Made by a program: the position numbers and the translations under genes. This document shows positions 1 to 64,000 of a stretch of DNA of 64,000 bases, piece after piece; positions within the stretch are counted from its first letter, which is position 1; every line of letters starts with the position of its first letter. The DNA is from Halobacteriales archaeon YIM A00010 (lineage in GTDB: Archaea > Halobacteriota > Halobacteria > Halobacteriales > Haloarculaceae), in NCBI GenBank assembly GCA_025041175.1, contig JAKCFJ010000003.1:806001-870000 (forward strand). The letters are read 5' to 3'. The notes under the pieces are model-generated. The model made no database searches. It saw only the letters and a list, made by a program, of their open reading frames with translations, and was not told the DNA's origin.

Positions 1-26
1 GGGACGTGGTCACTCACACGTGTGGC

Positions 27-230
27 TCAATCGAAGGCGATACGGATCGACTCATCGAGAATTTCCAACCCGCGTTCGAGATCGTTTCCTTCGTCGTCCC
101 ACACGCGAACGTCTATTCCGTCGACGATGGTCAACTCGGTGCTGTTCGGATCGTACCAATGAGGATACTTGTTGGTTCGTTCTGTACGGATGATCCCTGC
201 CGCGACATAGTTAATGGTTGATGTACAGTG
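27..230 (-). pseudogene. Remnant of an unknown protein
   Basis: The minus strand reads through about 67 codons with no stop and ends at TGA (27-29). The end is acidic and haloarchaeal in style (LDESIRIAFD). A stop at 231-233 precedes it in the same frame, and no ATG or GTG start lies between. It is therefore probably a 5'-truncated remnant. I do not recognise the family. Confidence 0.3.
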
Positions 231-1215
231 TTATAAAGTTCCCTCTGGATAATATTCGAAATAGAGGAATAGTGTTTATACGCGGAAGCGCCTCGACGAC
301 ACGCTTTCGAGACACGATACCATCAAAACAGCCGTCGAGAAGGACCTACAGGCTGATCCCGCATCGATCGTTGGGGGAGATCACGGTGGTTCGTGACCGA
401 CATCGCATGCCGCTCGATGTGCATCTCGCCGAAGGGTTGGACAGCATTTATCCAGTGGGTGGTTCCGAGGGGCAAGACAAACTCATCGGAGAGCAAGATA
501 TCGAGATCCCAACCAGATATTTTACCATTAAAATCACTGTGATATTGTGTGTTTTAGGGCGAAATGCAACTCGATTACGACGTGTTGCTCTGGACTGCGG
601 TGATACCAGAGGATTTAAACATATGATATTTTATATGATGTGTGAATCCACTATCACTGTTGAACAGTGTACAGATACTGTCATCCATGTTTTGTACCCT
701 TGGTTGTGATTCGCTCGAACGAGCGACTGCTTTTACGAGCGTACTGTCGTAATCACCCTAAACGTAATCCAAACGATGTTCGGTGCCACCCGCCCGAGCT
801 CGGCGAACCCACCGAGGAGGTTCCCACAGAGTTGGGTCAGTCCGCTACGGACATACAGTTCCTTCACGACCACGATGTGATCTAACGGATGGGCCGTTCA
901 GTGAATGGAAGCCGAGAGATCGTGGTTTGATTGGCTGGCTTCTCGCTCCACAACATCCACGTCGATGTCGTCCAAATATCCATCGAGGCGGGCGTTTTTC
1001 GGTATAAACCACTCGGAAAACGAACTACCACATTCTTTATTCGTGTTTGAACACCGCCCAGGTAGCAGCCGAACACACTTTCTTCATCTGATATTATCTC
1101 TGTAAACGGATCGCTCCTCTAGTGGCGCTCTAACATTACTTCGATGCTTGCTATACAGGAGGTACCCATCTGCCTACCTTCAGGCTGAGCTACCGTATCA
1201 TCAAGAACAGTCGCC
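231..1215. other. Stretch without a recognisable gene
   Basis: Short open frames occur on both strands, but none has a recognisable domain, a good start context or consistent codon use. A run at about 760-885 is acidic in one plus frame and could be a degraded coding remnant. I see no RNA gene or clear repeat. Confidence 0.4.
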
Positions 1216-2724
1216 TCACTCACCAGAGTCAGAATCATCGTCTTCCGTGAATTGGGACATCTCAGGCTGGGTGGTGCTCTGCCCGAACAGCCAGTCCGAC
1301 CAGCTCAGTTTGAGTAGCTGGCGATCACGATCCGGAAAGCGCCGTTCGGCCGTCTGGGCGTAGTTTACGAGCGCGACCAAGACCACGCCGCCGATGGTGT
1401 TCCCGAGGAGTACCGGCAGCCAGAACTCGGAAAAGACGGCAAACAGTCCAGTTCCGTTGACCAACACGAAATAGAGCGCCTCACACGCTGTCGTGATGAC
1501 GTGATACAGCTCGGCCGCAGCGATCATATAGAACACGATATAGATGAGGAGAAATCGAGAGACAGTATCGCGTGCGGCGTGATCGAGCCATACCACACCG
1601 GCAACGAGCCATCCCGCAAACAGCGCCTTGAGGAACACGTCCCACCACCCGAGGGAAAGTCCGTGCCGGGTGAACTCAGCACCGGCGCTCATCGCGGCTG
1701 GCGAGAGCACATGGCTGTTAGCGAGGGCAAATGCACCAAGACTTGCTCCGATTACGTTTCCCGCTAACACGATCAGCCACACCCGAAACAGCATCGGTAC
1801 GCTGGTAAGCCGGGTCAGAACCAGCGCGACTGGCGGTAACGTGTTTTCGGTGTACAGTTGGTATCGTCCCATGATGATGTAGAGAAAGCCAAGCGGGTAG
1901 AGGATAGCGCTGAGAAATCCGTTGTTGGGAAAGAGCGCAGCACCCACTGCGTGGCCCAGGAACGTCAGCGTGATAGCGAATCCGGCGGCAAGCCCGCTGA
2001 AAGCTAGCTCGCGGGTGCTCGAATCGATCTCCTCATCAGCACTCGCAACGATGCGCTGGAAGATCTCGTCCGACGAGAATCGGTCGCGAATGGCCGCCCC
2101 AGCTGCGGGAGCACCACGTCGGGAGCGATCGATCGTCTCTCGGAGTTCGGGCGTGTCGCTGTCCAGTTGTGATTGAATGCCCAAGAAGCCACCCGCTTCC
2201 GCGAGTGCCCCGAGGAGCTGATCGAATTCGAGCGGTCCGTCGTAACGCTCACCGTTGATGAAGAAGGTGGGCGTGCCGGTGACACCACTGTGCGTACCGC
2301 TTTGGACATCCTCGTTGACGCGTTGTTCGTGAGTCCCCTCGTGCAATTCTCTCTCGAACTGGTCCGTATCAAGCCCGAGTTCAGCAGCGTACTCTATCAG
2401 GTGGTCCTCATCGAGCGCATCTTGGTGCTCGTAGAGGTAGCCATGCATCTGCCAGAACTGTCCTTGCGCTGCGGCTGCCTCGGCTGCCTCGGCGGTCAGC
2501 TGTGCATGCGAGTGTATCTCGGACAGCGGGAAATGGCGAAAGGCGAATCGCAATCGATTCCCGAGTCGGTCTTGAATCCGCCTGAGAACTGGATACAGAT
2601 CACCACAGGATGGACAGTCATAGTCTCCGTATTCGACCAGTGTCACAGGCGCGTCGTCCGGCCCCTTCGTATGATCGCGTTCGTGAATCGGTGACGTAAG
2701 TGTTGGTTCTCTAGATTGACTCAT
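1216..2724 (-). CDS. DsbA-like thioredoxin domain fused to FNT-like membrane channel
   Basis: About 502 residues. Residues ~20-195 form a DsbA/DSBA-type thioredoxin fold with the redox motif CPSC (about 37-40) and a cis-proline loop (GVTGTPTFFINGERYDG). Residues ~235-475 form a formate/nitrite-transporter-like domain with about six membrane segments, closest in feel to the YfdC-like FNT subgroup (AAELYHVITTACE). The acidic tail is DDDSDSGE. The start at 2724 (MSQSREP) follows an SD-like GGGTGA. An in-frame ATG at 2778 lies upstream of where a TATA-like CTCTATACA (2784-2792) would start transcription. Single-domain forms of both families are common. The transported substrate is unknown; an anion channel with an attached thiol-disulfide sensor or oxidoreductase is an inference. 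Confidence 0.85.
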   Translation of the reverse strand: MSQSREPTLTSPIHERDHTKGPDDAPVTLVEYGDYDCPSCGDLYPVLRRIQDRLGNRLRFAFRHFPLSEIHSHAQLTAEAAEAAAAQGQFWQMHGYLYEHQDALDEDHLIEYAAELGLDTDQFERELHEGTHEQRVNEDVQSGTHSGVTGTPTFFINGERYDGPLEFDQLLGALAEAGGFLGIQSQLDSDTPELRETIDRSRRGAPAAGAAIRDRFSSDEIFQRIVASADEEIDSSTRELAFSGLAAGFAITLTFLGHAVGAALFPNNGFLSAILYPLGFLYIIMGRYQLYTENTLPPVALVLTRLTSVPMLFRVWLIVLAGNVIGASLGAFALANSHVLSPAAMSAGAEFTRHGLSLGWWDVFLKALFAGWLVAGVVWLDHAARDTVSRFLLIYIVFYMIAAAELYHVITTACEALYFVLVNGTGLFAVFSEFWLPVLLGNTIGGVVLVALVNYAQTAERRFPDRDRQLLKLSWSDWLFGQSTTQPEMSQFTEDDDSDSGE

Positions 2725-2832
2725 GTGACATTCACCCGTATCGATCTCCTCTCTGTACTGCGTAACACTCTCAGCCATATGAGTGTATAGAGTACCATCT
2801 CTCGGCCGTGTTGAATCGCCATAAGGTAGAGG

Positions 2833-3541
2833 GATTCATTGTTTCACGACCCATTTGATGTTATGAACGACATACATTAGGGTGATCTCTCGGAACTCGC
2901 GGAACCAGGACCGCGCTCGCACGGCGAAGCCGAGCGAGCACTTGACAGCCGAGTTCACGGCTTCAGTCATAGAGTGCTGATTGTAGCGTTCATCGTCGAT
3001 TCTGGCGTTGTGCGCGTGATCGTAGGGAGCGAAGACACGGTGTTTGATCAGGGGTCTGATGCCGAGTTCACGGAGGGCCTTGCCGAGTGCTTGCTTGTCG
3101 TAGCCCGTATCGGCGGCAAGAGACTTTGTGGGCTAACAAATCTCCGATTTGTGAACGTCACCAAACCTCGGCGTGGTTTGGCTGGCTCATCAGACTGCGT
3201 CTGATGAACGCCGACTGGCGTAGCAGCACTCGACAGACGCTCATACTGATCCGATCGAACGCTTTACACAACGTGGATGGCGAAGGGAGATCGGCCGCGC
3301 TGAGGCCGATCTCTCCGGTTATTTGTGGCATCTCCGTGAGCACGTCAATCGTCATCCGGTAGGATGTATCGAGATACATCCGCAGACAGTGCAGCGAAAC
3401 GAGTGCGTAGTCGGCGAATCCGCCGCCACCTTCTAGGGCGGCGATTCGCCTCCATCGCCAGTAACGCTTTGAGCAACCGGCACCACTTCCCCGATGAAGC
3501 GGGAGATTTGGGTCATGAACAACTCCACTCTCTCGCTTCAA
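2833..3541 (-). pseudogene. IS5-family transposase, internally deleted
   Basis: The N-terminal part (3541 to about 3209) reads YALVSLHCLRMYLDTSYRMT and runs to VLLRQSA. The C-terminal part (about 3123 to 2833) resumes at SLAADTGYDKQALG and ends at NIKWVVKQ. The segment expected between them, which carries the first catalytic Asp region of this family, is missing. A stop follows soon after the junction, so no working transposase can be made. The middle is occupied by the hairpin cluster at 3136-3207. Confidence 0.75.
3136..3207. repeat. Three consecutive hairpins at a deletion junction
   Basis: Three perfect short inverted repeats follow each other. ACAAATC/GATTTGT is at 3136-3142/3146-3152, CCAAACC/GGTTTGG at 3161-3167/3175-3181, and TCATCAGAC/GTCTGATGA at 3187-3195/3199-3207. 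They replace the middle of the IS5 transposase. Such palindromes resemble the ends of IS200/IS605-type elements and the palindrome-associated elements (PATEs) described in Haloquadratum; that link is an inference. Confidence 0.7.
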
Positions 3542-3583
3542 CGCCTTTGATTTAGCGACTGATTCCGCCTCCGTCTAGCGATT

Positions 3584-3920
3584 CAACGCAACCCTAGAAC
3601 GGATGGATGCTGCGTCCTTGGCACTCAGACCAATCACAGTCACGCGTTCGGTGACGCTATTGAATCATCGGTCTTTGTCCACCCCATTCATACTCCATGC
3701 ACTCCGGAGATTTAGCAGGCTTTCATACCATCAAAGCCGTACGAAAGGACTAATGGATGATTCCTCGTTCCGTTGCTATAATCCGACGACGCGACTGAAT
3801 TGATTCGCCTCTCATACTGCTATCATGAGGCTGCTACCATAGCCGACTATTCTGGATGAATGTCATTCTCTACCATACATTTATTGGATCACCGTGAGAA
3901 TTCTGAATAGGTACTAGCAC
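3584..3920. other. Intergenic, possible promoter of the amidase
   Basis: No coding frame is convincing. An AT-rich patch with ACATTTATTG (about 3876-3885) lies about 40 bases before the amidase start and could be its TATA element. Confidence 0.4.
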
Positions 3921-5426
3921 ATGTCAGACATTGATTTCGAGGTGGAAGAAGCCACCGTCGACCAAATCCATCGAGCGTTCGAAGCGGGTACCCTCATGAG
4001 TCGTGACCTCGTCGAGCAGTATCTCCGGCGTATCGAGGCCTACGACCGTGACGGTCCCGAACTCAACTCAATCATCACCATTAACGACAACGCCACCGAT
4101 CGTGCACACGAGCTCGACCAACGATTCAAAGAAGACGGCGAATTCACGGGAGCACTCCACGGCATTCCCGTTCTCGTAAAAGACGCAGTCGAGACCGAAG
4201 ACATGCCCACGACGTTCGGATCGGCAGCATTCGCGGGATACGTGGCTGAAGAGGACGGAGCGATCATCAAGAAACTCCGTGCCGCAGGAGCGATCATCTT
4301 AGCGAAAACAAACCTGCCCGACTGGGCGACGTCGTGGTTCGGATTCTCCTCGGCGCTTGGACGGACGAAGAATCCCTACGCACTGAACCGAGATCCTGGG
4401 GGCTCGAGTAGTGGGACTGGAGCCGCTATTGCTGCGAACCTCGGCACGATCGGTATCGGGACGGACTGTGGTGGCTCCATTCGCGTGCCCGCGTCCTTCG
4501 ATAACCTCATTGGCTTCCGCGTGACACCGGGCTTGATCAGTCGTTCCGGCGTGAATCCTCTCGTGTCACAGCAAGACACTGCTGGTCCGATGACCCAGAC
4601 GGTACGGGAGACAGCCCAACTCCTCGACGTGCTTGTCGGCTACGATGCGAGCGACGACCTCACCGGGAAGAACGAACTCGCGGATCACGGTTCGTACACG
4701 AACCATCTCATGGCAGACGGATTAAACGATGCCCGGATAGGGGTGCTTCGCGATGGCTTCGGTGATGATGACAACCCCGCCGCCGCACCGGTCAATCAAG
4801 TTATCTCCGATGCGCTCGTGACCATGCGCAACGCTGGTGCCGAACTCATCGATTCCGTGACAATCCCTCGGTTAGACGAATATCTCGCGGAGACGATGCT
4901 GTACATCCTCCAATCGAAACGCGACATCAACGCGTTCTTAGCGAAACGTGATGTCCCAGTCGACTCAGTCGACGAGCTGTACGAGAACGGCCAGTACCAC
5001 GAACTGCTGGATTTGTTCATCGGGTTTGCCGAAGACGGCCCGGTCGATCTCGAAGATAATATCGAATACTGGCAGCGCCTCAACGCACAGCAGACATTCC
5101 AACAGGAGATTCTGAACGTCTTCGCCACACACTCCCTCGATGCAATCGTATACCCTGACGTACAAGTTATCCCGCCGAAAGAAAGCGAACTCCGCGAGGA
5201 GAAGTACGCGACGATGACGTTCCCGACGAACACCATCATTGCGTCCCAATCACTGTGTAGTGCGATATCGATCCCGGCAGGATTCACCGACGACGGCCTC
5301 CCAGTGGGAATCGAGATCCTTGGCAAACCATTCGACGAGCCGATTCTCCTCGAACTGGGGTACGCATTCGAGCAGGCGACGAGTCACCGACGACCACCAC
5401 ATACAACCCCCTCCCTAGCAGAGTGA
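3921..5426 (+). CDS. Amidase signature family hydrolase
   Basis: 501 residues, the normal length for a free-standing amidase. The Ser-cisSer-Lys triad is visible. The lysine is K87 in GIPVLVKDAVE, the cis-serine lies in GGSSSGTGAA (about 161-170), and the nucleophile is S186 in TDCGGSIRVP. Family members hydrolyse carboxamides to acid and ammonia. It is not clearly GatA: no GatB/GatC partner is adjacent, and the C-terminal half differs from typical GatA. It is cytoplasmic, with no signal peptide. It stands alone, with the end of an IS5 fragment about ten bases after the stop. The substrate cannot be deduced. Confidence 0.88.
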   Translation: MSDIDFEVEEATVDQIHRAFEAGTLMSRDLVEQYLRRIEAYDRDGPELNSIITINDNATDRAHELDQRFKEDGEFTGALHGIPVLVKDAVETEDMPTTFGSAAFAGYVAEEDGAIIKKLRAAGAIILAKTNLPDWATSWFGFSSALGRTKNPYALNRDPGGSSSGTGAAIAANLGTIGIGTDCGGSIRVPASFDNLIGFRVTPGLISRSGVNPLVSQQDTAGPMTQTVRETAQLLDVLVGYDASDDLTGKNELADHGSYTNHLMADGLNDARIGVLRDGFGDDDNPAAAPVNQVISDALVTMRNAGAELIDSVTIPRLDEYLAETMLYILQSKRDINAFLAKRDVPVDSVDELYENGQYHELLDLFIGFAEDGPVDLEDNIEYWQRLNAQQTFQQEILNVFATHSLDAIVYPDVQVIPPKESELREEKYATMTFPTNTIIASQSLCSAISIPAGFTDDGLPVGIEILGKPFDEPILLELGYAFEQATSHRRPPHTTPSLAE

Positions 5427-5435
5427 ACTAAAGGG

Positions 5436-5641
5436 CCGTGGTGAATCGCTATACGGGATTTGATTTCACTGTTTCACGGCACGCTTGATGTTATGAACGA
5501 CACATTTCAGAATGATTTCCCGGAACTCACGAAACTACGCTCGCGCACGCACGGCGTCGGCGAGCGTGCGCTTAATCGACGAGAAGGCGGTTTCACACGT
5601 CGATTTCTGACGGTAGCGAGGCCCATCGATCCGCGTGTTAA
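5436..5641 (-). mobile_element. IS5-type remnant (3' end)
   Basis: Related to the left end and transposase C-terminus at 2808. It starts with GTGAATCGC, and the minus strand codes for degraded versions of the VRAR...FREI...VVHNIKRAVKQ tail. It is cut at about 5641 by the IS630-type element, which appears to have jumped into it. No intact transposase remains. Confidence 0.65.
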
Positions 5642-6676
5642 TAGTGACTAAGATATCTTTTGCAACTGATTGCCGAGGAATTCGTCGATCCATGATTTGG
5701 CGAAGCTCATGCGGTTGGTCAACTGTTCGAAGAGGTTATCGATGCCGAGTTGATGGGCTCGTTTGCGTGTGTACTCACACGTGTGCGCGAAGTGATTATC
5801 TAAGACGAGCAGAATCCGCTTGCCGGGATTCTGCTCGAGGATCCGTTCGAAACAGCCGCAGATGCGTTCTTTCGTCTTATCTTCGGGGAAGCTGACTACG
5901 CTCTCACCATTGAGCGCGTAGAAGCCGACCGCTGGTTCGAAGACGTGAACCAGCGGTCGGGTGATGTGTGGGTCATCAACGTAGTACATCCGGTGTGAGT
6001 TATCCCTCGGCTGCGGATGTGACGCATCGAAAAAACCGACAACAGTGCCGCCGTCCGTTCGAACAGCGTCGTCAACGACCCATTGATCATCCTCGTCATT
6101 CTCGCGTTTGTTGTGTGGTTTCTCAGCCGACTCGTCGAACGCGTCGCTGACGCGTTCGTCGAGGATCTCTTCGGCGTTGTCTGGCCGTGATTGACGCTTT
6201 GTTCGTGGAATGGCGTGGTGGAGGCCGAGTGTTTCTGTCAGGACTTCACCGAGGTAAACTGGATGATACTCAACGCCGAATTTCTCATTGATGAGGTGCT
6301 GAATCTCCTGTGATTTCCATGGCTGGCCTTCACGAAGGAGTTCGATCAGTTCCACCTGTTCGTCCTCGCCGAGCTTCGGGGGCCTACCGGCCCCGAAGTT
6401 CGGCGTTAGCTGGCCAAGACCGCCCTCATTCCAGCGTTTTGCCCATCGGCTCCCAGTTGACGGAGACTTGCCAACACGGTCAGCTGCCTCCGCCAATGTA
6501 TCGCCTGCATAGAGATTCTTCACGAAGATCAGCCGTTTGCTGATCTTCTCATCGTCTGTGTCAGCAAGAAGTTGGTCGAGATCGTCCTCATCCAAGTGAC
6601 GGACGATCTCTTTCTGACGGTCCATGCTCATTACTACTATCTCTCACAGTCTTCCCAAAACTTTTCCTATTCACTA
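5642..6676 (-). mobile_element. IS630-type insertion sequence, about 1.03 kb
   Basis: The two ends are similar inverted sequences beginning at a TA dinucleotide (TAGTGACTA at the left, and TATTCACTA, the reverse of TAGTGAATA, at the right). TA is the usual IS630/Tc1-mariner target. One minus-strand gene fills the element. It is nested in an IS5-type remnant. Confidence 0.65.
5648..6631 (-). pseudogene. IS630-family transposase, third catalytic region missing
   Basis: 327 residues. The N-terminal half is a pair of HTH domains (VKNLYAGDTLAEAADRVGKS, then a winged part around PWKSQEIQHLINEKFG). The DDE domain shows the first Asp in GFFDASHPQPRDN and the second in LLVLDNHFAHT. It then jumps from HQLGIDNLF straight to EQLTNRMSFAKSWIDEFL, the family's extreme C-terminus. 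The segment with the usual PHLNPIE-type motif and third acidic residue is absent. The open frame is intact, but the enzyme should be inactive. It may still bind its own ends or be mobilised in trans. Confidence 0.75.
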
Positions 6677-6778
6677 GCGGGCGAGACGTTCGAAGCATCG
6701 CTCACGCGGTGGAAGGAAGACCCGGGCTGACTCCTCGTCCATCGTTGGCCGGTGTTTGATCCGCCAACAGAATTGGTG

Positions 6779-7014
6779 TTACGATCTATCGAGATGAGCG
6801 ACGGTTCGGATCACGAGACCCTGCGCCGGGCTCGCACCCGGGATGTACTTGAGCGCGCCGAACCACAGAAAGACTGCCCCAGGCCACCGCGCAGTAACGG
6901 GACGCTGTGGCGGGCAAGCCAGTGGACGAGAGTCTCATCTATGCGGTCAATTTGAGCACGTATTGCGCGTCCGAGACCTCCGTCAGATCGGTTTCGGTCT
7001 GCCTGAGTCATCAC
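6779..7014 (-). pseudogene. DoxX-like membrane protein remnant
   Basis: Minus-strand frame one reads ETLVHWLARHSVPLLRGGLG. After a one-base shift it continues AVFLWFGALKYIPGASPAQG and stops at 6779-6781. This matches the first membrane segment of DoxX/YkgB-like integral membrane proteins. The rest of the gene is gone. The frameshift and truncation make it a clear pseudogene. Confidence 0.6.
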
Positions 7015-7548
7015 CCACTGATTGGCTTCATGGACTCACCAATTTTCACACGAACATATTATTCTCGATATTCGATCTCATGGACCATGATCATAGCGAG
7101 CAGCTACCCGAACCGAGATTGTCTGTCTCGGCGACGGAATGAACCCCACAGTTCGGACGTTACCGACAGACTCCCGTCATGTTACGACCTCGTGGTTCGT
7201 CCCTGTGCAGTCGTGGGCGACGCGACCACTTCGACGTAGAATTCTTGCTGATCGACTCTTCGGTGCGGTGGTACAACATGTTCTATCGTCCTGCTTACAC
7301 CCAATTCGATGGCACGGTCAGTGAGCGAGCACTCGTGGAACCCACCATCCCCGAATGATAAGAATATCAATTGTAGAATACATTCGAACATGTTAGAGTC
7401 AACATCCACCTTCCACACACGCTGACGGTACGGTGTGACACCATCCAATACTGGGCCACAACAGATGGCCCATCGCTCGCGACGTACCGATACTGACCCA
7501 GGAGACGATCACCAAGAGCCACCAAGCGATCGATCGGTGGGATCAGTG
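7015..7548. other. No recognisable gene upstream of the ABC exporter
   Basis: Short frames on both strands have no domain signature. The last part contains an in-frame upstream extension of the ABC ATPase (from 7435) that is rich in polar residues and lacks conservation features. It is more likely leader sequence. Confidence 0.4.
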
Positions 7549-8439
7549 ATGATCGAAACCGCCGATCTCACCAAGCGCTATGACGACATCACTGCCGTAG
7601 ATAGTCTGAACCTCTCCATCCGCCGAGGGGAGGTGTATGGGTTTCTGGGTCCCAATGGGGCAGGCAAGACCACGACGCTGCGGATGCTGCTTGGACTCAT
7701 CCACCCGACATCCGGGACGGGCACCGTGCTGGGTGAGCCGCCAGGGACTGTGGAAAGTCTTTCTCGGGTCGGAGCGCTCGTGGAGGCTCCCGCCTTCTAC
7801 CCGTATCTCTCGGGAAGGCAGAATCTGCATGTGTTGGCCAGGTACGCCGACGCTCCACCGTCTCAGGTCGAGACCGTCCTGGAGCAAGTCGCACTGACCG
7901 AGCGCGCGGACGACACATTCAAGAGTTACTCTATGGGCATGAAACAGCGTCTCGGCGTCGCGGCGGCGTTGCTCAACGATCCAGAACTGCTTATCCTCGA
8001 TGAACCGACTAACGGTCTCGATCCGAAAGGACAGGGGGAACTGCGCACGCTCATCCGTACCATCGGACAGGGAGACCGAACGGTGCTGCTCTCCAGCCAC
8101 CTCATGGATGAAGTCGAGCAGATCTGCGATCGCGTCGGCGTGATACAGCACGGCGAACTGGTCGCCGAGGGAACTGTCGAGGAACTGCAGGGAGAGGCGA
8201 GACTACTCGTGCGTGCTGCCCCGATAGATCGAGCAAGGCAGCTAGTCGACGCGATGAACGGTATCGAGCGTGTGCAGGTTGACGACGACGCACTCTTGGT
8301 GACAACCGATACGACGCGCGCAGCGGCAATCACGCACGAATTGGTGACGAGCGAGGTCGAGGTGAGCGAACTGCGGCCGGTCGAGCGCTCTCTGGAAGAC
8401 ACGTTCCTCGAATTAACCGCGGAAACGGAGGCGCAGTAA
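7549..8439 (+). CDS. ABC transporter ATP-binding protein (ABC-2 exporter type)
   Basis: 296 residues from ATG 7549 (MIETADLTKRYDD). An alternative start is at 7435, but homologous proteins begin near this motif. Walker A is GPNGAGKTTT, the ABC signature region is YSMGMKQRL, Walker B is LLILDEP, and the switch His lies in SSHLMDEVE. A C-terminal extension of about 80 residues after the nucleotide-binding fold is typical of CcmA/NatA-like ATPases. It should power the permease whose ATG directly follows its stop. The substrate is unknown; drug, lantibiotic-like peptide or Na+ efflux are common for this class. Confidence 0.9.
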   Translation: MIETADLTKRYDDITAVDSLNLSIRRGEVYGFLGPNGAGKTTTLRMLLGLIHPTSGTGTVLGEPPGTVESLSRVGALVEAPAFYPYLSGRQNLHVLARYADAPPSQVETVLEQVALTERADDTFKSYSMGMKQRLGVAAALLNDPELLILDEPTNGLDPKGQGELRTLIRTIGQGDRTVLLSSHLMDEVEQICDRVGVIQHGELVAEGTVEELQGEARLLVRAAPIDRARQLVDAMNGIERVQVDDDALLVTTDTTRAAAITHELVTSEVEVSELRPVERSLEDTFLELTAETEAQ

Positions 8440-9300
8440 ATGTCAACATTGAGGATGCACAGAGGCGATATGTGGAATAGCTTCACAGCGGAGATGGACA
8501 AATCGTTCCATAGACCGGCCGTATGGGTTCTGATCACAGTCGGCACCACCCTCTCTGTGGTGTTTAATTACGCCATCCCATACATCACGTACGCCACCTC
8601 CGGGAGCGATGTTTCAGCGGCCGCACAACAGGAGACACTAGCGGGACTGCTGCCGGGGCAGTGGATACCAGCGATACTCTCTGGCTTTCCCCTCTTCGCA
8701 AGCGCGATAACACTCGTTCTCGGGGCGCTCATCACGGGGAGTGAGTTCAACTGGGAAACGTTCAAGACGGTCCTTATCCAACGGCCGGGCCGGAAAAGCG
8801 TGCTGTCCGGCAAGTTTCTGACGCTCGCCGTTGCGGTGTTCGTGTTCGTGCTTGCCGTGTTCGTCGCCGGTGCCGCGAGCAGCGCCATCGTGGCTCTGAT
8901 CGAGAGTGCTCCGATGGACTGGCCATCGATAGGGGAGTTCCTGCTTGCAGTAGGCGTCGGGTGGTTCATCCTCGTCTTCTGGGCAGCGTTCGGGGCTATG
9001 CTCGCAACACTCTCTCGTGGGACCTCGCTTGCTATCGGACTCGGGCTCGTCTACCTGTTGGCGGCTGAGGGACTCATCGCATTTGCGGCACAGTCATCGG
9101 ACCTTATCGCCGCTTTGTGGAGGGTACTACCGAGGGCGAATACGGGCTCGATAGCCGCCGCATTGGTGCCACAGGGAATTAGCGGACCGGGCGTCGAGGC
9201 GGCTGTGGGACCGACACAGGCGACGCTCGTCGTCGCCGTATATCTTACTGGGATTGTACTGGTCACTGGGGTGGTCTTTCTCAAGCGCGACGTGACGTGA
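8440..9300 (+). CDS. ABC-2 type permease
   Basis: 286 residues with about six hydrophobic segments (for example LTLAVAVFVFVLAVFVAGAA and LGLVYLLAAEGLIAFAA). The start ATG immediately follows the TAA of the ATPase, so the two are translated as a pair. The hydrophilic loop GSEFNWETFKTVLIQRPGR is the usual cytosolic coupling region of ABC-2 permeases. It forms the channel of an exporter with the upstream ATPase. Confidence 0.88.
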   Translation: MSTLRMHRGDMWNSFTAEMDKSFHRPAVWVLITVGTTLSVVFNYAIPYITYATSGSDVSAAAQQETLAGLLPGQWIPAILSGFPLFASAITLVLGALITGSEFNWETFKTVLIQRPGRKSVLSGKFLTLAVAVFVFVLAVFVAGAASSAIVALIESAPMDWPSIGEFLLAVGVGWFILVFWAAFGAMLATLSRGTSLAIGLGLVYLLAAEGLIAFAAQSSDLIAALWRVLPRANTGSIAAALVPQGISGPGVEAAVGPTQATLVVAVYLTGIVLVTGVVFLKRDVT

Positions 9301-9814
9301 GGGGATGGTACCTGTACTGTCGATCTGAAACCCGTTCATCGTATTGCAGACGATTCGGCCTTCGTCACTGGATTCTGTGACAGATATATTCAAATACGTC
9401 TGACCGGTAGTATGCTGGCCGAACTGGTTACGTCTCACTACCGATTACGTCACCGACAATCGTTTGTAAATATCAAACACCAAAACAATCAACGATCGAA
9501 TAAACACCAGAAAACGCAAGCCACCGGTGTGATCAAACGGCACGAATCCGACCAGAGCAGTCGAAACCCGAGCCCGTTTATCCGTCGAACCGCAGGGAGG
9601 ATTACGATCCTCTCCGGAGGTGCCACCGACGGAGGCATTCATTACATGCGTACATTCGTAATACCCATCCAATCATGACAAATCACTGGAGCGAAGCGCG
9701 TTCGTGGACGACACCATACCGACTCGAACACGCCAGTCGCCTCTGGGCACGTTTCCATACTCGAAACAGTATTCTACTATATCAAATATTGTACTATTTC
9801 ATCGATATTTATTT
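9301..9814. other. No recognisable gene
   Basis: The stretch becomes AT-rich toward 9775-9815 (ATCAAATATTGTACTATTTC and similar). I found no coding frame of quality, hairpin terminator or repeat shared with the rest of the window. Confidence 0.4.
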
Positions 9815-10260
9815 GGTAATATGAAACAATGGGCGGAAGACAGTCTTCGTAGGCGAACCGTCCGACGGGGTTGTTCATTGAGAGCCGCCGATCGGCAGAT
9901 CAGCTGTGAGCGGCTATCGATGGGGTGCATTTCGTGGGCGAGAGAGTCCCAGTCATAGATCAAGTATCTTCCGAGCTTTCCAGTTCTCAGCCCATAGTAG
10001 ACGTGTTTCCGTAGTGGTGCGGGCCGGTATTCTGTCCAAAGAGCGAGCCGCAGGAGGGCTCTCGGAAACGACTGTGCGTGTTTGTACGCGAAAATGATAT
10101 GATTATGAACGAATCAATACGGGTCGATGTGGTTGCGCGAGAACCATAGTGGAGTATCAGGCCGCTCGCCAACGTTGCGTGACCCATTCTGTTGCGTCGG
10201 TGGAACTATCGTTGACCACCACGACTTCGTCCGGCGCCCGAGTCCGGTTGAGTAGACTCG
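9815..10260 (-). pseudogene. Glycosyltransferase family 2 remnant, internally deleted
   Basis: The upstream piece (10257 to about 10160) reads RAPDEVVVVNDSSTDATEWV, the nucleotide-sugar-binding start of GT-A fold glycosyltransferases, and then stops. A second open piece (about 10110 to 9815) contains RALLRLALWTEYRPAPLRKH and GRYLIYDWDSLAHE, which reads like the C-terminal half of such an enzyme. The middle, with the DXD metal site, is missing. The 5' end is cut exactly where the IS5-type fragment at 10261 begins. Confidence 0.55.
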
Positions 10261-10440
10261 ACGGCCCTGGTGAATCACATACTACGGTTGACTCACGCAT
10301 TCACAGCTCGTTTGATGTTGTGACCGACACACATCAGCGCAATTTCACGGAACTCACGTACCAGGTCCGCGCACGCACGGCGGAGTCGAGCATACGCTTG
10401 ATCGAGGAGAAGTCGGTCTCACACATCGTTCGTTAGTGAT
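10261..10440 (-). mobile_element. IS5-type remnant (3' end)
   Basis: Third relative of the element ends at 2808 and 5436: GTGAATCAC, then a degraded transposase tail (SIKRMLDSAVRARTWY, shifted frame, then HNIKRAVNA). It separates the glycosyltransferase remnant from the polysaccharide-degradation locus. Confidence 0.6.
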
Positions 10441-10735
10441 ATCGATCCCACACAGTCGTCGTAGACAGCGACAGCACTGACGCCGATCTCGCCAGTGTTG
10501 GGAAAGTGCTGATCCCCGACGAAGCGACAACCGTCCAGTGGGAGTACTAGGGTGGCGACAACCAGAAATGGTACGTTGAAAAGACGAGCAGCGGCGTCTA
10601 CCGCATCGAGAACGTCAACTCCGGGAAGGTGCTGGACGTCTACGAGAGCGGCACCCAAAAGGGCGCCAACGTCGTTCAGTGAGACTGCTGGGAGAGACAA
10701 CCAGCAGTGGACGTTCCCCCCGGTCTGATCCGAAA
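10441..10735 (+). pseudogene. Ricin-type lectin tail of a lost glycoside hydrolase
   Basis: The plus strand reads GGDNQKWYVEKTSSGVYRIE and NSGKVLDVYESGTQKGANVV, interrupted by TAG and TGA codons that replace conserved tryptophans. The text is nearly the same as the C-terminal repeat of the GH43 protein at 10813. It is followed by the same upstream sequence that precedes both GH43 genes. This suggests a third tandem GH43 unit that has lost everything but its tail. Confidence 0.7.
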
Positions 10736-10766
10736 CGCCTCGTTTCCAAACGGATAGCAACCGATC

Positions 10767-10819
10767 AACGTTACGAAAGATTATTATAGCATGTATAATG
10801 ATACTCAATCGCATGTCAG
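10767..10819 (+). promoter_or_regulatory. Promoter of first GH43 gene (repeat copy 1)
   Basis: A block of about 48 bases here and at 12358-12407 is identical apart from the first base. It contains ATTATTATAGC about 26 bases before ATG 10813 and 12401. That spacing fits an archaeal TATA box and a leaderless mRNA, and it favours MSD as the true start over the ATG 15 bases earlier. Confidence 0.6.
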
Positions 10820-12312
10820 ATAACTACATGCAAACTAGGATAGACAGACGCAGCGTTTTGAAAGCGATCGGTGTCGGCGCGCTCGGAACAGTCGGTGGGA
10901 CCGGTATAACCGGCTCAGTGGCTGCAGACGTGAGTCCGGATCACTACCACAACCCGACGGGTCCGTTCGGATTCGGTGATGCAACCGTCGTGCGAGCCAC
11001 CGACGGAACGTACTACGTGTACGGAACCGAGACGCCAGAAGACGTGATTCCGATCGCCAGATCGTCCGATCTGGTGAACTGGACGTACATCGGTGCAGCA
11101 CTAGAGAGTCGGCCGGACTGGCGGAACGACGACGCGGGGGTGTGGGCACCGGACATCTCCTCTTATAATGGCGAGTACCGGATCTACTACTCCTATTCGG
11201 TGTGGGGGAGCAACGACAATCCCGGCATCGGGTTGGCGACATCGGACACACCGGAGGGACCGTTCGCCGACCAGGGCCCGGTGTTCCGTGAGAACGACCT
11301 GGGAATGACCAACGCCATTGACGCGGACTTCAACGTCGTCGACGGAACCCCTTACCTGGTGTGGGGCAGTTGGAACGGCATCCACGGCGTCGAACTGACC
11401 GGAGACGGTCGGGATTACGTACCGGGGACGACGTTCCACATCGCAGGCGACCGACGCGAGGGAGGAATGATCGTCGAAGCAAACGGGTACTACTACCTGT
11501 TCTACTCGACCGGCCGTTGCTGTGCCGGGTACGATAGTACATACGAGGTCGAGGTCGGGCGGTCGGATTCGTTTTTCGGCCCGTACTACAACCAGAACGG
11601 AACGGACCTCCGTGACCTAAACGAACACCACAGTGGTGTGGCAGTCTTGACGGGAACAGATCAGTTCATTGGACCGGGGCACAACACGGCAATTCGGGAC
11701 GACAACGATGACTGGTGGATGCTGTATCACGTTGAGGCCACTGAGGAACGATCGGGCCGGACGCTAATGGTCGACAGGATTCAGTGGGATAGCAATGATT
11801 GGCCGGTCATTGCTTGTGACGGGACACCGAGCACCCAGAGTCCGATGCCCCACAGCGGCACCTACGATTGTGGTGGTGGGACCATCAGCGAGGGGACGTA
11901 CCACATCACGAACGTCAACAGCGGGAAGCTGCTAGAGGTCGCGAACGCCGACACGAGCGACGGGGCGAACGTCCGACAGTGGGTGGACACGGGCCACCCG
12001 ACCCAGGACTGGACCGTCATCGATAACGGTGATAGCACCTACCGCATCGAGAACGCCAACTCCGGTAAGGTGCTGGACGTCTATGAATCCTCCACGGCCG
12101 ACGGGGCGAACGTCCGACAGTGGTCCAACGATGGAGGGAACAACCAGAAGTGGTTCATCGAGGGGACGAGCAGCGGCGTCTACCGCATCGAGAACGTCAA
12201 TACCGACAAGGTGCTTGACGTCTATGAGTCCTCGACCGCTGACGGCGCGAACGTTGTCCAGTGGGACTACTGGGACGGGGATAACCAGCAGTGGACGTTC
12301 ACCCCGGTCTGA
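10813..12312 (+). CDS. Secreted GH43 endo-arabinanase-like enzyme with ricin-type lectin
   Basis: About 499 residues. A Tat signal (DRRSVLKAIGVGALG) leads into a GH43 five-bladed propeller. Candidate catalytic residues are the Asp in FGFGDATVVRATDG, the Asp in TNAIDADFN and the Glu in REGGMIVEANGYYYL. The block STGRCCAGYDSTYEVEVGRS and the GPGHN loop match endo-1,5-alpha-L-arabinanases. After about residue 360 come QxW-type beta-trefoil repeats (NSGKVLDVYESSTADGANV). It should cut arabinan or related pectin side chains outside the cell and hold the polymer by its lectin. It is a tandem duplicate of the next gene. The start was chosen from the promoter spacing; the alternative is 10798. Confidence 0.88.
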   Translation: MSDNYMQTRIDRRSVLKAIGVGALGTVGGTGITGSVAADVSPDHYHNPTGPFGFGDATVVRATDGTYYVYGTETPEDVIPIARSSDLVNWTYIGAALESRPDWRNDDAGVWAPDISSYNGEYRIYYSYSVWGSNDNPGIGLATSDTPEGPFADQGPVFRENDLGMTNAIDADFNVVDGTPYLVWGSWNGIHGVELTGDGRDYVPGTTFHIAGDRREGGMIVEANGYYYLFYSTGRCCAGYDSTYEVEVGRSDSFFGPYYNQNGTDLRDLNEHHSGVAVLTGTDQFIGPGHNTAIRDDNDDWWMLYHVEATEERSGRTLMVDRIQWDSNDWPVIACDGTPSTQSPMPHSGTYDCGGGTISEGTYHITNVNSGKLLEVANADTSDGANVRQWVDTGHPTQDWTVIDNGDSTYRIENANSGKVLDVYESSTADGANVRQWSNDGGNNQKWFIEGTSSGVYRIENVNTDKVLDVYESSTADGANVVQWDYWDGDNQQWTFTPV

Positions 12313-12357
12313 TTCACCGTTCTGGATCGTTCATAGGGGAGGAGCAACCGATCGGCG

Positions 12358-12407
12358 GTTGCGAAAGATTATTATAGCATGTATAATGATACTCAATCGC
12401 ATGTCAG
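12358..12407 (+). promoter_or_regulatory. Promoter of second GH43 gene (repeat copy 2)
   Basis: Second copy of the promoter-start block described at 10767, with ATTATTATAGC centred about 26 bases before ATG 12401. The matching promoters imply that the two enzymes are expressed together. Confidence 0.6.
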
Positions 12408-13966
12408 ATGGTCATACACCAACTGGGATGGATAGACGCAGTGTCTTGAAAGCGATCGGTGTCGGCGCGCTCGGGACCGCCGGTGCCATCAGTACGAGCG
12501 GATCGATCACGGCAACGACCGACGATTCGACGCACTATCACAACGAACTGTACGGGCCACATTTCCCGGATCCAACGATACACCGGGATGGCAGCGGGAC
12601 GTGGTGGGCATACGGGACGAACATGGACCGAAACGACGGGAGCAACGACTCTCAGGAATTCCTGGTGCCCATTCTCAGATCCGACAACTTACACGAGTGG
12701 TCTTACGTCACCGAGGCGTTCGACTCACGGCCCGGTTGGACGTACGGGTCGATCTGGGCACCGGACATCCACTACTACGATGGCGAGTGGGTGATGTTCT
12801 ACTCGCTCGAACCCCGTCCGTGGGAAAGCGGGGAGTTCGGGATCGGTCTCGCAAAGTCCGACACGCCCGACGGACCGTTCACGGACTACGGACAGATCAT
12901 CGGCGACAACGACCACGCGGGTGGCGGTACCATCGACGGCTATTTCGTCGAGTACGACGGGATGCCGTACCTGTTTTGGGGGAGCTTCCAGGGCATCTAT
13001 ATGATGGAACTGACGGCCGACCTCCAAGACTGGCACGCATCGACGCTCCAGCAGGTCGCGGGCAACGCCTACGAGGGAACCACCGTCTTCCATCGCAATG
13101 GGTATTGGTACCTGTTCGTTTCCACGGGGAGCTGCTGTGGTGGCTACGGCAGCACCTACGAGATCGAAGTTGGCCGGTCGACGAACTTCTTCGGTCCCTA
13201 CACCGACCCCTCGGGAATAGATCTCATGAGCTACAACAGCCACAATGCCGGGATCGCACAGCTCACGGCCAACGATCGGTTCCCGGCACCGGGCCACGGC
13301 GACATCACGACCGACGACACCGGTCGGGACTGGTTCGTCTACCACGCCTACGACGTGGCCGATCAGGAGTTCGTCGATGGGGTCCCGGCCCGACAGCTCT
13401 TCATCGACAGGGTCGAGTGGACCGACGGCTGGCCGATTATCGGCGGCGACAAGACGCCGAGCTTCCAGTCCGTCGAGCCGAACACCACCGACACGGGGAT
13501 CATCGCCGACGGGATATACGAGATACAGAACGCAAACAGCGGGAAGCTCATGGAGGTGGCAAACGCCGGCACTGCCGACGGAAACAACGTCCGACAGTGG
13601 TCATCGAACGGCTGTTCCTGCCAGCGCTGGTGGGTCGAATACGTCAGCGGCGGAGAGTATCGCATCATCAACCAGAACAGCAATCGAGCACTCGAGGTGC
13701 CAAACGAGTCGATGGCAGACGGCGAGAGCCTCCAGCAGTTCGCGTGGTGGACGGGTGGCGCACAAAAGTGGGAAATTATCGAGAACGGTGACGGCACCTA
13801 CCGTATCAGGAACGTCAACAGCGGCGACATCGTCGACGTGAACAATAGTTCGACTGCCGACGGGGCCGACGTCATTCAATGGCCGTGGTGGGGAGGATCC
13901 AACCAGAAGTGGGACCTCAATTTCGTCGAGACGGTCCAGCCAATCGATGACGGACGGCCGTGGTAA
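12401..13966 (+). CDS. Secreted GH43 arabinanase-like enzyme with ricin-type lectin
   Basis: About 521 residues. It has a Tat signal nearly identical to its neighbour's (MDRRSVLKAIGVGALGTAGA). The GH43 propeller has FPDPTIHRDG, TIDGYFVEYDGMPYLFWGS and AYEGTTVFHRNGYWYLF, giving the Asp, Asp and Glu positions. STGSCCGGYGSTYEIEVGRS and the GHGD loop again suggest an endo-arabinanase type. A C-terminal beta-trefoil of three lectin repeats follows from about residue 370. The catalytic domain has diverged strongly from the first gene while signal and promoter stayed almost the same, so the two probably have different linkage or chain-length preference. The long frame starting at 12029 is only an upstream extension through the previous gene. 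Confidence 0.88.
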   Translation: MSDGHTPTGMDRRSVLKAIGVGALGTAGAISTSGSITATTDDSTHYHNELYGPHFPDPTIHRDGSGTWWAYGTNMDRNDGSNDSQEFLVPILRSDNLHEWSYVTEAFDSRPGWTYGSIWAPDIHYYDGEWVMFYSLEPRPWESGEFGIGLAKSDTPDGPFTDYGQIIGDNDHAGGGTIDGYFVEYDGMPYLFWGSFQGIYMMELTADLQDWHASTLQQVAGNAYEGTTVFHRNGYWYLFVSTGSCCGGYGSTYEIEVGRSTNFFGPYTDPSGIDLMSYNSHNAGIAQLTANDRFPAPGHGDITTDDTGRDWFVYHAYDVADQEFVDGVPARQLFIDRVEWTDGWPIIGGDKTPSFQSVEPNTTDTGIIADGIYEIQNANSGKLMEVANAGTADGNNVRQWSSNGCSCQRWWVEYVSGGEYRIINQNSNRALEVPNESMADGESLQQFAWWTGGAQKWEIIENGDGTYRIRNVNSGDIVDVNNSSTADGADVIQWPWWGGSNQKWDLNFVETVQPIDDGRPW

Positions 13967-14011
13967 AACTTTATCTTTCATAATTATATATTAATACCAT
14001 TCAGTACATTA

Positions 14012-14566
14012 TTGAAGTATAACACATCACATCGGATTGGGTACGAAACCATAAACGATCGAGACGACACCTGCCACTCGGGAAGGGAACGACAGGCGTA
14101 TAGTAAGAAACGCGACGGTGCTCTGGGAGCAACCCGTCGATCGGTACTGAGGACTACTGCGACGGTTAGACTCGGCGCGGTGGTGGCTGCCCCCGCCTCG
14201 GCCGCGACGACGTGGACGGTGACTAGCCCCGACGGGGAGACGGAAGTCGACGTGACGTTGAGCGATGGAGACCTTTCGATCGCGATTCACAGCGATGGTA
14301 CGACGCTGGTTCAGTCGACGTCTATCGGAATCACGACGGCGAGCGCGGATTTCACGACGGGACTTTCATTCGAGGGCCGCACCGACACGACAGACTCGGG
14401 AAGGTACGGCACGACATCGGGAAGCAGGCTCTCACACTCGTATGCTGCGTCGCTGATGACGCTTCGCTTTACGAACGCCAACGGTGGGCGGTCGAACTCG
14501 ACGTTTGCGCCGCAGACGACGGGGCCGCCGGGCTACTCGTCGCTTGCAGCGTATAGTCCTTCATGA
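14012..14566 (+). pseudogene. GH97 glycoside hydrolase remnant, N-terminal domain only
   Basis: A degraded Tat-like leader (ATRRSVLRTTATVRLGAVVA) is followed by TWTVTSPDGETEVDVTLSDG and YAASLMTLRFTNANG, typical of the N-terminal beta-sandwich of GH97 alpha-glucosidase/alpha-galactosidase enzymes. At about 14486 the frame slips: AVELDVCAADDGAA continues in another frame. The catalytic barrel is absent. It is part of the decaying polysaccharide locus. Confidence 0.6.
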
Positions 14567-14715
14567 CGAACTCCGTGCCGCCGCCTCCGTTGGGCTGTTC
14601 CAGCGGGAGCGACAGCACGCCGTCGCGCTCCCAGCGGTACTCGTCGTGTTTGCGCCCGTCCCTCGTCGAGCAGGTAGATCGTCCAGTCGGTCCAGCCCAA
14701 CGTCTGTCAGAACTT
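14567..14715 (-). pseudogene. Unidentified protein fragment
   Basis: With one base removed near 14655 the minus strand reads WTDWTIYLLDEGR and then KHDEYRWERDGVLSLPLEQP followed by EFVMKDYTLQAT. This looks like real protein, perhaps from another carbohydrate enzyme. I cannot name the family. It is wedged between the GH97 and dehydrogenase remnants. Confidence 0.4.
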
Positions 14716-15321
14716 CTCGATCACGGAACCGACCAACATCGCGACGCGAACTGTCTTCGACCGGTCTGTCACCACGCCCAGCGACAACGTGCTGGTCGAG
14801 GGACCGAGACCGATCGGCGTCCTAACCGCAGCGGTCGTGGACTCCCTCGGCACGAACGTGGTCGTCTCCGACCTCTCAAAGGACACCCGGTATCGGCTTC
14901 CGCTCCTCGAGAAACTCGGAATCGAGACCGTCAACTCCCAGGAGGGAGACCTCAGGTCCTACACGGACGAGTTCACCGACGGACTCGGGTTCGACGTCGT
15001 CTTCGATACGACGGGTCACGAAAGCGGCGTCGAGACCGCGGCCGAACACGTCGGGAAGGGCGGCCAGATCGTCGTCGTCGGCCTCCCTGGCGAGGAGAGC
15101 GAACTGTTCATGACGCCACTCGTCAAGGGCGAAGTCGACCTCGACACCTCCTACGGGTCGACCTGACGGAACTTCGAACAGGCGTTGCGCCTGATGGAAC
15201 GCGGGTAGATAGCCATCGGGGAGATCGTGGACACGTCGTTCAGCGTCGACGACCCGGAGGCGGCCTTCGAGGCCTTCCTGAACTCCGAGACCTGTAAGCT
15301 CGTGTTTAGCTTCAGGACCTG
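14701..15321 (+). pseudogene. Zinc-type alcohol/polyol dehydrogenase, C-terminal piece
   Basis: Reads as the NAD-binding and C-terminal part of a medium-chain dehydrogenase: NVLVEGPRPIGVLTAAVVDS (a damaged GPGPIG loop), FDVVFDTTGHESGVETAAEH and GGQIVVVGLPGEESELF. TGA and TAG then interrupt RNFEQALRLMERG and IAIGEIVD before the natural end. The missing N-terminal zinc-domain piece appears at 17476, downstream and in the same orientation, so the gene was split and reordered as well as mutated. Confidence 0.7.
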
Positions 15322-15420
15322 AGCGATCCCGGGCGATGCGGAACGGCATCGCTTCTCGAAACCAGCGATTCCCGCGACCGATGTCCATTCGCCGAATAAA
15401 AGACTGAGAAGGTGAGCGGA

Positions 15421-17070
15421 TTATATCTGGTCGAACGTCCAGCGCTGGTTCGACCCTCCGTTGTCCGTCCACTGAATGACGTTCGCACCGTCGTTGGTCG
15501 AGGCGCCCTCGACGTCGACGACCTTGCCGCTGTGGACGGCTTCGATGGCGTACTCGCCGCTTCCGTCCTCCCGGATCCACCACCGCTGGTTGTCGCTACC
15601 GTCGTCGGACCACTGGAGGACGTTCGCGCCGTCGTCGGAGGAGGCGCCCTCGACGTCCATCACTTTGCCGCTGTTGACGTTCTCGATCCGGTAGGAGCCG
15701 TCGCTGGTCTCCTCGACATACCACTGCTGGTTCGAACCGCCTCTGTCCGACCACTGCTGGACGTTGGCGCCGTCGCTGGTGTCGGCACCCGCGACCTCCA
15801 GGAGGAGGCCGCTGTTGACGTTCGTGACGTAATACGTCCCCGTCGAGATGGGGCCGCCGCTACCGCCATTCCCCTCACAGTACGTGTTCCCGCTGACGGT
15901 CGTGCTGGAGGAGTAGGTCTCGATGTCAGTGCCGTTGTCACAGAAGTCGTTGTTGAGGATAGCGTTGCTCTCAGTGTCGGGACCCGTTTCGAGAACGCCG
16001 TGGTCGTTGCCGTAGATCCCAACGTTCTGGATGGTGACGTCGCGCGTGTGGTGGTGGTCGCTCGAGTCCCGCGAGTCGATGCGGACGCCCTCGCCGCCGT
16101 TGTCCTCGATGGTGCCGCCGTTGACCTCCATGTCCTGGGTGTTCTGAATCAGGTTGGAGCCACAGCCCTCGGTGTACACCTGCTCAATCGTGATGCCGTA
16201 GCTGCCCGAGACGGTGAAGAAGCCCCGGCCGCAGTCGACCGCTCGGACCTCGTTCGCCAAGATGTTCGGCCCGGCGTCGTTCGCACACCGGAAGCCGGCG
16301 TAGCCGCCACCCTGGTCCGCCCGGAGGGCGTCGACCAGGTCGACGCTCGCGTTGCTGGTCTCGTTCAGCAACAGGCCGCAGCCACCGGTGTCGACGGTCT
16401 CGACCGTGCCGATCGTGATGTCGTCGACGCCGTAGGTCTCGACGCCGTGAGAGCCCGTATCCTGGGCGTACGCGTAGTCGATCTGGACGTTCGTGGTCGT
16501 CACGGCGTTGCCCGTCTCGTAGGCGTTGTCGATGCGGACGCCGATCCCGGCGCCGGTTACCGAGATGTCACCGAGGATCACGTCGGAACACCGCTGTAGG
16601 CGCATCCCCATGTCGGGGCTCCCGGTGACGGTGTAGTTCGGAATCTCGATCGACTGGGCACCGTCGGCGTAGATGGGAATATCGCCGGAGTTACTGATCG
16701 TCCCTCGCATGTCCAGGACGGTGTAACTCGGCAGCGTGATCTGTCCGCTCCCCGAGCCGCCGTCCCAAACGATCACCGTCTCTTTCGAGCTGCGGCCACT
16801 CGAGAGGTTGTCGATGGCCGCCTGGATCGCACTGAACATGCTCCCGCCGCTGTACACCTGTGAGCCGTGCGCCTCCGCGATCCAGGTGCCGCCGTTCACC
16901 CGGACCTCGGCTTCGTGGCTATCGGCGCTGCTGCTCCCGATGGCGCCGGCGCTCACCACGCCGGCACCAAGGAGTGTGAGGGCCCGCCGTCGAGTGAGGC
17001 CACACGACGACTGTGCTGGCTGCTTCGAACGATTCCTCTCGGTACGGTCTGACAAGTCGTCTCTTGCCAT
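15421..17070 (-). CDS. Secreted right-handed beta-helix protein with ricin-type lectin
   Basis: 549 residues. A Tat signal (TRRRALTLLGAGVVSAGAIG) precedes about 340 residues of short beta-helix coils (repeated xVxI/xIxVxN patterns such as DDITIGTVETVDTGG and RDVTIQNVGIYGNDHGV), as in pectate-lyase-like and polysaccharide-binding folds. A poly-Gly/Ser linker then leads to a three-repeat beta-trefoil lectin close to those of the GH43 enzymes (NSGKVMDVEGASSDDGANV). It is probably a secreted pectin- or arabinan-active lyase or hydrolase. No catalytic residue can be assigned with confidence. It is opposite in orientation to the GH43 genes. Confidence 0.8.
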   Translation of the reverse strand: MARDDLSDRTERNRSKQPAQSSCGLTRRRALTLLGAGVVSAGAIGSSSADSHEAEVRVNGGTWIAEAHGSQVYSGGSMFSAIQAAIDNLSSGRSSKETVIVWDGGSGSGQITLPSYTVLDMRGTISNSGDIPIYADGAQSIEIPNYTVTGSPDMGMRLQRCSDVILGDISVTGAGIGVRIDNAYETGNAVTTTNVQIDYAYAQDTGSHGVETYGVDDITIGTVETVDTGGCGLLLNETSNASVDLVDALRADQGGGYAGFRCANDAGPNILANEVRAVDCGRGFFTVSGSYGITIEQVYTEGCGSNLIQNTQDMEVNGGTIEDNGGEGVRIDSRDSSDHHHTRDVTIQNVGIYGNDHGVLETGPDTESNAILNNDFCDNGTDIETYSSSTTVSGNTYCEGNGGSGGPISTGTYYVTNVNSGLLLEVAGADTSDGANVQQWSDRGGSNQQWYVEETSDGSYRIENVNSGKVMDVEGASSDDGANVLQWSDDGSDNQRWWIREDGSGEYAIEAVHSGKVVDVEGASTNDGANVIQWTDNGGSNQRWTFDQI

Positions 17071-17159
17071 ACCCTAGTCTCAATGCCATTGGTAATATAC
17101 TTTTCTTTATTGATATTACATCTACAACTCACGACTTATATAATGGATGAATTACTGTC

Positions 17160-17430
17160 GTGCCCTCGGAGAGATTCGACTGCGAGTGGTACGACGACAC
17201 CGAATCGATGTTCGACACCGAGGAACCCGACGTGCTGTCGGTCCGCACGCTGAGCGGAGCTCACTTGGAACCGGCCCTCGCCGCCGCCGAGCGTGGGATC
17301 GACGTGCTCTGTGAAAAGCCGCTCGAGATCACGACCGAACGGATCGATGGGATGCGCGCGGCCGCCGCCGAAAACGACGGCAGCCTCGGCCCAGCGATAC
17401 TACACGCGAGGTCTGGTCATCGGCGGATTA
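17160..17430 (+). pseudogene. Gfo/Idh/MocA oxidoreductase fragment
   Basis: About 75 codons match the second half of a Gfo/Idh/MocA Rossmann domain: EEPDVLSVRTLSGAHLEPAL, then GIDVLCEKPLEITTE, where the Lys of EKP is the conserved catalytic residue. The start with its GxGxxG loop and the whole C-terminal domain are missing. Such enzymes oxidise sugars and fit the neighbouring sugar-use genes. Confidence 0.65.
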
Positions 17431-17475
17431 AAAGGTTAAATCGATTCCCCCGCCGACCGGTCGCGTTAACCCGTC

Positions 17476-17706
17476 TGCGACACCTCTATGTACGAGGGGA
17501 TTCTGATCACCCGGATCATGGGCCACGAGTACTCCGGCGAGGTTGTCGAAGTCGGCGCCAATATCGAGAACTTCAAGCCGCGAATGCTTGTCGTAGAAGA
17601 ATCGATCTACCACTGCAGGACGTGTTTCCAGTGTCTGATCGGCCAGGAGAACGTCCGACAAAAACCAAGCTCAACTCGATACGTCGTTCGATCGCCTCGG
17701 CAGTGA
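17476..17706 (+). pseudogene. Zinc-type alcohol dehydrogenase, N-terminal piece
   Basis: Contains IMGHEYSGEVVEVGANIENF, with the zinc-binding GHE motif, and VVEESIYHCRTCFQCLIGQE, the structural-zinc cysteine loop with one Cys position altered. It stops shortly afterwards. It is the natural complement of the C-terminal piece at 14701, now about 2.2 kb away with the beta-helix gene between them. Confidence 0.65.
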
Positions 17707-18203
17707 AGTCGGTACCGATGCTGGGTCGCCGATATTGGCGTATTGAATGTCAGACGGAGACGGGTCGCGCGCTTAACGCGTGAAACGTGGCGGAGATCGA
17801 TGCCGAAGATGAAAAATGATGGTAGTTATCGATATTTGCGGTAAGAAGGTTGCCTCCATTGGTCCAGGATCCGTGTCGAGCAACTTGTCGATAGTGACTC
17901 TCATTCCGAAGGGCATCGATAGTGACTCTCTCCCAAGGGAACTTGCCGCTCGTGGCGTGACGAAAACGCAGTATACTCGACTGATGTGGTGACCGAGTTA
18001 CCTGTTGTTTACGGCAATCGAACGTCGCACAGTCGATCGCATCCGGTATCGTCAGATATCCGCTGGACTGGTGGATGGCCACTCTGTGGCTGCTGTGTAG
18101 TACTATACCATGAATCACGATATCATCCCACATCCGACAATACCCAACATTCATCGTTCCCTTTGGTAACGAAGATCGTATCGTTGTAACAGATCGATCC
18201 CAT
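17707..18203. other. No recognisable gene
   Basis: The stretch is moderately AT-rich between the dehydrogenase and IclR remnants. A long minus-strand frame here continues across the IclR remnant and is a shadow frame without domain signal. Confidence 0.4.
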
Positions 18204-18832
18204 GTGAAATCGGCTGCGACGTTCGAGATCGTCGATGCGTTCAAGACGCTCAACAGACCGAGCGTCGTCGAGATCGCTGACCACGTCGGATCTCGAAAAG
18301 TACGGCTTACGACCATCTCAGCACGCTCGTCGCCCTTGAGTTTGTCGTGAAAGGAGCGGACGGATACCGGCTTGGCGCTCGGTTTTTGGAATATGGTAGT
18401 CATGCACGGGAGAACACGAAGGTGTACCGCGTGGCTCGACTGCTGTCGAGCAACTCGCCACAGAGATCGGCGAGCACGCGAACCTCATGAGCGAAGGACA
18501 CGGGTTCGGGATCTTCCTGCATACGGCTACGGGTGACAACGCTATCTCTCTCGATATACACCTCGGAATGCGCGTCCTGTTGGGGACAACGGCACTCGGC
18601 AAGGCTATTCTTGCGTACATGCCGTCCGAGGAAGCCACGCGCATCGTCCGGAGCGGGGGGAGGCACGCGCTGTACCGGCACGCTGACCGTGGACCGAATC
18701 GACGAGGTACTCGGCGCCGTAAGCGTCTCCGCGCCGACGAGTCGACTGCACGACGACCGCTTCGAAAACGGGATCCCGCGGCAGGTTCAGAGTACCACAA
18801 ACGTGATCGAAGTCAACGTGACGCACTCGTAA
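18204..18832 (+). pseudogene. IclR-family regulator remnant
   Basis: In three frames one can read an HTH start (AATFEIVDAFKTLNRPSVVE, TAYDHLSTLVALEFV, GYRLGARFLEYGSHAREN) and then an effector domain (IFLHTATGDNAISLDIHLGM, LGTTALGKAILAYMPSEEAT). The tail is TVDRIDEVLGAVSVSAPTSR. At least three frameshifts and a deletion after RIV disable it. It was probably the local regulator of the polysaccharide genes. Confidence 0.7.
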
Positions 18833-19259
18833 CCGTCCGATATCACCGAACAGGGTGTCTTCGTTTACCCCCTGTGTCAAGACTGCAGGCCTGCCTTCAA
18901 ATACTACCAACTATATATTCTATTACTGATGAATTAGCCCACGTTGACGGCTATAAACTCAATAAGTATTATATGAAACTGGCTCGCGGCCGTCGGTAGG
19001 AATCGCTTTCATCAGAGAACGTCCGTAAGCAAAATCGGCCGGGAAATCACCGTCCGTTCGGTAACTGCACCAGGTCATTCGGTGATGTCGGACGAACGCG
19101 GATTCGGAGGTGTTACAATAGCTTTATCAGATCATTACATCAGTACAACTGTAACGCCATCTTGTCGATATGCGCGAACAGAAAACCGACTCGTAGTGAG
19201 TGTCCCCTCGTTTGTGGGAGTCTCGGTGGTGAGATATCTTATCTGCAATCTCTATAAGA
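18833..19259. other. No recognisable gene
   Basis: AT-rich in places (TATATATTCTATTACTGATG near 18910). Short frames lack domain signals. Confidence 0.35.
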
Positions 19260-19368
19260 CAGAAGTCGGCTAGTTTGATGTATCATACACAGCTATCTGC
19301 AAAATTTAGACTGTCGAGATGGATTTCGAGATCGATCGTGCATTAGAGATTCACCTAACCGACTACAG
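19260..19368. repeat. MITE-like element, copy 1
   Basis: 109 bp. The left end begins CAGAAGTCGGCTAG and the right end is CTAACCGACTACAG, which are inverted copies. The interior has AAATTTAGACTGTCGAGAT. The resolvase remnant begins directly at its right border. Confidence 0.7.
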
Positions 19369-19846
19369 ATGCTCAACATGATGGTGTTTGCCGACGCCGA
19401 GCGGAAGACGATCCGCTCACGGGTCCGAGAGGACATCGACATCTCCGACGGCAAGCGTGTTGGACGACCGTCGTTCGGCTACACGGTCAAGAATGGCTTC
19501 CCCCAGCAAATTCCCTCGGGGTACGTGCGCGCAGAACTTCATCCGCGAAGTACGCAAAGGCCGCGAGAAACAAGCCACCACCGCCTTTTTCGAAATCCCT
19601 GGTTCAGCGGTCCAGAGCATTCTCACGCGGGTCGAGGCGAACTACGACATCCCGTTCGACAACGATCAGTGGCGTCTCGAACGTGCGAAGGTCGACGCCG
19701 GCGAGAAAGAGCTCCCGCCGCTCAATGCCCAGAGCGGACACCCACCTGCACCGACGAGAGGCCCAGAACAGCAACTGCTCGCCGGAAAGCAAGCGTTGGG
19801 AGCCATCGGTGTGCTTGAGCGAAGCGACTTGTTCATGAGCCGGTGA
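19369..19846 (+). pseudogene. Serine recombinase (resolvase) remnant
   Basis: Starts inside the protein at MLNMMVFADAERKTIRSRV, directly at the MITE border. It runs through GKRVGRPSFGYTVKNGFPQQ to the DNA-binding tail, with a one-base frameshift near 19530 (VRAQNFIREVRKGREKQ resumes in another frame). The catalytic-serine domain is absent. It matches the C-terminal part of the recombinase at 31306-32064. Confidence 0.75.
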
Positions 19847-19952
19847 CAAGACAAACGCATATTTGACAGAAATCGATGATACAACACTCACCGCACTACG
19901 GTAGCCGCGTGTAAGCAGCGAGCCCCTGCTCAGTGTTCGTCTGTCGGACGAC

Positions 19953-20455
19953 TTGTGGGAATGGTTAGATATACGACACAGGGACGAAGCCGACGGGAGT
20001 GGTGATGTTCTCGACGGATTCGTTGGGGACGTCACGACCATCGCGCAGTCACAGTGCGAGTGGTGGGAGAGCTACGCCGACATCGAGACGCTGATCTGCC
20101 ATCTCCCGATCGATCATCTCACGTTCGCCGCACACGATTCGTCCGCACCGTACTCGGGACCGTACCCGATGGCGGTCCACGTTCGAGCCGGCCTGCTCAA
20201 AGAGATCAACGACTGGGATGAAACCGCCCTCTACGACTACCTCAGAGCACACTCGTCGCTGTGTCAGAATCTCTGCTTCGAGACGCTCCCGAATCGATCG
20301 ACGTTATGGCGGGCGTAGAACGAACGGTTCAGCGAGGAACTACGCGATGCCGTACACGAGTGTGCTGCCGCGATTGTGAGGACCGTGTGTGCCTGCACGG
20401 TTCCGTTTCCCGACCGGATCGGCACCGACAGAGCGAATGGGTCCGAAGCTGACAA
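19953..20455 (+). pseudogene. DDE-type transposase remnant, family A
   Basis: Carries the N-terminal hallmark of a transposase family seen seven times in this window (ADIETLICHLPIDHLTFAAH, PYSGPYPMAVHVRAGLLKEI, DETALYDYLRAH). A TAG replaces a codon after STLWRA. The sequence then breaks off where MITE copy 2 begins. I cannot give an IS-family name with confidence; ISNCY or IS4/IS1182-like haloarchaeal groups are candidates. Confidence 0.7.
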
Positions 20456-20462
20456 TCCTCCC

Positions 20463-20572
20463 CTGAAGTTGGCTAGGTACGATTACTAATGCACGGTTTC
20501 TCTCGAAATCTAGCTTGTCAGTCCAAATTTCGCGGAAGGCTGTGCACGACGAACCCACCCATCTGATTTCTG
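20463..20572. repeat. MITE-like element, copy 2
   Basis: 110 bp with ends CTGAAGTTGGCTAGGTACG and ACCCACCCATCTGATTTCTG and a central CCAAATTTCG. It is inserted in or beside the family A transposase remnant, whose last codons run into it. Confidence 0.65.
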
Positions 20573-20923
20573 CCGGTAACGATAGTAGACCGTGCTCATC
20601 AGGTACTCCCAGGAATCCTCGTCCAATATCTCAGATCGAGTAGCGTACCGAATGAGGCCTTCTACCAGCGCTGAACGACAAATTCCAGGCTAATTACAGT
20701 GAGCAAAGGCCATTTACAGAAATCCATCCTCCGAAGTAAGGGTGTCTCCAGAACCTGACTGTTTGACTTCACATACAAATCATGAATCATGAAATTAAGT
20801 AGTGGGACGAGAATGGGCGTCAGCCACGCCCGGAGTTGGCTTCATCATCGATTGGTCGCTAGTTTCCCACCGAATACATCACCATCTCCCCGGAAAGCGA
20901 GTCGAACACGACCCAGTCGCCGC
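20573..20923. other. No gene; flank of an IS remnant
   Basis: No convincing frame. It probably includes the unrecognised left end of the IS4-type element that follows. Confidence 0.35.
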
Positions 20924-22032
20924 TCAGTGGCCAGGGGCAACCAGGGAAACGAACACGAATTCCCTACCCGCCGGGATCGAACAGACAGAAGCCAACCAAC
21001 TCCACGATCTCGCCCGCCAAGAGTGTGGATCTTCACCGAGGTTACACGCTACCTCGGCCCGTAAGAGGAAGTTCGTGAGCCGCCAGACGTTGTACATCAG
21101 CACGCCGATCGTGAAGTACAGCCACCGGATGCGATAGTCCGATGAGGCCGAGGTAGGAAGATAATGTTTTTTGATCGTTTTGTACTCGTTTTCGATCATC
21201 CAGCGGTGGCGGTATTGTTTGGCTAGTCCCATCGCTCGATCCGGAGAGACGTGCGCATTTACGGTGAAGATTGCATACGTCCAGTCGATGTACGCCTCCT
21301 CATCCTTTGCCGGGTCCTTCGGTACGTAGATGAACGATACATCATGGGGCTGCTCATCGTACGTGAGCGTCGCGTGTTCGACGCTCACGTCCGCCACCGA
21401 ATGGGCCACCGTCTGTTGGATCGCGATCCGGTCGGCCGCAGCCTGCCGTCGTTTCCCGATGACGTAGAAGGCCTCATGTTGGTCAATCACATGCCTAACC
21501 TCGTAGCTGTCGAACTCACGGTCAGCGAACACCTTGTTGATCTCGACGTGGCGTTGGGCCTGGTCCAGCAAGCGGTCGACGAGCGCACCGCGCGTTCGCG
21601 TTTCGATGTCTTCCGGCTCCCACCAGCGTCGATCGCGGACGGGCTCGATGGCAAGGACGATCGGCGTGTCCTGGGCGACGATGGAGAGGGTGGCAAACTT
21701 GTAGGCGCGCTGGTGATCCCTCTTGGTCCCGCTGACCATCTCCGGGTAGTCGGCCTTCGGAGCGACGGTCCGTGTCGCTCCGTCGTCCCGTTCGATCACG
21801 ACCGACTCCGCCGAGGTCGCCAGCTTGTCGTCTTCGCGGAACGGCGACGGCCAGTAGGGTCATGTCGTGATGTCGATAGCAGCGATCACTGGCTCCCTGA
21901 CGCCCGAGCGGTCGCTGCCCGCGATTTCGTCCAACATGTTGTCGACACCGGCGTGGAAGGCGGGCAGCACCGTGTCGCGGATGCGCTTCCAGTCAGGGAC
22001 CGGAAAACTACGCAGATCGGTACCCACACCAG
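20924..22032 (-). pseudogene. IS4/ISH3-like transposase, 5'-truncated with nonsense codon
   Basis: The DDE domain reads AAIDIT, then GTKRDHQRAYKFATLSIV, INKVFADREFDSYEVRHVID (second Asp) and HRWMIENEYKTIKKHYLP (YREK-like signature with the third Glu). A TGA replaces a Trp after AIDITT at about 21860, and the protein upstream of about 22030 is lost. From 21799 downstream one open frame of 291 residues remains. It is inactive by truncation. Its border coincides with the truncated ABC ATPase at 22033. Confidence 0.7.
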
Positions 22033-22644
22033 CTATCAGGTGGCGAGAAACAGCGCGTAGCGCTTGTCCGAGCGTTGCTGATGAACCCGGATGTTATACT
22101 CGCTGATGAGGCAATCTCTGCGCTTGATGTGAGTTTGTGGATCGAGATGATGGATTTGTTCTTGGAACTACAAGACCAGTTCAACACCTCATTTTTGTTT
22201 ATTTCTCACGATCTCTCGAATGCCCGTTATCTCACTGAGAAGGCCAATGGTCTTATCGGTATCATGTATCTTGGTAAAATCGTTGAGATTGGACCTGCGA
22301 AGAAGGTTATCAATAACCCCAAGCACCCATACACACAAGCACTGCGCTGGGCTCCCCCCGATTTATCCCCTGACAGAGAGATGAATCAGGACTTATCGCT
22401 ACGTAAGATCGATATTCCAGATCCTCAAGATCCGCCTTCAGGCTGCCGATTCCACACGCGTTGTCCGGAAGCCCGCGAAGTGTGTAAGCATGAAACACCC
22501 GAAAAAATCGATGTCGGTCCCAAACACGGCGTGGCGTGTTTCCGTGAATCACCGGAGGACCACGCCTACTGGAGCAGCAACCCACTCGTAGACGAAACAG
22601 ATAACTCTCCCTCGTCATCGGACGATACCGCGACAGCCGATTAA
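22033..22644 (+). pseudogene. Oligopeptide/dipeptide ABC transporter ATPase (OppF-like), C-terminal half
   Basis: Begins at the ABC signature (LSGGEKQRVALVRALL) and continues through Walker B (DVILADEAISALDVS), the switch region (LFISHDLSNARYL) and the OppD/F-type cysteine cluster CRFHTRCPEAREVCKHE, ending with an acidic tail. The half with Walker A is missing, lost at the junction with the IS4-type transposase. Peptide or oligosaccharide uptake was the ancestral role. No permease genes are nearby. Confidence 0.8.
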
Positions 22645-22716
22645 TCGAACCTGATCGCATCTGTTTCCCTCAGATCCTTCTCATCATCTACCACTCATCT
22701 ATATCTTTAGAAATAA

Positions 22717-22926
22717 TTGTATCTATTGGATGATTTACGCGCGGAGATGATCATCAGCTCGGTGATTGAACTGGCAAGGGATGGACGACAAATATTCTAC
22801 TTCACAGCGCAGGGAGATGAACTGGCAGGGTGGAACAAGACGTTAGATGAGGTGACGGATGTAGAGTGGACGACAATCGATCTGGCCAATGTTCGAAGCA
22901 TGAATAGGAGGAATCCAGATTCATGA
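22717..22926 (+). pseudogene. Fragment of an SMC/YhaN-like ATPase C-terminus
   Basis: About 65 codons: LDDLRAEMIISSVIELARDG and QIFYFTAQGDELAGWN look like the stretch after Walker B in YhaN/Rad50-like AAA ATPases, including the Q-F-Y/F-T-A motif. It lacks everything upstream. Only a tail remains. Confidence 0.4.
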
Positions 22927-23091
22927 CTTTGAAAATATCTAATGACTATTTTGAACTCTCTAGAACTATCTGATCACAATAATGAATCTATTCGTCTTCG
23001 GTTAAGGAGCTAAACCGCAAGCCGACGGGTATCTTTGGATGGAAGGATGAGGGATATTGGGATTCGATTGACTATTACCGTCACTTCTCGA

Positions 23092-23463
23092 TCAGGCGGT
23101 TCCAAGAACAGTGGTGAGTGCGTCGTGCATGGCCTGGCGTCGGTGGGTGCGCCGGTCAGCCTCCGAGAGGTAGTTATCGAGGACGACCCCCGGATCAGTG
23201 CTTCCTCGATCATCGGTGATCGGTGCGTACCGATCCGCGAGCTGACGGACGGCATCACCGTACAGGGTGTACCAAAAGCGCCGGCCCATCTTCGGGGTCG
23301 GCGGCTCGCCGTCGACGGTGACGCCAGCACGTTCGGCGAGCGCGGCAAACCGATTGCGAACGGTGTCGGTGGTGATGTGTCCGCTTGCAGCGTGCGACGA
23401 CGGGAATAGACAGCCGTCCCAGTCCGACCGGTCAGCAAGCGTCTCGAGACGGGTTTCGAGCAC
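23092..23463 (-). pseudogene. Tyrosine recombinase (integrase) catalytic-domain remnant
   Basis: About 123 codons from the catalytic end: SGHITTDTVRNRFAALAERA, then PKMGRRFWYTLYGDAVRQLA (in place of the usual HxxR box) and GVVLDNYLSEADRRTHRRQA with the nucleophile-type Tyr. Arg I and the N-terminal domain are missing upstream. The minus frame at about 23560-23480 (EQFYWTEIAPVMEADRRTP) may be a detached further piece. It marks an old integration site. Confidence 0.65.
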
Positions 23464-23728
23464 GTTGACACTGACGAGGAGTGCGACGGTCGGCTTCCAT
23501 CACCGGAGCAATCTCCGTCCAGTAGAACTGTTCGAAGTCGCGAGATTCTTCATCGTCCACTGATACGTCATGAGGACAGGAAACACTGGAGTGGTGGTGT
23601 GGCTTCGGGACTCCTCGAAGAAGGTCGCGCGCTGTCTGTGGGGTGGGAGAGATACGTGCCATGTTCGGTGAGTAGCGCAAAACAGTCCAGATACTTGGTA
23701 TTTAGTTTGTTTAGTTGTCTGAAGACAA

Positions 23729-24289
23729 CTATTGATACGAACGATTCTCCTGTGATTCCATGTGTTCGACGGCAGTCCAGATATCAATGATGCGTATTCG
23801 TCCCTCGTAGTAGGTGTTCTTGATCACACCAGTAATCGCCCGTTCAGCGTTCCGGTCGTCCATCAAAATCCCGATGAACTCATGGGGGGTTGACCCGAGC
23901 AGCATAACGGCAACTGCTGGCAGTTCTGAGTCGGTCTTTCGCAACGTATCGGGATCTGTTTGTTCGAACGTTGCCAGCCGTTCGTGGACCTGATCCATGA
24001 CTTGCCCGGCACGTGGGCCATCGTGAACCCGCACCCCTGGCTGGACATCGTCGATGATGGTAATCCGCTCTGTCGTGTCTGCTCGGTCAACCCAGTCGAT
24101 GCTCAGATAGCCACGCTGTTCAGTGAGCTCTTCGACGACACGCCCACTCAGATACAGTTCGCGCTCCTCGGTTTGGACGTAGTGAATGAATGTCTGATAC
24201 GAATCGTTTCCTGTGCCACCGATCGTTCGAAGGAAGCTCGTATCAAGAAGAAGGGCGGTTGGAAACGGCGACGGGTGGGCCTCACTCAT
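23729..24289 (-). CDS. PIN-domain-like protein, putative toxin
   Basis: 186 residues starting at ATG 24289, which overlaps the end of the upstream HTH gene (ATGAGTGA). The N-terminus PTALLLDTSFLRTIGG carries the first acidic residue of PIN nucleases. EELTEQRG supplies a second, and D-rich stretches such as ESELP-like KTDSELPAV and LMDDRNAERAITG follow in the expected order. PIN proteins of VapC type cleave RNA. The pairing with a DNA-binding gene and the overlap suggest a toxin-antitoxin pair, but the HTH partner is not of the classical VapB class. Confidence 0.6.
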   Translation of the reverse strand: MSEAHPSPFPTALLLDTSFLRTIGGTGNDSYQTFIHYVQTEERELYLSGRVVEELTEQRGYLSIDWVDRADTTERITIIDDVQPGVRVHDGPRAGQVMDQVHERLATFEQTDPDTLRKTDSELPAVAVMLLGSTPHEFIGILMDDRNAERAITGVIKNTYYEGRIRIIDIWTAVEHMESQENRSYQ

Positions 24290-24911
24290 TGGCCCGCTGG
24301 TATGGCCCTTGCTCAATGGCCCGGTCGTGGACGTCGACGTCGAACGTGCTTGTATCGAGTGTCGGATCGTGGGCTTTCACCACGGCGATGATCCGCTCGA
24401 TCACCTGCGAGACGGCGATGCCTTCCACAGCAGGGACCCCGAGAGCAGCAGCGACGCCGCGTCGCGTCGTCTCCCCGTTGAGATACTCGATCGTTGCTGT
24501 GATTGCGGGTGCGAGCGCCGCCTTCCCGTGGCGCTCCATGAAGAGTGCGAGATCATCATCGACGCTGGTCGCACCAAAGACAGCGACGATAACAGGCCCA
24601 AGCTCGATGGTGGTTTCATCGGTCCAGATACCACTCACAGGTTCAGCACGCCAGAGGGTTGATCCATCTTTGTGCGCATCAAGTTCTTCCGCGACGCCTA
24701 ACTCAGCCAGCGTGTTGGCGTACTTGTAGGCAGTACTCTTAGAGATATCTTGCCGGTCACGGACAGCAGTGATCGTCGTCGGTGAGTTGACCAATATATC
24801 GGTGTAAATCCGTGCGAGTGCAGGAGTGTCTAACAATTCCTGGACGACAAAGAACCGGTGGGCTGCGGTTCCTGCATCGGGTGGGTCGGGAGGAGTCTGA
24901 GCGTCAGACAT
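24282..24911 (-). CDS. Winged-helix DNA-binding protein, putative antitoxin/regulator
   Basis: 209 residues. TITAVRDRQDISKSTAYKYA followed by LAELGVAEEL is a clear helix-turn-helix with wing. A second domain (residues ~95-160) contains VIVAVFGATSVDDDLALFME and may bind the partner or a ligand. It is probably the first gene of a two-gene operon with the PIN protein and probably represses its own promoter. It is similar in layout to TrmB/DUF7437-like haloarchaeal proteins, as far as I can judge by eye. Confidence 0.65.
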   Translation of the reverse strand: MSDAQTPPDPPDAGTAAHRFFVVQELLDTPALARIYTDILVNSPTTITAVRDRQDISKSTAYKYANTLAELGVAEELDAHKDGSTLWRAEPVSGIWTDETTIELGPVIVAVFGATSVDDDLALFMERHGKAALAPAITATIEYLNGETTRRGVAAALGVPAVEGIAVSQVIERIIAVVKAHDPTLDTSTFDVDVHDRAIEQGPYQRANE

Positions 24912-25150
24912 AGTCCATAGTACGCGAACTATGGTCTAAAACGTTTCGGCACGTATGATGAGTTGGTTGATCAACTGCTATTGGCGGCTACGTCCCAATT
25001 CTGGATATAAGCGTAGTATACTGCCGGATCCGGACAAAGAAGGCAGTGTGCTGTCTGTATGGGGGTATAGATGCGTGCGATTTTGGCTGGATAGAGCAAA
25101 CCAGTCTAATCACTTATCAGTTAGCTTGTCCGGTCGTCTCCCATAGACAA

Positions 25151-25258
25151 CAGAGGTCGGCTAGGTGGATTTGTCATGCATACCTGCCTTCGAAATTTAG
25201 ACTGCGATATAGATTTCGAGCCTAGTCGTGCATGAGCAATCTACCTACCTGACTTCAG
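25151..25258. repeat. MITE-like element, copy 3
   Basis: 108 bp: CAGAGGTCGGCTAGGTGGAT at the left, CTACCTACCTGACTTCAG at the right, interior GAAATTTAGACTGCGATATA. Intergenic. Confidence 0.7.
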
Positions 25259-26070
25259 TTGCGTCCGCTGTCTTCGTCCGCATGAGCTAGCGGGTCCAGG
25301 GTAGCCGGCGAAGATGCGTGGAGAGGGTGTCCTGATGGTCTCACGCTCGCAGCTGGGGCCGTGTACTAACGGGGGTAACGGCCGGATGGTCTCCAATGCC
25401 CCGAGTGTGGCACCTAACGGACGGCGAGACGTCCCGAGTGCGACCGCGCGTTGATCCTCCGCCAGCATATCGCCGTGGTCTTTCTGGTCGGCAGCCATAC
25501 CGTGACGGACGCCGACACACTGATATCGTTCGATATGGACTTCTACAGGTCGTACTTCCCCGAGCTCTCCATTCGCCCATAACACACCGGTTGCGAGTCC
25601 GGAAGCCCGCTAGTTGCTGAGGGATCTCCAGTGGAGAATCATCATCGAGAAACGGAGACCGGCGTCACCCCCGGCTATGACTGTTTGGCCCTAATCATCA
25701 TTGACGGCATCAAACTCTTTCTCACAGCATCTACTGACCAAAATAACATCAGTTCCAGGAGTGGCGATGAATGGTAAATATGCATATCATATAACAGACT
25801 AGTGTGGGCGATATCTGTAGTGAAGTGGTTCTAACCCCCTGCCCACAAGCGATTACGCCAACACTAGTGCACTTCTTTATCCTACCTTCTCTGCTTTCGG
25901 CGTGATCCGAGGATTTGATCCCACGGTATACGTCCTGAACCAGGCGATTGTTTCGCGCTAGCATAGCGGCGAAAATGATAAGTTCAAGACCAGTGTCGTA
26001 AGAGACGTACCCGTTATGGTCCCCCAATGTGGTACTCGACTAGGAGTATCGCCCACCAGTCCCCTCTCGT
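25259..26070. other. Stretch without a recognised gene
   Basis: A minus-strand frame (25585 to 25241) gives 114 residues with protein-like composition (EVHIERYQCVGVRHGMAADQ), but it ends inside a MITE and has no known motif. It may be a truncated gene. The rest shows no coding signal. Confidence 0.3.
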
Positions 26071-26088
26071 TGTCGGCTCCCACCGACA
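26071..26088. promoter_or_regulatory. Hairpin upstream of the RHH-relaxase pair
   Basis: TGTCGG (26071-26076) and CCGACA (26083-26088) form a perfect six-base stem with a six-base loop, about 83 bases before the RHH gene. An operator or oriT-type nick region is possible by position only. Confidence 0.3.
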
Positions 26089-26170
26089 GCTGGCGACACC
26101 TCTATCGCGGCCGTCAGCACTCACCCATGGCCGCCTGGCAACGATTGTCCGGTATTCGTGGAGGGCTGGA

Positions 26171-26701
26171 ATGAGCAACCGCCCGAACCAGCTGTCGGTG
26201 TACGTGACCGACGAGCGCAAAGCGGAGATCGAACAGCGCGCGACGGAGAAAGACACCACCATCTCCCGGCTCGTCAACGAGATGATCGACCGCTCTCTCC
26301 AACAGGAGGCCCAAGACGCGATCGCCTCGGAGGTGCGCGCCGAAGAGCGCCTGCGGGAGGTGATCACGCTCGGAACCGAGACGATGCGCGAGACGACAAC
26401 CGAGAGCCGCGAGCTAAACGCGAAATTGGGCATCTACGCGGTCGCGAACTTCGAACTCCAGCGACGGGCGCACTCGCGCCAGGTCCAGCAGGAGGCGCTC
26501 ACAACCGGCGTCGAGCGAATGCGCCAGGACCTCGACTCCGTCATCCAGGACCTCGACAACGACGCTGCGAGCACGCGAACTGACTCAGCCCCGGAGTCCG
26601 ACACGGCCGCGCCGACGGATATGAACGACGAAACGGACGACACTAGCGACACGATCTCGGGTGACGCCCTCTTCGAGAAACTTCGCCGAGACCGAGAATG
26701 A
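26171..26701 (+). CDS. Ribbon-helix-helix protein, putative relaxase accessory factor
   Basis: 176 residues. The N-terminus RPNQLSVYVTDERKAEIEQR, then TTISRLVNEMIDRSLQQE, is a ribbon-helix-helix domain (beta-strand LSVYVT, two helices). A long coiled-coil-like segment (about 60-135) and an acidic, Asp-rich tail follow. Its stop overlaps the relaxase start (ATGA), so the two are co-translated. By analogy with MobC/TraY-type factors it would bind the transfer origin. The longer frame from 26027 has no conserved features upstream. Confidence 0.65.
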   Translation: MSNRPNQLSVYVTDERKAEIEQRATEKDTTISRLVNEMIDRSLQQEAQDAIASEVRAEERLREVITLGTETMRETTTESRELNAKLGIYAVANFELQRRAHSRQVQQEALTTGVERMRQDLDSVIQDLDNDAASTRTDSAPESDTAAPTDMNDETDDTSDTISGDALFEKLRRDRE

Positions 26702-27219
26702 CGTTGTTCTTCAGCACCAATTACCGGGAACACGGCGCGCGGCAGCTGGTCACCTATCTGAAGAAAGACAGGGGGCTCGAGAACCGGTTCGGCGAGTCGA
26801 TGTCGTCCCAGGAGATCGAGCGGTTCATCGAGCGCTCGGAAGCGTACGACTTCGAACGGGAGCTGATTCTCTCGCCCGAAAACAGACACGAGCTCTCCGA
26901 CACGCAGTTCAGCCTCGCGACCCGCCAGCTGATGAGCGACCTCTGTACGGACCGGCCCACGGCGACGTATTGTTTCGCGATCCATCGTGACACGGATCAT
27001 CCACACGTCCACGTCGCCCTCACGGGGACGAAACGCGACCTCCGGATGGACGAACAGGACTGCGATCACGTCCGTGAACAGGCCCAAGAGCAGTATTTCG
27101 ACCAGTTCCTCGACAAAGACCTCGCCCACCAGCTCGAAGAGACGCTCCAAGAAGAACTCGAACACCTCCAAGAAGTCGATCTGGCTCAAGACATCGCACC
27201 CGAACAACAATGGGAGTAG
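26698..27219 (+). CDS. Relaxase-like mobilisation protein, possibly truncated
   Basis: 173 residues. The three-histidine metal motif is clear: FAIHRDTDHPHVHVALTGTK (about 97-116), as in MOBP/MOBQ-type relaxases. An upstream Tyr in RQLVTYLKKDRG (about 19-20) is a candidate nicking residue. It lies directly downstream of an RHH gene in the layout of plasmid mobilisation modules. After the TAG at 27217-27219 the same frame continues as DRADHESRLSSPVG for some distance, so a longer protein may have been cut by a nonsense mutation. The C-terminus is a Glu-rich helix. Its activity is unknown. Confidence 0.65.
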   Translation: MTLFFSTNYREHGARQLVTYLKKDRGLENRFGESMSSQEIERFIERSEAYDFERELILSPENRHELSDTQFSLATRQLMSDLCTDRPTATYCFAIHRDTDHPHVHVALTGTKRDLRMDEQDCDHVREQAQEQYFDQFLDKDLAHQLEETLQEELEHLQEVDLAQDIAPEQQWE

Positions 27220-27534
27220 GATCGAGCCGACCACGAAAGCAGACTGAGTAGCCCCGTCGGCTCGGCGAACACGCTGTCGAATGAGATCAGCACACTCGTC
27301 CTCCCAGGTGTCAATCAGTCGGGCGGCGTGCTTGAGCTCCGCTTGGGCTGCATCTAAGGCACCTCAAGTGATGTGAATGCAGCCGCGGGTGCGCCACCAC
27401 TGGCAATGGGCCGCGAGCGGGCACGGGTCGGGGAGGGAATCGAACGCTCGTCGCGACAACACGTTGCAGTACTCGACTACGTGGCGGACAGCGAGGCTGC
27501 AACGAAGAAGGAATTGATCGAATTCGGGACGAGA
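27220..27534. other. Degraded coding remnants downstream of the relaxase
   Basis: The minus strand reads AQAELKHAARLIDTWEDECA and RQRVRRADG without stops (about 27360-27240). The plus strand reads RSSRQHVAVLDYVADSEAAT and KKELIEFG (about 27440-27530), like a winged-helix start. Both are incomplete and unassigned. The second is cut by MITE copy 4. Confidence 0.35.
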
Positions 27535-27641
27535 CTGAAGTTGGGCAGGTGGATTATTCATGCACAGTCCTACATGGAATTTAGATTATCGAGATATATT
27601 CAATATGTTCTATGTATGAAGAATCTGCCTGCTGTCTTCAG
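27535..27641. repeat. MITE-like element, copy 4
   Basis: 107 bp: CTGAAGTTGGGCAGGTGGAT at the left, CTGCCTGCTGTCTTCAG at the right, interior GGAATTTAGATTATCGAGAT. It ends about ten bases after the stop of the CPBP gene. Confidence 0.65.
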
Positions 27642-27652
27642 AACAAGACCGG

Positions 27653-28603
27653 CTAAATCACTTCGAGAACGTGGAGATAAAACGGAACGACATTAATTCC
27701 GGTGTGTAACAGGACGACCATCCAGAAATTTCGATACCGTGCCCAAAGATACCCGAGAACGCTTCCCATCGTTCCATTAACGCTCACGGCTGTTGCAAGC
27801 GCGAGTAACATATCGAGAGTTACTGCTCCGGTCTGTCCAGACCAGTGCACAGCATAGTAAAATGGAAGATGCATAAGTGCAAACAAAAGCGCTGCAACAA
27901 GTATCCCTCCCCACCTCCCGAGAAGAGCCTCCAACCGTGTCTGTAGAAGTGCTCGGAAGAATAATTCCTCAGCTAATCCAGCAGTGACAAAATTGACGAT
28001 GAGAGATGTAAGGAGAACAGTCATCATGGCTGATGGATCAAGCAATTTATCGGCTACCATCCGTTCCGGGGCGAACGGACCGATCGTCCGTAAAACGATA
28101 TAGGTAAGAGAGACTACAAATGGACCCATCCAATACCACAGCCGTGTCTCTTGGGTCGGCGCTCGAACGGTTGGCATCCCGTTGTAGTGCCAAAGAATGA
28201 CCACCGGAAGCAATAAGAACAGTGGCACTTTGAGCACGACCCAGACAGTAGGGAGATCGATGACGATTCCAGCAATGAAAACAAGGACCGGGAATGTGAT
28301 TGCGATAATCACTGCGGCATACAGGCTTCTATATACCTGTTCATGAGTGAGAGCCGAGAGCGGATTCAGTATTGAGAATCGAGGCGGAAGGGTTCGTGTG
28401 AGGAGAAGCCCGACAGCTGTAGGGATAGCGATCGTCCATAGCGGCATCCCACTTCCCTCTTGGCTCTCACCACCAACTGGAACCGACGTATATCCATTGA
28501 GAATAAGGAAAAGTACACTACTAACGAACATAGAAAGACATACTCCGATGATAAAGAACTGCTGTTTTGGACTCTTTTTCAGCATCTTCATTTGAATATT
28601 CAC
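27653..28603 (-). CDS. CPBP-family intramembrane protease (Abi/CaaX-like)
   Basis: 316 residues with about eight hydrophobic segments. The family motifs are present in order: LAEELFFRALLQTRLE (EExxxR), FALMHLPFYY (FxxxH) and VVLLHTGINV (HxxxN). In eukaryotes related Rce1 enzymes trim prenylated proteins. In bacteria many CPBP proteins give bacteriocin self-immunity or process membrane proteins. It stands alone here. A second family member occurs at 47236 beside an ABC exporter. Confidence 0.85.
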   Translation of the reverse strand: MNIQMKMLKKSPKQQFFIIGVCLSMFVSSVLFLILNGYTSVPVGGESQEGSGMPLWTIAIPTAVGLLLTRTLPPRFSILNPLSALTHEQVYRSLYAAVIIAITFPVLVFIAGIVIDLPTVWVVLKVPLFLLLPVVILWHYNGMPTVRAPTQETRLWYWMGPFVVSLTYIVLRTIGPFAPERMVADKLLDPSAMMTVLLTSLIVNFVTAGLAEELFFRALLQTRLEALLGRWGGILVAALLFALMHLPFYYAVHWSGQTGAVTLDMLLALATAVSVNGTMGSVLGYLWARYRNFWMVVLLHTGINVVPFYLHVLEVI

Positions 28604-28754
28604 AATACCAACGATTCACACTAGTATCTTTTGAATTTTATTTCGATAGAGCGGGCCTCACTCTGTGCAGGCTCGAAGGCCTTCATCGTCTTGATTACCT
28701 GCCGTGGCGATTCGGTGGTCGTGAGCGGTTCGGTCTCGTTTTTCCTTGGTCCGG

Positions 28755-28837
28755 TGCGGAAGAGGGTTCCCTCTGGGTTGACCTATCGCTATCGGATCGA
28801 CAAGCATTCAGTCGATGACATCCCATCGATGCTCTGA
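28755..28837 (+). pseudogene. Tiny remnant of family A transposase
   Basis: RVPSGLTYRYRIDKHSVDDI matches RVPSGSTHRYQIGKLSVGDI of the copy at 45684-46937. Nothing else of the gene remains around it. Confidence 0.55.
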
Positions 28838-28936
28838 AACACAAGTTGTGCATATCTTCGAGGATGGTATCTCAAAGTACGAGGAAACACCCAACCGTTC
28901 ACTCCTCCAAAATCAGAACATAGGAATCATCTTTGT

Positions 28937-29047
28937 CTGATGATGGGCAGGCACTATCTCTCATGTACAATCTACTATGAAATTTTGACTGTCAAGCTAC
29001 ATTTCTCGAGTGGCTATGCATAACGAATCATACATAGCCAACTTCAG
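28937..29047. repeat. MITE-like element, copy 5
   Basis: 111 bp: CTGATGATGGGCAGG at the left, ATACATAGCCAACTTCAG at the right, interior GAAATTTTGACTGTCAAGCT. It is one of the more diverged copies. Confidence 0.6.
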
Positions 29048-29143
29048 ACGATTGAAATGCTACCAAGATACCCTCAGATGAATCGAAAACTTAAAAGAGT
29101 GGTTCAGTATATATCGGCCATTGGTTGAAAAATCGACGCTCCA

Positions 29144-29344
29144 ATGTCGTTCATCACGCGAGAAATTGAATCGAATACACGCACTACATCCGATGAGCAA
29201 CTACTTGAAGTCGGCTCTGGATCAGAAGTGTCGTTGGATATCGCCGGATCGAATCGCGGGGTACCTATGAGTTTTCTCGTTGCCACACGCAGCGTGTTCG
29301 AGACTGTTACGGGCATCGAAGTGAATACCTATTCTGAGGACTAA
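29144..29344 (+). CDS. Small hypothetical protein upstream of GAP-family protein
   Basis: 66 residues with no membrane segment, mixed polar and acidic (TTSDEQLLEVGSGSEVSLDI). A TATA-like AGTATATATCGG (29106-29117) sits upstream at leaderless-type distance. The stop is two bases before the next ATG, so it appears to be the first gene of an operon. No domain recognised. Confidence 0.5.
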   Translation: MSFITREIESNTRTTSDEQLLEVGSGSEVSLDIAGSNRGVPMSFLVATRSVFETVTGIEVNTYSED

Positions 29345-29346
29345 GT

Positions 29347-30054
29347 ATGGACGGTACATTAGTCACGACACTCGCTGTGCTCGCCCTGATTGATAGTACG
29401 AGCGTCGGAACGCTGTTCATTCCGATATGGTTACTCTTACAACCGAAACGGGTCACAACTAGTCGCCTCTTCACGTACTTGATGACAATCGCGTGTTTTT
29501 ACTTTATAATCGGCATCGCAGTCATGTTGGGTGCTGCCTCGCTAGCCGAGTCTCTCGCCGGCACCCTCGACAGAACCACGACACTCTATATCCAACTGGC
29601 TATTGGAGTCGGATTGCTCGCGTTGGCCTTCTACTTCTGGTTGAAGCAGCAAATGAGAGATTCGGCCGACAGGACCGACCGGTGGCGGACGCGTGTAGCT
29701 AACCGGTCGTCGTCAACACCCAGTCTTATGGGACTCGCATTGCTCGCCGGTGTGCTGGAAGTCACCATGATGCTGCCGTACTTAGGGGCAATCGGAATGC
29801 TTACGACATCAGATATTGGCTGGTCGGTACGAATCCTCCTACTGGCAGCATATGCTCTCGTAATGATTGTTCCTGCGCTGGTGCTTTTCGCCATCCGAGT
29901 CCTCGTACATGAGCAAGTGGAACCGTGGCTGGAACGCCTCAGCAAGTGGATTGCTAAGGAAGTAGACGAAGCAACCGTGTGGGTACCAGCGATCGTAGGG
30001 TTTCTCGTTGCATACTCTGCTGCAGGGGGATTGGGATGGATAGAGCCGCTGTAG
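29347..30054 (+). CDS. GAP/Sap-family membrane protein
   Basis: 235 residues with about six membrane segments in two sets of three, separated by a basic loop (LKQQMRDSADRTDRWRTRVA). The N-terminus TLAVLALIDSTSVGTLFIPI resembles the GAP family, distant relatives of LysE-type exporters and of the mycobacterial sulfolipid-addressing proteins. Export of a lipid or small molecule is a family-level guess. It is co-transcribed with the small gene before it. MITE copy 6 begins immediately after its stop. Confidence 0.75.
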   Translation: MDGTLVTTLAVLALIDSTSVGTLFIPIWLLLQPKRVTTSRLFTYLMTIACFYFIIGIAVMLGAASLAESLAGTLDRTTTLYIQLAIGVGLLALAFYFWLKQQMRDSADRTDRWRTRVANRSSSTPSLMGLALLAGVLEVTMMLPYLGAIGMLTTSDIGWSVRILLLAAYALVMIVPALVLFAIRVLVHEQVEPWLERLSKWIAKEVDEATVWVPAIVGFLVAYSAAGGLGWIEPL

Positions 30055-30055
30055 T

Positions 30056-30163
30056 CTGAAATCAGTCAGGTACTCTTATATCGTTATAGATGGAACACTA
30101 ATTCTGCTAGTCTAAAATTTCGAATAACTCGCTACATGATGAGTCTACTTAGCCGACCCAGAG
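30056..30163. repeat. MITE-like element, copy 6
   Basis: 108 bp: CTGAAATCAGTCAGGTACTC at the left, TCTACTTAGCCGACCCAGAG at the right, interior CTAAAATTTCG. It lies between the GAP gene and a family A transposase remnant whose start codon follows 19 bases later. Confidence 0.6.
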
Positions 30164-30182
30164 ACCACCTGCCTGGTTCCAG

Positions 30183-30947
30183 ATGGGTATGAACTCACAA
30201 TCGGACTCACCCGACACGGACACACATATCAACACGAAATCATCGGCCGCAGATCGAGCGAATGACACCGCGAACACAGGCACACCGATTCTCGCTGGGA
30301 GTGCTACCGATCACCACGGCCAGTCCAGCTGTTTCGATGTCGCCTCTGAAGAAACAAACGACGATTTCGATGGATTGGTCGCGACTGTCACCACCATCGT
30401 GCAATCGCAGTGCGAGCACCCCACAGACTACGCCGACATCGAGACGCTGGTCTGTCGCCTTCCGATCGACCACCTCACGTTCACCGCGCACGATTCGTTA
30501 GCGCCGTACTCGGGACCGTATCCGATGGCACTACTGATGCGAGCGTTCATCATCAAGGAAATAAACGACTGGGACGAGACCGCCCTCCACGACCACCTGC
30601 GAGCGCGTCCTTCGCTCTGTCGCGCGCTCGGCTTCGAGACACTCCCGGACCAATCGACGTTCTGGCGGGGATGGAACCGCCGCTTCAGCGATGAACTGCG
30701 CGACGCGGTACGGGAATGCGCTGATGTGATTGTGAGGGCGGCGCATGCTTGCGATGTCTCGCTCCCCGAGCGGGTCACCATCTGCAAAGCGGACGAGCCA
30801 CAGGCCGACGACTGTCCGAAATACCACCTCGTCGCCGAGAAGACTGACGAGGTGTGGCAGCAGGCCAAACCGTTCGTCTGCGATGCGTTCGCGCTAAAAC
30901 GAGGGCCAAACTGGCAGATTCAGGAGCGAATACGCATGATTGCTTAG
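30183..30947 (+). pseudogene. Family A transposase, 3'-truncated
   Basis: The most complete N-terminal half of the family: a polar Ser/Thr/Asp-rich leader, then DIETLVCRLPIDHLTFTAHD, PYSGPYPMALLMRAFIIKEI, LGFETLPDQSTFWRGWNRRF and EVWQQAKPFVCDAFALKRGP. At NWQIQ (about 30930) the match stops and the frame runs into the reverse of another copy. The catalytic domain is missing. Confidence 0.7.
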
Positions 30948-31083
30948 AGGAGCCATTGTTGTCGGCGAGTATCGATCTGCCCGATGTTGCGATATCGGTC
31001 GGTCGATCTGTGGCTGGTGATGTCGTGTCGATACGTGTGTTCGTGTCGGGCGAATCCGTGTCCGATGGTGCGTGCGTCCCCAT
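30935..31083 (-). pseudogene. Family A transposase leader, head-to-head copy
   Basis: The minus strand reads DTDSPDTNTRIDTTSPATDR and SGRSILADNN, a close relative of the N-terminal leader of the plus-strand copy (SDSPDTDTHINTKSSAADRA). It is joined tail-inward to that copy at about 30935, so two transposase genes face each other across a deletion junction. Confidence 0.6.
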
Positions 31084-31305
31084 GGTATATGTGGCTCACC
31101 GGCACCACGAATTCCCCGACAGACAGACGATGGGCGGTAGCTCGCCGTGTAATCACGTCCTGTGGTGCGGTGAGTGTCCTGCCATGGGTATTTGTCGATA
31201 CAGTGACTGTCCCACGACTGGGTCATAATCAGTTTGGTTCCGTCCCGAGACCGTCGGGACTCGCCGAAGAACAACCGACTCCACACGTCTCCACTCACTG
31301 GCGTC

Positions 31306-32064
31306 CTATTTCGACTGTCTCGCAGATGCAGTCTGCCGTGCGCCGTGAATGCTGAATGGTGGGAGGACTTTCGCCCCAGCGTCGACCTTTGCCCGATCGA
31401 TTTGCCACTGATCGTTATCGAACGTCACGTCGTAGTTGGCCTCAGCCTGGGCAAGGATGCTCCGTATCTTCGATGCTGGGATATCAAAGAATGCGTCAGG
31501 GGCTCGTTTCTCACGGCCCTTTCGAACTTCGCGGATGAAGGTCTGTGCGCGCACGTACTTCGAGGGGATTTGCTGGAGGAAGCCGTCTTCAACGGTATAG
31601 CCAAACGGTGGCCGACCGACGCGCTTGCCGTCGGCAATGGCAGCGTCGATACTTTCCTGGACATGTGAGCAAATCATGTTGCGCTCGGCGTCAGCGAACA
31701 CCATCATCATGTTTAACATCATCTCAGCCAGCCAGTCATCCTCGCCGACCGTGCCAATCGGTTGGTTCACGAGGTCGATGCCGATGCCGTTCTCACGGAA
31801 GTCCTCGACGAAGCCAGCGAGATCCGCAAATGACCGACCAAGCCGGTCGAGTTCGTGGGCAACCACTACGTCATACTCCTCAACATGCTCGCGGAGCTGC
31901 TAGTACTCCTGCCAGGAAGTCAACGCTCCGCTTTCGCCGAGGTCGCAGTACCACTCGATATCGTTGTCCTGCTCCGAATCATCGTACTTCTCACGGATCG
32001 TGCGCATCTGTCGCTCCTCATTCCGGTCGTCGGTCGAGACGCGGACGTAGGCGGCGATGTGCAT
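31306..32064 (-). pseudogene. Serine recombinase (resolvase) with in-frame amber codon
   Basis: The N-terminus MHIAAYVRVSTDDRNEERQM has the catalytic Ser of resolvases (VRVST). After LTSWQEY a TAG at about 31903 interrupts the frame, which continues as QLREHVEEYDVVVAHELDRL, GRSFADLAGFVEDFRENGIG and the DNA-binding part GKRVGRPPFGYTVEDGFLQQ. All other features are intact, so the damage is recent. A TATA-like GTATATAAAG (32099-32108, read on the minus strand) lies upstream. It is a relative of the fragment at 19369. Confidence 0.75.
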
Positions 32065-32108
32065 AGTGTACTCGGCTACCCTAACCATACCGGGATTCAG
32101 TATATAAA

Positions 32109-32607
32109 GAACGAGAGTTTTCGTACCGATATGGAATACTGGTGTTTTCCGTACTGACATGATTTCTGTCTGCACCCAGTTCACTGGTTGCTTGCAGGCG
32201 TTCCCGAGCGACGACATCATCACAGTGTATCGCTGGATTGCCCGTCGTGGCCGAGATGATGTCGAGCCGGGGCCCTTCGCCTGGACGACAGGGCACTCAC
32301 TGCCGCCGCCGCCGCCCGTGCAGGAACGTCCCGCGTCGGTGATGCCGCGCTCCTCGTTGTGGGACTACTGCGCGGTCCAGCCGTCCAACGGGATACCGGT
32401 CTCCCTCGTGCGCTCACGCTTGCGGCGACCGAGCCCTCCACGTTGCCCACGTCGCTGGGGTGGATGCTGTCGAGAGCGAGTCGGTACTGGTCGCGTATGA
32501 TCTGCTCAATCAACCAATCCGGCTTCGGATGTGTCGGTGCCAGTCTGGGACGGGCACCGGCGTAGCGGACCTGGTCAGTGACAGCCTGTGCATTTGGTGC
32601 CCGTCTC
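32109..32607. other. No recognised gene
   Basis: The minus strand contains a protein-like stretch (KPDWLIEQIIRDQYRLALDS) at about 32540-32440 in a frame that continues into overlapping shadow frames. I cannot assign it. GC-rich GCCGCCGCC runs near 32303 break codon regularity. Confidence 0.3.
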
Positions 32608-33066
32608 TCAGTCCTCGGCGGTGAGGAAGAAGTACCCAGCGAGGTCCCCGAGTGCAATCGCGACGGCGAGTGGTCCCAAGCGCAGCACAACCGCCGGGAG
32701 TGGTGGCTGCGGGAGGAATCGCTCGATCCTAACCTCATAGTAGCGACCGTTTCTGACAGCCTGCAGATACGTCGCTTCTCCTCTGCGCTTGTCAGGGGCA
32801 AGCGAGGCCCACGGCTCCGGAACCTCATCCAGCGGGACTGAGACCGTCGTGCTGTCCTGGAACGACTTGTCGAGGATGCGCTGTGCGGGGTTTGAGAGGT
32901 TCTGATATTGAACCGATGTCTCCAGATATTGAATTGGTTCTGTACCGCTGTCTTCACTCGTCACTGACAGGTGTGGCTCCTGATCCGGGATCGGAGAGAC
33001 GAGCGGGGCGGCAAACAGCGGGAGAGCGATGAGTAAAGCGATGACGGTGAGCCAACGGCGGTTCAT
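32608..33066 (-). CDS. Small membrane-anchored protein of ABC module 1
   Basis: 152 residues. The start MNRRWLTVIALLIALPLFAA overlaps the permease stop (ATGA). One N-terminal membrane anchor or signal segment is followed by about 95 extracytoplasmic residues with Pro-rich turns and a second hydrophobic segment near the end (LPAVVLRLGPLAVAIALGDL). It is the last gene of the ATPase-permease operon and probably an auxiliary exporter subunit. No domain name recognised. Confidence 0.65.
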   Translation of the reverse strand: MNRRWLTVIALLIALPLFAAPLVSPIPDQEPHLSVTSEDSGTEPIQYLETSVQYQNLSNPAQRILDKSFQDSTTVSVPLDEVPEPWASLAPDKRRGEATYLQAVRNGRYYEVRIERFLPQPPLPAVVLRLGPLAVAIALGDLAGYFFLTAED

Positions 33067-33863
33067 ACGAGATCCCCCCGCTGAAACCGCAGATACGCCA
33101 GTCCGAGCGGAACGACCAGCCAGCCGCCCAGAATCACGACACCAAACCACGGGTCAAGGTAGAACGGTGCTGGCTCGCTGGCGGATCCCAACGCGCCTCC
33201 GGCCTTGAACGCATGTCTCGGATTGAGCCGCTCGAGGAGGTAGAACCAATCGGGTCCGCCACCACTAAGATCGAACGTGGACATATTCACGATGAAGAGG
33301 ACCACATCCCACAGAAACGCGAACAGCAGCGCGGTCCCGACTGCCCCCCAGGTCGCCACTGTCGAGGAGCGCGCCGCTGCCGAAAACGCGATCCCGATCG
33401 CGACGAACACGACGCCGATGACCACCATCTTCCCGGCGACGAGCGTGTAGGCAGCCAGCGAGAACGAGTCGGCCAGCACGGCGAAGTGAATCCCGATGAC
33501 GGCGAACCCGACGAGCACCGTCACCGTGACGATGGCGGCTCGGCCGATGAGTTTCCCGAGCACCACATCCCGGCGCGTATGGGGCAGCCCAAGCAGAAAT
33601 TTGAGGCTGCCCGACTCGCGCTCGCCAACGATCGCATTGTACCCCAGCATCGTTCCCAGAATCGGCACGAGGATGCCCACTGGATTGAGCAGCGCTGCCG
33701 CCTCGATGCTGCCGCTGGCGCGCAGCGAGGGAGACCGAGCAAGCTCGAAGATGAAGTACGTCAGGAGCGCCATGAACTCCGTGAACAGCCCTCCTATGAG
33801 GAATAGTGCCCGCGACCGGATGCCGTCCTGGAAGTCTTTCTTGGCGATGACAAGCGTGCTCAT
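33063..33863 (-). CDS. ABC-2 type permease, module 1
   Basis: 266 residues, six membrane segments. The start MSTLVIAKKDFQDGIRSRAL and the loop GERESGSLKFLLGLPHTRRD are the usual coupling and gating regions of NosY/ABC-2 permeases. It overlaps the ATPase stop by four bases (ATGA) and the downstream small gene likewise, so the three are one operon. The module 2 permease at 48478 shares the KFLLGLPHTRRDVV loop and the C-terminal WLVVPLGLAY. Confidence 0.88.
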   Translation of the reverse strand: MSTLVIAKKDFQDGIRSRALFLIGGLFTEFMALLTYFIFELARSPSLRASGSIEAAALLNPVGILVPILGTMLGYNAIVGERESGSLKFLLGLPHTRRDVVLGKLIGRAAIVTVTVLVGFAVIGIHFAVLADSFSLAAYTLVAGKMVVIGVVFVAIGIAFSAAARSSTVATWGAVGTALLFAFLWDVVLFIVNMSTFDLSGGGPDWFYLLERLNPRHAFKAGGALGSASEPAPFYLDPWFGVVILGGWLVVPLGLAYLRFQRGDLV

Positions 33864-34846
33864 GGGTGGCCTCCCTCGCTGGCATAGGCTCGGTCTGTCG
33901 TCGCTGGCGTCTCGGACCGGGCGGCACTATCGGGTAGTGGCGAGCCGTCGTCCGTGTAGGCCATGAACAGCTCTTCGAGCGAGGTCTCATCGAGATCGAA
34001 ATCCTGGATCGACGCGCCTGTCGCTTCAAGTTCAGACAAGACCGTAGTCTTCGCTTCATCGGCACACTGCACGGTGACGGTCATCCCAGTCGCGCTCGCC
34101 TGCGAGACGTCGGACAGCGCGCGCACCGCATCGAGCGCCTCCTTGGGTACCAGATCGACCTCAATGGTAAGCGTCACCTCGGCGGCCACCGCATCACGCA
34201 GCCCCGCAACAGTATCCTTGGCGACAAGGGAGCCATCACGGGGGATGCCCACCCGATCACAAACCGCCTCGACTTGGCTGAGGATATGGCTCGAAAAAAA
34301 CACGGTTGCGCCACGGTCAGCCTCCTTGCGGACGATCTCATGCATCTCGTGGGCCCCGCCCGGATCGAGTCCGGTTGATGGTTCATCGAGAATCAAGAAT
34401 TCGGGCTGGCCAACGAGAGCCGTCCCAAGCATGAGACGCTGGGCTACCCCTTTTGAATACTCCCCTGCCCACCGGTCGAGTGCGTCGGCTAGTCCGACGC
34501 GGGCGGCAATGGCAGCCGGATCGTCGCTCGCATCGTTCGAATCGATGGTAAGCTGGAGGTGTTGGCGCCCAGTCAGGCGATCATACACAGCATACCCTTC
34601 GGGGAGGACGCCCATGCGCTGGCGGACAGCGAGCGACTCTGCCTGCGCGTCGTAGCCCAGGACTGACGCGCGCCCTCGCGTCGGGCGGATGTAATCGAGC
34701 AGGAGATTGATCGTGGTCGACTTCCCTGCGCCGTTTGGTCCTAAAAAGCCGAATACTGTCCCGTCCTCGATCGTGAAGTCGCGGTCAGCCACGGCAGTCA
34801 CATCGCCGTGCTGTTTCGTCAATCCGGTCGTTTCGATTGCAGTCAT
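33860..34846 (-). CDS. ABC transporter ATP-binding protein, module 1
   Basis: 328 residues. Walker A GPNGAGKSTT, signature YSKGVAQRLMLG, Walker B FLILDEPSTGLD and switch His SSHILSQVE. After the nucleotide-binding fold a domain of about 100 residues ends in SLEELFMAYTDDG, as in NatA/CcmA-type exporters. First gene of the operon. It is divergent from the MAGKSASLL gene at 35072, with about 225 bases between them that must hold both promoters. Strongly similar to the module 2 ATPase at 49323. Confidence 0.92.
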   Translation of the reverse strand: MTAIETTGLTKQHGDVTAVADRDFTIEDGTVFGFLGPNGAGKSTTINLLLDYIRPTRGRASVLGYDAQAESLAVRQRMGVLPEGYAVYDRLTGRQHLQLTIDSNDASDDPAAIAARVGLADALDRWAGEYSKGVAQRLMLGTALVGQPEFLILDEPSTGLDPGGAHEMHEIVRKEADRGATVFFSSHILSQVEAVCDRVGIPRDGSLVAKDTVAGLRDAVAAEVTLTIEVDLVPKEALDAVRALSDVSQASATGMTVTVQCADEAKTTVLSELEATGASIQDFDLDETSLEELFMAYTDDGSPLPDSAARSETPATTDRAYASEGGHP

Positions 34847-35037
34847 TCATAATCCGCTCTCTATTGGCCAATATTAAAGGGATATGACTATTCGTATCGA
34901 ATATCATCAGTATATGGCTGTACACCGCTGATTTGCCGTGATTCAGTCGCTGTGACTCGGCAGTATGTTCATCCGGTAGATGCCCTTCACAGCAGTATAT
35001 CACGATACACCTCTTGTTCCGAATCTGCAACAATCAA

Positions 35038-35048
35038 TGGCTATAAGC
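35038..35048 (+). promoter_or_regulatory. TATA box of the SHOCT-type membrane protein gene
   Basis: TGGCTATAAGC is centred about 28 bases before ATG 35072, fitting a leaderless archaeal promoter and deciding the start against the upstream ATG at 34952. Confidence 0.5.
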
Positions 35049-35071
35049 CCTGTACTGGCCATACTCGATCT

Positions 35072-35977
35072 ATGGCGGGAAAATCTGCGTCGCTGCTCAC
35101 GAAAACGCAGCGCCGCCGGCTCCAAAATGAGTTCGAGGACTTGGACGAGGACGCGCAACGACGGGATCAGCAGCTGATCAGAGAGCGGATTCGAGCGGGC
35201 GTGCTCGATTTTCAGCTGCTCGCTGACTACCCGGATCGCCAGCTTGAACTAGCCTTCGAGGACGTCTCGGAGACAGAGTTGCGGGCGGCGCTGGCAGACA
35301 CCTATCTGGCTGCCGAGCGGATTCGTGACCTGCACCGTTACGACCGCGACCAACTGCTCACGGACGCTCGGACGCGCGCCAAGGAGGTCTCTGGAGAAGC
35401 CCGTGACGTCAGTAGCCTCGCTCGCCTTGACCTGCACACGGGAGCCGAGGTGCGCCGCCAGGCCGAAGAGCGCCTCGGGACGAGTCGCTGGGAAACGCGC
35501 GCGACCGGCCTTATGAAACTCGCCCCGGTAGTGTTTGCCGCAAGCGTTATGACCCTCTTGGTCCATGATGTGCTGATTCATCGCTATATCGTGGCGCGAA
35601 TCGCTGCTGGATTCGCCATGGTCGCTCTCTTGCTGTGCATCGTTGGCGTCAGCCTCATTATACTCCTTGCAGGGACGAATGCCATCATTCCCGCATTCGC
35701 GACAGTAGCGAGAGACGCCCACGAGACGGGGCGAGCTGCCTGGCGTCGCTGTGGACCTGACCGGCTCCAGTTCATTCTGTCTGGCCAGACACGGGAAAAC
35801 GACTGGGACCCCTCACCATCCACCACGGACGGTGAGGACGAAACACCCCTTGACAGACTGCGCCAGCGCTACGCAGTGGGCGAACTCAGCGACGAGCAGT
35901 TCGAACGCAAACTTGAACAGCTACTCGCCACGGAAACCCTCGAAGACGCAGAAGATCGCTTGGACGCACGAGAGTGA
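35072..35977 (+). CDS. MAGKSASLL-type membrane protein with SHOCT domain, module 1
   Basis: 301 residues. An N-terminal helical domain (residues 1-140) begins MAGKSASLLTKTQRRRLQNE and has FQLLADYPDRQLELAFEDV. Two membrane segments follow at about 150-215, then a short linker and a C-terminal SHOCT domain (LDRLRQRYAVGELSDEQFER). SHOCT is a small helical tail found on many membrane proteins, often involved in assembly. It is divergent from the ABC operon and paired with it again in module 2, so it probably acts in the same process, perhaps as regulator or accessory subunit. No known function. Confidence 0.75.
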   Translation: MAGKSASLLTKTQRRRLQNEFEDLDEDAQRRDQQLIRERIRAGVLDFQLLADYPDRQLELAFEDVSETELRAALADTYLAAERIRDLHRYDRDQLLTDARTRAKEVSGEARDVSSLARLDLHTGAEVRRQAEERLGTSRWETRATGLMKLAPVVFAASVMTLLVHDVLIHRYIVARIAAGFAMVALLLCIVGVSLIILLAGTNAIIPAFATVARDAHETGRAAWRRCGPDRLQFILSGQTRENDWDPSPSTTDGEDETPLDRLRQRYAVGELSDEQFERKLEQLLATETLEDAEDRLDARE

Positions 35978-36033
35978 TGCCTGCCCACGAGCAGCACGTC
36001 GAGTCGAACCAAGCGCGAGACCGACCGAATTGT

Positions 36034-36138
36034 CTGAAACCAGCTACGTCGATTTGTCCTCACGGCCCCTGTGCAATGTGAGCTGTGGATAATATTCAAA
36101 ATATACTGTGCATGAGAAAATTATCCGCCTAACTTCAG
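36034..36138. repeat. MITE-like element, copy 7
   Basis: 105 bp: CTGAAACCAGCTACGTCGAT at the left, TATCCGCCTAACTTCAG at the right, interior ATTCAAAATATACTG. Diverged, but both ends are recognisable. Confidence 0.55.
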
Positions 36139-36368
36139 ATATAATGGAATTATGGTAGGAAAACGATCCCTTTCCGAAGGGACAGAGCACCTACTGACGG
36201 CATGACCGGGACGCTCTCATCGTCCCGACCACCGGCAGTATGACATACGACGTGCGAACGCGTCAGCCTTGCCCGCGAGCACACTGAAAACGGGCACACA
36301 CTACTCGTGTCGGAGACCATCGGCCCGTGACAGCATTCGCGCACCGCTGGGCGCATCCCATCGCACAC

Positions 36369-37889
36369 TCATATGTTGTCGCTCTGGTCACCATTGCCGT
36401 CGGCGTCCACCCGGGTTTCGATCTCGGCCAGCGCCTCGTCAGTCATCTCCTGGCCGCCCGTGTTGGGAACGGTGGCATGTTCCTCGTGGTAGTGACGCGC
36501 GAGTTCGAGACCGCGCTGACCGATCTCGTCGTCGGGTTCGAACGACTGTGCGATCTCTTCCTCGATGGTACGGAACTCAAACGTCTCGGCGGAGATATCG
36601 AAGACATACGCGCCGGTAAGCGAGTCGCTGACGAAGACAAAATCGCGTTCGGCGTTGTACTCAGCCGACCACGCAAACGGAGCGTGTAGGTGATCGAGGA
36701 ATCCAGCCACCGGGCCACTCCCGAGTTGCTCAGCACGCTGTGCGTCCTCCCTGGGCTGGAACTGCTGTGAGGGGACTGGGTTCGTGGGATCAGTGATGTC
36801 GGCGACCCAGACGCCCTCGTGGTAGCCTCCATCGACGAGGAGCGTGGTGTCGCCACACGGAACCACATCATGGAAGTGGGTCGTCCAGAAGTAGGCTTCG
36901 TCCTCGCTCTGTTCGGTGGCGTTGGGCGAGTGGGTAAAGCCGAGATGGATCGGGTTCTCGGGCGATCCCTCCCCCCAACCGATGTCGAAGATATGCTTGC
37001 CTCCAGGGATTCCCGTGGCCGTCTCGTCGCTGAGAACTGCAAGCTTGCGTTCGGGATCAAACCGCGCTGAATGCAATCCCTCGAATCCAGGGGTGCCGAT
37101 CTCCTCGTAGTCGGGTCGGTCGGCGTAATCGACACGGCCGAGTTCTGTCGGCGAGGCAGGATTCGAGAGGTCAAACACAACGTATCCGACGAACTCCCCG
37201 CCGATATACGCCACATGCAGGAGTTTCCGGTCGAGTTCGACGTTGAGCTCGTGGCAGTATCCGCTGGGACCGGTTTCATCGATCAGCTCCGGATCGGTCG
37301 GGTCGCTCACGTCGTAGGTGAGCACACCCGGCGCGCTGTCGTCCTTATCAACAGCGTACAGGAGCGGCACTTCAGGATGAGCATCGAAATTGTGGACGCC
37401 GGTACGGGGCGTGTCCACGTCGGCGATGATAGTTGGCTCCTCGACGGAACCCGCGTCGAAACCGTAATCAACGACCTGGAACCCCAACTCGCCGCCCTCG
37501 ATATTGGGTTCCTGGGTGCGATAGTACAATCCATCGCGGGCATCGAACTCTACATCGTTTTGGCGGTTCGTGATATCCGAGTGTAATCGGTGAGCCTGGG
37601 AGGGGTGTTCGAGATCGTCAAGATCGACGAGAAAACTGCCGCCCTCGCCGTAGTACCCACCCAAGAGACCATACCGGCCGTCGTCTCTGAGGACACCGTT
37701 ACTGTAGATCCCTGGCGGATTATCGAGAAAGGCATGCCCGAGCAGGTCGAGCCGCCCAGTGGCGGAGTCGCTCTGATCCCTGGTGGCGGTAGTGTCGTCT
37801 GCGACTGCTGTTCCGACGCCCGTTGCACCCATTGCCATAGTCGCGATCCCGGTGGTTTTCAGGAAATCGCGCCGTGAATGAGTAACCAT
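36369..37889 (-). CDS. Secreted LVIVD-repeat beta-propeller protein
   Basis: 506 residues. The Tat signal is SRRDFLKTTGIATMAMGATG. The mature part has repeated units of the pattern LVIVD/VxDVSDPTDPxL (for example LTYDVSDPTDPELIDETG, VVFDLSNPASPTELG, VWVADITDPTNPVPSQ), which form a propeller. His-rich loops (TTHFHDVVPCG, HLHAPFAWS) could bind metal. The C-terminus is charged and lacks a membrane anchor, so it is probably released. Members are annotated only as LVIVD-repeat proteins, and the function is unknown. The coding strand is opposite to its neighbours. Confidence 0.8.
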   Translation of the reverse strand: MVTHSRRDFLKTTGIATMAMGATGVGTAVADDTTATRDQSDSATGRLDLLGHAFLDNPPGIYSNGVLRDDGRYGLLGGYYGEGGSFLVDLDDLEHPSQAHRLHSDITNRQNDVEFDARDGLYYRTQEPNIEGGELGFQVVDYGFDAGSVEEPTIIADVDTPRTGVHNFDAHPEVPLLYAVDKDDSAPGVLTYDVSDPTDPELIDETGPSGYCHELNVELDRKLLHVAYIGGEFVGYVVFDLSNPASPTELGRVDYADRPDYEEIGTPGFEGLHSARFDPERKLAVLSDETATGIPGGKHIFDIGWGEGSPENPIHLGFTHSPNATEQSEDEAYFWTTHFHDVVPCGDTTLLVDGGYHEGVWVADITDPTNPVPSQQFQPREDAQRAEQLGSGPVAGFLDHLHAPFAWSAEYNAERDFVFVSDSLTGAYVFDISAETFEFRTIEEEIAQSFEPDDEIGQRGLELARHYHEEHATVPNTGGQEMTDEALAEIETRVDADGNGDQSDNI

Positions 37890-37963
37890 GATACAACCGC
37901 TATATCAACACCCGACCTATTATAACTAATTTTTGTTATATTTGAAGATAGAAAATAATGTTC

Positions 37964-38054
37964 ACTGAAATCGGGAACGTAGATTGCTCATGTATGACTA
38001 GGTTCGAAAACTATACCAGAGGTTTCCTTTTGCGCACACTATGCAGATGTTCTG
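37964..38054. repeat. MITE-like element, copy 8, partial
   Basis: The left end CTGAAATCGGGAACGTAGAT and the following TTGCTCATGTATGAC match the consensus. The right end is degenerate (GATGTTCTG). About 91 bp survive. Confidence 0.4.
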
Positions 38055-38058
38055 TTCT

Positions 38059-38352
38059 TTACGTGGTGTAGACGGTGTACACGAGTAGCTTCACCGTCAG
38101 AGTAATTCTCTGACCTGGGGACGGCGTCCCCACGGACCGGGCCAGCAATTGCAGCGGCGCAGTCCGGCAGGCGTCTCGACGATGTCCTACGGTGTCACTT
38201 TGACGATCTCCGACCGACGCAGTCCTGAGCGAGTGCCGAGCCCGAGCGCGATCTTCTGGCGCTCCCCGTCGCGGCGAGCAACTGCTCGATCTCCGCAACG
38301 GTGAGCTACACGCGTTTGCCATCTTTGCTCTCATAATCTTTCACCTGCATTC
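38059..38352 (-). pseudogene. Tyrosine recombinase N-terminal remnant
   Basis: The minus strand begins MQVKDYESKDGKRV, then TAG, then LTVAEIEQLLAA. After frameshifts ALGLGTRSGLRRSEIVKVTP can be traced, the arm and early core of haloarchaeal XerC-like integrases with the first catalytic Arg region (GLRRSE). Stops and frameshifts disable it, and the catalytic C-terminus is absent. Confidence 0.55.
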
Positions 38353-38658
38353 ACGTAGCGTACTATTGAGTATCAAACACTATATTCATGTCGTCTTTGC
38401 TGGCAAAGGCGACATTTTTGGCGGTGGGGGAGTGTAATGGGTGCCGAATTCGACCGATTTGAGCGGTCGGTGGGAGTCGAAGATGCCGATCGGCATCGAC
38501 CCGTCGACAGAGACCCCAGATTGCAAGTGTAATCCCACACATTCCAGTACGTTTACCTAAGAGAAAATTCCACAGTACGGAAACAGTAAGTGATCCGTGC
38601 GGATAGCGGCGACGAACCGACGATCAGGGAATACCGAGGGAGGCGTTCATAGCTATAG
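38353..38658. other. No recognisable gene
   Basis: No coding frame of quality. GCCGATCGGC (38486-38495) is a perfect palindrome of unknown meaning. Confidence 0.35.
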
Positions 38659-38898
38659 TCATCCCTCTCCACCCAATTCCGCGAGTGTAAGGAGAAGCCC
38701 CGGAACAATCAACAAAATGAGGCCGCCAACGATCAAGACGAGCGGTAGTACGAGGAGTCCCATATCCGTCACCAACCAGAGTCCGAGACTACCAAGGAGA
38801 GCGAGGAGGCCGATGAGACGGAGAAGCCAGACGAGAGCACCTTCGAGTTCCGAATCTGCGACTACGTCCGCGAGTTCAAGGATGTCGTCCATTGACAT
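38659..38898 (-). CDS. Small two-segment membrane protein
   Basis: 79 residues: a short acidic head (MSMDDILELADVVADSELEG), then two strongly hydrophobic segments rich in Leu and Gly. A TATA-like AGTATATGG (read on the minus strand, about 38922-38932) lies at leaderless distance. Unknown function. Its size and codon use support a real gene. Confidence 0.6.
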   Translation of the reverse strand: MSMDDILELADVVADSELEGALVWLLRLIGLLALLGSLGLWLVTDMGLLVLPLVLIVGGLILLIVPGLLLTLAELGGEG

Positions 38899-39024
38899 GC
38901 AGTCTTCATAGCTGTAGCACCATATACTTCGGTGGCTCCACTGTAGCCAATAACCGTTCCTATCCTGAAATCGGTGATCTGAGCCCCAGGGGATATTTAC
39001 CGCGTGATTTATTATCGCCGTATA

Positions 39025-40083
39025 ATGACCCCACTTGAGATCAGTCTCCGAGTGGCTGCTGGGCTATTTCTTATCATAATTAACGCGTATTTCGTCGCAA
39101 TCGAGTTCGCTCTGACACGAGTCCGGCAATATCCGGAGTCAGAGTTCGATACGCCCGGACTCCGGCGGGCATGGGAGATGACCAACGACCTGGAACTGTA
39201 CCTGACGACCTGCCAGATCTGGATCTCCGGGACTAGCATCGCGTTAGGTATCGTCGCCGAGCCGGGGTTAGCGGCTCTTTTCGAACCGCTCTTTCGAGAC
39301 ACGATTCTGGCGTCTATCGGTGCTGGTTCGCTCTTGGGCTTTTTCCTTATCAACATGCTCCACCTCACACACGGCGAGCAGACGCCGACCTACTTCGGCG
39401 TCGAACGCTCCAAGCAAGTCGCCCGGTACGGCGCAGCCCCGTTATACTGGTTCGCGTGGATGATCTCACCGTTGATCCGGTTTGGGGACTGGGTGGCGAA
39501 AGGGACGCTCAAGCTGGTCGGGGTCGAGATGACTGGCGCGTGGCTCGAAACCGAAGAAGAGGTGCTCGAATCGCGGGCTCAGCTCCGGAACCGTCTCGGC
39601 TCGCTCCTCAATGAAGGTGACCTTCCCGAGGAACGCCGCGAGGAGGTACTTAACGCACTCGATGCCGACGAGCTGTCCATTAGCGAGATCATGGTTCCTG
39701 CTGAAGAGATCGTTTCACTTTCGACGACGGCGTCTGCCGAAGAGAACCTCGAAACGATCCGGAATACGACACATACTCGATTTCCCCTTGTCGGCGAGGA
39801 GCTAACCGATTTCCACGGAATCGTCTATGCCCCATCGATACTGAATAACTTCGGGGGCCTCCAGGATGGTGACATGACGTTCGCGGACATTGCAGCACCG
39901 CCAATGACGCTCGCCGCGGAGACGAACGCCAGCGATGCGTTTGATCAATTCCAGGCTGAAGGCCAGGAGATCGCACTCGTCCTCCGTGATGGTACAGTTG
40001 TCGGACTCCTCACCGCGACAGATACGCTCGAAGCAGTGATGGGGCAACTCGAAGATCCGCTTGACCGGAACTCACCCACCTGA
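39025..40083 (+). CDS. CNNM/DUF21 membrane protein with CBS pair
   Basis: 352 residues. An N-terminal transmembrane domain (about four segments; NAYFVAIEFALTRVR is the DUF21/CNNM hallmark) is followed by the CBS-pair region (about 225-345: ISEIMVPAEEIVSL, THTRFPLVGEELTDFHGIVY, LRDGTVVGLLTATD). The CorC_HlyC tail seems absent. The family handles Mg2+ or Co2+ efflux, or cation homeostasis. The start at 39025 (MTPLEIS) suits a TATA-like ATATTTACC about 30 bases upstream; an in-frame ATG at 39004 is an alternative. Confidence 0.85.
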   Translation: MTPLEISLRVAAGLFLIIINAYFVAIEFALTRVRQYPESEFDTPGLRRAWEMTNDLELYLTTCQIWISGTSIALGIVAEPGLAALFEPLFRDTILASIGAGSLLGFFLINMLHLTHGEQTPTYFGVERSKQVARYGAAPLYWFAWMISPLIRFGDWVAKGTLKLVGVEMTGAWLETEEEVLESRAQLRNRLGSLLNEGDLPEERREEVLNALDADELSISEIMVPAEEIVSLSTTASAEENLETIRNTTHTRFPLVGEELTDFHGIVYAPSILNNFGGLQDGDMTFADIAAPPMTLAAETNASDAFDQFQAEGQEIALVLRDGTVVGLLTATDTLEAVMGQLEDPLDRNSPT

Positions 40084-40189
40084 GATCGCCGCAACAAAGC
40101 AGGCTAGTCACGAGGTGAGTTGAATGATCGGGGCGAGGCTTCTGCTGCGTGGCCTCGCATTTTAGGCCCTGGCACGTGAATGAGGCACT

Positions 40190-40618
40190 ATGTACACTGA
40201 CTTGCTCGTCCCGACGGATGGAAGCGATGCGAGTATGGAAGCGGTAGAACAGGGTGTCACGATTGCAGATCAATTCGAGGGGACAGTTCACTTCCTGAAT
40301 GTCGTCGACGTGGGGACGGAGATGGCCGCTTCAGGTGTGGGGAATATTGCGGAGGAACTCAGTGAATCCCTCGAAAAAATGGCTGAAGATGCACTCAATG
40401 AAGCTGAGTCGCGAGCCGGAGACGCAGACGTCTCATACGAACGAGTAATTCTCGAAGGGGTTCCACACGAGGCGATTGTGGAGTACAGTGCCGAACACGA
40501 CATCGAACTTATTGTCATCGGGGCGACCGGCCAGTCGGGGCTCAAAGAGCATCTGCTTGGGAGCACGACAGACCGCGTCGCTCAGTCGGCAGAGACGTCT
40601 GTATTGATAGCACGATGA
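40190..40618 (+). CDS. Universal stress protein (UspA family)
   Basis: 142 residues, one UspA domain. The N-terminus MYTDLLVPTDGSDASMEAVE and the ATP-binding motif GATGQSGLKEHLLGSTTDRV (G-2x-G-9x-G-S) are complete, so it should be an ATP-binding type. It follows the CNNM-like gene by about 100 bases and is probably cytosolic. Stress or energy-state adaptation is the family role. Confidence 0.9.
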   Translation: MYTDLLVPTDGSDASMEAVEQGVTIADQFEGTVHFLNVVDVGTEMAASGVGNIAEELSESLEKMAEDALNEAESRAGDADVSYERVILEGVPHEAIVEYSAEHDIELIVIGATGQSGLKEHLLGSTTDRVAQSAETSVLIAR

Positions 40619-40690
40619 TAGTGGTCTCTGGGATTCAAGTGGGTTGAATCATGGTCTACCACCACTGATTTATGGCGATCGCTGACATGA

Positions 40691-40910
40691 TCATCTGTCT
40701 TTGGCCGCCGTTTCGATTTCGGGATACTGGCTGGCCAGCCAGTTATCGAGAGCCAGCGGGCCACTTCCGGTGATGAGCAACGTCGAGACCATGCCGAATA
40801 GTGTAACGTGGGCGGGAACGGGATCATCGGGAGGCCAAACAACGTCAGCGTGAACATCACGAAGGCAATAGTGGCGGACGCGCTGGTAAACAAGCCGGCT
40901 AAAGGCTGAT
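40691..40910 (-). pseudogene. DoxX-like C-terminal remnant
   Basis: QPLAGLFTSASATIAFVMFT and LTLFGLP continue after a one-base shift near 40835 as DDPVPAHVTLFGMVSTLLIT, then GSGPLALDNWLASQYPEIET. This is the last two membrane segments and tail of DoxX-family proteins. The first half is lost where the antiporter remnant begins. Confidence 0.6.
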
Positions 40911-40964
40911 TCGATCGTTTTTGAAACAGCGGCTTTGTTGAAACCCTCTTCACGGGCTGCGATT

Positions 40965-41294
40965 TCACATGGCACCTTGTTTCGACTGCTTCGATCGGAG
41001 GGGCACGAGAAAGCTTCTTCTGAATGTTACCCATTGAAGGGCGAGCACCGCCAGGACGGCAATAGCGAACGCTTGTGGTACGTCTTTTTCGGCGGTTTCG
41101 GCTGCCCACGCGAGCAGGAACGCCGCCCCGAGGATCGCGAACCCAGCGACGAGAACGGCCATCACCGGTGTGATGTTTTCGCCCGGATGCACGGTCCCGT
41201 ACCCGCCATACGAGATGAACGTTCCGATCCATGGAATCGTCAATACCAGTGCGACGGTAACGGCGACAAGCGGGTGGCGAAACCGATCAAACAT
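40965..41294 (-). pseudogene. Sodium/calcium antiporter-like N-terminal remnant
   Basis: Start MFDRFRHPLVAVTVALVLTI, then VMAVLVAGFAILGAAFLLAW followed by AAETAEKDVPQAFAIAVLAV. The AAETAEKDVP segment is the conserved helix of haloarchaeal CaCA-like antiporters. The match ends after VLAVLA; the remaining residues are out of frame, and the DoxX fragment follows. Truncated. Confidence 0.6.
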
Positions 41295-41496
41295 TAGTTC
41301 GATGACGGCACGACACACCTACTTCTTTTGTTTAGTCCCGCTCCGAGCTCGGACATGGTCTGGGCCAGCTCACATGGTATCAGCTCATCTCCACACTGCT
41401 ATTTCGATGAATCAGTGCTTGTGAGTGGACTGAATCGATCAGAGGCCGGATGGAGTAGTGCGACGAGAGCAAGAGAAGGAATCTGCTAGCAATGCG

Positions 41497-41892
41497 TTAC
41501 GGATTTGTCGTGACTCCTGTATTACGGACGAATTGTATCACAGCGGCGAGGAGGACGAGACAGATGACGATCATCGCGCCCTGTGAGACGGCCGCGATGG
41601 TCGATTCGACTGATTCGCCGGTCAGCAACGCAATGATGTCTGGAATTCCACGCGTCGATCCCAGCACTCCGAGCACTGCCAGGAGGCCGATTCCGTAGGC
41701 AGCGAGCCGTTGCCGATTCGTCTGCTGGCGACCCACCACGCCCAGGATGGCGATGAGAACGCCGAAGAATGCCGGAATGAGTGCCGTTACGCTCGCGAAG
41801 TTAGAGAGAACGTACGCACCGATACCCAAGACCACGAGTACGATTCCGAGCACGATACCCCACATGAATGCGGACGACCTGGAATTCGCCAT
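41497..41892 (-). CDS. Four-segment hypothetical membrane protein
   Basis: 131 residues with four hydrophobic helices (WGIVLGIVLVVLGIGAYVLS, VTALIPAFFGVLIAILGVV, AYGIGLLAVLGVLGS, GAMIVICLVLLAAVIQFV). A TATA-like CCTATACGCC (minus strand, about 41915-41924) fits a leaderless start. Unknown function. Confidence 0.65.
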   Translation of the reverse strand: MANSRSSAFMWGIVLGIVLVVLGIGAYVLSNFASVTALIPAFFGVLIAILGVVGRQQTNRQRLAAYGIGLLAVLGVLGSTRGIPDIIALLTGESVESTIAAVSQGAMIVICLVLLAAVIQFVRNTGVTTNP

Positions 41893-41994
41893 ACATGGAA
41901 CTCTGTGTGGGACAGGCGTATAGGTTTCTAAACTGAACTGCCGGATGCTCCTTCAACTAGTCCGAGCATGATTGACTCAGTCGTTTCATGAGAA

Positions 41995-42102
41995 CTGAAG
42001 TCGGCTAGGTAGATTCGTCATTCATAGACATCCGCGAAATTTAGGCTTCTGAGGCTGGTTCGCCATCCATCGTGCATGAGAGATCCACTTAGCCGACTTC
42101 TG
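41995..42102. repeat. MITE-like element, copy 9 (best preserved)
   Basis: 108 bp: CTGAAGTCGGCTAGGTAGAT at the left and ATCCACTTAGCCGACTTCTG at the right, with CGTCATTCATAG and CGTGCATGAG continuing the inverted match inward. Interior CGAAATTTAGGCTTCTGAGG. Use this copy as the family reference. Confidence 0.8.
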
Positions 42103-42127
42103 GCGAGGAGAAAGGGAAGAGTAACCA

Positions 42128-43043
42128 CTACCACTTCTGGAGGACGATCCCACCGATCACGACGATGGCCATACCGGCCAACACTTCAGTGAGTGGAAAA
42201 CCATCGGAGTCTGTGGCTGGCCCTTGTGGAGACTGTATGGTCGAGGGGGACGTCTCAGCCGGGGGGGTTGGGGATGAGCGCTCCCTGTGATGGTGGTGAC
42301 GTTTGTGGAGTTTGACTCAACGACGCGGGATCAACGCGTTTCCCGTCGAGCTTGACTGTGATATTGCCCGACGTTTCGAAATCCAGTACTTGCCCACGGA
42401 ACTGAATCACATCCTTCTCGTCCGTGCTGTTTTTCTGCCACGGAAGTCCACCGACATTTCCATTCACAGTGGTACCTGTTCTCGAATCCGAGTCCTCGGT
42501 CTGTTTAAGCGTCGGCTCGCTCGAAAATGCCGCGTTATACTCACCCGGCTTGTCTCCCTTGGGTTGGATCACGAGCGTGTGGTTCAAGTTCGATGGCTCT
42601 GCGGTAGGAGTCGATGCGGTTTGCGTCGATATGTTTTCACCTTGGTAGTTGTTCTCATTAATCTCTTTTCCATTAACATAGAGCCGGATAGTTTCTCTAT
42701 CACCCTGCGACCTGATCCGCTTAATGTCGCCGCTGTAGCGGATAGAATCCGTCCGATCGGACGGTGACACCTCGCCCATCGCACTATAGTTTTTGTAGAC
42801 ACTATCCTCGTATTCATTATCTACCATGTGGACTTTCCCAGTGAAATCCACGGTATAAGATGATGAATCGTTGTTCGTGCTGTTCGATTCGCCCACATAT
42901 TTGATCACGAGCGCATTAGTGCCCCAATCATCCGACTGTGTTGTCTGTTGGGCAGCTGCCCCGTCTGTCAGAACGAAGGTCGATCCGAGACTCCCCAGCA
43001 GAAGGGACACGACCACCACCGACCACCAGCGTGACCTGTGCAT
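42128..43043 (-). CDS. Secreted protein with C-terminal anchor out of frame at a C7 tract
   Basis: The intact frame (43043 to 42255) gives 262 residues: a Sec-like signal (SVVVVSLLLGSLGSTFVLTD), then an Asn/Ser/Thr-rich extracellular part with VDFTGKVHMVDNEYEDSVYK and several N-glycosylation sequons. It ends at once after a run of seven C (IPNPPG). If one C is skipped the frame continues IPNPPAETSPSTIQSPQG and ends DGFPLTEVLAGMAIVVIGGI plus VLQKW, a membrane anchor of the kind that ends haloarchaeal surface proteins. It is therefore either a frameshifted gene or a slippage-controlled switch between secreted and anchored forms. No known domain. Confidence 0.65.
42261..42267 (-). repeat. Homopolymer of seven G/C in a coding region
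   Basis: Seven G on the plus strand (C7 on the coding strand) lie exactly where the secreted protein leaves the frame of its C-terminal anchor. Confidence 0.75.
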
Positions 43044-43294
43044 CTTAAACCACTTCCGTGGCTCCCGATGACTGTGTTGGTATGGCGAGTCCCCTGACGT
43101 GCGTCCCGTCCTGAGTGATACGGTTCGGATTCCGTTGATAATTCATTAATAGTATTCGTCATGGGGTGTCCTAATTCCTTTTCATCATCTGTTGCTGTTT
43201 AGGCGAGAGCCACTTCGAGATCAACGGTTTGCCATTGCTGAGTGGGAGCTGCGTCGAGAGCTGCTGTAGCCGTTGATTCATACATCGATCCCGT

Positions 43295-43560
43295 CATGAT
43301 GGACGGTGAGTTCGACAGCGAAGGCGTCAAAGAGACGTACGAAGAGTACGGCGTACATTATTAGATCCAACACGCATCTTCGAAGGCAGCGACGAGGCCG
43401 ACACCATCGCGTGAATGTACCGCAACGGCAAGCGCTTCCACGTCACCGAAGATGAGACCGACGACGGCACCCCACGCGAAAGCAACTGTACCTGCTGAAG
43501 CAGTCGAACCCCGACGGTGACGATGAAGACGACAGCCTCTCAGTTCCGGCGTTTCCATAG
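43295..43560 (+). pseudogene. Family A transposase C-terminal remnant
   Basis: Reads DPVMMDGEFDSEGVKETYEE and then, after stops, DEADTIA and MYRNGKRFHVTEDETDDGTP and RKQLYLLKQSNPDGDDED. This is the catalytic part (VMMDREFDSD) and C-terminus of the transposase family, with TAG and TGA codons and a frameshift. It abuts the origin repeats. Confidence 0.65.
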
Positions 43561-43568
43561 AAGGGACA

Positions 43569-44393
43569 CCCCACCAGTTCCGTCGTTAGGTGAGACGGGT
43601 GAACTCCCCCACGACTTCCGATGTTAACGAGGAGGGAACACCCCACCAGTTCCGTCGTAAATAAGGGACAGATTGTATGAGGCCTACAGTTATCGAGGAG
43701 AGGCACCTCACAAGCTCCGTCGATAGCAGGGAATTCAGCGTTCCAAGAGTGACTGGCCCCCACCCCTTCGGTTCCGTCGTTAGATGGGTGTGGGTCACCT
43801 CTCTTGAGATCACGGTGACCAGGCACACCCCACCAGTTCCGACGTTAGCGACCAAGGAGAGGGAAAATTAGTATAATTGTACTGAGAATACTGTTAGTCA
43901 TCCGTATTCTGTATTACGATAATAACATATTAGAATGCGTTAGTATATCCCTAGCTTTATTACGATGGCGTCGTAACAACTCCGCGGGACGAAACTCCAG
44001 AAAAAAGAAGCGAAACGACTTCTGTGTTCGGGACGAAATCCACCAACTGGTTGACACATCTAAATACTGTCTAGAAGAGCATTCTCTCTATAATCGTGTT
44101 TCTTCCTATCCTTCCAGTGGAGGGGACCCGTTCACCAGTAACGACGGAACCGAAGGGGTGTGTGTGTTGGAACCCGCAACTGTTCGGAACTTAAGATGTC
44201 AACCTCAGTAGATCGTCGTTCGTAGTGGATTTACGACGGAAGTCGGGGTGGAAATACTTTTAAGTAATCAGGTTTCGTCGGTATCTCTATGTCAAACGGT
44301 ACCTCGACTTCCGATGAAAGTCGAGATCAGGATTCTCGCGCTTCAGACGGTCAAAGCACACGATTTCGTGGTCAAACGTCGGAACCGAAGGGG
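43569..44393. other. Probable replication origin (ORB-like repeats and AT-rich core)
   Basis: Six direct boxes related to CCCCACCAGTTCCGTCGTTA lie at 43569-43588, 43607-43626, 43641-43660, 43706-43725, 43763-43782 and 43828-43847. Three inverted boxes lie at 44141-44160, 44231-44250 and 44374-44393, the last inside the orc1 coding sequence. The core between them (about 43862-44100) is AT-rich (for example TAATTGTACTGAGAATACTG and ATAATAACATATTAGAATGC) and would be the unwinding element. Inward-facing boxes with a C/G run beside an adjacent orc1 gene is the standard haloarchaeal origin layout. Confidence 0.85.
44258..44265 (+). promoter_or_regulatory. TATA box of orc1/cdc6
   Basis: TTTTAAGT is about 27 bases before ATG 44289, just inside the inverted origin box at 44231-44250. 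The Orc1 protein could therefore occlude its own promoter when bound (inference). Confidence 0.5.
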
Positions 44394-45686
44394 AGTCTAG
44401 ACGGGAATGAAAAATCACAATCAAGCGACGGGAACGGCCAGCAATTCGAGGTTGACGACCCACTCTTCTCTCAGCGGACGGGGATCTTCCGGAATAAGGA
44501 GATGGTCCGCGTCGGTTGGGTACCCGATGGCGATCGAATTGTCGGGCGAGATGACTACATCTCAACTATCAGTAGCTGTCTGAACGATGCCGTCTATGGT
44601 GGCGCACCAAACCACATCTCAATTACCGGCAAGACAGGAACGGGAAAATCTCTCGTTTCCCGATACGTCACTCGTCGAGCTGTCAATGCGTCAGTTGATG
44701 ATGTCCGGATGGGTCATACGTATCTCGATTGCTCGAAGTCCTCGACTGAAGTCCAAGTCATCTCGACAATTGGGCAACAGCTGAACGACGAGAGTATCTA
44801 TGACGAGGGTGAAGACATCGTGAAGATGCCCGATACCGGGCTTCCGACAGACAAGTTCTATAAGCGGCTCTGGCAGATCCTTGCTCACTACGATTCGGTT
44901 ATCATCATTCTCGACGAAGTCGACCTTCTCAAGAGCGACCACGTTCTGATGAGTCTCGCGAAGGCCGTCGAGTCGAATGATACGTCGTGCCAAATTGGTA
45001 TCATCGCAATAAGCAATCAGATCAACTATTTCGACGAGTTGAACCCTCGAACCAAAAGTGCCTTCCAAGCCGTAGAACTCAATTTCGACCCATATAACGC
45101 AACTCAAATACAAGATATTCTTCGAGGGCGGGAGGATGCGTTCCGCGATGGGGTTCTAACTGATGACGTTATTCCACTCGTTGCGGCGTTCTCTGCACAG
45201 GAGCACGGAGATGCACGAAAGGCAATGCGATTATTCAGGACGGCGGGAGAGCTTGCTGATCGTGAGGGATCAGACGTAGTCGAGGAACACCATGTGCGAC
45301 GATCTCAGGATGCACTTGAGAAGGATCGGTTCCGCGACTTCCTCCAGGGCACCCCGACTCAGATGAAAGCGGCATGTCTCTCGATCGCTGCTAAGTCACG
45401 CTACTCACGTGACGATTACATCATCACAGGCGAACTCTACGATGCATACCAACAGATCACTAACGCAATAGATATGGACACGATCGGGATACGGCGGTTC
45501 CGGGATATTCTCGATGAGATGCAGCTCAGTCAGGTCATCGAAACTAAAGAGGTAAATATGGGAAAAGGCGGCGGCCGCCACAACTCTCATCGATTACTCC
45601 ACAATCCGGAGGTGATCCTTGATATTGTGATGGAGGATACTCGGTTCAGGGTCATCTCTAAATCCTCGCTGAAACAGTTCGCCTGA
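44289..45686 (+). CDS. orc1/cdc6: Orc1/Cdc6 replication initiator
   Basis: 465 residues. An N-terminal extension of about 60 residues is rich in Ser, Asp and Gly. An AAA+ domain follows: Walker A GKTGTGKS (114-121), Walker B VIIILDEVDLL (about 200), sensor 1 IGIIAISN and sensor 2 GDARKAM. A C-terminal winged helix (about 370-460) binds origin boxes. It should bind the ORB array beside it and load the MCM helicase. The extension is longer than in most chromosomal Orc1 proteins; megaplasmid initiators vary more. The 3' end abuts a truncated transposase, but the winged helix looks complete. Confidence 0.92.
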   Translation: MSNGTSTSDESRDQDSRASDGQSTRFRGQTSEPKGSLDGNEKSQSSDGNGQQFEVDDPLFSQRTGIFRNKEMVRVGWVPDGDRIVGRDDYISTISSCLNDAVYGGAPNHISITGKTGTGKSLVSRYVTRRAVNASVDDVRMGHTYLDCSKSSTEVQVISTIGQQLNDESIYDEGEDIVKMPDTGLPTDKFYKRLWQILAHYDSVIIILDEVDLLKSDHVLMSLAKAVESNDTSCQIGIIAISNQINYFDELNPRTKSAFQAVELNFDPYNATQIQDILRGREDAFRDGVLTDDVIPLVAAFSAQEHGDARKAMRLFRTAGELADREGSDVVEEHHVRRSQDALEKDRFRDFLQGTPTQMKAACLSIAAKSRYSRDDYIITGELYDAYQQITNAIDMDTIGIRRFRDILDEMQLSQVIETKEVNMGKGGGRHNSHRLLHNPEVILDIVMEDTRFRVISKSSLKQFA

Positions 45687-46937
45687 CTGGATCGCTGTCG
45701 AACTCCCGATCCATCATCACGGGGTTGAGATTCACCATTTCGGTCGCGTGAATCAGGAGCTCCTCCACGATCTCGTCCTTTGACTGCCCACGCACGCGTA
45801 GGATGGCGTCGAGAACGAGCGGGACGTCCATGCCGACGATTTTGAGCACTGCCCACTGGTAATACTCGTTTCCATCCCTGTACCCAAGGATATTATTCTC
45901 ATGTCACTCCACGTTCCTGGTGAACGGGAAGCCCTTGGTCACGTCGATGGCCGCCCAGAGTTTGTCGGTGAGTTCACCGTGCTGGCGGGCACGAGCAATC
46001 AGCATCCGTGTGGTGTTCCGGAGCATCGAGCGGATGTCGCCGACCGAGAGCTTGCCGATCTGGTAGCGGTGGGTCGATCCCGATGGGACTCTCTCGTGGG
46101 TCGTATCGAGACAGAACGAGGCTGGGCCACTCGCAGCGTACATATCTTCGCGCATCCCCATGTAGGCGTGCTGTTCCCAGAAGGCGTTCTGGTGGATCTG
46201 CCAGTTCTGCCCACGGTCAAGCGCGAACGCCTCACAGACGAACGGTTTCGCTTGCTGCCACACTTCGTCGGTTTTCTCCACGATGAGCTGATGTTCCGGT
46301 CGGTCGTCGGTATGTGGGTCGTCCGCTTTGTCCGTCTCTATTCGGTCGGGGAGCGAGACATTGCCCGTCCGCGCAGCTCTCACAATCGCGGCAGCGCACT
46401 CTCGGATAGCGTTGCATAGGTCCGCGCTGAAGCGGTGATTCCACGCCCGCCAGAACGTCGATTGGTTCGGGAGCGCCTCGAAACCGAGGCCTTGACGGAA
46501 CGAGGGATTCGCTCGCAGGTGGTCGTGGAGCGCGGTTTCGTCCCAGCCGTTGATTTCCTTGACCAGTGATGCTCGGACGTGTATCGCCATCGGATACGGT
46601 CCCGAGTACGGCACGAACGCATCATGCGAGGAGAACGTGCACTGGTCAAGCGGCAGGCGACAGACCAGCGTCTCGATGTCACCGTAGTCTGTGGCGTGTT
46701 CGCCCCACGACTGCGCGATGGTCGTGACAGCTGCGACAACATCGTCGAGATCACCGCCTGACGTACCAGTGTCGACGGCGAATAAATGAGGTGACGTGGG
46801 AGGGCCAGTAGTGCTGTCAGCGGAAACCGGCATGCTCGTCGTTGCGGTGCCGGACGGTCGATCTGTGGCCACTGCTTATGTGTCGATACATGCGTTCGTG
46901 TCGGGGGGCTTCGAGTCCGAGTGCGTGTTCGTACCCA
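45684..46937 (-). pseudogene. Family A transposase, nearly full length but interrupted
   Basis: Starts as MGTNTHSDSKPPDTNACIDT, then TAA. An open frame then runs through DIETLVCRLPLDQCTFSSHD, PYSGPYPMAIHVRASLVKEI, EVWQQAKPFVCEAFALDRGQ and RVPSGSTHRYQIGKLSVGDI to FPFTRNVE and a TGA. It continues NNILGYRDGNEYYQWAVLKI, GMDVPLVLDAILRVRGQSKD and VMMDREFDSDP. The end is cut at about 45690 against the orc1 3' end. Two stops and the lost C-terminus inactivate it. Confidence 0.75.
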
Positions 46938-47235
46938 TTTCGTATATGTATTCCGTTACTATGAGATACCAAACAGATAGGTGATAGACCTGTATCGTTC
47001 GATCTTTCACGTCTACTGTGGGAGTAGTGTATTCTATGCCAGGGATTCTATCGGATACAACGATGGTATATAAAATAGGTACATAATCGATATAGTTTCC
47101 CTACAGAGTCTTCACTGGGCCTGTCGCTGGACAGACTGATGCCACACGCTGTCACGTCCTTATTGCGGGTCGCTACTCGAGACGGTTCGTCGCCGGCGGG
47201 CGACGTGCGTCACGTTCGTCAAGCGGGAGGAGGCC
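46938..47235. other. No recognisable gene
   Basis: AT-rich around 47030-47100 (GGTATATAAAATAGGTACAT). No repeats of the origin type and no coding frame. Confidence 0.35.
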
Positions 47236-48036
47236 TCATTGGGAGTTTGCTGGCGGGAGGGAGTTCTCCTCCGATGGCTCCAACGGGTTCCGCGAGAAGC
47301 GCTCGGTGCCGTAGACAGCGACTACGATGACGGCGATGACTCCCAGGAGATAAAAATGCACAAACGGTATTGGTGTGTTCGTCACGTATAACTGCGAGAA
47401 GTAGACTGCGGCGTGTATACCGACTCCTGCTAAGAGCGCGCTCTCCGTATTGCGATACACCCAGGTCATCACTATTGCAACGCCGAGTATGGCGAAAAAG
47501 TATAAGCCTTGGATGACGAGTAGAGAGAGGGAAACGTTGAGCCACTCAGATGGATTCTGGTGCCATAACCACCAGCCGACGCTGAGGAGTACGTTGGCAG
47601 TGAGATCCCCCCATCGATCGAGCATTCGAGGCATGGCGAACCCACGCCAGCCGAACAGCTCCTCGCCCAGTGCGACTGAAACCAGAATCACCACGAACGT
47701 GGAGACGATGGTCTCGACTCCCAGAAACGCGGGAGTGAAGGTGGCATCCGTGACGAACGCGCTAAGGACATAGATACAGAACACAAGGGCCGGAAAGCCG
47801 ACGATCACGAAGAAATACCATCTCAGGCGCGCGCGCCACGTGAGAGCTTGGTTCAGGAGCTGGCGCAGTCCGGTTGTGCCGCCAGCGGCCCACGCTACCA
47901 CGACCCCGGCAATCGATGGTGTCCATCCGTAAAAGATGGATCCTAGAAGGATTCCGGGCAAAGTGACACCCCATTTAAGACCGATGGCTATGGCGAAAAA
48001 CGCGATGAGCGGGTGGCGCTTCACATACCGTCTCAT
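47236..48036 (-). CDS. CPBP-family intramembrane protease, end of module 2 operon
   Basis: 266 residues from ATG 48036, which overlaps the previous gene's stop (ATGA). About eight hydrophobic segments. Motifs: VALGEELFGWRGFAMPRMLD (EExxxR), VGWWLWHQNPSEW (His) and VGIHAAVYFSQL (HxxxY instead of the usual HxxxN/B). In bacteria CPBP proteins next to ABC exporters often give self-immunity to exported peptides; that role is suggested by context only. A relative lies at 27653. Confidence 0.82.
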   Translation of the reverse strand: MRRYVKRHPLIAFFAIAIGLKWGVTLPGILLGSIFYGWTPSIAGVVVAWAAGGTTGLRQLLNQALTWRARLRWYFFVIVGFPALVFCIYVLSAFVTDATFTPAFLGVETIVSTFVVILVSVALGEELFGWRGFAMPRMLDRWGDLTANVLLSVGWWLWHQNPSEWLNVSLSLLVIQGLYFFAILGVAIVMTWVYRNTESALLAGVGIHAAVYFSQLYVTNTPIPFVHFYLLGVIAVIVVAVYGTERFSRNPLEPSEENSLPPANSQ

Positions 48037-48248
48037 TGCTGATCTCGCCTCGATTGTGTATGCCGCGCAGTTGTCTGCCGACGATACCAGTGCACGCAGA
48101 GGAGTCCACCCACCCACCCCGCGAGCACCATTGGAATCGCCAGCTCAATCTCCACGGGAACACCAAACGGGTCGAACAGCGCGGCCGTGATCGCCCCGAA
48201 CAGGAGCAGGATCAGTGCCGCGGTGGCACGGCTTCGCTCAATGCTCAT
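48033..48248 (-). CDS. Small membrane protein between permease and CPBP protease
   Basis: 71 residues: MSIERSRATAALILLLFGAI, a second hydrophobic segment (AIPMVLAGWVGGLLCVHWYR) and a basic tail. Its stop overlaps the CPBP start. The ORF extends upstream to 48512 but has no conserved features there. It occupies the operon place of the small module 1 gene (32608), though I see no sequence match. Confidence 0.55.
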   Translation of the reverse strand: MSIERSRATAALILLLFGAITAALFDPFGVPVEIELAIPMVLAGWVGGLLCVHWYRRQTTARHTQSRRDQQ

Positions 48249-48477
48249 GGAGTGACTGGGTGGTGGCGAACGCGCTCTCCGAGACACGACCGTTCGAGGT
48301 GCGTCCGATCGTGCATACTCATGATACGACGATTGATATCGTTCCTCGCAACGTACTCGAGTATTACTTCGTGAGAGTGCCACAGAGGACATCGATCGCT
48401 GCGTTCGTGGGAAGTTGTCACTGGGCGTTCTCTCGAACGTTTCCGTCATCGTGGTGACTTCATCCTTCATGGGTCGT

Positions 48478-49326
48478 TCAGAGATCAGCCCGTTCGAATC
48501 GGATGTATGCAAGTCCGAGCGGGACGACCAGCCAGAACGCGAGAATCACGAACCCGAACCAGTTTTCGAGATAGAAGGGTTGGTTCTGCATCCCCTGCTG
48601 TGTTCCGTTCGCCGAGAAGACCACTGAGCTGACCGCATTCACGTAGGCGTTCGTCGGATTGAGTCTCTCTAAGAAGAGGAGCCAGTCGGGCGGCACCGGC
48701 GTGGATGGGTCCATCAACGAGAGTTCGCTGGCGGCGTATGGTATCAGTGAATGGGTGATAAGCGCCCACAGGATCAGAAATAACAACACGAGCGTGATCG
48801 CGCCGCCAATGGCGAGAGACGATGACTCTGTCGTCGCGGAGAACGCGATCGCTATCGAGACGAATGTCACGCCGAGCAAGACCGTTACGGCTGTAAAGAT
48901 GAGGAAGTCCCCGGCGTCGAATGCGGTGGTGAACGCAGAGAGGACGACTCCGCCGACGGCGAATCCGACGAGCACAGCGACAGTAACGATGCCAGCCCGA
49001 CCGAGCAGTTTCCCGAACACGACATCCCGACGGGTGTGCGGTAATCCGAGCAGGAATTTCAGGCTTCCACTGGTCCGTTCACCGACGATCGCCTTGTACC
49101 CGACCATCGTCCCGACGATCGGCACGAGGTAGTATATCGGGAGAAACATCGATCCGAGGACACGGATCATCTCGGGCGCTCCCTGTCCGTTCCCGACCGG
49201 ATCGATTTCGACCCGGTAGAACACCACACTGGCTATGAACAGCGCGAACAGGATGGACAGTCCGATGAGCGACCACGAACGGATGCCATCCCTGAAATCC
49301 TTCTTGGCGACGGCTATCGTACTCAT
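48478..49326 (-). CDS. ABC-2 type permease, module 2
   Basis: 282 residues with six membrane segments. MSTIAVAKKDFRDGIRSWSL, GERTSGSLKFLLGLPHTRRD and FWLVVPLGLAYIRFERADL correspond closely to the module 1 permease. The central and external loops differ (NGTQQGMQNQPFYLENWFG). It overlaps the ATPase stop by four bases. It exports, with the ATPase, an unknown compound. Confidence 0.88.
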   Translation of the reverse strand: MSTIAVAKKDFRDGIRSWSLIGLSILFALFIASVVFYRVEIDPVGNGQGAPEMIRVLGSMFLPIYYLVPIVGTMVGYKAIVGERTSGSLKFLLGLPHTRRDVVFGKLLGRAGIVTVAVLVGFAVGGVVLSAFTTAFDAGDFLIFTAVTVLLGVTFVSIAIAFSATTESSSLAIGGAITLVLLFLILWALITHSLIPYAASELSLMDPSTPVPPDWLLFLERLNPTNAYVNAVSSVVFSANGTQQGMQNQPFYLENWFGFVILAFWLVVPLGLAYIRFERADL

Positions 49327-50285
49327 GTCCGTGCCTCCGTTTTAGCACCGTTGTCGGCTGGTGTTCCCGTCTCCTGCACCGCTCTGTCGGTCGTGTAGGC
49401 CATGAACAACTCTTCGAGTGATGCCTCCGCAAGTGAAAAGTCCGTCACAGATGCACCCGTTGCTTCGAGCTCGGTCAACACGGTGGTCTTCGCCTCATCT
49501 CGACAGTGCGCAGTGACCGTCGTGTCGGCCGCGCTCGCCTCCGAGACGCCCGGCAGTTCGCGCACCGCAGAAAGCGCATCTCTAGGCACGTGATCGACTT
49601 CGACGGTGAGTACCGCCTCCGAGCCTGCCGCATCACGCAGGGCCTCGATAGTGTCCTCGACAACGAGCTCACCGTCGCGGAGGATGCTCACACGGTCACA
49701 GACAGCCTCGACCTGGTCGAGGATATGACTCGAAAAGAACACGGTTGCGCCGCGATCGGCTTCCTCACGCACGATTTTGCGCATTTCGCGCGCCCCCGCC
49801 GGGTCAAGGCCGGTTGAGGGCTCATCGAGGATCAACAGATCCGGCTCCCCGACGAGCGCCGCCCCCAGGGTCAGCCGCTGTTGCATCCCCTTCGAGTATC
49901 CGCTGACCTTCCGATCGATCGCATCAGCGATCCCGACTCGTTCTGTGATTCGTTCGGGATCAGCCGTCGCGTTTTTCGAGTCGTTCACGAATTCGAGGTG
50001 TTGGCGAGCGGTCAGCCGGTCGTACAGATCACATCCCTCCGGCAGTACACCCGTCCGCTGCCGGATGGTCACGCTTTCTTCTTGCGCATCATGGCCGAAT
50101 ACCTGCACAGTCCCGCTGGTCGGACGGATAAAATCGAGGAGGAGATTGATCGTCGTCGATTTCCCCGCGCCATTCGGGCCAAGAAAGCCATAAATCTCGC
50201 CCTCACGCACGTGGAGGTCGAGATTTCGCAGGGCGACAACATCGCCGTAGCGCTTCGTTAGTCCGGTTGTTTCGATTGCAACCAT
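49323..50285 (-). CDS. ABC transporter ATP-binding protein, module 2
   Basis: 320 residues from MVAIETTGLTKRYGDVVALR (ATG 50285; an in-frame ATG at 50312 adds nine residues). Walker A GPNGAGKSTT, signature YSKGMQQRLTLG, Walker B LLILDEPSTGLD, switch His SSHILDQVE. The C-terminal domain ends ASLEELFMAYTTD, like module 1. First gene of an operon with permease, small membrane protein and CPBP protease. Divergent from 50512. Confidence 0.92.
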   Translation of the reverse strand: MVAIETTGLTKRYGDVVALRNLDLHVREGEIYGFLGPNGAGKSTTINLLLDFIRPTSGTVQVFGHDAQEESVTIRQRTGVLPEGCDLYDRLTARQHLEFVNDSKNATADPERITERVGIADAIDRKVSGYSKGMQQRLTLGAALVGEPDLLILDEPSTGLDPAGAREMRKIVREEADRGATVFFSSHILDQVEAVCDRVSILRDGELVVEDTIEALRDAAGSEAVLTVEVDHVPRDALSAVRELPGVSEASAADTTVTAHCRDEAKTTVLTELEATGASVTDFSLAEASLEELFMAYTTDRAVQETGTPADNGAKTEART

Positions 50286-50511
50286 CTCGATTGCTCCGAC
50301 TCCCCATCTCACATTAAAGCCGCGAGATCGTTGATATTGAATACCGCTTTGATATCGCTGTACACGCTATTTTTCGCCAGAGAATGATCACAGATATCAG
50401 CGGAGGTATTCCCCGTTCTGCCTCGGTTTCGACGTGATATCGTGATATCAACCAACTCTGTCTCTCGTATCGATCGGTGGATATATACTCACTACAGCTG
50501 ATATCGAAGGG

Positions 50512-51264
50512 ATGGCGGGTAAATCGGCATCCCTTCTCACGCAGACGCAGCGAACCCGGATTCAGAACGACTTTGATGACCTTACGGAAGACGAGACGCG
50601 TCGGGATCAACAACGCATCCGAGACCGTCTTCGGTCGGGCATCCTCGATTTCCACTTACTCGCTGACTATCCGGATCGGCAGTTCACCGTAGCGTTCGAC
50701 GACGTCCCTGACGACGAATTACGGCCAGCACTCGCGGACAGTTACATCGTGATCGAACGCATCCGTGAACTCCATGGATATGATCGAGACGCACTGATCA
50801 AGGAGGCTCGCATCCGGACGAACGACGCCTCGGAGACGACGGCAGGGGTCTCGTCGCTCGACCGTCTCGATCTGCAAACGGCGGCTGAGATTCGTCGCCA
50901 GACCGAAGCCGATGTCGAAGAACGGTTTGAAGCGGGTCGGTGGGATATACGAGCGCGCCGGTTGGGGAAACTGGGAGCGCTCGCGTTCCTTCCGATCGCT
51001 CTGTATCTGTTGTACGCTGTCCTACCAATGCCATCCCTACCAGCGTCATCCTTAATGGGGCGACTGATTGGGCCTCTTTGGATTCTCGGCTTCGGAGGGT
51101 TCTTCGGCTGGGCACTCATCATGACCGCAAAGGCGGTGAAATACGAACTCCTCCCGACTGTCGAGAAACTGGTGAACCATCCCGACAAGGTAGTGCGAGA
51201 GGTATTCGAAAAACTGATCAAGAACCCTAAAGAGACGGTGCGAGAGTCGTGGAATGAGTTGTGA
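50512..51264 (+). CDS. MAGKSASLL-type membrane protein, module 2
   Basis: 250 residues. It begins MAGKSASLLTQTQRTRIQND and keeps FHLLADYPDRQFTVAFDDV and the ERIRELHGYDRDALIKEAR helix of the module 1 protein. Two membrane segments follow (about 165-215). The SHOCT tail of module 1 is replaced by an amphipathic end (LVNHPDKVVREVFEKLIKNP). A TATA-like GATATATACT (about 50480-50489) fits a leaderless start. The conserved N-terminus and the variable tail suggest the N-domain is the shared functional part. Confidence 0.75.
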   Translation: MAGKSASLLTQTQRTRIQNDFDDLTEDETRRDQQRIRDRLRSGILDFHLLADYPDRQFTVAFDDVPDDELRPALADSYIVIERIRELHGYDRDALIKEARIRTNDASETTAGVSSLDRLDLQTAAEIRRQTEADVEERFEAGRWDIRARRLGKLGALAFLPIALYLLYAVLPMPSLPASSLMGRLIGPLWILGFGGFFGWALIMTAKAVKYELLPTVEKLVNHPDKVVREVFEKLIKNPKETVRESWNEL

Positions 51265-51304
51265 GTAGTGAATTGAGAAAGATGTCACCACATTGTTTTG
51301 GTAG

Positions 51305-51411
51305 TTCGCAATAATCTCAACTTGATTCATCATACACGACCAATGGTGAAACAACCATGGTCTAAATTACGCAGAGATCTGTGCATGACGAATCTACCTA
51401 GCCGACCTCTG
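51305..51411. repeat. MITE-like element, copy 10
   Basis: The right end is perfect (GAATCTACCTAGCCGACCTCTG, less two bases, preceded by CTGTGCATGAC). The left end is degraded (TTGATTCATCATACACGAC). It is inserted in the family A transposase remnant, whose last codons (CEKY) run straight into it. Confidence 0.6.
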
Positions 51412-52260
51412 GTATTTCTCGCATGTGTCTTTGACCGAATCGCTATCGAACTCCCGGTCCATCATCACCAGTTCGATGTCATCGGCCATCTCGGTCGCAT
51501 GACTCAGTAGCTCGTCAACAATCTCGTCCTTCGACATCCCGCGTTCTTTCGGTAGCGCGTCGAGCACGAGCGGCACATCGTGGCCGACAATCTGGATGCT
51601 CGCCCATTGATGGTAGTAGTTGCAGTCCCGGTGTCCGAGAATATATGGCTCGATGACGTTGCCTTCCTCGTCGGTGTCCATCTCGCCGGTGAACGGCGCA
51701 CCTTTCGTCACGTCGATCGCTGCCCAAAGGCCCCGACAAGTTCGCCATCACGTCGCGCGCGTTCGATGAGGCGCTTCGTGGTTCGGCGGTGCTGGCGGCG
51801 CATTTTATCGATAGACAGCTGACGGATTTGCTAGCGATGCGTCGACCCAGACGGGGTTCTGTCGCGGGTCGAGTCGACGTAGAAACTGTCCGCGCCGCTC
51901 TCGGCAAACATGTTCTTGCGGATGCCCATGAACGCGTGTTGCTCCCAGAAGGCGTTCTCGTGGATTTGAGCGTTGTCACTGCGCTTCAGGAAGAACTCCT
52001 CGGTGACGAACGGCTTGGCGTGCTGCCACACCTCCTTGGTTGTGTCGGCGATGAGCCGCGTTTCCGACCGTTCTGAGGCGTCTTGTTTATCGTCAGGCTG
52101 AAAGACATCGTCTGGGGCGGGGATGCCTTCTTCACGTGCCAGTTCGACGAGTTTGGACGCTACCGTACGACAGATAACTCGGAGATCGTCGCTGAACTCC
52201 TCGTTCCACATCTCCCAAAGCCGGGATTGTGTCGGTGGATCGGACCGACTGTTCTTCGAT
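51412..52260 (-). pseudogene. Family A transposase, truncated at both ends
   Basis: The 5' piece (about 52260 to 51831) reads LWEMWNEEFSDDLRVICRTV, EVWQHAKPFVTEEFFLKRSD, NAFWEQHAFMGIRKNMFAES and GADSFYVDSTRDRTPSGSTH. After frameshifts the 3' piece reads KGAPFTGEMDTDEEGNVIEP, GHDVPLVLDALPKERGMSKD and ELVMMDREFDSDSVKDTCEK and ends in a MITE. It preserves the catalytic middle best of all copies. Confidence 0.7.
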
Positions 52261-52369
52261 TCCGGTGGCTCACCATCAACAAACCCGTATTCCCGGACAA
52301 CAGGTGATCAGCAATCGCCCCGACCTGGTGACCAGTCGCTCCAGTGACCAAGACGCTGAACTGACTCAT
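52261..52369 (-). pseudogene. NmrA/SDR-like N-terminal fragment
   Basis: MSQFSVLVTGATGHQVGAIA and DHLLSGNTG are the start of an NmrA-type NAD(P)-binding protein (GxTGxxG loop with one Gly altered to Val). The match ends where the transposase remnant begins. Confidence 0.5.
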
Positions 52370-52500
52370 AGTGGACCTCTCTTATCTCTGTTCGGGTGTT
52401 TGACTCCGGCAGTGCATTCGACGTGCTGTGTTTGTCTCACCATGAGCTGTACTACGGGAAGATGCAACTTGGTGATTAGCGTGAACATGTTCAAGGTAAC

Positions 52501-53334
52501 GTGGATATACCTGGGAATCGAAGACAGCAGTATATACCCAGCGCGCATGTCAAATTCAAAATTCCTGGTGGACCTGGCTCCATCTCAGCCGAGCACCCAG
52601 ACGACGAGCGCTTCGAAGCGCTCACGTACGACGCTGCGCCAACCGTTCGGGCCGTGTTCTGCCGGGAGCTTGCTGGCCTCTCGTGGAACGGTCCCTACAA
52701 ATTCCTTTCAACCAACGCACGAGCCACGCAGCTCGGCTTCGATCCTGAGAAGTTCGGGAAATACAACACCGCTCCGACGCGCCAAACGCTGACAACCGCG
52801 TGGGATGATACACTCCCGGACAGTACCAAACGGACCATTCTGGCGGTAAGTGAGCGCCTCGTCACTACTGCATATGAGAATGAACAGACACTCAATCTTC
52901 GCCCACCACGGCACGTCGACGAGACCAATTCAGATCTTCGTGAACGCCATGTCGGGACGTTCTCCAATGAGCAGATTCGCCGCCATGTCCGCCACGCTCG
53001 AGAGACAGTCTTCGGTGCATTCGACTCTGGTCGTGCTGCGAATGCGTTGTATCCGGACAGCCGATTCAACGAGCTCCAAGCACTGATGGCGCTCTGTCGC
53101 TGTGGCACGCCGCAGGGACAATCACGAATGGAGACCTTCTTTGGTGAGGAGTACACCCCGCACGGTGATACTCACCTCCGGACGATCAAGAACTATTCAC
53201 AGAAACGGATTCAAGCAGGCTTCGAGCAGTCGATCGAGAATCTCCTTGACGCGGTGAACGACCTACAGATTCTCCAACCGCCTGTCACTGTTGCCATCGA
53301 TACTTTGAACACCGACAAACCACTCTATTATTGA
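52501..53334 (+). pseudogene. IS transposase N-terminal half
   Basis: About 278 codons: ERFEALTYDAAPTVRAVFCR, PYKFLSTNARATQLGFDPEK, GTPQGQSRMETFFGEEYTPH and LQILQPPVTVAIDTLNTDKP. The last stretch resembles the AIDIT-Y region that carries the first catalytic Asp in ISH3/IS4-like haloarchaeal transposases. A stop follows at once, so the catalytic rest is missing. It differs from family A and from the copy at 20924. Confidence 0.55.
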
Positions 53335-53487
53335 CACCAACTCGTGATGATAATAGACTCGAGTATGTAATCTCCGTCTGTAGAGGGTTATACGTCTGCC
53401 AACACCAGTAGAGTGCCGTTTTACCAGTTACCTGGCCAACAATACCTACACCCGAGTGTTTATATTCTATCAAATAGTATAGCACGC

Positions 53488-53979
53488 ATGACCGGGAGTG
53501 GCACCGTCGGACGGATTTTTATTGCACCTGAGGCCGAAGCTGAGATGGAAGAACAGATCGACGTTGAAGCAATCACCGGGAAGGGGCTCCGAGGCGATCG
53601 CTACTTTAGCGAGATCGAGACAGGAACCTTCGTCGAGTGGGAGCCAGATGAGGAACGTCCCGATGGGTACGACCTCACGCTGATCGAGCAGGAGGCTGTT
53701 ACAGCAATCGAACGTGAAGCGGGAATCGAACTCGCACCGGGAGAACACCGACGGAACATCGAAACTCGTGATATCGCACTCAATCATCTCGTTGGACAAC
53801 GATTCCGAGTCGGTGATGTCATCTGTCGAGGGGATCGATTGTGTGAACCGTGTAATCATCTTCAGCGCATCACTCACGACGGCGTATTGCAGGCACTCAC
53901 TCACCGAGGAGGGCTCCGATCGGACATTCTCGAAGATGGGATAATTCGCCCCGGAGACGTCATCGAACCGCTCGAATAA
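53488..53979 (+). CDS. MOSC-domain protein
   Basis: 163 residues. A MOSC fold with GKGLRGDRYF near residue 33, LTLIEQEAV, APGEHRRNIETRDIALNHLV and DRLCEPCNHLQ, whose conserved Cys is the presumed sulfur/molybdenum-cofactor ligand. Family members such as YiiM/YuaD take part in cofactor-dependent reduction of N-hydroxylated compounds or in sulfur transfer. The start at 53488 follows a TATA-like GTTTATATTC (53459-53468) by about 25 bases; the upstream ATG at 53413 is disfavoured. Confidence 0.85.
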   Translation: MTGSGTVGRIFIAPEAEAEMEEQIDVEAITGKGLRGDRYFSEIETGTFVEWEPDEERPDGYDLTLIEQEAVTAIEREAGIELAPGEHRRNIETRDIALNHLVGQRFRVGDVICRGDRLCEPCNHLQRITHDGVLQALTHRGGLRSDILEDGIIRPGDVIEPLE

Positions 53980-54447
53980 TCCACGCTCTTTCGTTTGGAA
54001 ACAGTTCGTATTCCCGTTGCGGCTGCCACGATCGGTGGACGGTCGGGAGGGAGTTCCTCCCGCCTGCCGGAAGATACGGTAACGGAATATGGCGTCTGCT
54101 GGGGGTTCTGTTCACCTACTCAACTACAGTTGAACCACTTCTAAAAACATTATTTCGTAGACGTGGTTTGGTTGGGTAGCTGGCTATCATAGGTGTTAGA
54201 TACGGAAAACCGCAAGAGTTGGAGATGGTGAAGCTGGAATATCGGCTATGAAATCACCATCTAGAACATGATACAAAGAGATTCTATTCTCCAAGCGACG
54301 AAAAATCGGCTTCTTCAGTATACCCCTCATGAGGAACAACGATCACAGATTCCATCATTAAATGCATAACAGCCGCAGAAACGTCGGCTTATGCCAGAAC
54401 TGCTTAACTGGACCGTATCCGTCTGCAAGAACTGTATTGTGAGTGAA
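53980..54447. other. Intergenic stretch with one hairpin
   Basis: CGGGAGG (54044-54050) and CCTCCCG (54056-54062) form a seven-base stem about 65 bases after the MOSC stop, a possible terminator or processing site. The rest is AT-rich and has no gene. Confidence 0.4.
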
Positions 54448-56382
54448 TTAATTCAATTCGTCTGCCGTAATCTGCGTGTATTTGTCCGCTATCCCGGCCG
54501 CGTCCTCCGGAAGCAGCGCGACGATGAGATAGGGCGCGTAGTCAGAGAAATACTCAATGAGGTCCGCGATACGCCCTGAATCGATCGCTTCCAGGGAATC
54601 CAGCAGCATGAACGGCACTTCCTGATACACTTCGTGAACGAGATAGCCCGCGAGTGCGACTACCAATCCGATTACTTCGCGTTCGCTCTCACTCAAGTTC
54701 GCTACCGTATCCTCGTAGACGGAGCCGGTATCCGACTCTCGAACGACGTGTAGATCGAACGTCGATCTTTGATCGTTCTCCTCTTTCTTCCGTTCAATCC
54801 AGACACGCGATATGTTCCGATAATCTAGTATATCTAATATCTCGTCCATTTGATAATTGAACTCGGAAACGGACTGCGACTCGAGTTCAGCCACCCGTCC
54901 GCGCTCGTGGTTGAGTTCCTGTCGGATTTCATCGAGTTGCTCCTGCAGTTTCGACTTATCGGGCAATGACTCAATCTCTTCGATCTCATCTTCGACGGAG
55001 GCCAGCTCCTGTTGTTTCTGACCCTGCTCGTACTGCAATTCGCTAATTCGCTCGTAGGTATCCAACAGATCGCTGTCGCGTAACTCCTCGGTGTTCGCAA
55101 CACTGCTCTCGAGTTCACTGACTGTTTCGCGTAGCGCCTCCGCTTCTGCTTCCAGCTCCGTTTGCCGCTCTTTCTTCGACTCGATTTTCCGTTCGACTTC
55201 GTCGATTTTATTATCGAGTCGGTCTCGTTCCTGGATCGACTCTCGAATTTCCTCCTGTTCGCTCTCCAGTTCGTCGATTCGAGATTCAAGGTCAGCGGAC
55301 TCGTTTCGTTTTTCCGTGATTACGTTCCGAAGGTTTTCCAGTCGATCGGCTATCGCTCCACGCTCGGCTCGATTGCCACAGGTCCAGCACGTGATTTCCT
55401 GCTCCTCTTTTGGGGCGAGTTCTGCGATCGGATCCGTGCCAATAGATTCCTCAGGTAAGTTCGAGACGCTGTCGGAAAGGATATCCTCGTTAAATTCGAC
55501 GATCGCGGAGAGATCCGTTACCGTGTTCTCGAGTTCTCGTTTCCGATTGCGAACCGTTCGTAGCTCTTCTTGAACGGTATTCAGATCAGCTTGCGTGTAG
55601 TCTGAGAGCTCCTCGCGCTCGGTACGGAGTTCTTCGGGTCGTTCTCGTAGTGCGTCGATTTCGGCCGTTACCAGGTCGATCTGGTCGGTGACTTCGTTTA
55701 CCTCTTTCCGGCGCTCGTCGAGTTTGTCGACGAGTTCTTCGGCTTCTTCCGCCATTTCGATGTCGGCCTCGTATTCAGTTACCTCTGCACGAAGTGACTG
55801 AATCTTATCCTCTAGCTCCTCGAGTTCCGACGTGAGCGTTTGTCGTCGTTCTTCTAACTTCGGTAGCTCTTTCGAGCGTCTCTCGATGCGATCGAGTTCG
55901 TCCTTAATCTCTTCCCGCTCGGTCTTCAAGCGCTGGATGCGCCGTTCGATTCCGGCCGTGTCCACGGGCCGCATAATGAGCTCTCGGAGATCGTCGCCGC
56001 GCTCGACCGCCAGGCGGGGAGGATTATCCTCGAGGAGGGAGATGAAGAGGTCGATAAGCTCGCTGTTATCTTCATATGGCTCTCCCGTTATCTGTACGCC
56101 AGCTCCAGTGCGCGTATATCGGCGTGAATACTCCGTGTCATCGATTGTCAGGGAAACGTACCCCCCGTCCTCATCGCTTTTAACCGTCGCGTTCGTCCCG
56201 CCAAGAATGCCGCTGATCGCTCGAAGCAGACTCGTTCGGTTCGTCGCGTTCCGTCCGGTGAGGAGATTGACTCCACGCTGAAATTCGACGGAGCAATTGT
56301 CGATTCCACCCATGTTTTCAGCCTCCAGCTCGACCACATCGTCGATAGCTGTGCCCTTCACGGTCCCATTCGAAGATGACAT
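54448..56382 (-). CDS. Archaea-specific SMC-related protein (Rad50/SMC-like ATPase)
   Basis: 644 residues. The ATPase head is split at the two ends: an atypical Walker A LTGRNATNRTS (41-51; Arg and Thr where GKS is usual), the ABC signature LSESEREVIGLVVALAGYL (about 575) and Walker B VPFMLLDSLEAIDS (about 600). Between them lie two long coiled coils (about 145-295 and 340-520) around CWTC (332-335), a Rad50-like zinc-hook motif. It should fold back and dimerise through the hook. Archaea-specific SMC-related proteins carry this GRNATNRTS form. A role in chromosome or cell-shape organisation is suggested by the rdfA gene upstream on the same strand. Confidence 0.85.
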   Translation of the reverse strand: MSSSNGTVKGTAIDDVVELEAENMGGIDNCSVEFQRGVNLLTGRNATNRTSLLRAISGILGGTNATVKSDEDGGYVSLTIDDTEYSRRYTRTGAGVQITGEPYEDNSELIDLFISLLEDNPPRLAVERGDDLRELIMRPVDTAGIERRIQRLKTEREEIKDELDRIERRSKELPKLEERRQTLTSELEELEDKIQSLRAEVTEYEADIEMAEEAEELVDKLDERRKEVNEVTDQIDLVTAEIDALRERPEELRTEREELSDYTQADLNTVQEELRTVRNRKRELENTVTDLSAIVEFNEDILSDSVSNLPEESIGTDPIAELAPKEEQEITCWTCGNRAERGAIADRLENLRNVITEKRNESADLESRIDELESEQEEIRESIQERDRLDNKIDEVERKIESKKERQTELEAEAEALRETVSELESSVANTEELRDSDLLDTYERISELQYEQGQKQQELASVEDEIEEIESLPDKSKLQEQLDEIRQELNHERGRVAELESQSVSEFNYQMDEILDILDYRNISRVWIERKKEENDQRSTFDLHVVRESDTGSVYEDTVANLSESEREVIGLVVALAGYLVHEVYQEVPFMLLDSLEAIDSGRIADLIEYFSDYAPYLIVALLPEDAAGIADKYTQITADELN

Positions 56383-56688
56383 TACTCGCCATTTTGCTCT
56401 CCGTCCATTTATAACTCCTGATACCGTCTAGTCATCAATCAAGTACTTCCTCGATAGGGTGGTGGTCGTTGAGTACTTGATCAATCGTTGATAATTATAG
56501 TAGTAGACGGAGCGGCCAGCCAGCGTATTATACCGTCGGTCATGGACCTTAGAACACTCGGTTGCCTGTTCACCACGGGACGGACCGCGACTCACCCAAC
56601 AAGCGATCGTAGCGTATCAATGGATATGACCGACGGTATAGTGTCCGTCACAAGGTTTCCAACGCTGGAGGCACACAGAAGAGAGAAT

Positions 56689-57180
56689 GGACGATCGAGA
56701 GAACGTGATCAAACGCCACCTTTCACGGGGGAAATCGACGAGGCACTGAATGCGGCCCAGCAGGCGGACGAGGCCCGTCTCGTCCGCCTGCTGAACTGCA
56801 TCAAGAACCTCTATGCGGGCGATAGGCTCACAGAAGCTGCATGGTGTATCGGTGTTGACACATCGACGGTGAACGCGTGGACCGATGCGTGGAACGACGA
56901 CGGTCTCGATGGACTGCGACCGAGCTTCGGGGGCGGCCACCCCTCGAAGCTCTCCGACCACCAGCGAGAGCGACTCAAACGTGTTCTTGTGGAATATCAG
57001 CCGTGGACAACCACCGAAATCACGCTCTTGATCGAGGACGCATTCGACGTGTCTTACTCTGAACTGCATATCTCTCGCCTCCTCCGGACCTTCGGCACGA
57101 ACTACGCCATTCCACGACCAGAAGCCCCTGATCGTTCGGAGAACGCTGAGGAGCAGCTTGGCGAGAACTACCGACAGAAC
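56689..57180 (+). pseudogene. IS630-type transposase N-terminal remnant
   Basis: MDDRENVIKRHLSRG, then a frameshift, then EIDEALNAAQQADEARLVRL, NLYAGDRLTEAAWCIGVDTS, GLDGLRPSFGGGHPSKLSDH and PWTTTEITLLIEDAFDVSYS up to ENAEEQLGE. It has the two HTH domains but no DDE domain. It relates to, but is not the same as, the element at 5642. It lies in the gap between rdfA and the SMC-related gene, opposite to both. Confidence 0.7.
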
Positions 57181-57182
57181 AG

Positions 57183-57845
57183 TTACTGTCCAGTCGAACC
57201 AGCGTTCTCATCGGAGTGACAGGCACACGTTCCCTCTTTCAGTAGTGTACTAAACCGGTACGTCGAACCACACTTCGAACACGTTATCTGAATCATGACG
57301 GAGACTTTAGCATCGCCGATCGCTACGAGCTCCGCGCTGGACAGTCGAGATATCGTCTGTGCGACGACCCGACTGCACCGAGTCCGGGCCCATTCGATTG
57401 TATTTCTCGCGGTTTCAGCGGTGATACGAGTAGTACGAGCCGTATCGATGTCGAGGCAATCGTTGAAATGCGCGCGGACGGTCGGATGCGTAACCCAGTG
57501 TGATTCGATTTCCTCGATATCGACTCCCGTTTGTTCGAAGCGTTTGCGGACCCTCGCCTCTCGATCGGCCGGCACATCATCGCTCGTGAGCGTTTTGTAA
57601 ACGGCTTCCAACGCATCGTCTGCGCTGACGGCTCCGTATGCGACGTTCGCGAGATCGGTTCCCGTCTGGGAGAGTACCGCATCGAGAATCCGTTTGTTGA
57701 TATGATCCGCGAGAGCCCGAAGGCTCGCGTCTTCCTCGTTACGGCGATATTGCAGGTCCTCGTTTAATCCGGCGAGATCGTATCGGTCGATGTCCTTCCC
57801 GATTTTGCACGAACACTGTTGCTCACTGTCGACTGTGTTACTCAT
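57183..57845 (-). CDS. rdfA: Rod-determining factor RdfA-like protein
   Basis: 220 residues from MSNTVDSEQQ (ATG 57845; an in-frame ATG at 57881 is less likely). The family start CKIGKDIDRYDLAGLNEDLQ is clear, then SLRALADHINKRILDAVLSQ, YKTLTSDDVPADREARVRKR and GVDIEEIESHWVTHPTVRAH, ending with a Cys motif (CSKCGSTYRF, CAC). RdfA is needed for rod formation in Haloferax volcanii. The last about ten residues (SDENAGSTGQ) may be altered by the adjacent IS remnant. It was presumably once in one operon with the SMC-related gene. Confidence 0.82.
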   Translation of the reverse strand: MSNTVDSEQQCSCKIGKDIDRYDLAGLNEDLQYRRNEEDASLRALADHINKRILDAVLSQTGTDLANVAYGAVSADDALEAVYKTLTSDDVPADREARVRKRFEQTGVDIEEIESHWVTHPTVRAHFNDCLDIDTARTTRITAETARNTIEWARTRCSRVVAQTISRLSSAELVAIGDAKVSVMIQITCSKCGSTYRFSTLLKEGTCACHSDENAGSTGQ

Positions 57846-58487
57846 TTCGACTCCCCCGCCGGCTGATTTCCCTCCGACCATTCGAACTGCTCACTGGCAT
57901 TTCTACGTTAACCGTGGCGTGTCACAGGGAAATCCGTTTCTATTCACTACTGACATCTCGTTCCCCCACATGCTTTCCAACAGTACTGTTGGTAATTCCT
58001 CGCTTCTGCCGGCCACCGCAACGACGAATTGCAGTGCGTTCTATTATTTGAAATAAATAGTTGAAACAAATAGCCAAGAAGAATTATTTATGAAATTGCT
58101 TCTCGGACTCCCACTGACCAGATCGCTCTCCACTAGATGTTCTGCGATCGGGCGCACCTTCCGCGCTGTTGTCAGAGGCTCCGATCTCGGATCAAAACGA
58201 TCGGCTACCGACTTCCTTCGTCCAGCAGATCCGTTCGATTATTTCGAACGTATGACCGTTCGAGACGCAGCACATATCTCTTCATAAGTCCGGATATCTA
58301 TGATACAGATTTTTTCTTCTTATATACTTCCATTCTCCGCAAATAAATCAGATGAATGTGATATTTTCCACGGTAGGGATGATTATTCTTGAAAGCGGAA
58401 CGGCTGGAAACGGTGAGTGGTACCTGCCGATTGGAATTCCAGTTTTCCAACCGAGAAGTTAAGTGGAAACTCGTAAGAACGGACCGT
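57846..58487. other. Intergenic region upstream of rdfA, with a perfect palindrome
   Basis: No gene seen. CCAACAGTACTGTTGG at 57977-57992 is a perfect 16-base palindrome about 132 bases upstream of rdfA. AT-rich stretches follow (AAATAAATAGTTGAAACAAA near 58050), suitable for divergent promoters. Confidence 0.5.
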
Positions 58488-59453
58488 ATGGTCGATCACG
58501 GATACGTCCTTCCGACGCGAGGCCTCGTACTCGACTCCGACGGGTCACAGGACCAGCTCGCTCGAGCGCAGGGCTGTTCTCCCCTCGCTCGAACGGCGGA
58601 GTCGATCGGATTCTCCTCAGTGTGGGTTGGAGATAGCGTTCTCGCGAAGCCACGCCTCGATCCGCTGTCGACGCTAGCAGCTGTGGCAGCAGAGACTGAC
58701 GCGGTCGAACTGGGCACCGCTATTCACCTTCCTCACCTTCGCCGTCCGGTCGCCGTCGCCCAGCAGGCGGCGACGGTCGATTTGCTTTCGGGTGGCCGGC
58801 TATCGCTCGGCGTCGGTGTCGGGAGCGGTGATTCGGTCGCCACCGAACACGAACAACTCGGCGTCCCGTTCGAACGGCGCGGCCGCGTACTCGACGAGAC
58901 GCTCGACATCGTCCGCGGGCTGTGGGACGGCCCACTCGACGGGTACGATGGAGACTTCGTCACCCTCGAGGACGCAGATATCGGACTGCGCCCTCCGGGT
59001 GAACTTCCGATCTACCTCGCGTCGGCGTCGTTCGACCCGCGAGATGGCTTTCCCGAGCCCATCCATCAGCGGATCGCCGACCACGGTGACGGCTGGCTTC
59101 CGATCGCGAAATCGCCGACGATGTACGCCGACGGAATCGACCGTGCCCGGGATATCGTACGCGAGGCCGGCCGGAATCAGTCGGCGTTCGAGGCGGCATA
59201 TTATCAGGACGTGGTCATCGCCGAGACGCGCGAGGCTGCGCTTGATCAGGCTCACGACTTCATCGCCTCGTACTATCCCGAGTGGGGAGAGCTGTCCGAC
59301 GAACAGCTTGAGCGGCGAGGCGCATTCGGTCCGCCGTCGGTCGTCGCTGAACATCTCGAAGAGTACGCCGCCGCGGGAGTCGAGACGTTCGTGACGCGGT
59401 TTGCCACGAGCGACCAGCATGCACAATTTCGCCGGTTTCGGGAGCTGGTATAG
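58488..59453 (+). CDS. LLM-class flavin-dependent oxidoreductase (luciferase-like)
   Basis: 321 residues from ATG 58488 (MVDHGYVLPTRG). A TIM-barrel of the bacterial luciferase family: ARTAESIGFSSVWVGDSV, ELGTAIHLPHLRRPVAVAQQ, LLSGGRLSLGVGVGSGDS and PIYLASASFDPRDGFPEP. The enzymes use F420 or FMN to oxidise or reduce aldehydes, methylene-H4MPT or alkanes. It is the first gene of a catabolic-looking cluster and a distant paralogue of the gene at 61996. Substrate unknown. Confidence 0.85.
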   Translation: MVDHGYVLPTRGLVLDSDGSQDQLARAQGCSPLARTAESIGFSSVWVGDSVLAKPRLDPLSTLAAVAAETDAVELGTAIHLPHLRRPVAVAQQAATVDLLSGGRLSLGVGVGSGDSVATEHEQLGVPFERRGRVLDETLDIVRGLWDGPLDGYDGDFVTLEDADIGLRPPGELPIYLASASFDPRDGFPEPIHQRIADHGDGWLPIAKSPTMYADGIDRARDIVREAGRNQSAFEAAYYQDVVIAETREAALDQAHDFIASYYPEWGELSDEQLERRGAFGPPSVVAEHLEEYAAAGVETFVTRFATSDQHAQFRRFRELV

Positions 59454-59527
59454 GCGGACCGGAGGGCTCTCGGACCGGATTTCCGCTATGGAACGTTTGT
59501 ATTGCTTCCGGATATACCACCCTTCGA

Positions 59528-59781
59528 ATGAGTTCTAGTACCATAGAACAGCAACCAGACGGAAGTCACTCGAGGGGAAAATGATCGGTTTCCTCGAGAA
59601 CGCGAAAACGAACGCGGACGTGTTTCTCAAAGAGGTTTCACGCATCTTGACCGAAGAGTACGGCGTCGAAGAGTCGATTCATCGGTCGAAGGATAACACA
59701 GCCATTTCCGCGGGGAGTAGCGCCTCGTATCTGGCGACTCACTACACGTGGTTGATTCCTGTTCGGTCCGCGGTTACGTGA
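59528..59781 (+). pseudogene. UGSC-family protein fragment
   Basis: ATG 59528 opens 18 codons ending in TGA. In the overlapping frame from 59581 it reads MIGFLENAKTNADVFLKEVS and LTEEYGVEESIHRSKDNTAI. This resembles the N-terminal part of UGSC-type proteins (IGFLxNxKxNAD), which continue to a Cys/Sec-containing motif missing here. A frameshift near the start and the loss of the C-terminus make it a pseudogene. Its end converges on the acyl-CoA dehydrogenase stop. Confidence 0.5.
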
Positions 59782-60919
59782 GCGAAGGAAGTCCGTCTCG
59801 CTTGAGCGCCGCTGCGATCTGGTTCTTCTGGATTTCGTCGGTCCCTGCCGCGAGACGGCGTCCTCGAGCCAGCCTGTGGAGATACTCTAGCGCGTGCCCC
59901 TGCTGGTAGCCGTTGGCGCCGTGGATCTGTAGTGATTCGCTGACCACCGTTTCGACCATTTCGCCGGAGTACAGCTTCGCCAGGGAGGCGTCCATCCGAT
60001 CCGGGATCCGACCCTGTTCTTCTGCGTTAAGCGCCGCTCGATACGTGAGCGAGCGTGACGCTTCGAGTTCCTTGGCCATATCGGCGAGTTTCCACTCGAT
60101 ACCTTGGAAATCGGCGATCGGCTGGTCGAACTGCTCGCGCTGTTGGCCGTACTCCAGCGCCTTGTCGAGTGCACACCGGGCGATGGCGTTCGAAAGCGTT
60201 GCGCTTCCGAGCCGCTCCCAGTTCAGCGCCTGGAGCTGTTGTTTGAATCCTTCTTTTCCTCGAGTCAGGACGTGTGTTTCCGGAACGACAATGTCGTGCA
60301 TGCGGAACTGCGTCTGGGTGTGGTCCGCCATGTTCGTGTAATGCTGCTCGATCTCGATGCTACCGTCGTTCTCCTCCATATCGATAACCACCGAGCCGAG
60401 TCCTTCGGGGAACTTTGCCCACACCACGACGGTAGATGCGTGCGGAATGTTGCTCACCCATACCTTTTCGCCGTTCAAGACGAGGTCCCCATTCTGTTCT
60501 TCGACGGTGGTATTCATCGCACTGACGTCCGAACCCGCATCCGGTTCGGAAATAGCGATGGCGATCACTTCTTCGCCGGCCGTAACGCTTGGCAGGTACC
60601 GCTCTTTCAGGGCGTCGCTTCCGAACATCTCGATGGCGCGGGAGGCGACCATCTGCTGGTTGTACAGGTATTCGGCCGTGTCGGGACAGACCTGACCGAC
60701 GGCTTCGATGCTGAGCATCGCCTCGAACTCACCCATACCGCCGCCGCCGTACTTCTCGGCGATGTTCAATCCGAGATATCCGCGGTCGGCGAGCAGTTCG
60801 ATGTTCTGCATTGGGAGGTCCCCTTCCCACGAGAACGCCGCGTCCGAAAACTCCCGCTGAGCGAGATCCTTGAGCGATGATACGATCATCTCCTGTTCCG
60901 CTGATAGCGATAGCATCAC
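59774..60919 (-). CDS. Acyl-CoA dehydrogenase family protein
   Basis: 381 residues, normal length. LGLNIAEKYGGGGMGEFEAM, AIAISEPDAGSDVSAMNTTV (FAD/substrate region), GEKVWVSNIPHASTVVVWAK, LQIHGANGYQQGHALEYLHR and GTDEIQKNQIAAALKRDG. FAD-dependent, it inserts a 2,3-double bond into acyl-CoA. At the place of the usual catalytic Glu (the YEGTS-type motif) it has AAGTDEIQ, so the base must lie elsewhere or the reaction differs. Alone on the minus strand within a plus-strand cluster. Confidence 0.88.
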   Translation of the reverse strand: MMLSLSAEQEMIVSSLKDLAQREFSDAAFSWEGDLPMQNIELLADRGYLGLNIAEKYGGGGMGEFEAMLSIEAVGQVCPDTAEYLYNQQMVASRAIEMFGSDALKERYLPSVTAGEEVIAIAISEPDAGSDVSAMNTTVEEQNGDLVLNGEKVWVSNIPHASTVVVWAKFPEGLGSVVIDMEENDGSIEIEQHYTNMADHTQTQFRMHDIVVPETHVLTRGKEGFKQQLQALNWERLGSATLSNAIARCALDKALEYGQQREQFDQPIADFQGIEWKLADMAKELEASRSLTYRAALNAEEQGRIPDRMDASLAKLYSGEMVETVVSESLQIHGANGYQQGHALEYLHRLARGRRLAAGTDEIQKNQIAAALKRDGLPSLT

Positions 60920-61261
60920 AGCTATTATTATGCTATCTAAAGTAAAGCCTTCTGTTTATTCTAGAACATATCAGTGATAAAACATTAGCTCGGTTTGGCC
61001 TCCCTGACTGTGTGGGATCTGATGGCGAATAGATCCGTTTCTCGATCATCGAAACCCAGCCACCAACAGTACCGCTACGATTCACTCGACGTGATATATC
61101 CGGTTCTAGTGGCGGGAACCGAACGGATTCGACGGGGTGGAGAGCAGCGCCGAGTGGTGCAGGTAGCGATGATAAAACGGCGCCAGCTCACCGGACGACT
61201 CGATTTCGGATCGTAACGGTACGGAAATCAGCCGGACAGATAAGTAGATGGAACTGTTACT
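60920..61261. other. Intergenic, divergent promoters
   Basis: AT-rich 60920-60990 probably holds the acyl-CoA dehydrogenase promoter. A 73-codon frame at 60995 has no features of a protein family. I see nothing else. Confidence 0.4.
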
Positions 61262-61687
61262 ATGGCCATGTACAAAGTGCTACTAGCTGTCGATGCGAAC
61301 GAAGAGCGCGCCAGATTGGCGGCCGAATCCGTTGCGGATCTACCGGGGGCCCCCGACGTCATCATTTTGAGCGTGTTCGAAGAATTCAACGTGAGTGACG
61401 GCGATGGGCGAGTCGATTCGGAGGAACTATACGACGAAGATTATTTCCCAGATGCTGTCTCAAGTGCGAAACGGATACTCGAAGAAGCGGGGATCGAGGC
61501 GGAAAAACGGCGCGAACACGGTGAGCCGAGCGAAGTCATCCTCAAGGTCGCCGAAGAGATAGATGCGGATAGCATCGCCGTGAGCGGGCGAAAGCGAAGC
61601 CCTGCCGGGAAAGCCATCTTCGGAAGTGTCACGCAGTCCCTGCTCCTCTCGGCCGACCGACCGGTGATCGTCGCCATGAGTGACTGA
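61262..61687 (+). CDS. Universal stress protein (UspA family)
   Basis: 141 residues. N-terminus MAMYKVLLAVDANEERARLA and C-terminal ATP-motif-like SGRKRSPAGKAIFGSVTQSL (with SGR in place of GxxG), ending PVIVAMSD. Different from the UspA at 40190. A single domain within the catabolic cluster, where it may respond to energy or redox state. Confidence 0.85.
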   Translation: MAMYKVLLAVDANEERARLAAESVADLPGAPDVIILSVFEEFNVSDGDGRVDSEELYDEDYFPDAVSSAKRILEEAGIEAEKRREHGEPSEVILKVAEEIDADSIAVSGRKRSPAGKAIFGSVTQSLLLSADRPVIVAMSD

Positions 61688-61995
61688 GAGACCGATCTCC
61701 GCCGTATACAGCAGTAGTCTCCCGCGCTGTCGTGATGATCGTGAGTTCCCGCACCGTTCCGGGAAGTGCTCCCTCGAAGCGGATGTGCGTTTCGCTGTCC
61801 ACGATCCTGGTCGCCAGTTTCGGACTGTTCGTGACGCTCGTCCGGAAGCTACTTCTTCGTGGTAATGTACGGCACCCTGGACGTTCTCATGTCTAGCATC
61901 GTGTACGCCTAGAGCGGGCGGCTACCACAGTAATGGTCCGGCATTGCGCCGCGCGGGGGAAACAGCTAACACTGGGTGTTCACGTTTGTCGTGGT
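61688..61995. other. No recognisable gene
   Basis: GC-rich with short frames. No domain and no repeats shared with other regions. Confidence 0.35.
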
Positions 61996-63003
61996 ATGGA
62001 GTCGTACGACCTAGCGCTGCCGCTACCCGCTACCGGCGACGTCACCACGACGGAGCAGTGCGAACTCGCGAGCGCGGCGGAAGCAGCCGGATTCAATCTC
62101 GTGTTCGTCCCCGAGACGTGGGGGCGAGAGGCGTTCACTCGCCTCGGCTATCTCGCAGCCAACACGGAGACGATCCGGCTTGGGACCGGGATCGTTCCCG
62201 TTCACTCGAGGTCGCCCGCGCTGATCGCGCAGGGGGCGGCGACGCTGGACGAACTCACGGACGGGCGAGCGGTACTCGGTCTGGGACTGTCCGGGCCGGA
62301 AGTCATCGAAAACTGGCATGGTGTGGATTTTCGACCGGCGCTTCGCCGTCAGCGCGAGACGATCGATATCGTTCGGCGCGTCCTCTCCGGAGATGAGGTC
62401 ACCTACGACGGACGGCTGTTCGATCTCCGGCAGTTCCGCCTGCGGTTCGAACCGCTTCAGTCGGACATCCCGATTTACGTCGCCGCACAAGGCGCGACGA
62501 ACATCGAGCTGACCGGCGGATTCGCCGACGGGTGGATGCCGAACCGCATTCCGGTGTCAGCGCTGTCGGAGAAGCGCAAGCACCTCAAGCGTGGCGCCAG
62601 AAAGCAGGACCGCGATCCGGCGGGAATCGCGACGATTCCGTGGGCTGCGACGTGTGTCCTCGAAGACGGCGAGCGAGCGCGGGCCAGGTGCCGGGAGATG
62701 ATCGCGTTCTACGTCGGTGCGATGGGAGATTTCCATTACGACGCGGTCGCGGACCACGGTTTCCGAGAAACCGCCGATCGGATCCAGAACCGCTGGCAGT
62801 CCGGCGAGAAGAACACGGCACGCAAAGCCGTCAGTGAGGAACTCCTCGAGGAGATCGCGATCGCCGGCAGTCCGGACGGCGTCGGTCACCTCTTCGAACG
62901 GTACAAGGGGATCGCCGACACGCTCGCACTGCTTCCGCCGACCACCGCCAGCGTCGAGGAAATTCGCGAGACAATCGACAACGTCGGTGACCTGCTCGCG
63001 TAA
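61996..63003 (+). CDS. LLM-class flavin-dependent oxidoreductase (luciferase-like)
   Basis: 335 residues from MESYDLALPLPATGDVTTTE (ATG 61996; the frame is open from 61933). CELASAAEAAGFNLVFVPET, IRLGTGIVPVHSRSPALIAQ, AVLGLGLSGPEVIENWHGVD and PIYVAAQGATNIELTGGFAD are typical of F420-dependent members such as methylene-H4MPT-reductase-like proteins. The substrate is unknown. The next gene (VOC) converges ten bases beyond its stop. Confidence 0.87.
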   Translation: MESYDLALPLPATGDVTTTEQCELASAAEAAGFNLVFVPETWGREAFTRLGYLAANTETIRLGTGIVPVHSRSPALIAQGAATLDELTDGRAVLGLGLSGPEVIENWHGVDFRPALRRQRETIDIVRRVLSGDEVTYDGRLFDLRQFRLRFEPLQSDIPIYVAAQGATNIELTGGFADGWMPNRIPVSALSEKRKHLKRGARKQDRDPAGIATIPWAATCVLEDGERARARCREMIAFYVGAMGDFHYDAVADHGFRETADRIQNRWQSGEKNTARKAVSEELLEEIAIAGSPDGVGHLFERYKGIADTLALLPPTTASVEEIRETIDNVGDLLA

Positions 63004-63012
63004 TCGATCTCG

Positions 63013-63477
63013 CTACAATCGGTCGTCAGGAGCGGCAGCGCGCATTGCCTCGACGTGGTCGCGCGCTGTCGGCCCGACGCTGTCGTCCCATTCGATCAGC
63101 TGCAACTGGAGGCCGAAGAGCGATTTCGGATGCAGCGTCGCCTCCGTTCGGACGTCTGTGACCGTGTCCTCCATGATCACCTCCCCACCGACTGCAGTCA
63201 GTTGATCCACGGCCGCATCGAGGTCCGTCACGTTGACACCAATGTGATGCAGCCCCTGGCCGTTGTGCTCGAGGTAGTCGGCGACGAAACTCTCCTCGTG
63301 CGTCGGTGAGAGCAGGGTGAACATATCGCTGCCCACTAGCACGTACGCCGTCCAGTACTGCCAGTTGTCGCTCTCGAGGGTCCAGACGTGCTCGACGCCG
63401 TCAGCGGCCGTGATGATCTCGAGGGCCTCCGACACGTCCCATACTGCGTGTGCGATGTGATCTATCTCGTCCATCAC
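63013..63477 (-). CDS. VOC-family (glyoxalase-like) metalloprotein
   Basis: 154 residues, two beta-alpha-beta-beta-beta units. Metal ligands can be placed at the His in EIDHIAHAVWD, the His-rich GQGLHHIGVNVTD and the Glu in LQLQLIEWD. The layout resembles methylmalonyl-CoA epimerase and related lyases acting on CoA or small acids. An alternative start one codon downstream (second Met) is equally possible. Convergent with the LLM gene. Confidence 0.8.
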   Translation of the reverse strand: MMDEIDHIAHAVWDVSEALEIITAADGVEHVWTLESDNWQYWTAYVLVGSDMFTLLSPTHEESFVADYLEHNGQGLHHIGVNVTDLDAAVDQLTAVGGEVIMEDTVTDVRTEATLHPKSLFGLQLQLIEWDDSVGPTARDHVEAMRAAAPDDRL

Positions 63478-63716
63478 GATGTACTATCGCGGACTAGCGG
63501 TATAGCTATTTACACGAGTTACATTCTTTCGGTACGCACCGTGCTGTCTGACGGAGCAGTTCCGTCGGAACAGCACGTACTGACTCGGGACGAGCTGCGG
63601 ACGGGCTCTCGGCAGTGTAGATTGCTCGTTTCCCGATACGGAACGAAACTACCCCGATGAGGGTTGAGACTGCGAGCGTCCCGTTCGAAACGAGTTCGAG
63701 AGACGAGGACGCGGGA

Positions 63717-64000
63717 TTACGAATACTTCATGTCTAGTTCGAGTTCGTTCGCCGTGCCGAGGAGGATGTTCGGGATCGTCTCTTTGAGGTGCTCTCCCTG
63801 AACTCGGTGGATGGGGCCGGAGACGCTGAGTGCGCCGAAAACACCGCCGTCCGGCCACTCGATCGGAACGCCGACCGCCCGGAGACCGGGGATTGTCTCT
63901 TGATCGTTGATGCTGTACCCCCGTTCTCGAATCTCCTCGAGTTCCTCGTAGAGTTCGTCCGCATCGGTGATCGTATTCTCGGTCAGCGCCGGCAGTCCGT
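63717..64000 (-). CDS. IclR-family regulator, C-terminal part (cut by window end)
   Basis: The 3' end of a minus-strand gene runs beyond the window. It shows the effector-binding domain: EEIRERGYSINDQETIPGLR, AVGVPIEWPDGGVFGALSVS and GPIHRVQGEHLKETIPNILL, ending ELDMKYS. The HTH is outside the window. It is probably the local regulator of the adjacent catabolic genes. Confidence 0.82.
   Translation of the reverse strand, partial: GLPALTENTITDADELYEELEEIRERGYSINDQETIPGLRAVGVPIEWPDGGVFGALSVSGPIHRVQGEHLKETIPNILLGTANELELDMKYS

Follow-up and report, generated by a model that had tools for sequence, protein, structure and literature searches.

The window, a stretch of 64,000 nucleotides from Halobacteriales archaeon YIM A00010, carries two adjacent and intact genes of known families: rdfA and sph, the latter coding for an archaea-specific SMC-related protein (ASRP). 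Taken as a whole, the finding is probably best explained as an intact member of the known RdfA-Sph pairs, with a gap full of debris, an sph gene read from its own promoter, and an Sph scaffold partnered by RdfA. The pair belongs to a sub-clade carried on Natrinema megaplasmids, and its intergenic space has gathered the N-terminal half of an IS630 transposase, a 112-bp MITE and a further scrap of a transposase. By analogy with Haloferax volcanii, Sph may form a zinc-hook-linked, coiled-coil scaffold of the SMC type, placed on the DNA or at the cell periphery. RdfA would be its dedicated partner, and the two together may tune cell shape, motility or the maintenance of genome copies.

The two genes and their pairing across genomes

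The first-pass annotation had placed rdfA and the gene of an SMC-related ATPase on one strand; the family models agree with it, and its coordinates are correct (Table 1). RdfA matches PF21811 over the full length of the profile (163.7 bits, E 6e-48, cut-off 27, positions 1-195 of 195). ASRP matches NF045487 with 617 bits against a curated cut-off of 300 (positions 1-593 of 593). Both genes are intact, and each can be aligned with its orthologues over the whole length. Identity to the three Natrinema orthologues is 65-72% for RdfA, over a full-length alignment, and ASRP is 74-77% identical to its Natrinema plasmid orthologues. As the C-terminus of RdfA matches the orthologues up to the last residues, the insertion sequence did not truncate rdfA.

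Table 1. Coordinates of the genes, the promoter element and the mobile-DNA pieces, as positions in the window
Feature	Position	Strand	Description
sph (ASRP, archaea-specific SMC-related)	54448..56382	-	644 aa; NF045487 617 bits; CWTCG hook, non-canonical Walker A/B
sph TATA box	56406..56413	-	TTATAAAT; about 25-32 bp before the ATG
Integrase-core (IS3/IS481/IS6-like) transposase C-terminal scrap	about 56445..56525	-	81 bp
112-bp MITE	56529..56640		15-bp perfect terminal inverted repeats TATACCGTCGGTCAT; TA at both ends
IS630 transposase N-terminal remnant	56731..57166	+	without the catalytic half; end close to the rdfA stop codon
rdfA	57183..57845	-	220 aa; PF21811 163.7 bits; aligned with the Natrinema orthologues

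RdfA has a helical N-terminal part and a zinc-ribbon-like C-terminal end with the pattern CxxC...CxC, and the same two elements are found in its predicted model (mean pLDDT 89.5). This model gave no fold match at E<=0.001 in the PDB or viral libraries. Neither the PADLOC (defence) nor the PHROG (phage) family library returned a match to RdfA, and no relatives were found in viral contigs and phage records. In the AlphaFold model of ASRP (mean pLDDT 85.7), the head is of the SMC type and is joined to a long coiled coil with a zinc hook; the structures matched by the model are those of Rad50, SMC and Lamassu proteins. The hook, CWTCG at residues 332-336, is invariant in 31 alignment rows and is flanked on both sides by antiparallel coiled coil. 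By sequence, no solved structure was matched by either protein.

The first-pass annotation had also suggested a joint role for the two genes and a survey of their co-occurrence. The survey was carried out across 39 genomes of the order, and the families proved to be usual neighbours rather than the rare ones that would have refuted the suggestion. A neighbour within 1 kb was found for 55 of 63 ASRP and 55 of 77 RdfA genes, one contig common to two genomes being counted twice (53 of 61 and 53 of 75 without the duplicate). By a rough reckoning, the chance adjacency of two genes that each occur about twice in 3.5 Mb would be well under 1% per genome. The order rdfA>sph on one strand is seen in 46 of the 55 pairs, the other nine being arranged differently. 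The window pair is itself of this kind, with both genes adjacent on the same strand and no intact gene in the gap. At one locus (L155, G017:C130), 958 bp separate the HMM matches, and an extra ORF, apparently hydrolase-like, lies between sph and rdfA.

The partners also diverge together. In a mirror-tree comparison, the pairwise distances of the two families correlate with r=0.88, the maximum among permutations being 0.36. In the RdfA and the ASRP tree alike, the window pair is placed next to the same rows, and the terminal branches of its genes are no longer than those of N. halophilum. The suggested joint role is thus supported, the families being adjacent in most genomes, co-diverging, and both being needed for rods in H. 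volcanii, but it was known before. Schiller et al. found 42 of 54 RdfA genes and 42 of 50 SMC-like genes to be adjacent in 2024, and H. volcanii mutants with either gene deleted were disk-only and non-motile (PMC10869688). In the NCBI annotation, two of the Natrinema orthologous pairs already bear these names. The RdfA-Sph pairing is therefore real but already published, and the window holds an ordinary example of a known pair. A physical partnership of the two proteins, and the cellular role of this copy, we infer by analogy.

Transposon debris and the sph promoter

The gap between rdfA and sph (56383-57182) is 800 bp long, among the two largest in the 55 pairs, and three pieces of mobile DNA lie in it. 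These old transposon pieces added about 500 bases to the spacing. An IS630 remnant had earlier been taken as the only thing between the genes; the remnant is indeed there, and the MITE and the transposase scrap had been missed. The match of the remnant to NF033545 reaches 95 bits (cut-off 100) and covers profile positions 5-136 of 299. With only this part left and the score below the cut-off, a complete IS630 element was rejected. Residues 82-226 of the ORF are 51% identical to an IS630 that is repeated in another genome of the same family (G009), and no second copy of the remnant was found in the genome of the window.

The 112-bp element is short and non-coding, with terminal inverted repeats and near-identical copies at unrelated sites, as is characteristic of a MITE. 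There are 13 copies in this genome, each with 1-8 mismatches from the consensus and with unrelated flanks. A pattern search of 145 other genomes of the family returned no copy with perfect ends, and no autonomous partner was found. A second MITE subfamily of about 110 bp has the ends TATACTGTCGGTCAT, and MITE copies are present on contigs C1, C2 and C3 of this genome (G000). One copy (G000:C1:2187321-2187432) is found immediately upstream of the chromosomal SMC gene, and an end of the second subfamily (C3:297295) is about 130 bp away from an unpaired rdfA; both placements are possibly due to chance.

Over 84 bp, the transposase scrap shows 85% identity to the final part of an ORF at G000:C1:484648, which itself matches rve_3 just above the cut-off and the IS3/IS481/IS6 transposase models weakly. 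When the gap was aligned with the orthologues, clear similarity was confined to the 25-30 bp immediately upstream of the sph ATG; the exact edges of the insertions are, for this reason, not fixed.

The block GAG(A/T)(A/T)T(A/T)TAAATGG is common to the window and the three insertion-free Natrinema orthologues, and the TATA box in it stops about 25 bp short of the ATG, the position expected for a leaderless haloarchaeal transcript. For a wider comparison, the start codons of sph genes were chosen blind to the promoter, by how far they lie from the Walker A motif and with a preference for ATG. Over 33 sph loci, the A+T fraction is highest at positions -29 to -26, where it reaches 0.79-0.94. An A+T-rich 6-mer falls in the TATA zone at 25 of 33 loci, against 21% in background zones, this being a second set from which near-copies were dropped and to which four plasmid loci were added. 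As a rule, an sph gene has a TATA box of its own, 26-32 bp ahead of the ATG.

Since the TATA block is present in the insertion-free orthologues and most sph genes have a TATA box, sph normally has a core promoter of its own. In the window, this block is on the ATG side of the debris, and thus the insertions widened the gap but left the core promoter in place. In all likelihood, transcription of sph starts from this conserved leaderless promoter, which no piece of the debris separates from the gene. The sequence upstream of about -50 has been replaced by debris; upstream regulatory sites may have been lost in this way, and the regulation of sph altered. As the two genes keep the order rdfA>sph on one strand in 46 of the 55 pairs, some read-through co-transcription is possible as well. 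Insertions between the genes, with the promoter kept, argue for a linkage by function and not by a shared transcript.

The ATP site of Sph and the role of the pair

In ASRP, the Walker A motif is N-terminal, and the signature and Walker B motifs are C-terminal; all three are altered (GRNATNRTS, LSESERE and LLDSLE). The alterations are not peculiar to the window, as the haloarchaeal ASRPs share a conserved non-canonical site with GxNATNRTS, LSESERE and DS for DE. Among 38 ASRP sequences (the window copy and 37 from relatives), the Walker A lysine is replaced by Arg in 35, the Walker B aspartate is followed by Ser in 36, and the signature starts with LSE in all 38. In the Rad50-like proteins of this genome, the corresponding motifs are GENGAGKSS and ILDEP. 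These changes suggest slow or absent hydrolysis, although another residue could act as the base. No discussion of this odd site was found in the literature searched, an absence that is not proof of there being none.

A tentative further reading, possible but on the whole doubtful, is that the site was altered and then conserved so that the nucleotide is bound as a slow switch or a structural glue, with no motor turnover and with RdfA as the dedicated regulator. In the altered site, Arg takes the place of the Walker A lysine, Asn that of a P-loop glycine, Ser that of the catalytic glutamate of Walker B, and LSESERE that of LSGGE. If true, such a protein would be better suited to act as a scaffold or a cytoskeleton-like element than to extrude loops. 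The conservation of the odd site makes the question of motor versus scaffold testable for Sph proteins.

What a pair does in the cell may depend on which copy is considered. The genome holds seven full RdfA genes and five full ASRP genes, and the pair on contig C1, which is common to all the same-genus genomes searched, may correspond to rdfA-sph3 better than the window pair does. Fragments of a broken ASRP gene and of two RdfA C-termini lie elsewhere in the genome (G000:C3:376345-377035, C3:61086-61205 and C4:423095-423190); these are signs of a turnover of RdfA-Sph pairs. In H. volcanii, cells without sph3 no longer form rods, whereas those without sph2 are mostly rods; gene conversion is impaired in each of the four sph deletions (PMC11276520). 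A 2026 paper calls Sph3 plate-promoting (PMC13286277), which conflicts with two papers from 2024 (PMC10869688, PMC11276520). The requirement of RdfA for rod formation was shown only for HVO_2174 (PMC10869688). With several paralogues present and with opposite effects of Sph proteins on shape, the rod function is not transferable by name to the window copy. Since the paralogues differ in the very sign of this effect (PMC11276520), a cell-shape role is no more than putative for it.

Other explanations can be given for the same locus. A gap that is among the two largest of 55, made up mostly of transposon pieces, could be the scar of an rdfA-sph operon that was cut by IS630, with sph now on a newly recruited promoter, perhaps supplied by the IS or the MITE. 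The first-pass annotation had likewise supposed a split operon, with the ATPase gene compelled to acquire a new promoter. This is not supported by the comparison with the three insertion-free orthologues, in which the core promoter of sph is the same, with the same TATA block; in the window, the debris stops upstream of that block. A TATA box of this kind is present in most sph genes of intact pairs, and 9 of the 55 pairs are not arranged as rdfA>sph, so that co-transcription is no fixed requirement. We regard a cut operon as most improbable.

The role itself could also be a different one. RdfA-Sph pairs may be accessory, plasmid-linked modules for DNA sensing or defence, resembling Lamassu or Wadjet, or for plasmid maintenance, rather than shape genes as such. 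The many copies per genome, their patchy presence and the occurrence of ASRP in 122 plasmid records would suit this; further, the best PADLOC match is LmuB, and Lamassu structures are among the fold matches of ASRP. However, the LmuB match is weak and falls partly on the coiled coil, and RdfA has no PADLOC, PHROG, phage or viral match and no PDB fold that suggests a nuclease. The phenotypes of the Haloferax deletions are those of shape, motility and gene conversion (PMC10869688, PMC11276520), and a defence or maintenance module is thus considered very unlikely. In another view, recombination and the conversion of genes from one genome copy to another are the main business of the pair, the shape changes being secondary. 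The Rad50-like fold of ASRP is in line with this, as are the lowered gene conversion survival of the four H. volcanii Sph deletions and the opposite shape effects of Sph2 and Sph3 (PMC11276520). That study, however, reports on Sph only and not on RdfA, and the rod/disk phenotype of rdfA equals that of sph3 (PMC10869688); we hold this view to be unlikely.

Relation to known systems

ASRP is like Rad50 in its SMC-type head, long coiled coil and CxxC zinc hook. Rad50 is nevertheless a separate family, the window protein scoring 617 bits as ASRP against 63 as Rad50. The Walker A lysine and the Walker B glutamate are missing from ASRP, whereas the Rad50-like proteins of the same genome have both. 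No mre11 gene was recognised beside the ASRP gene of the window. An assignment to Lamassu was rejected, the similarity to LmuB being weak and RdfA having no PADLOC match.

The closest characterised system is rdfA-sph3 of H. volcanii (HVO_2174-HVO_2175), in which the same two families are adjacent and both are described as needed for rods (PMC10869688). The window copy differs from it in belonging to a plasmid sub-clade: in a tree made without HVO_2175, the pair groups with the plasmid copies of Natrinema and Halococcus and with Halobacterium Sph2. Of the flanking ORFs that were scanned, none was recognised as ddfA-like.

The pairs on the megaplasmids of Natrinema caseinilyticum, N. gelatinilyticum and N. 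halophilum are direct orthologues with the gene order of the window. Their gaps are about 277, 278 and 420 bp, respectively, against 800 bp in the window, and no IS630 piece or MITE was recognised in these three. Acyl-CoA dehydrogenase genes lie near the pair in all three Natrinema species, and N. caseinilyticum has a full UGSC gene near it as well. In the window, a short ORF (59581-59781) matches the start of UGSC-family proteins and is probably a truncated gene. In Halobacterium salinarum, Sph2 adjoins RdfA on pNRC200 with a gap of 60 bp; it is 44% identical to the window ASRP and shares its ATP-site motifs, except for GRNATGRTS.
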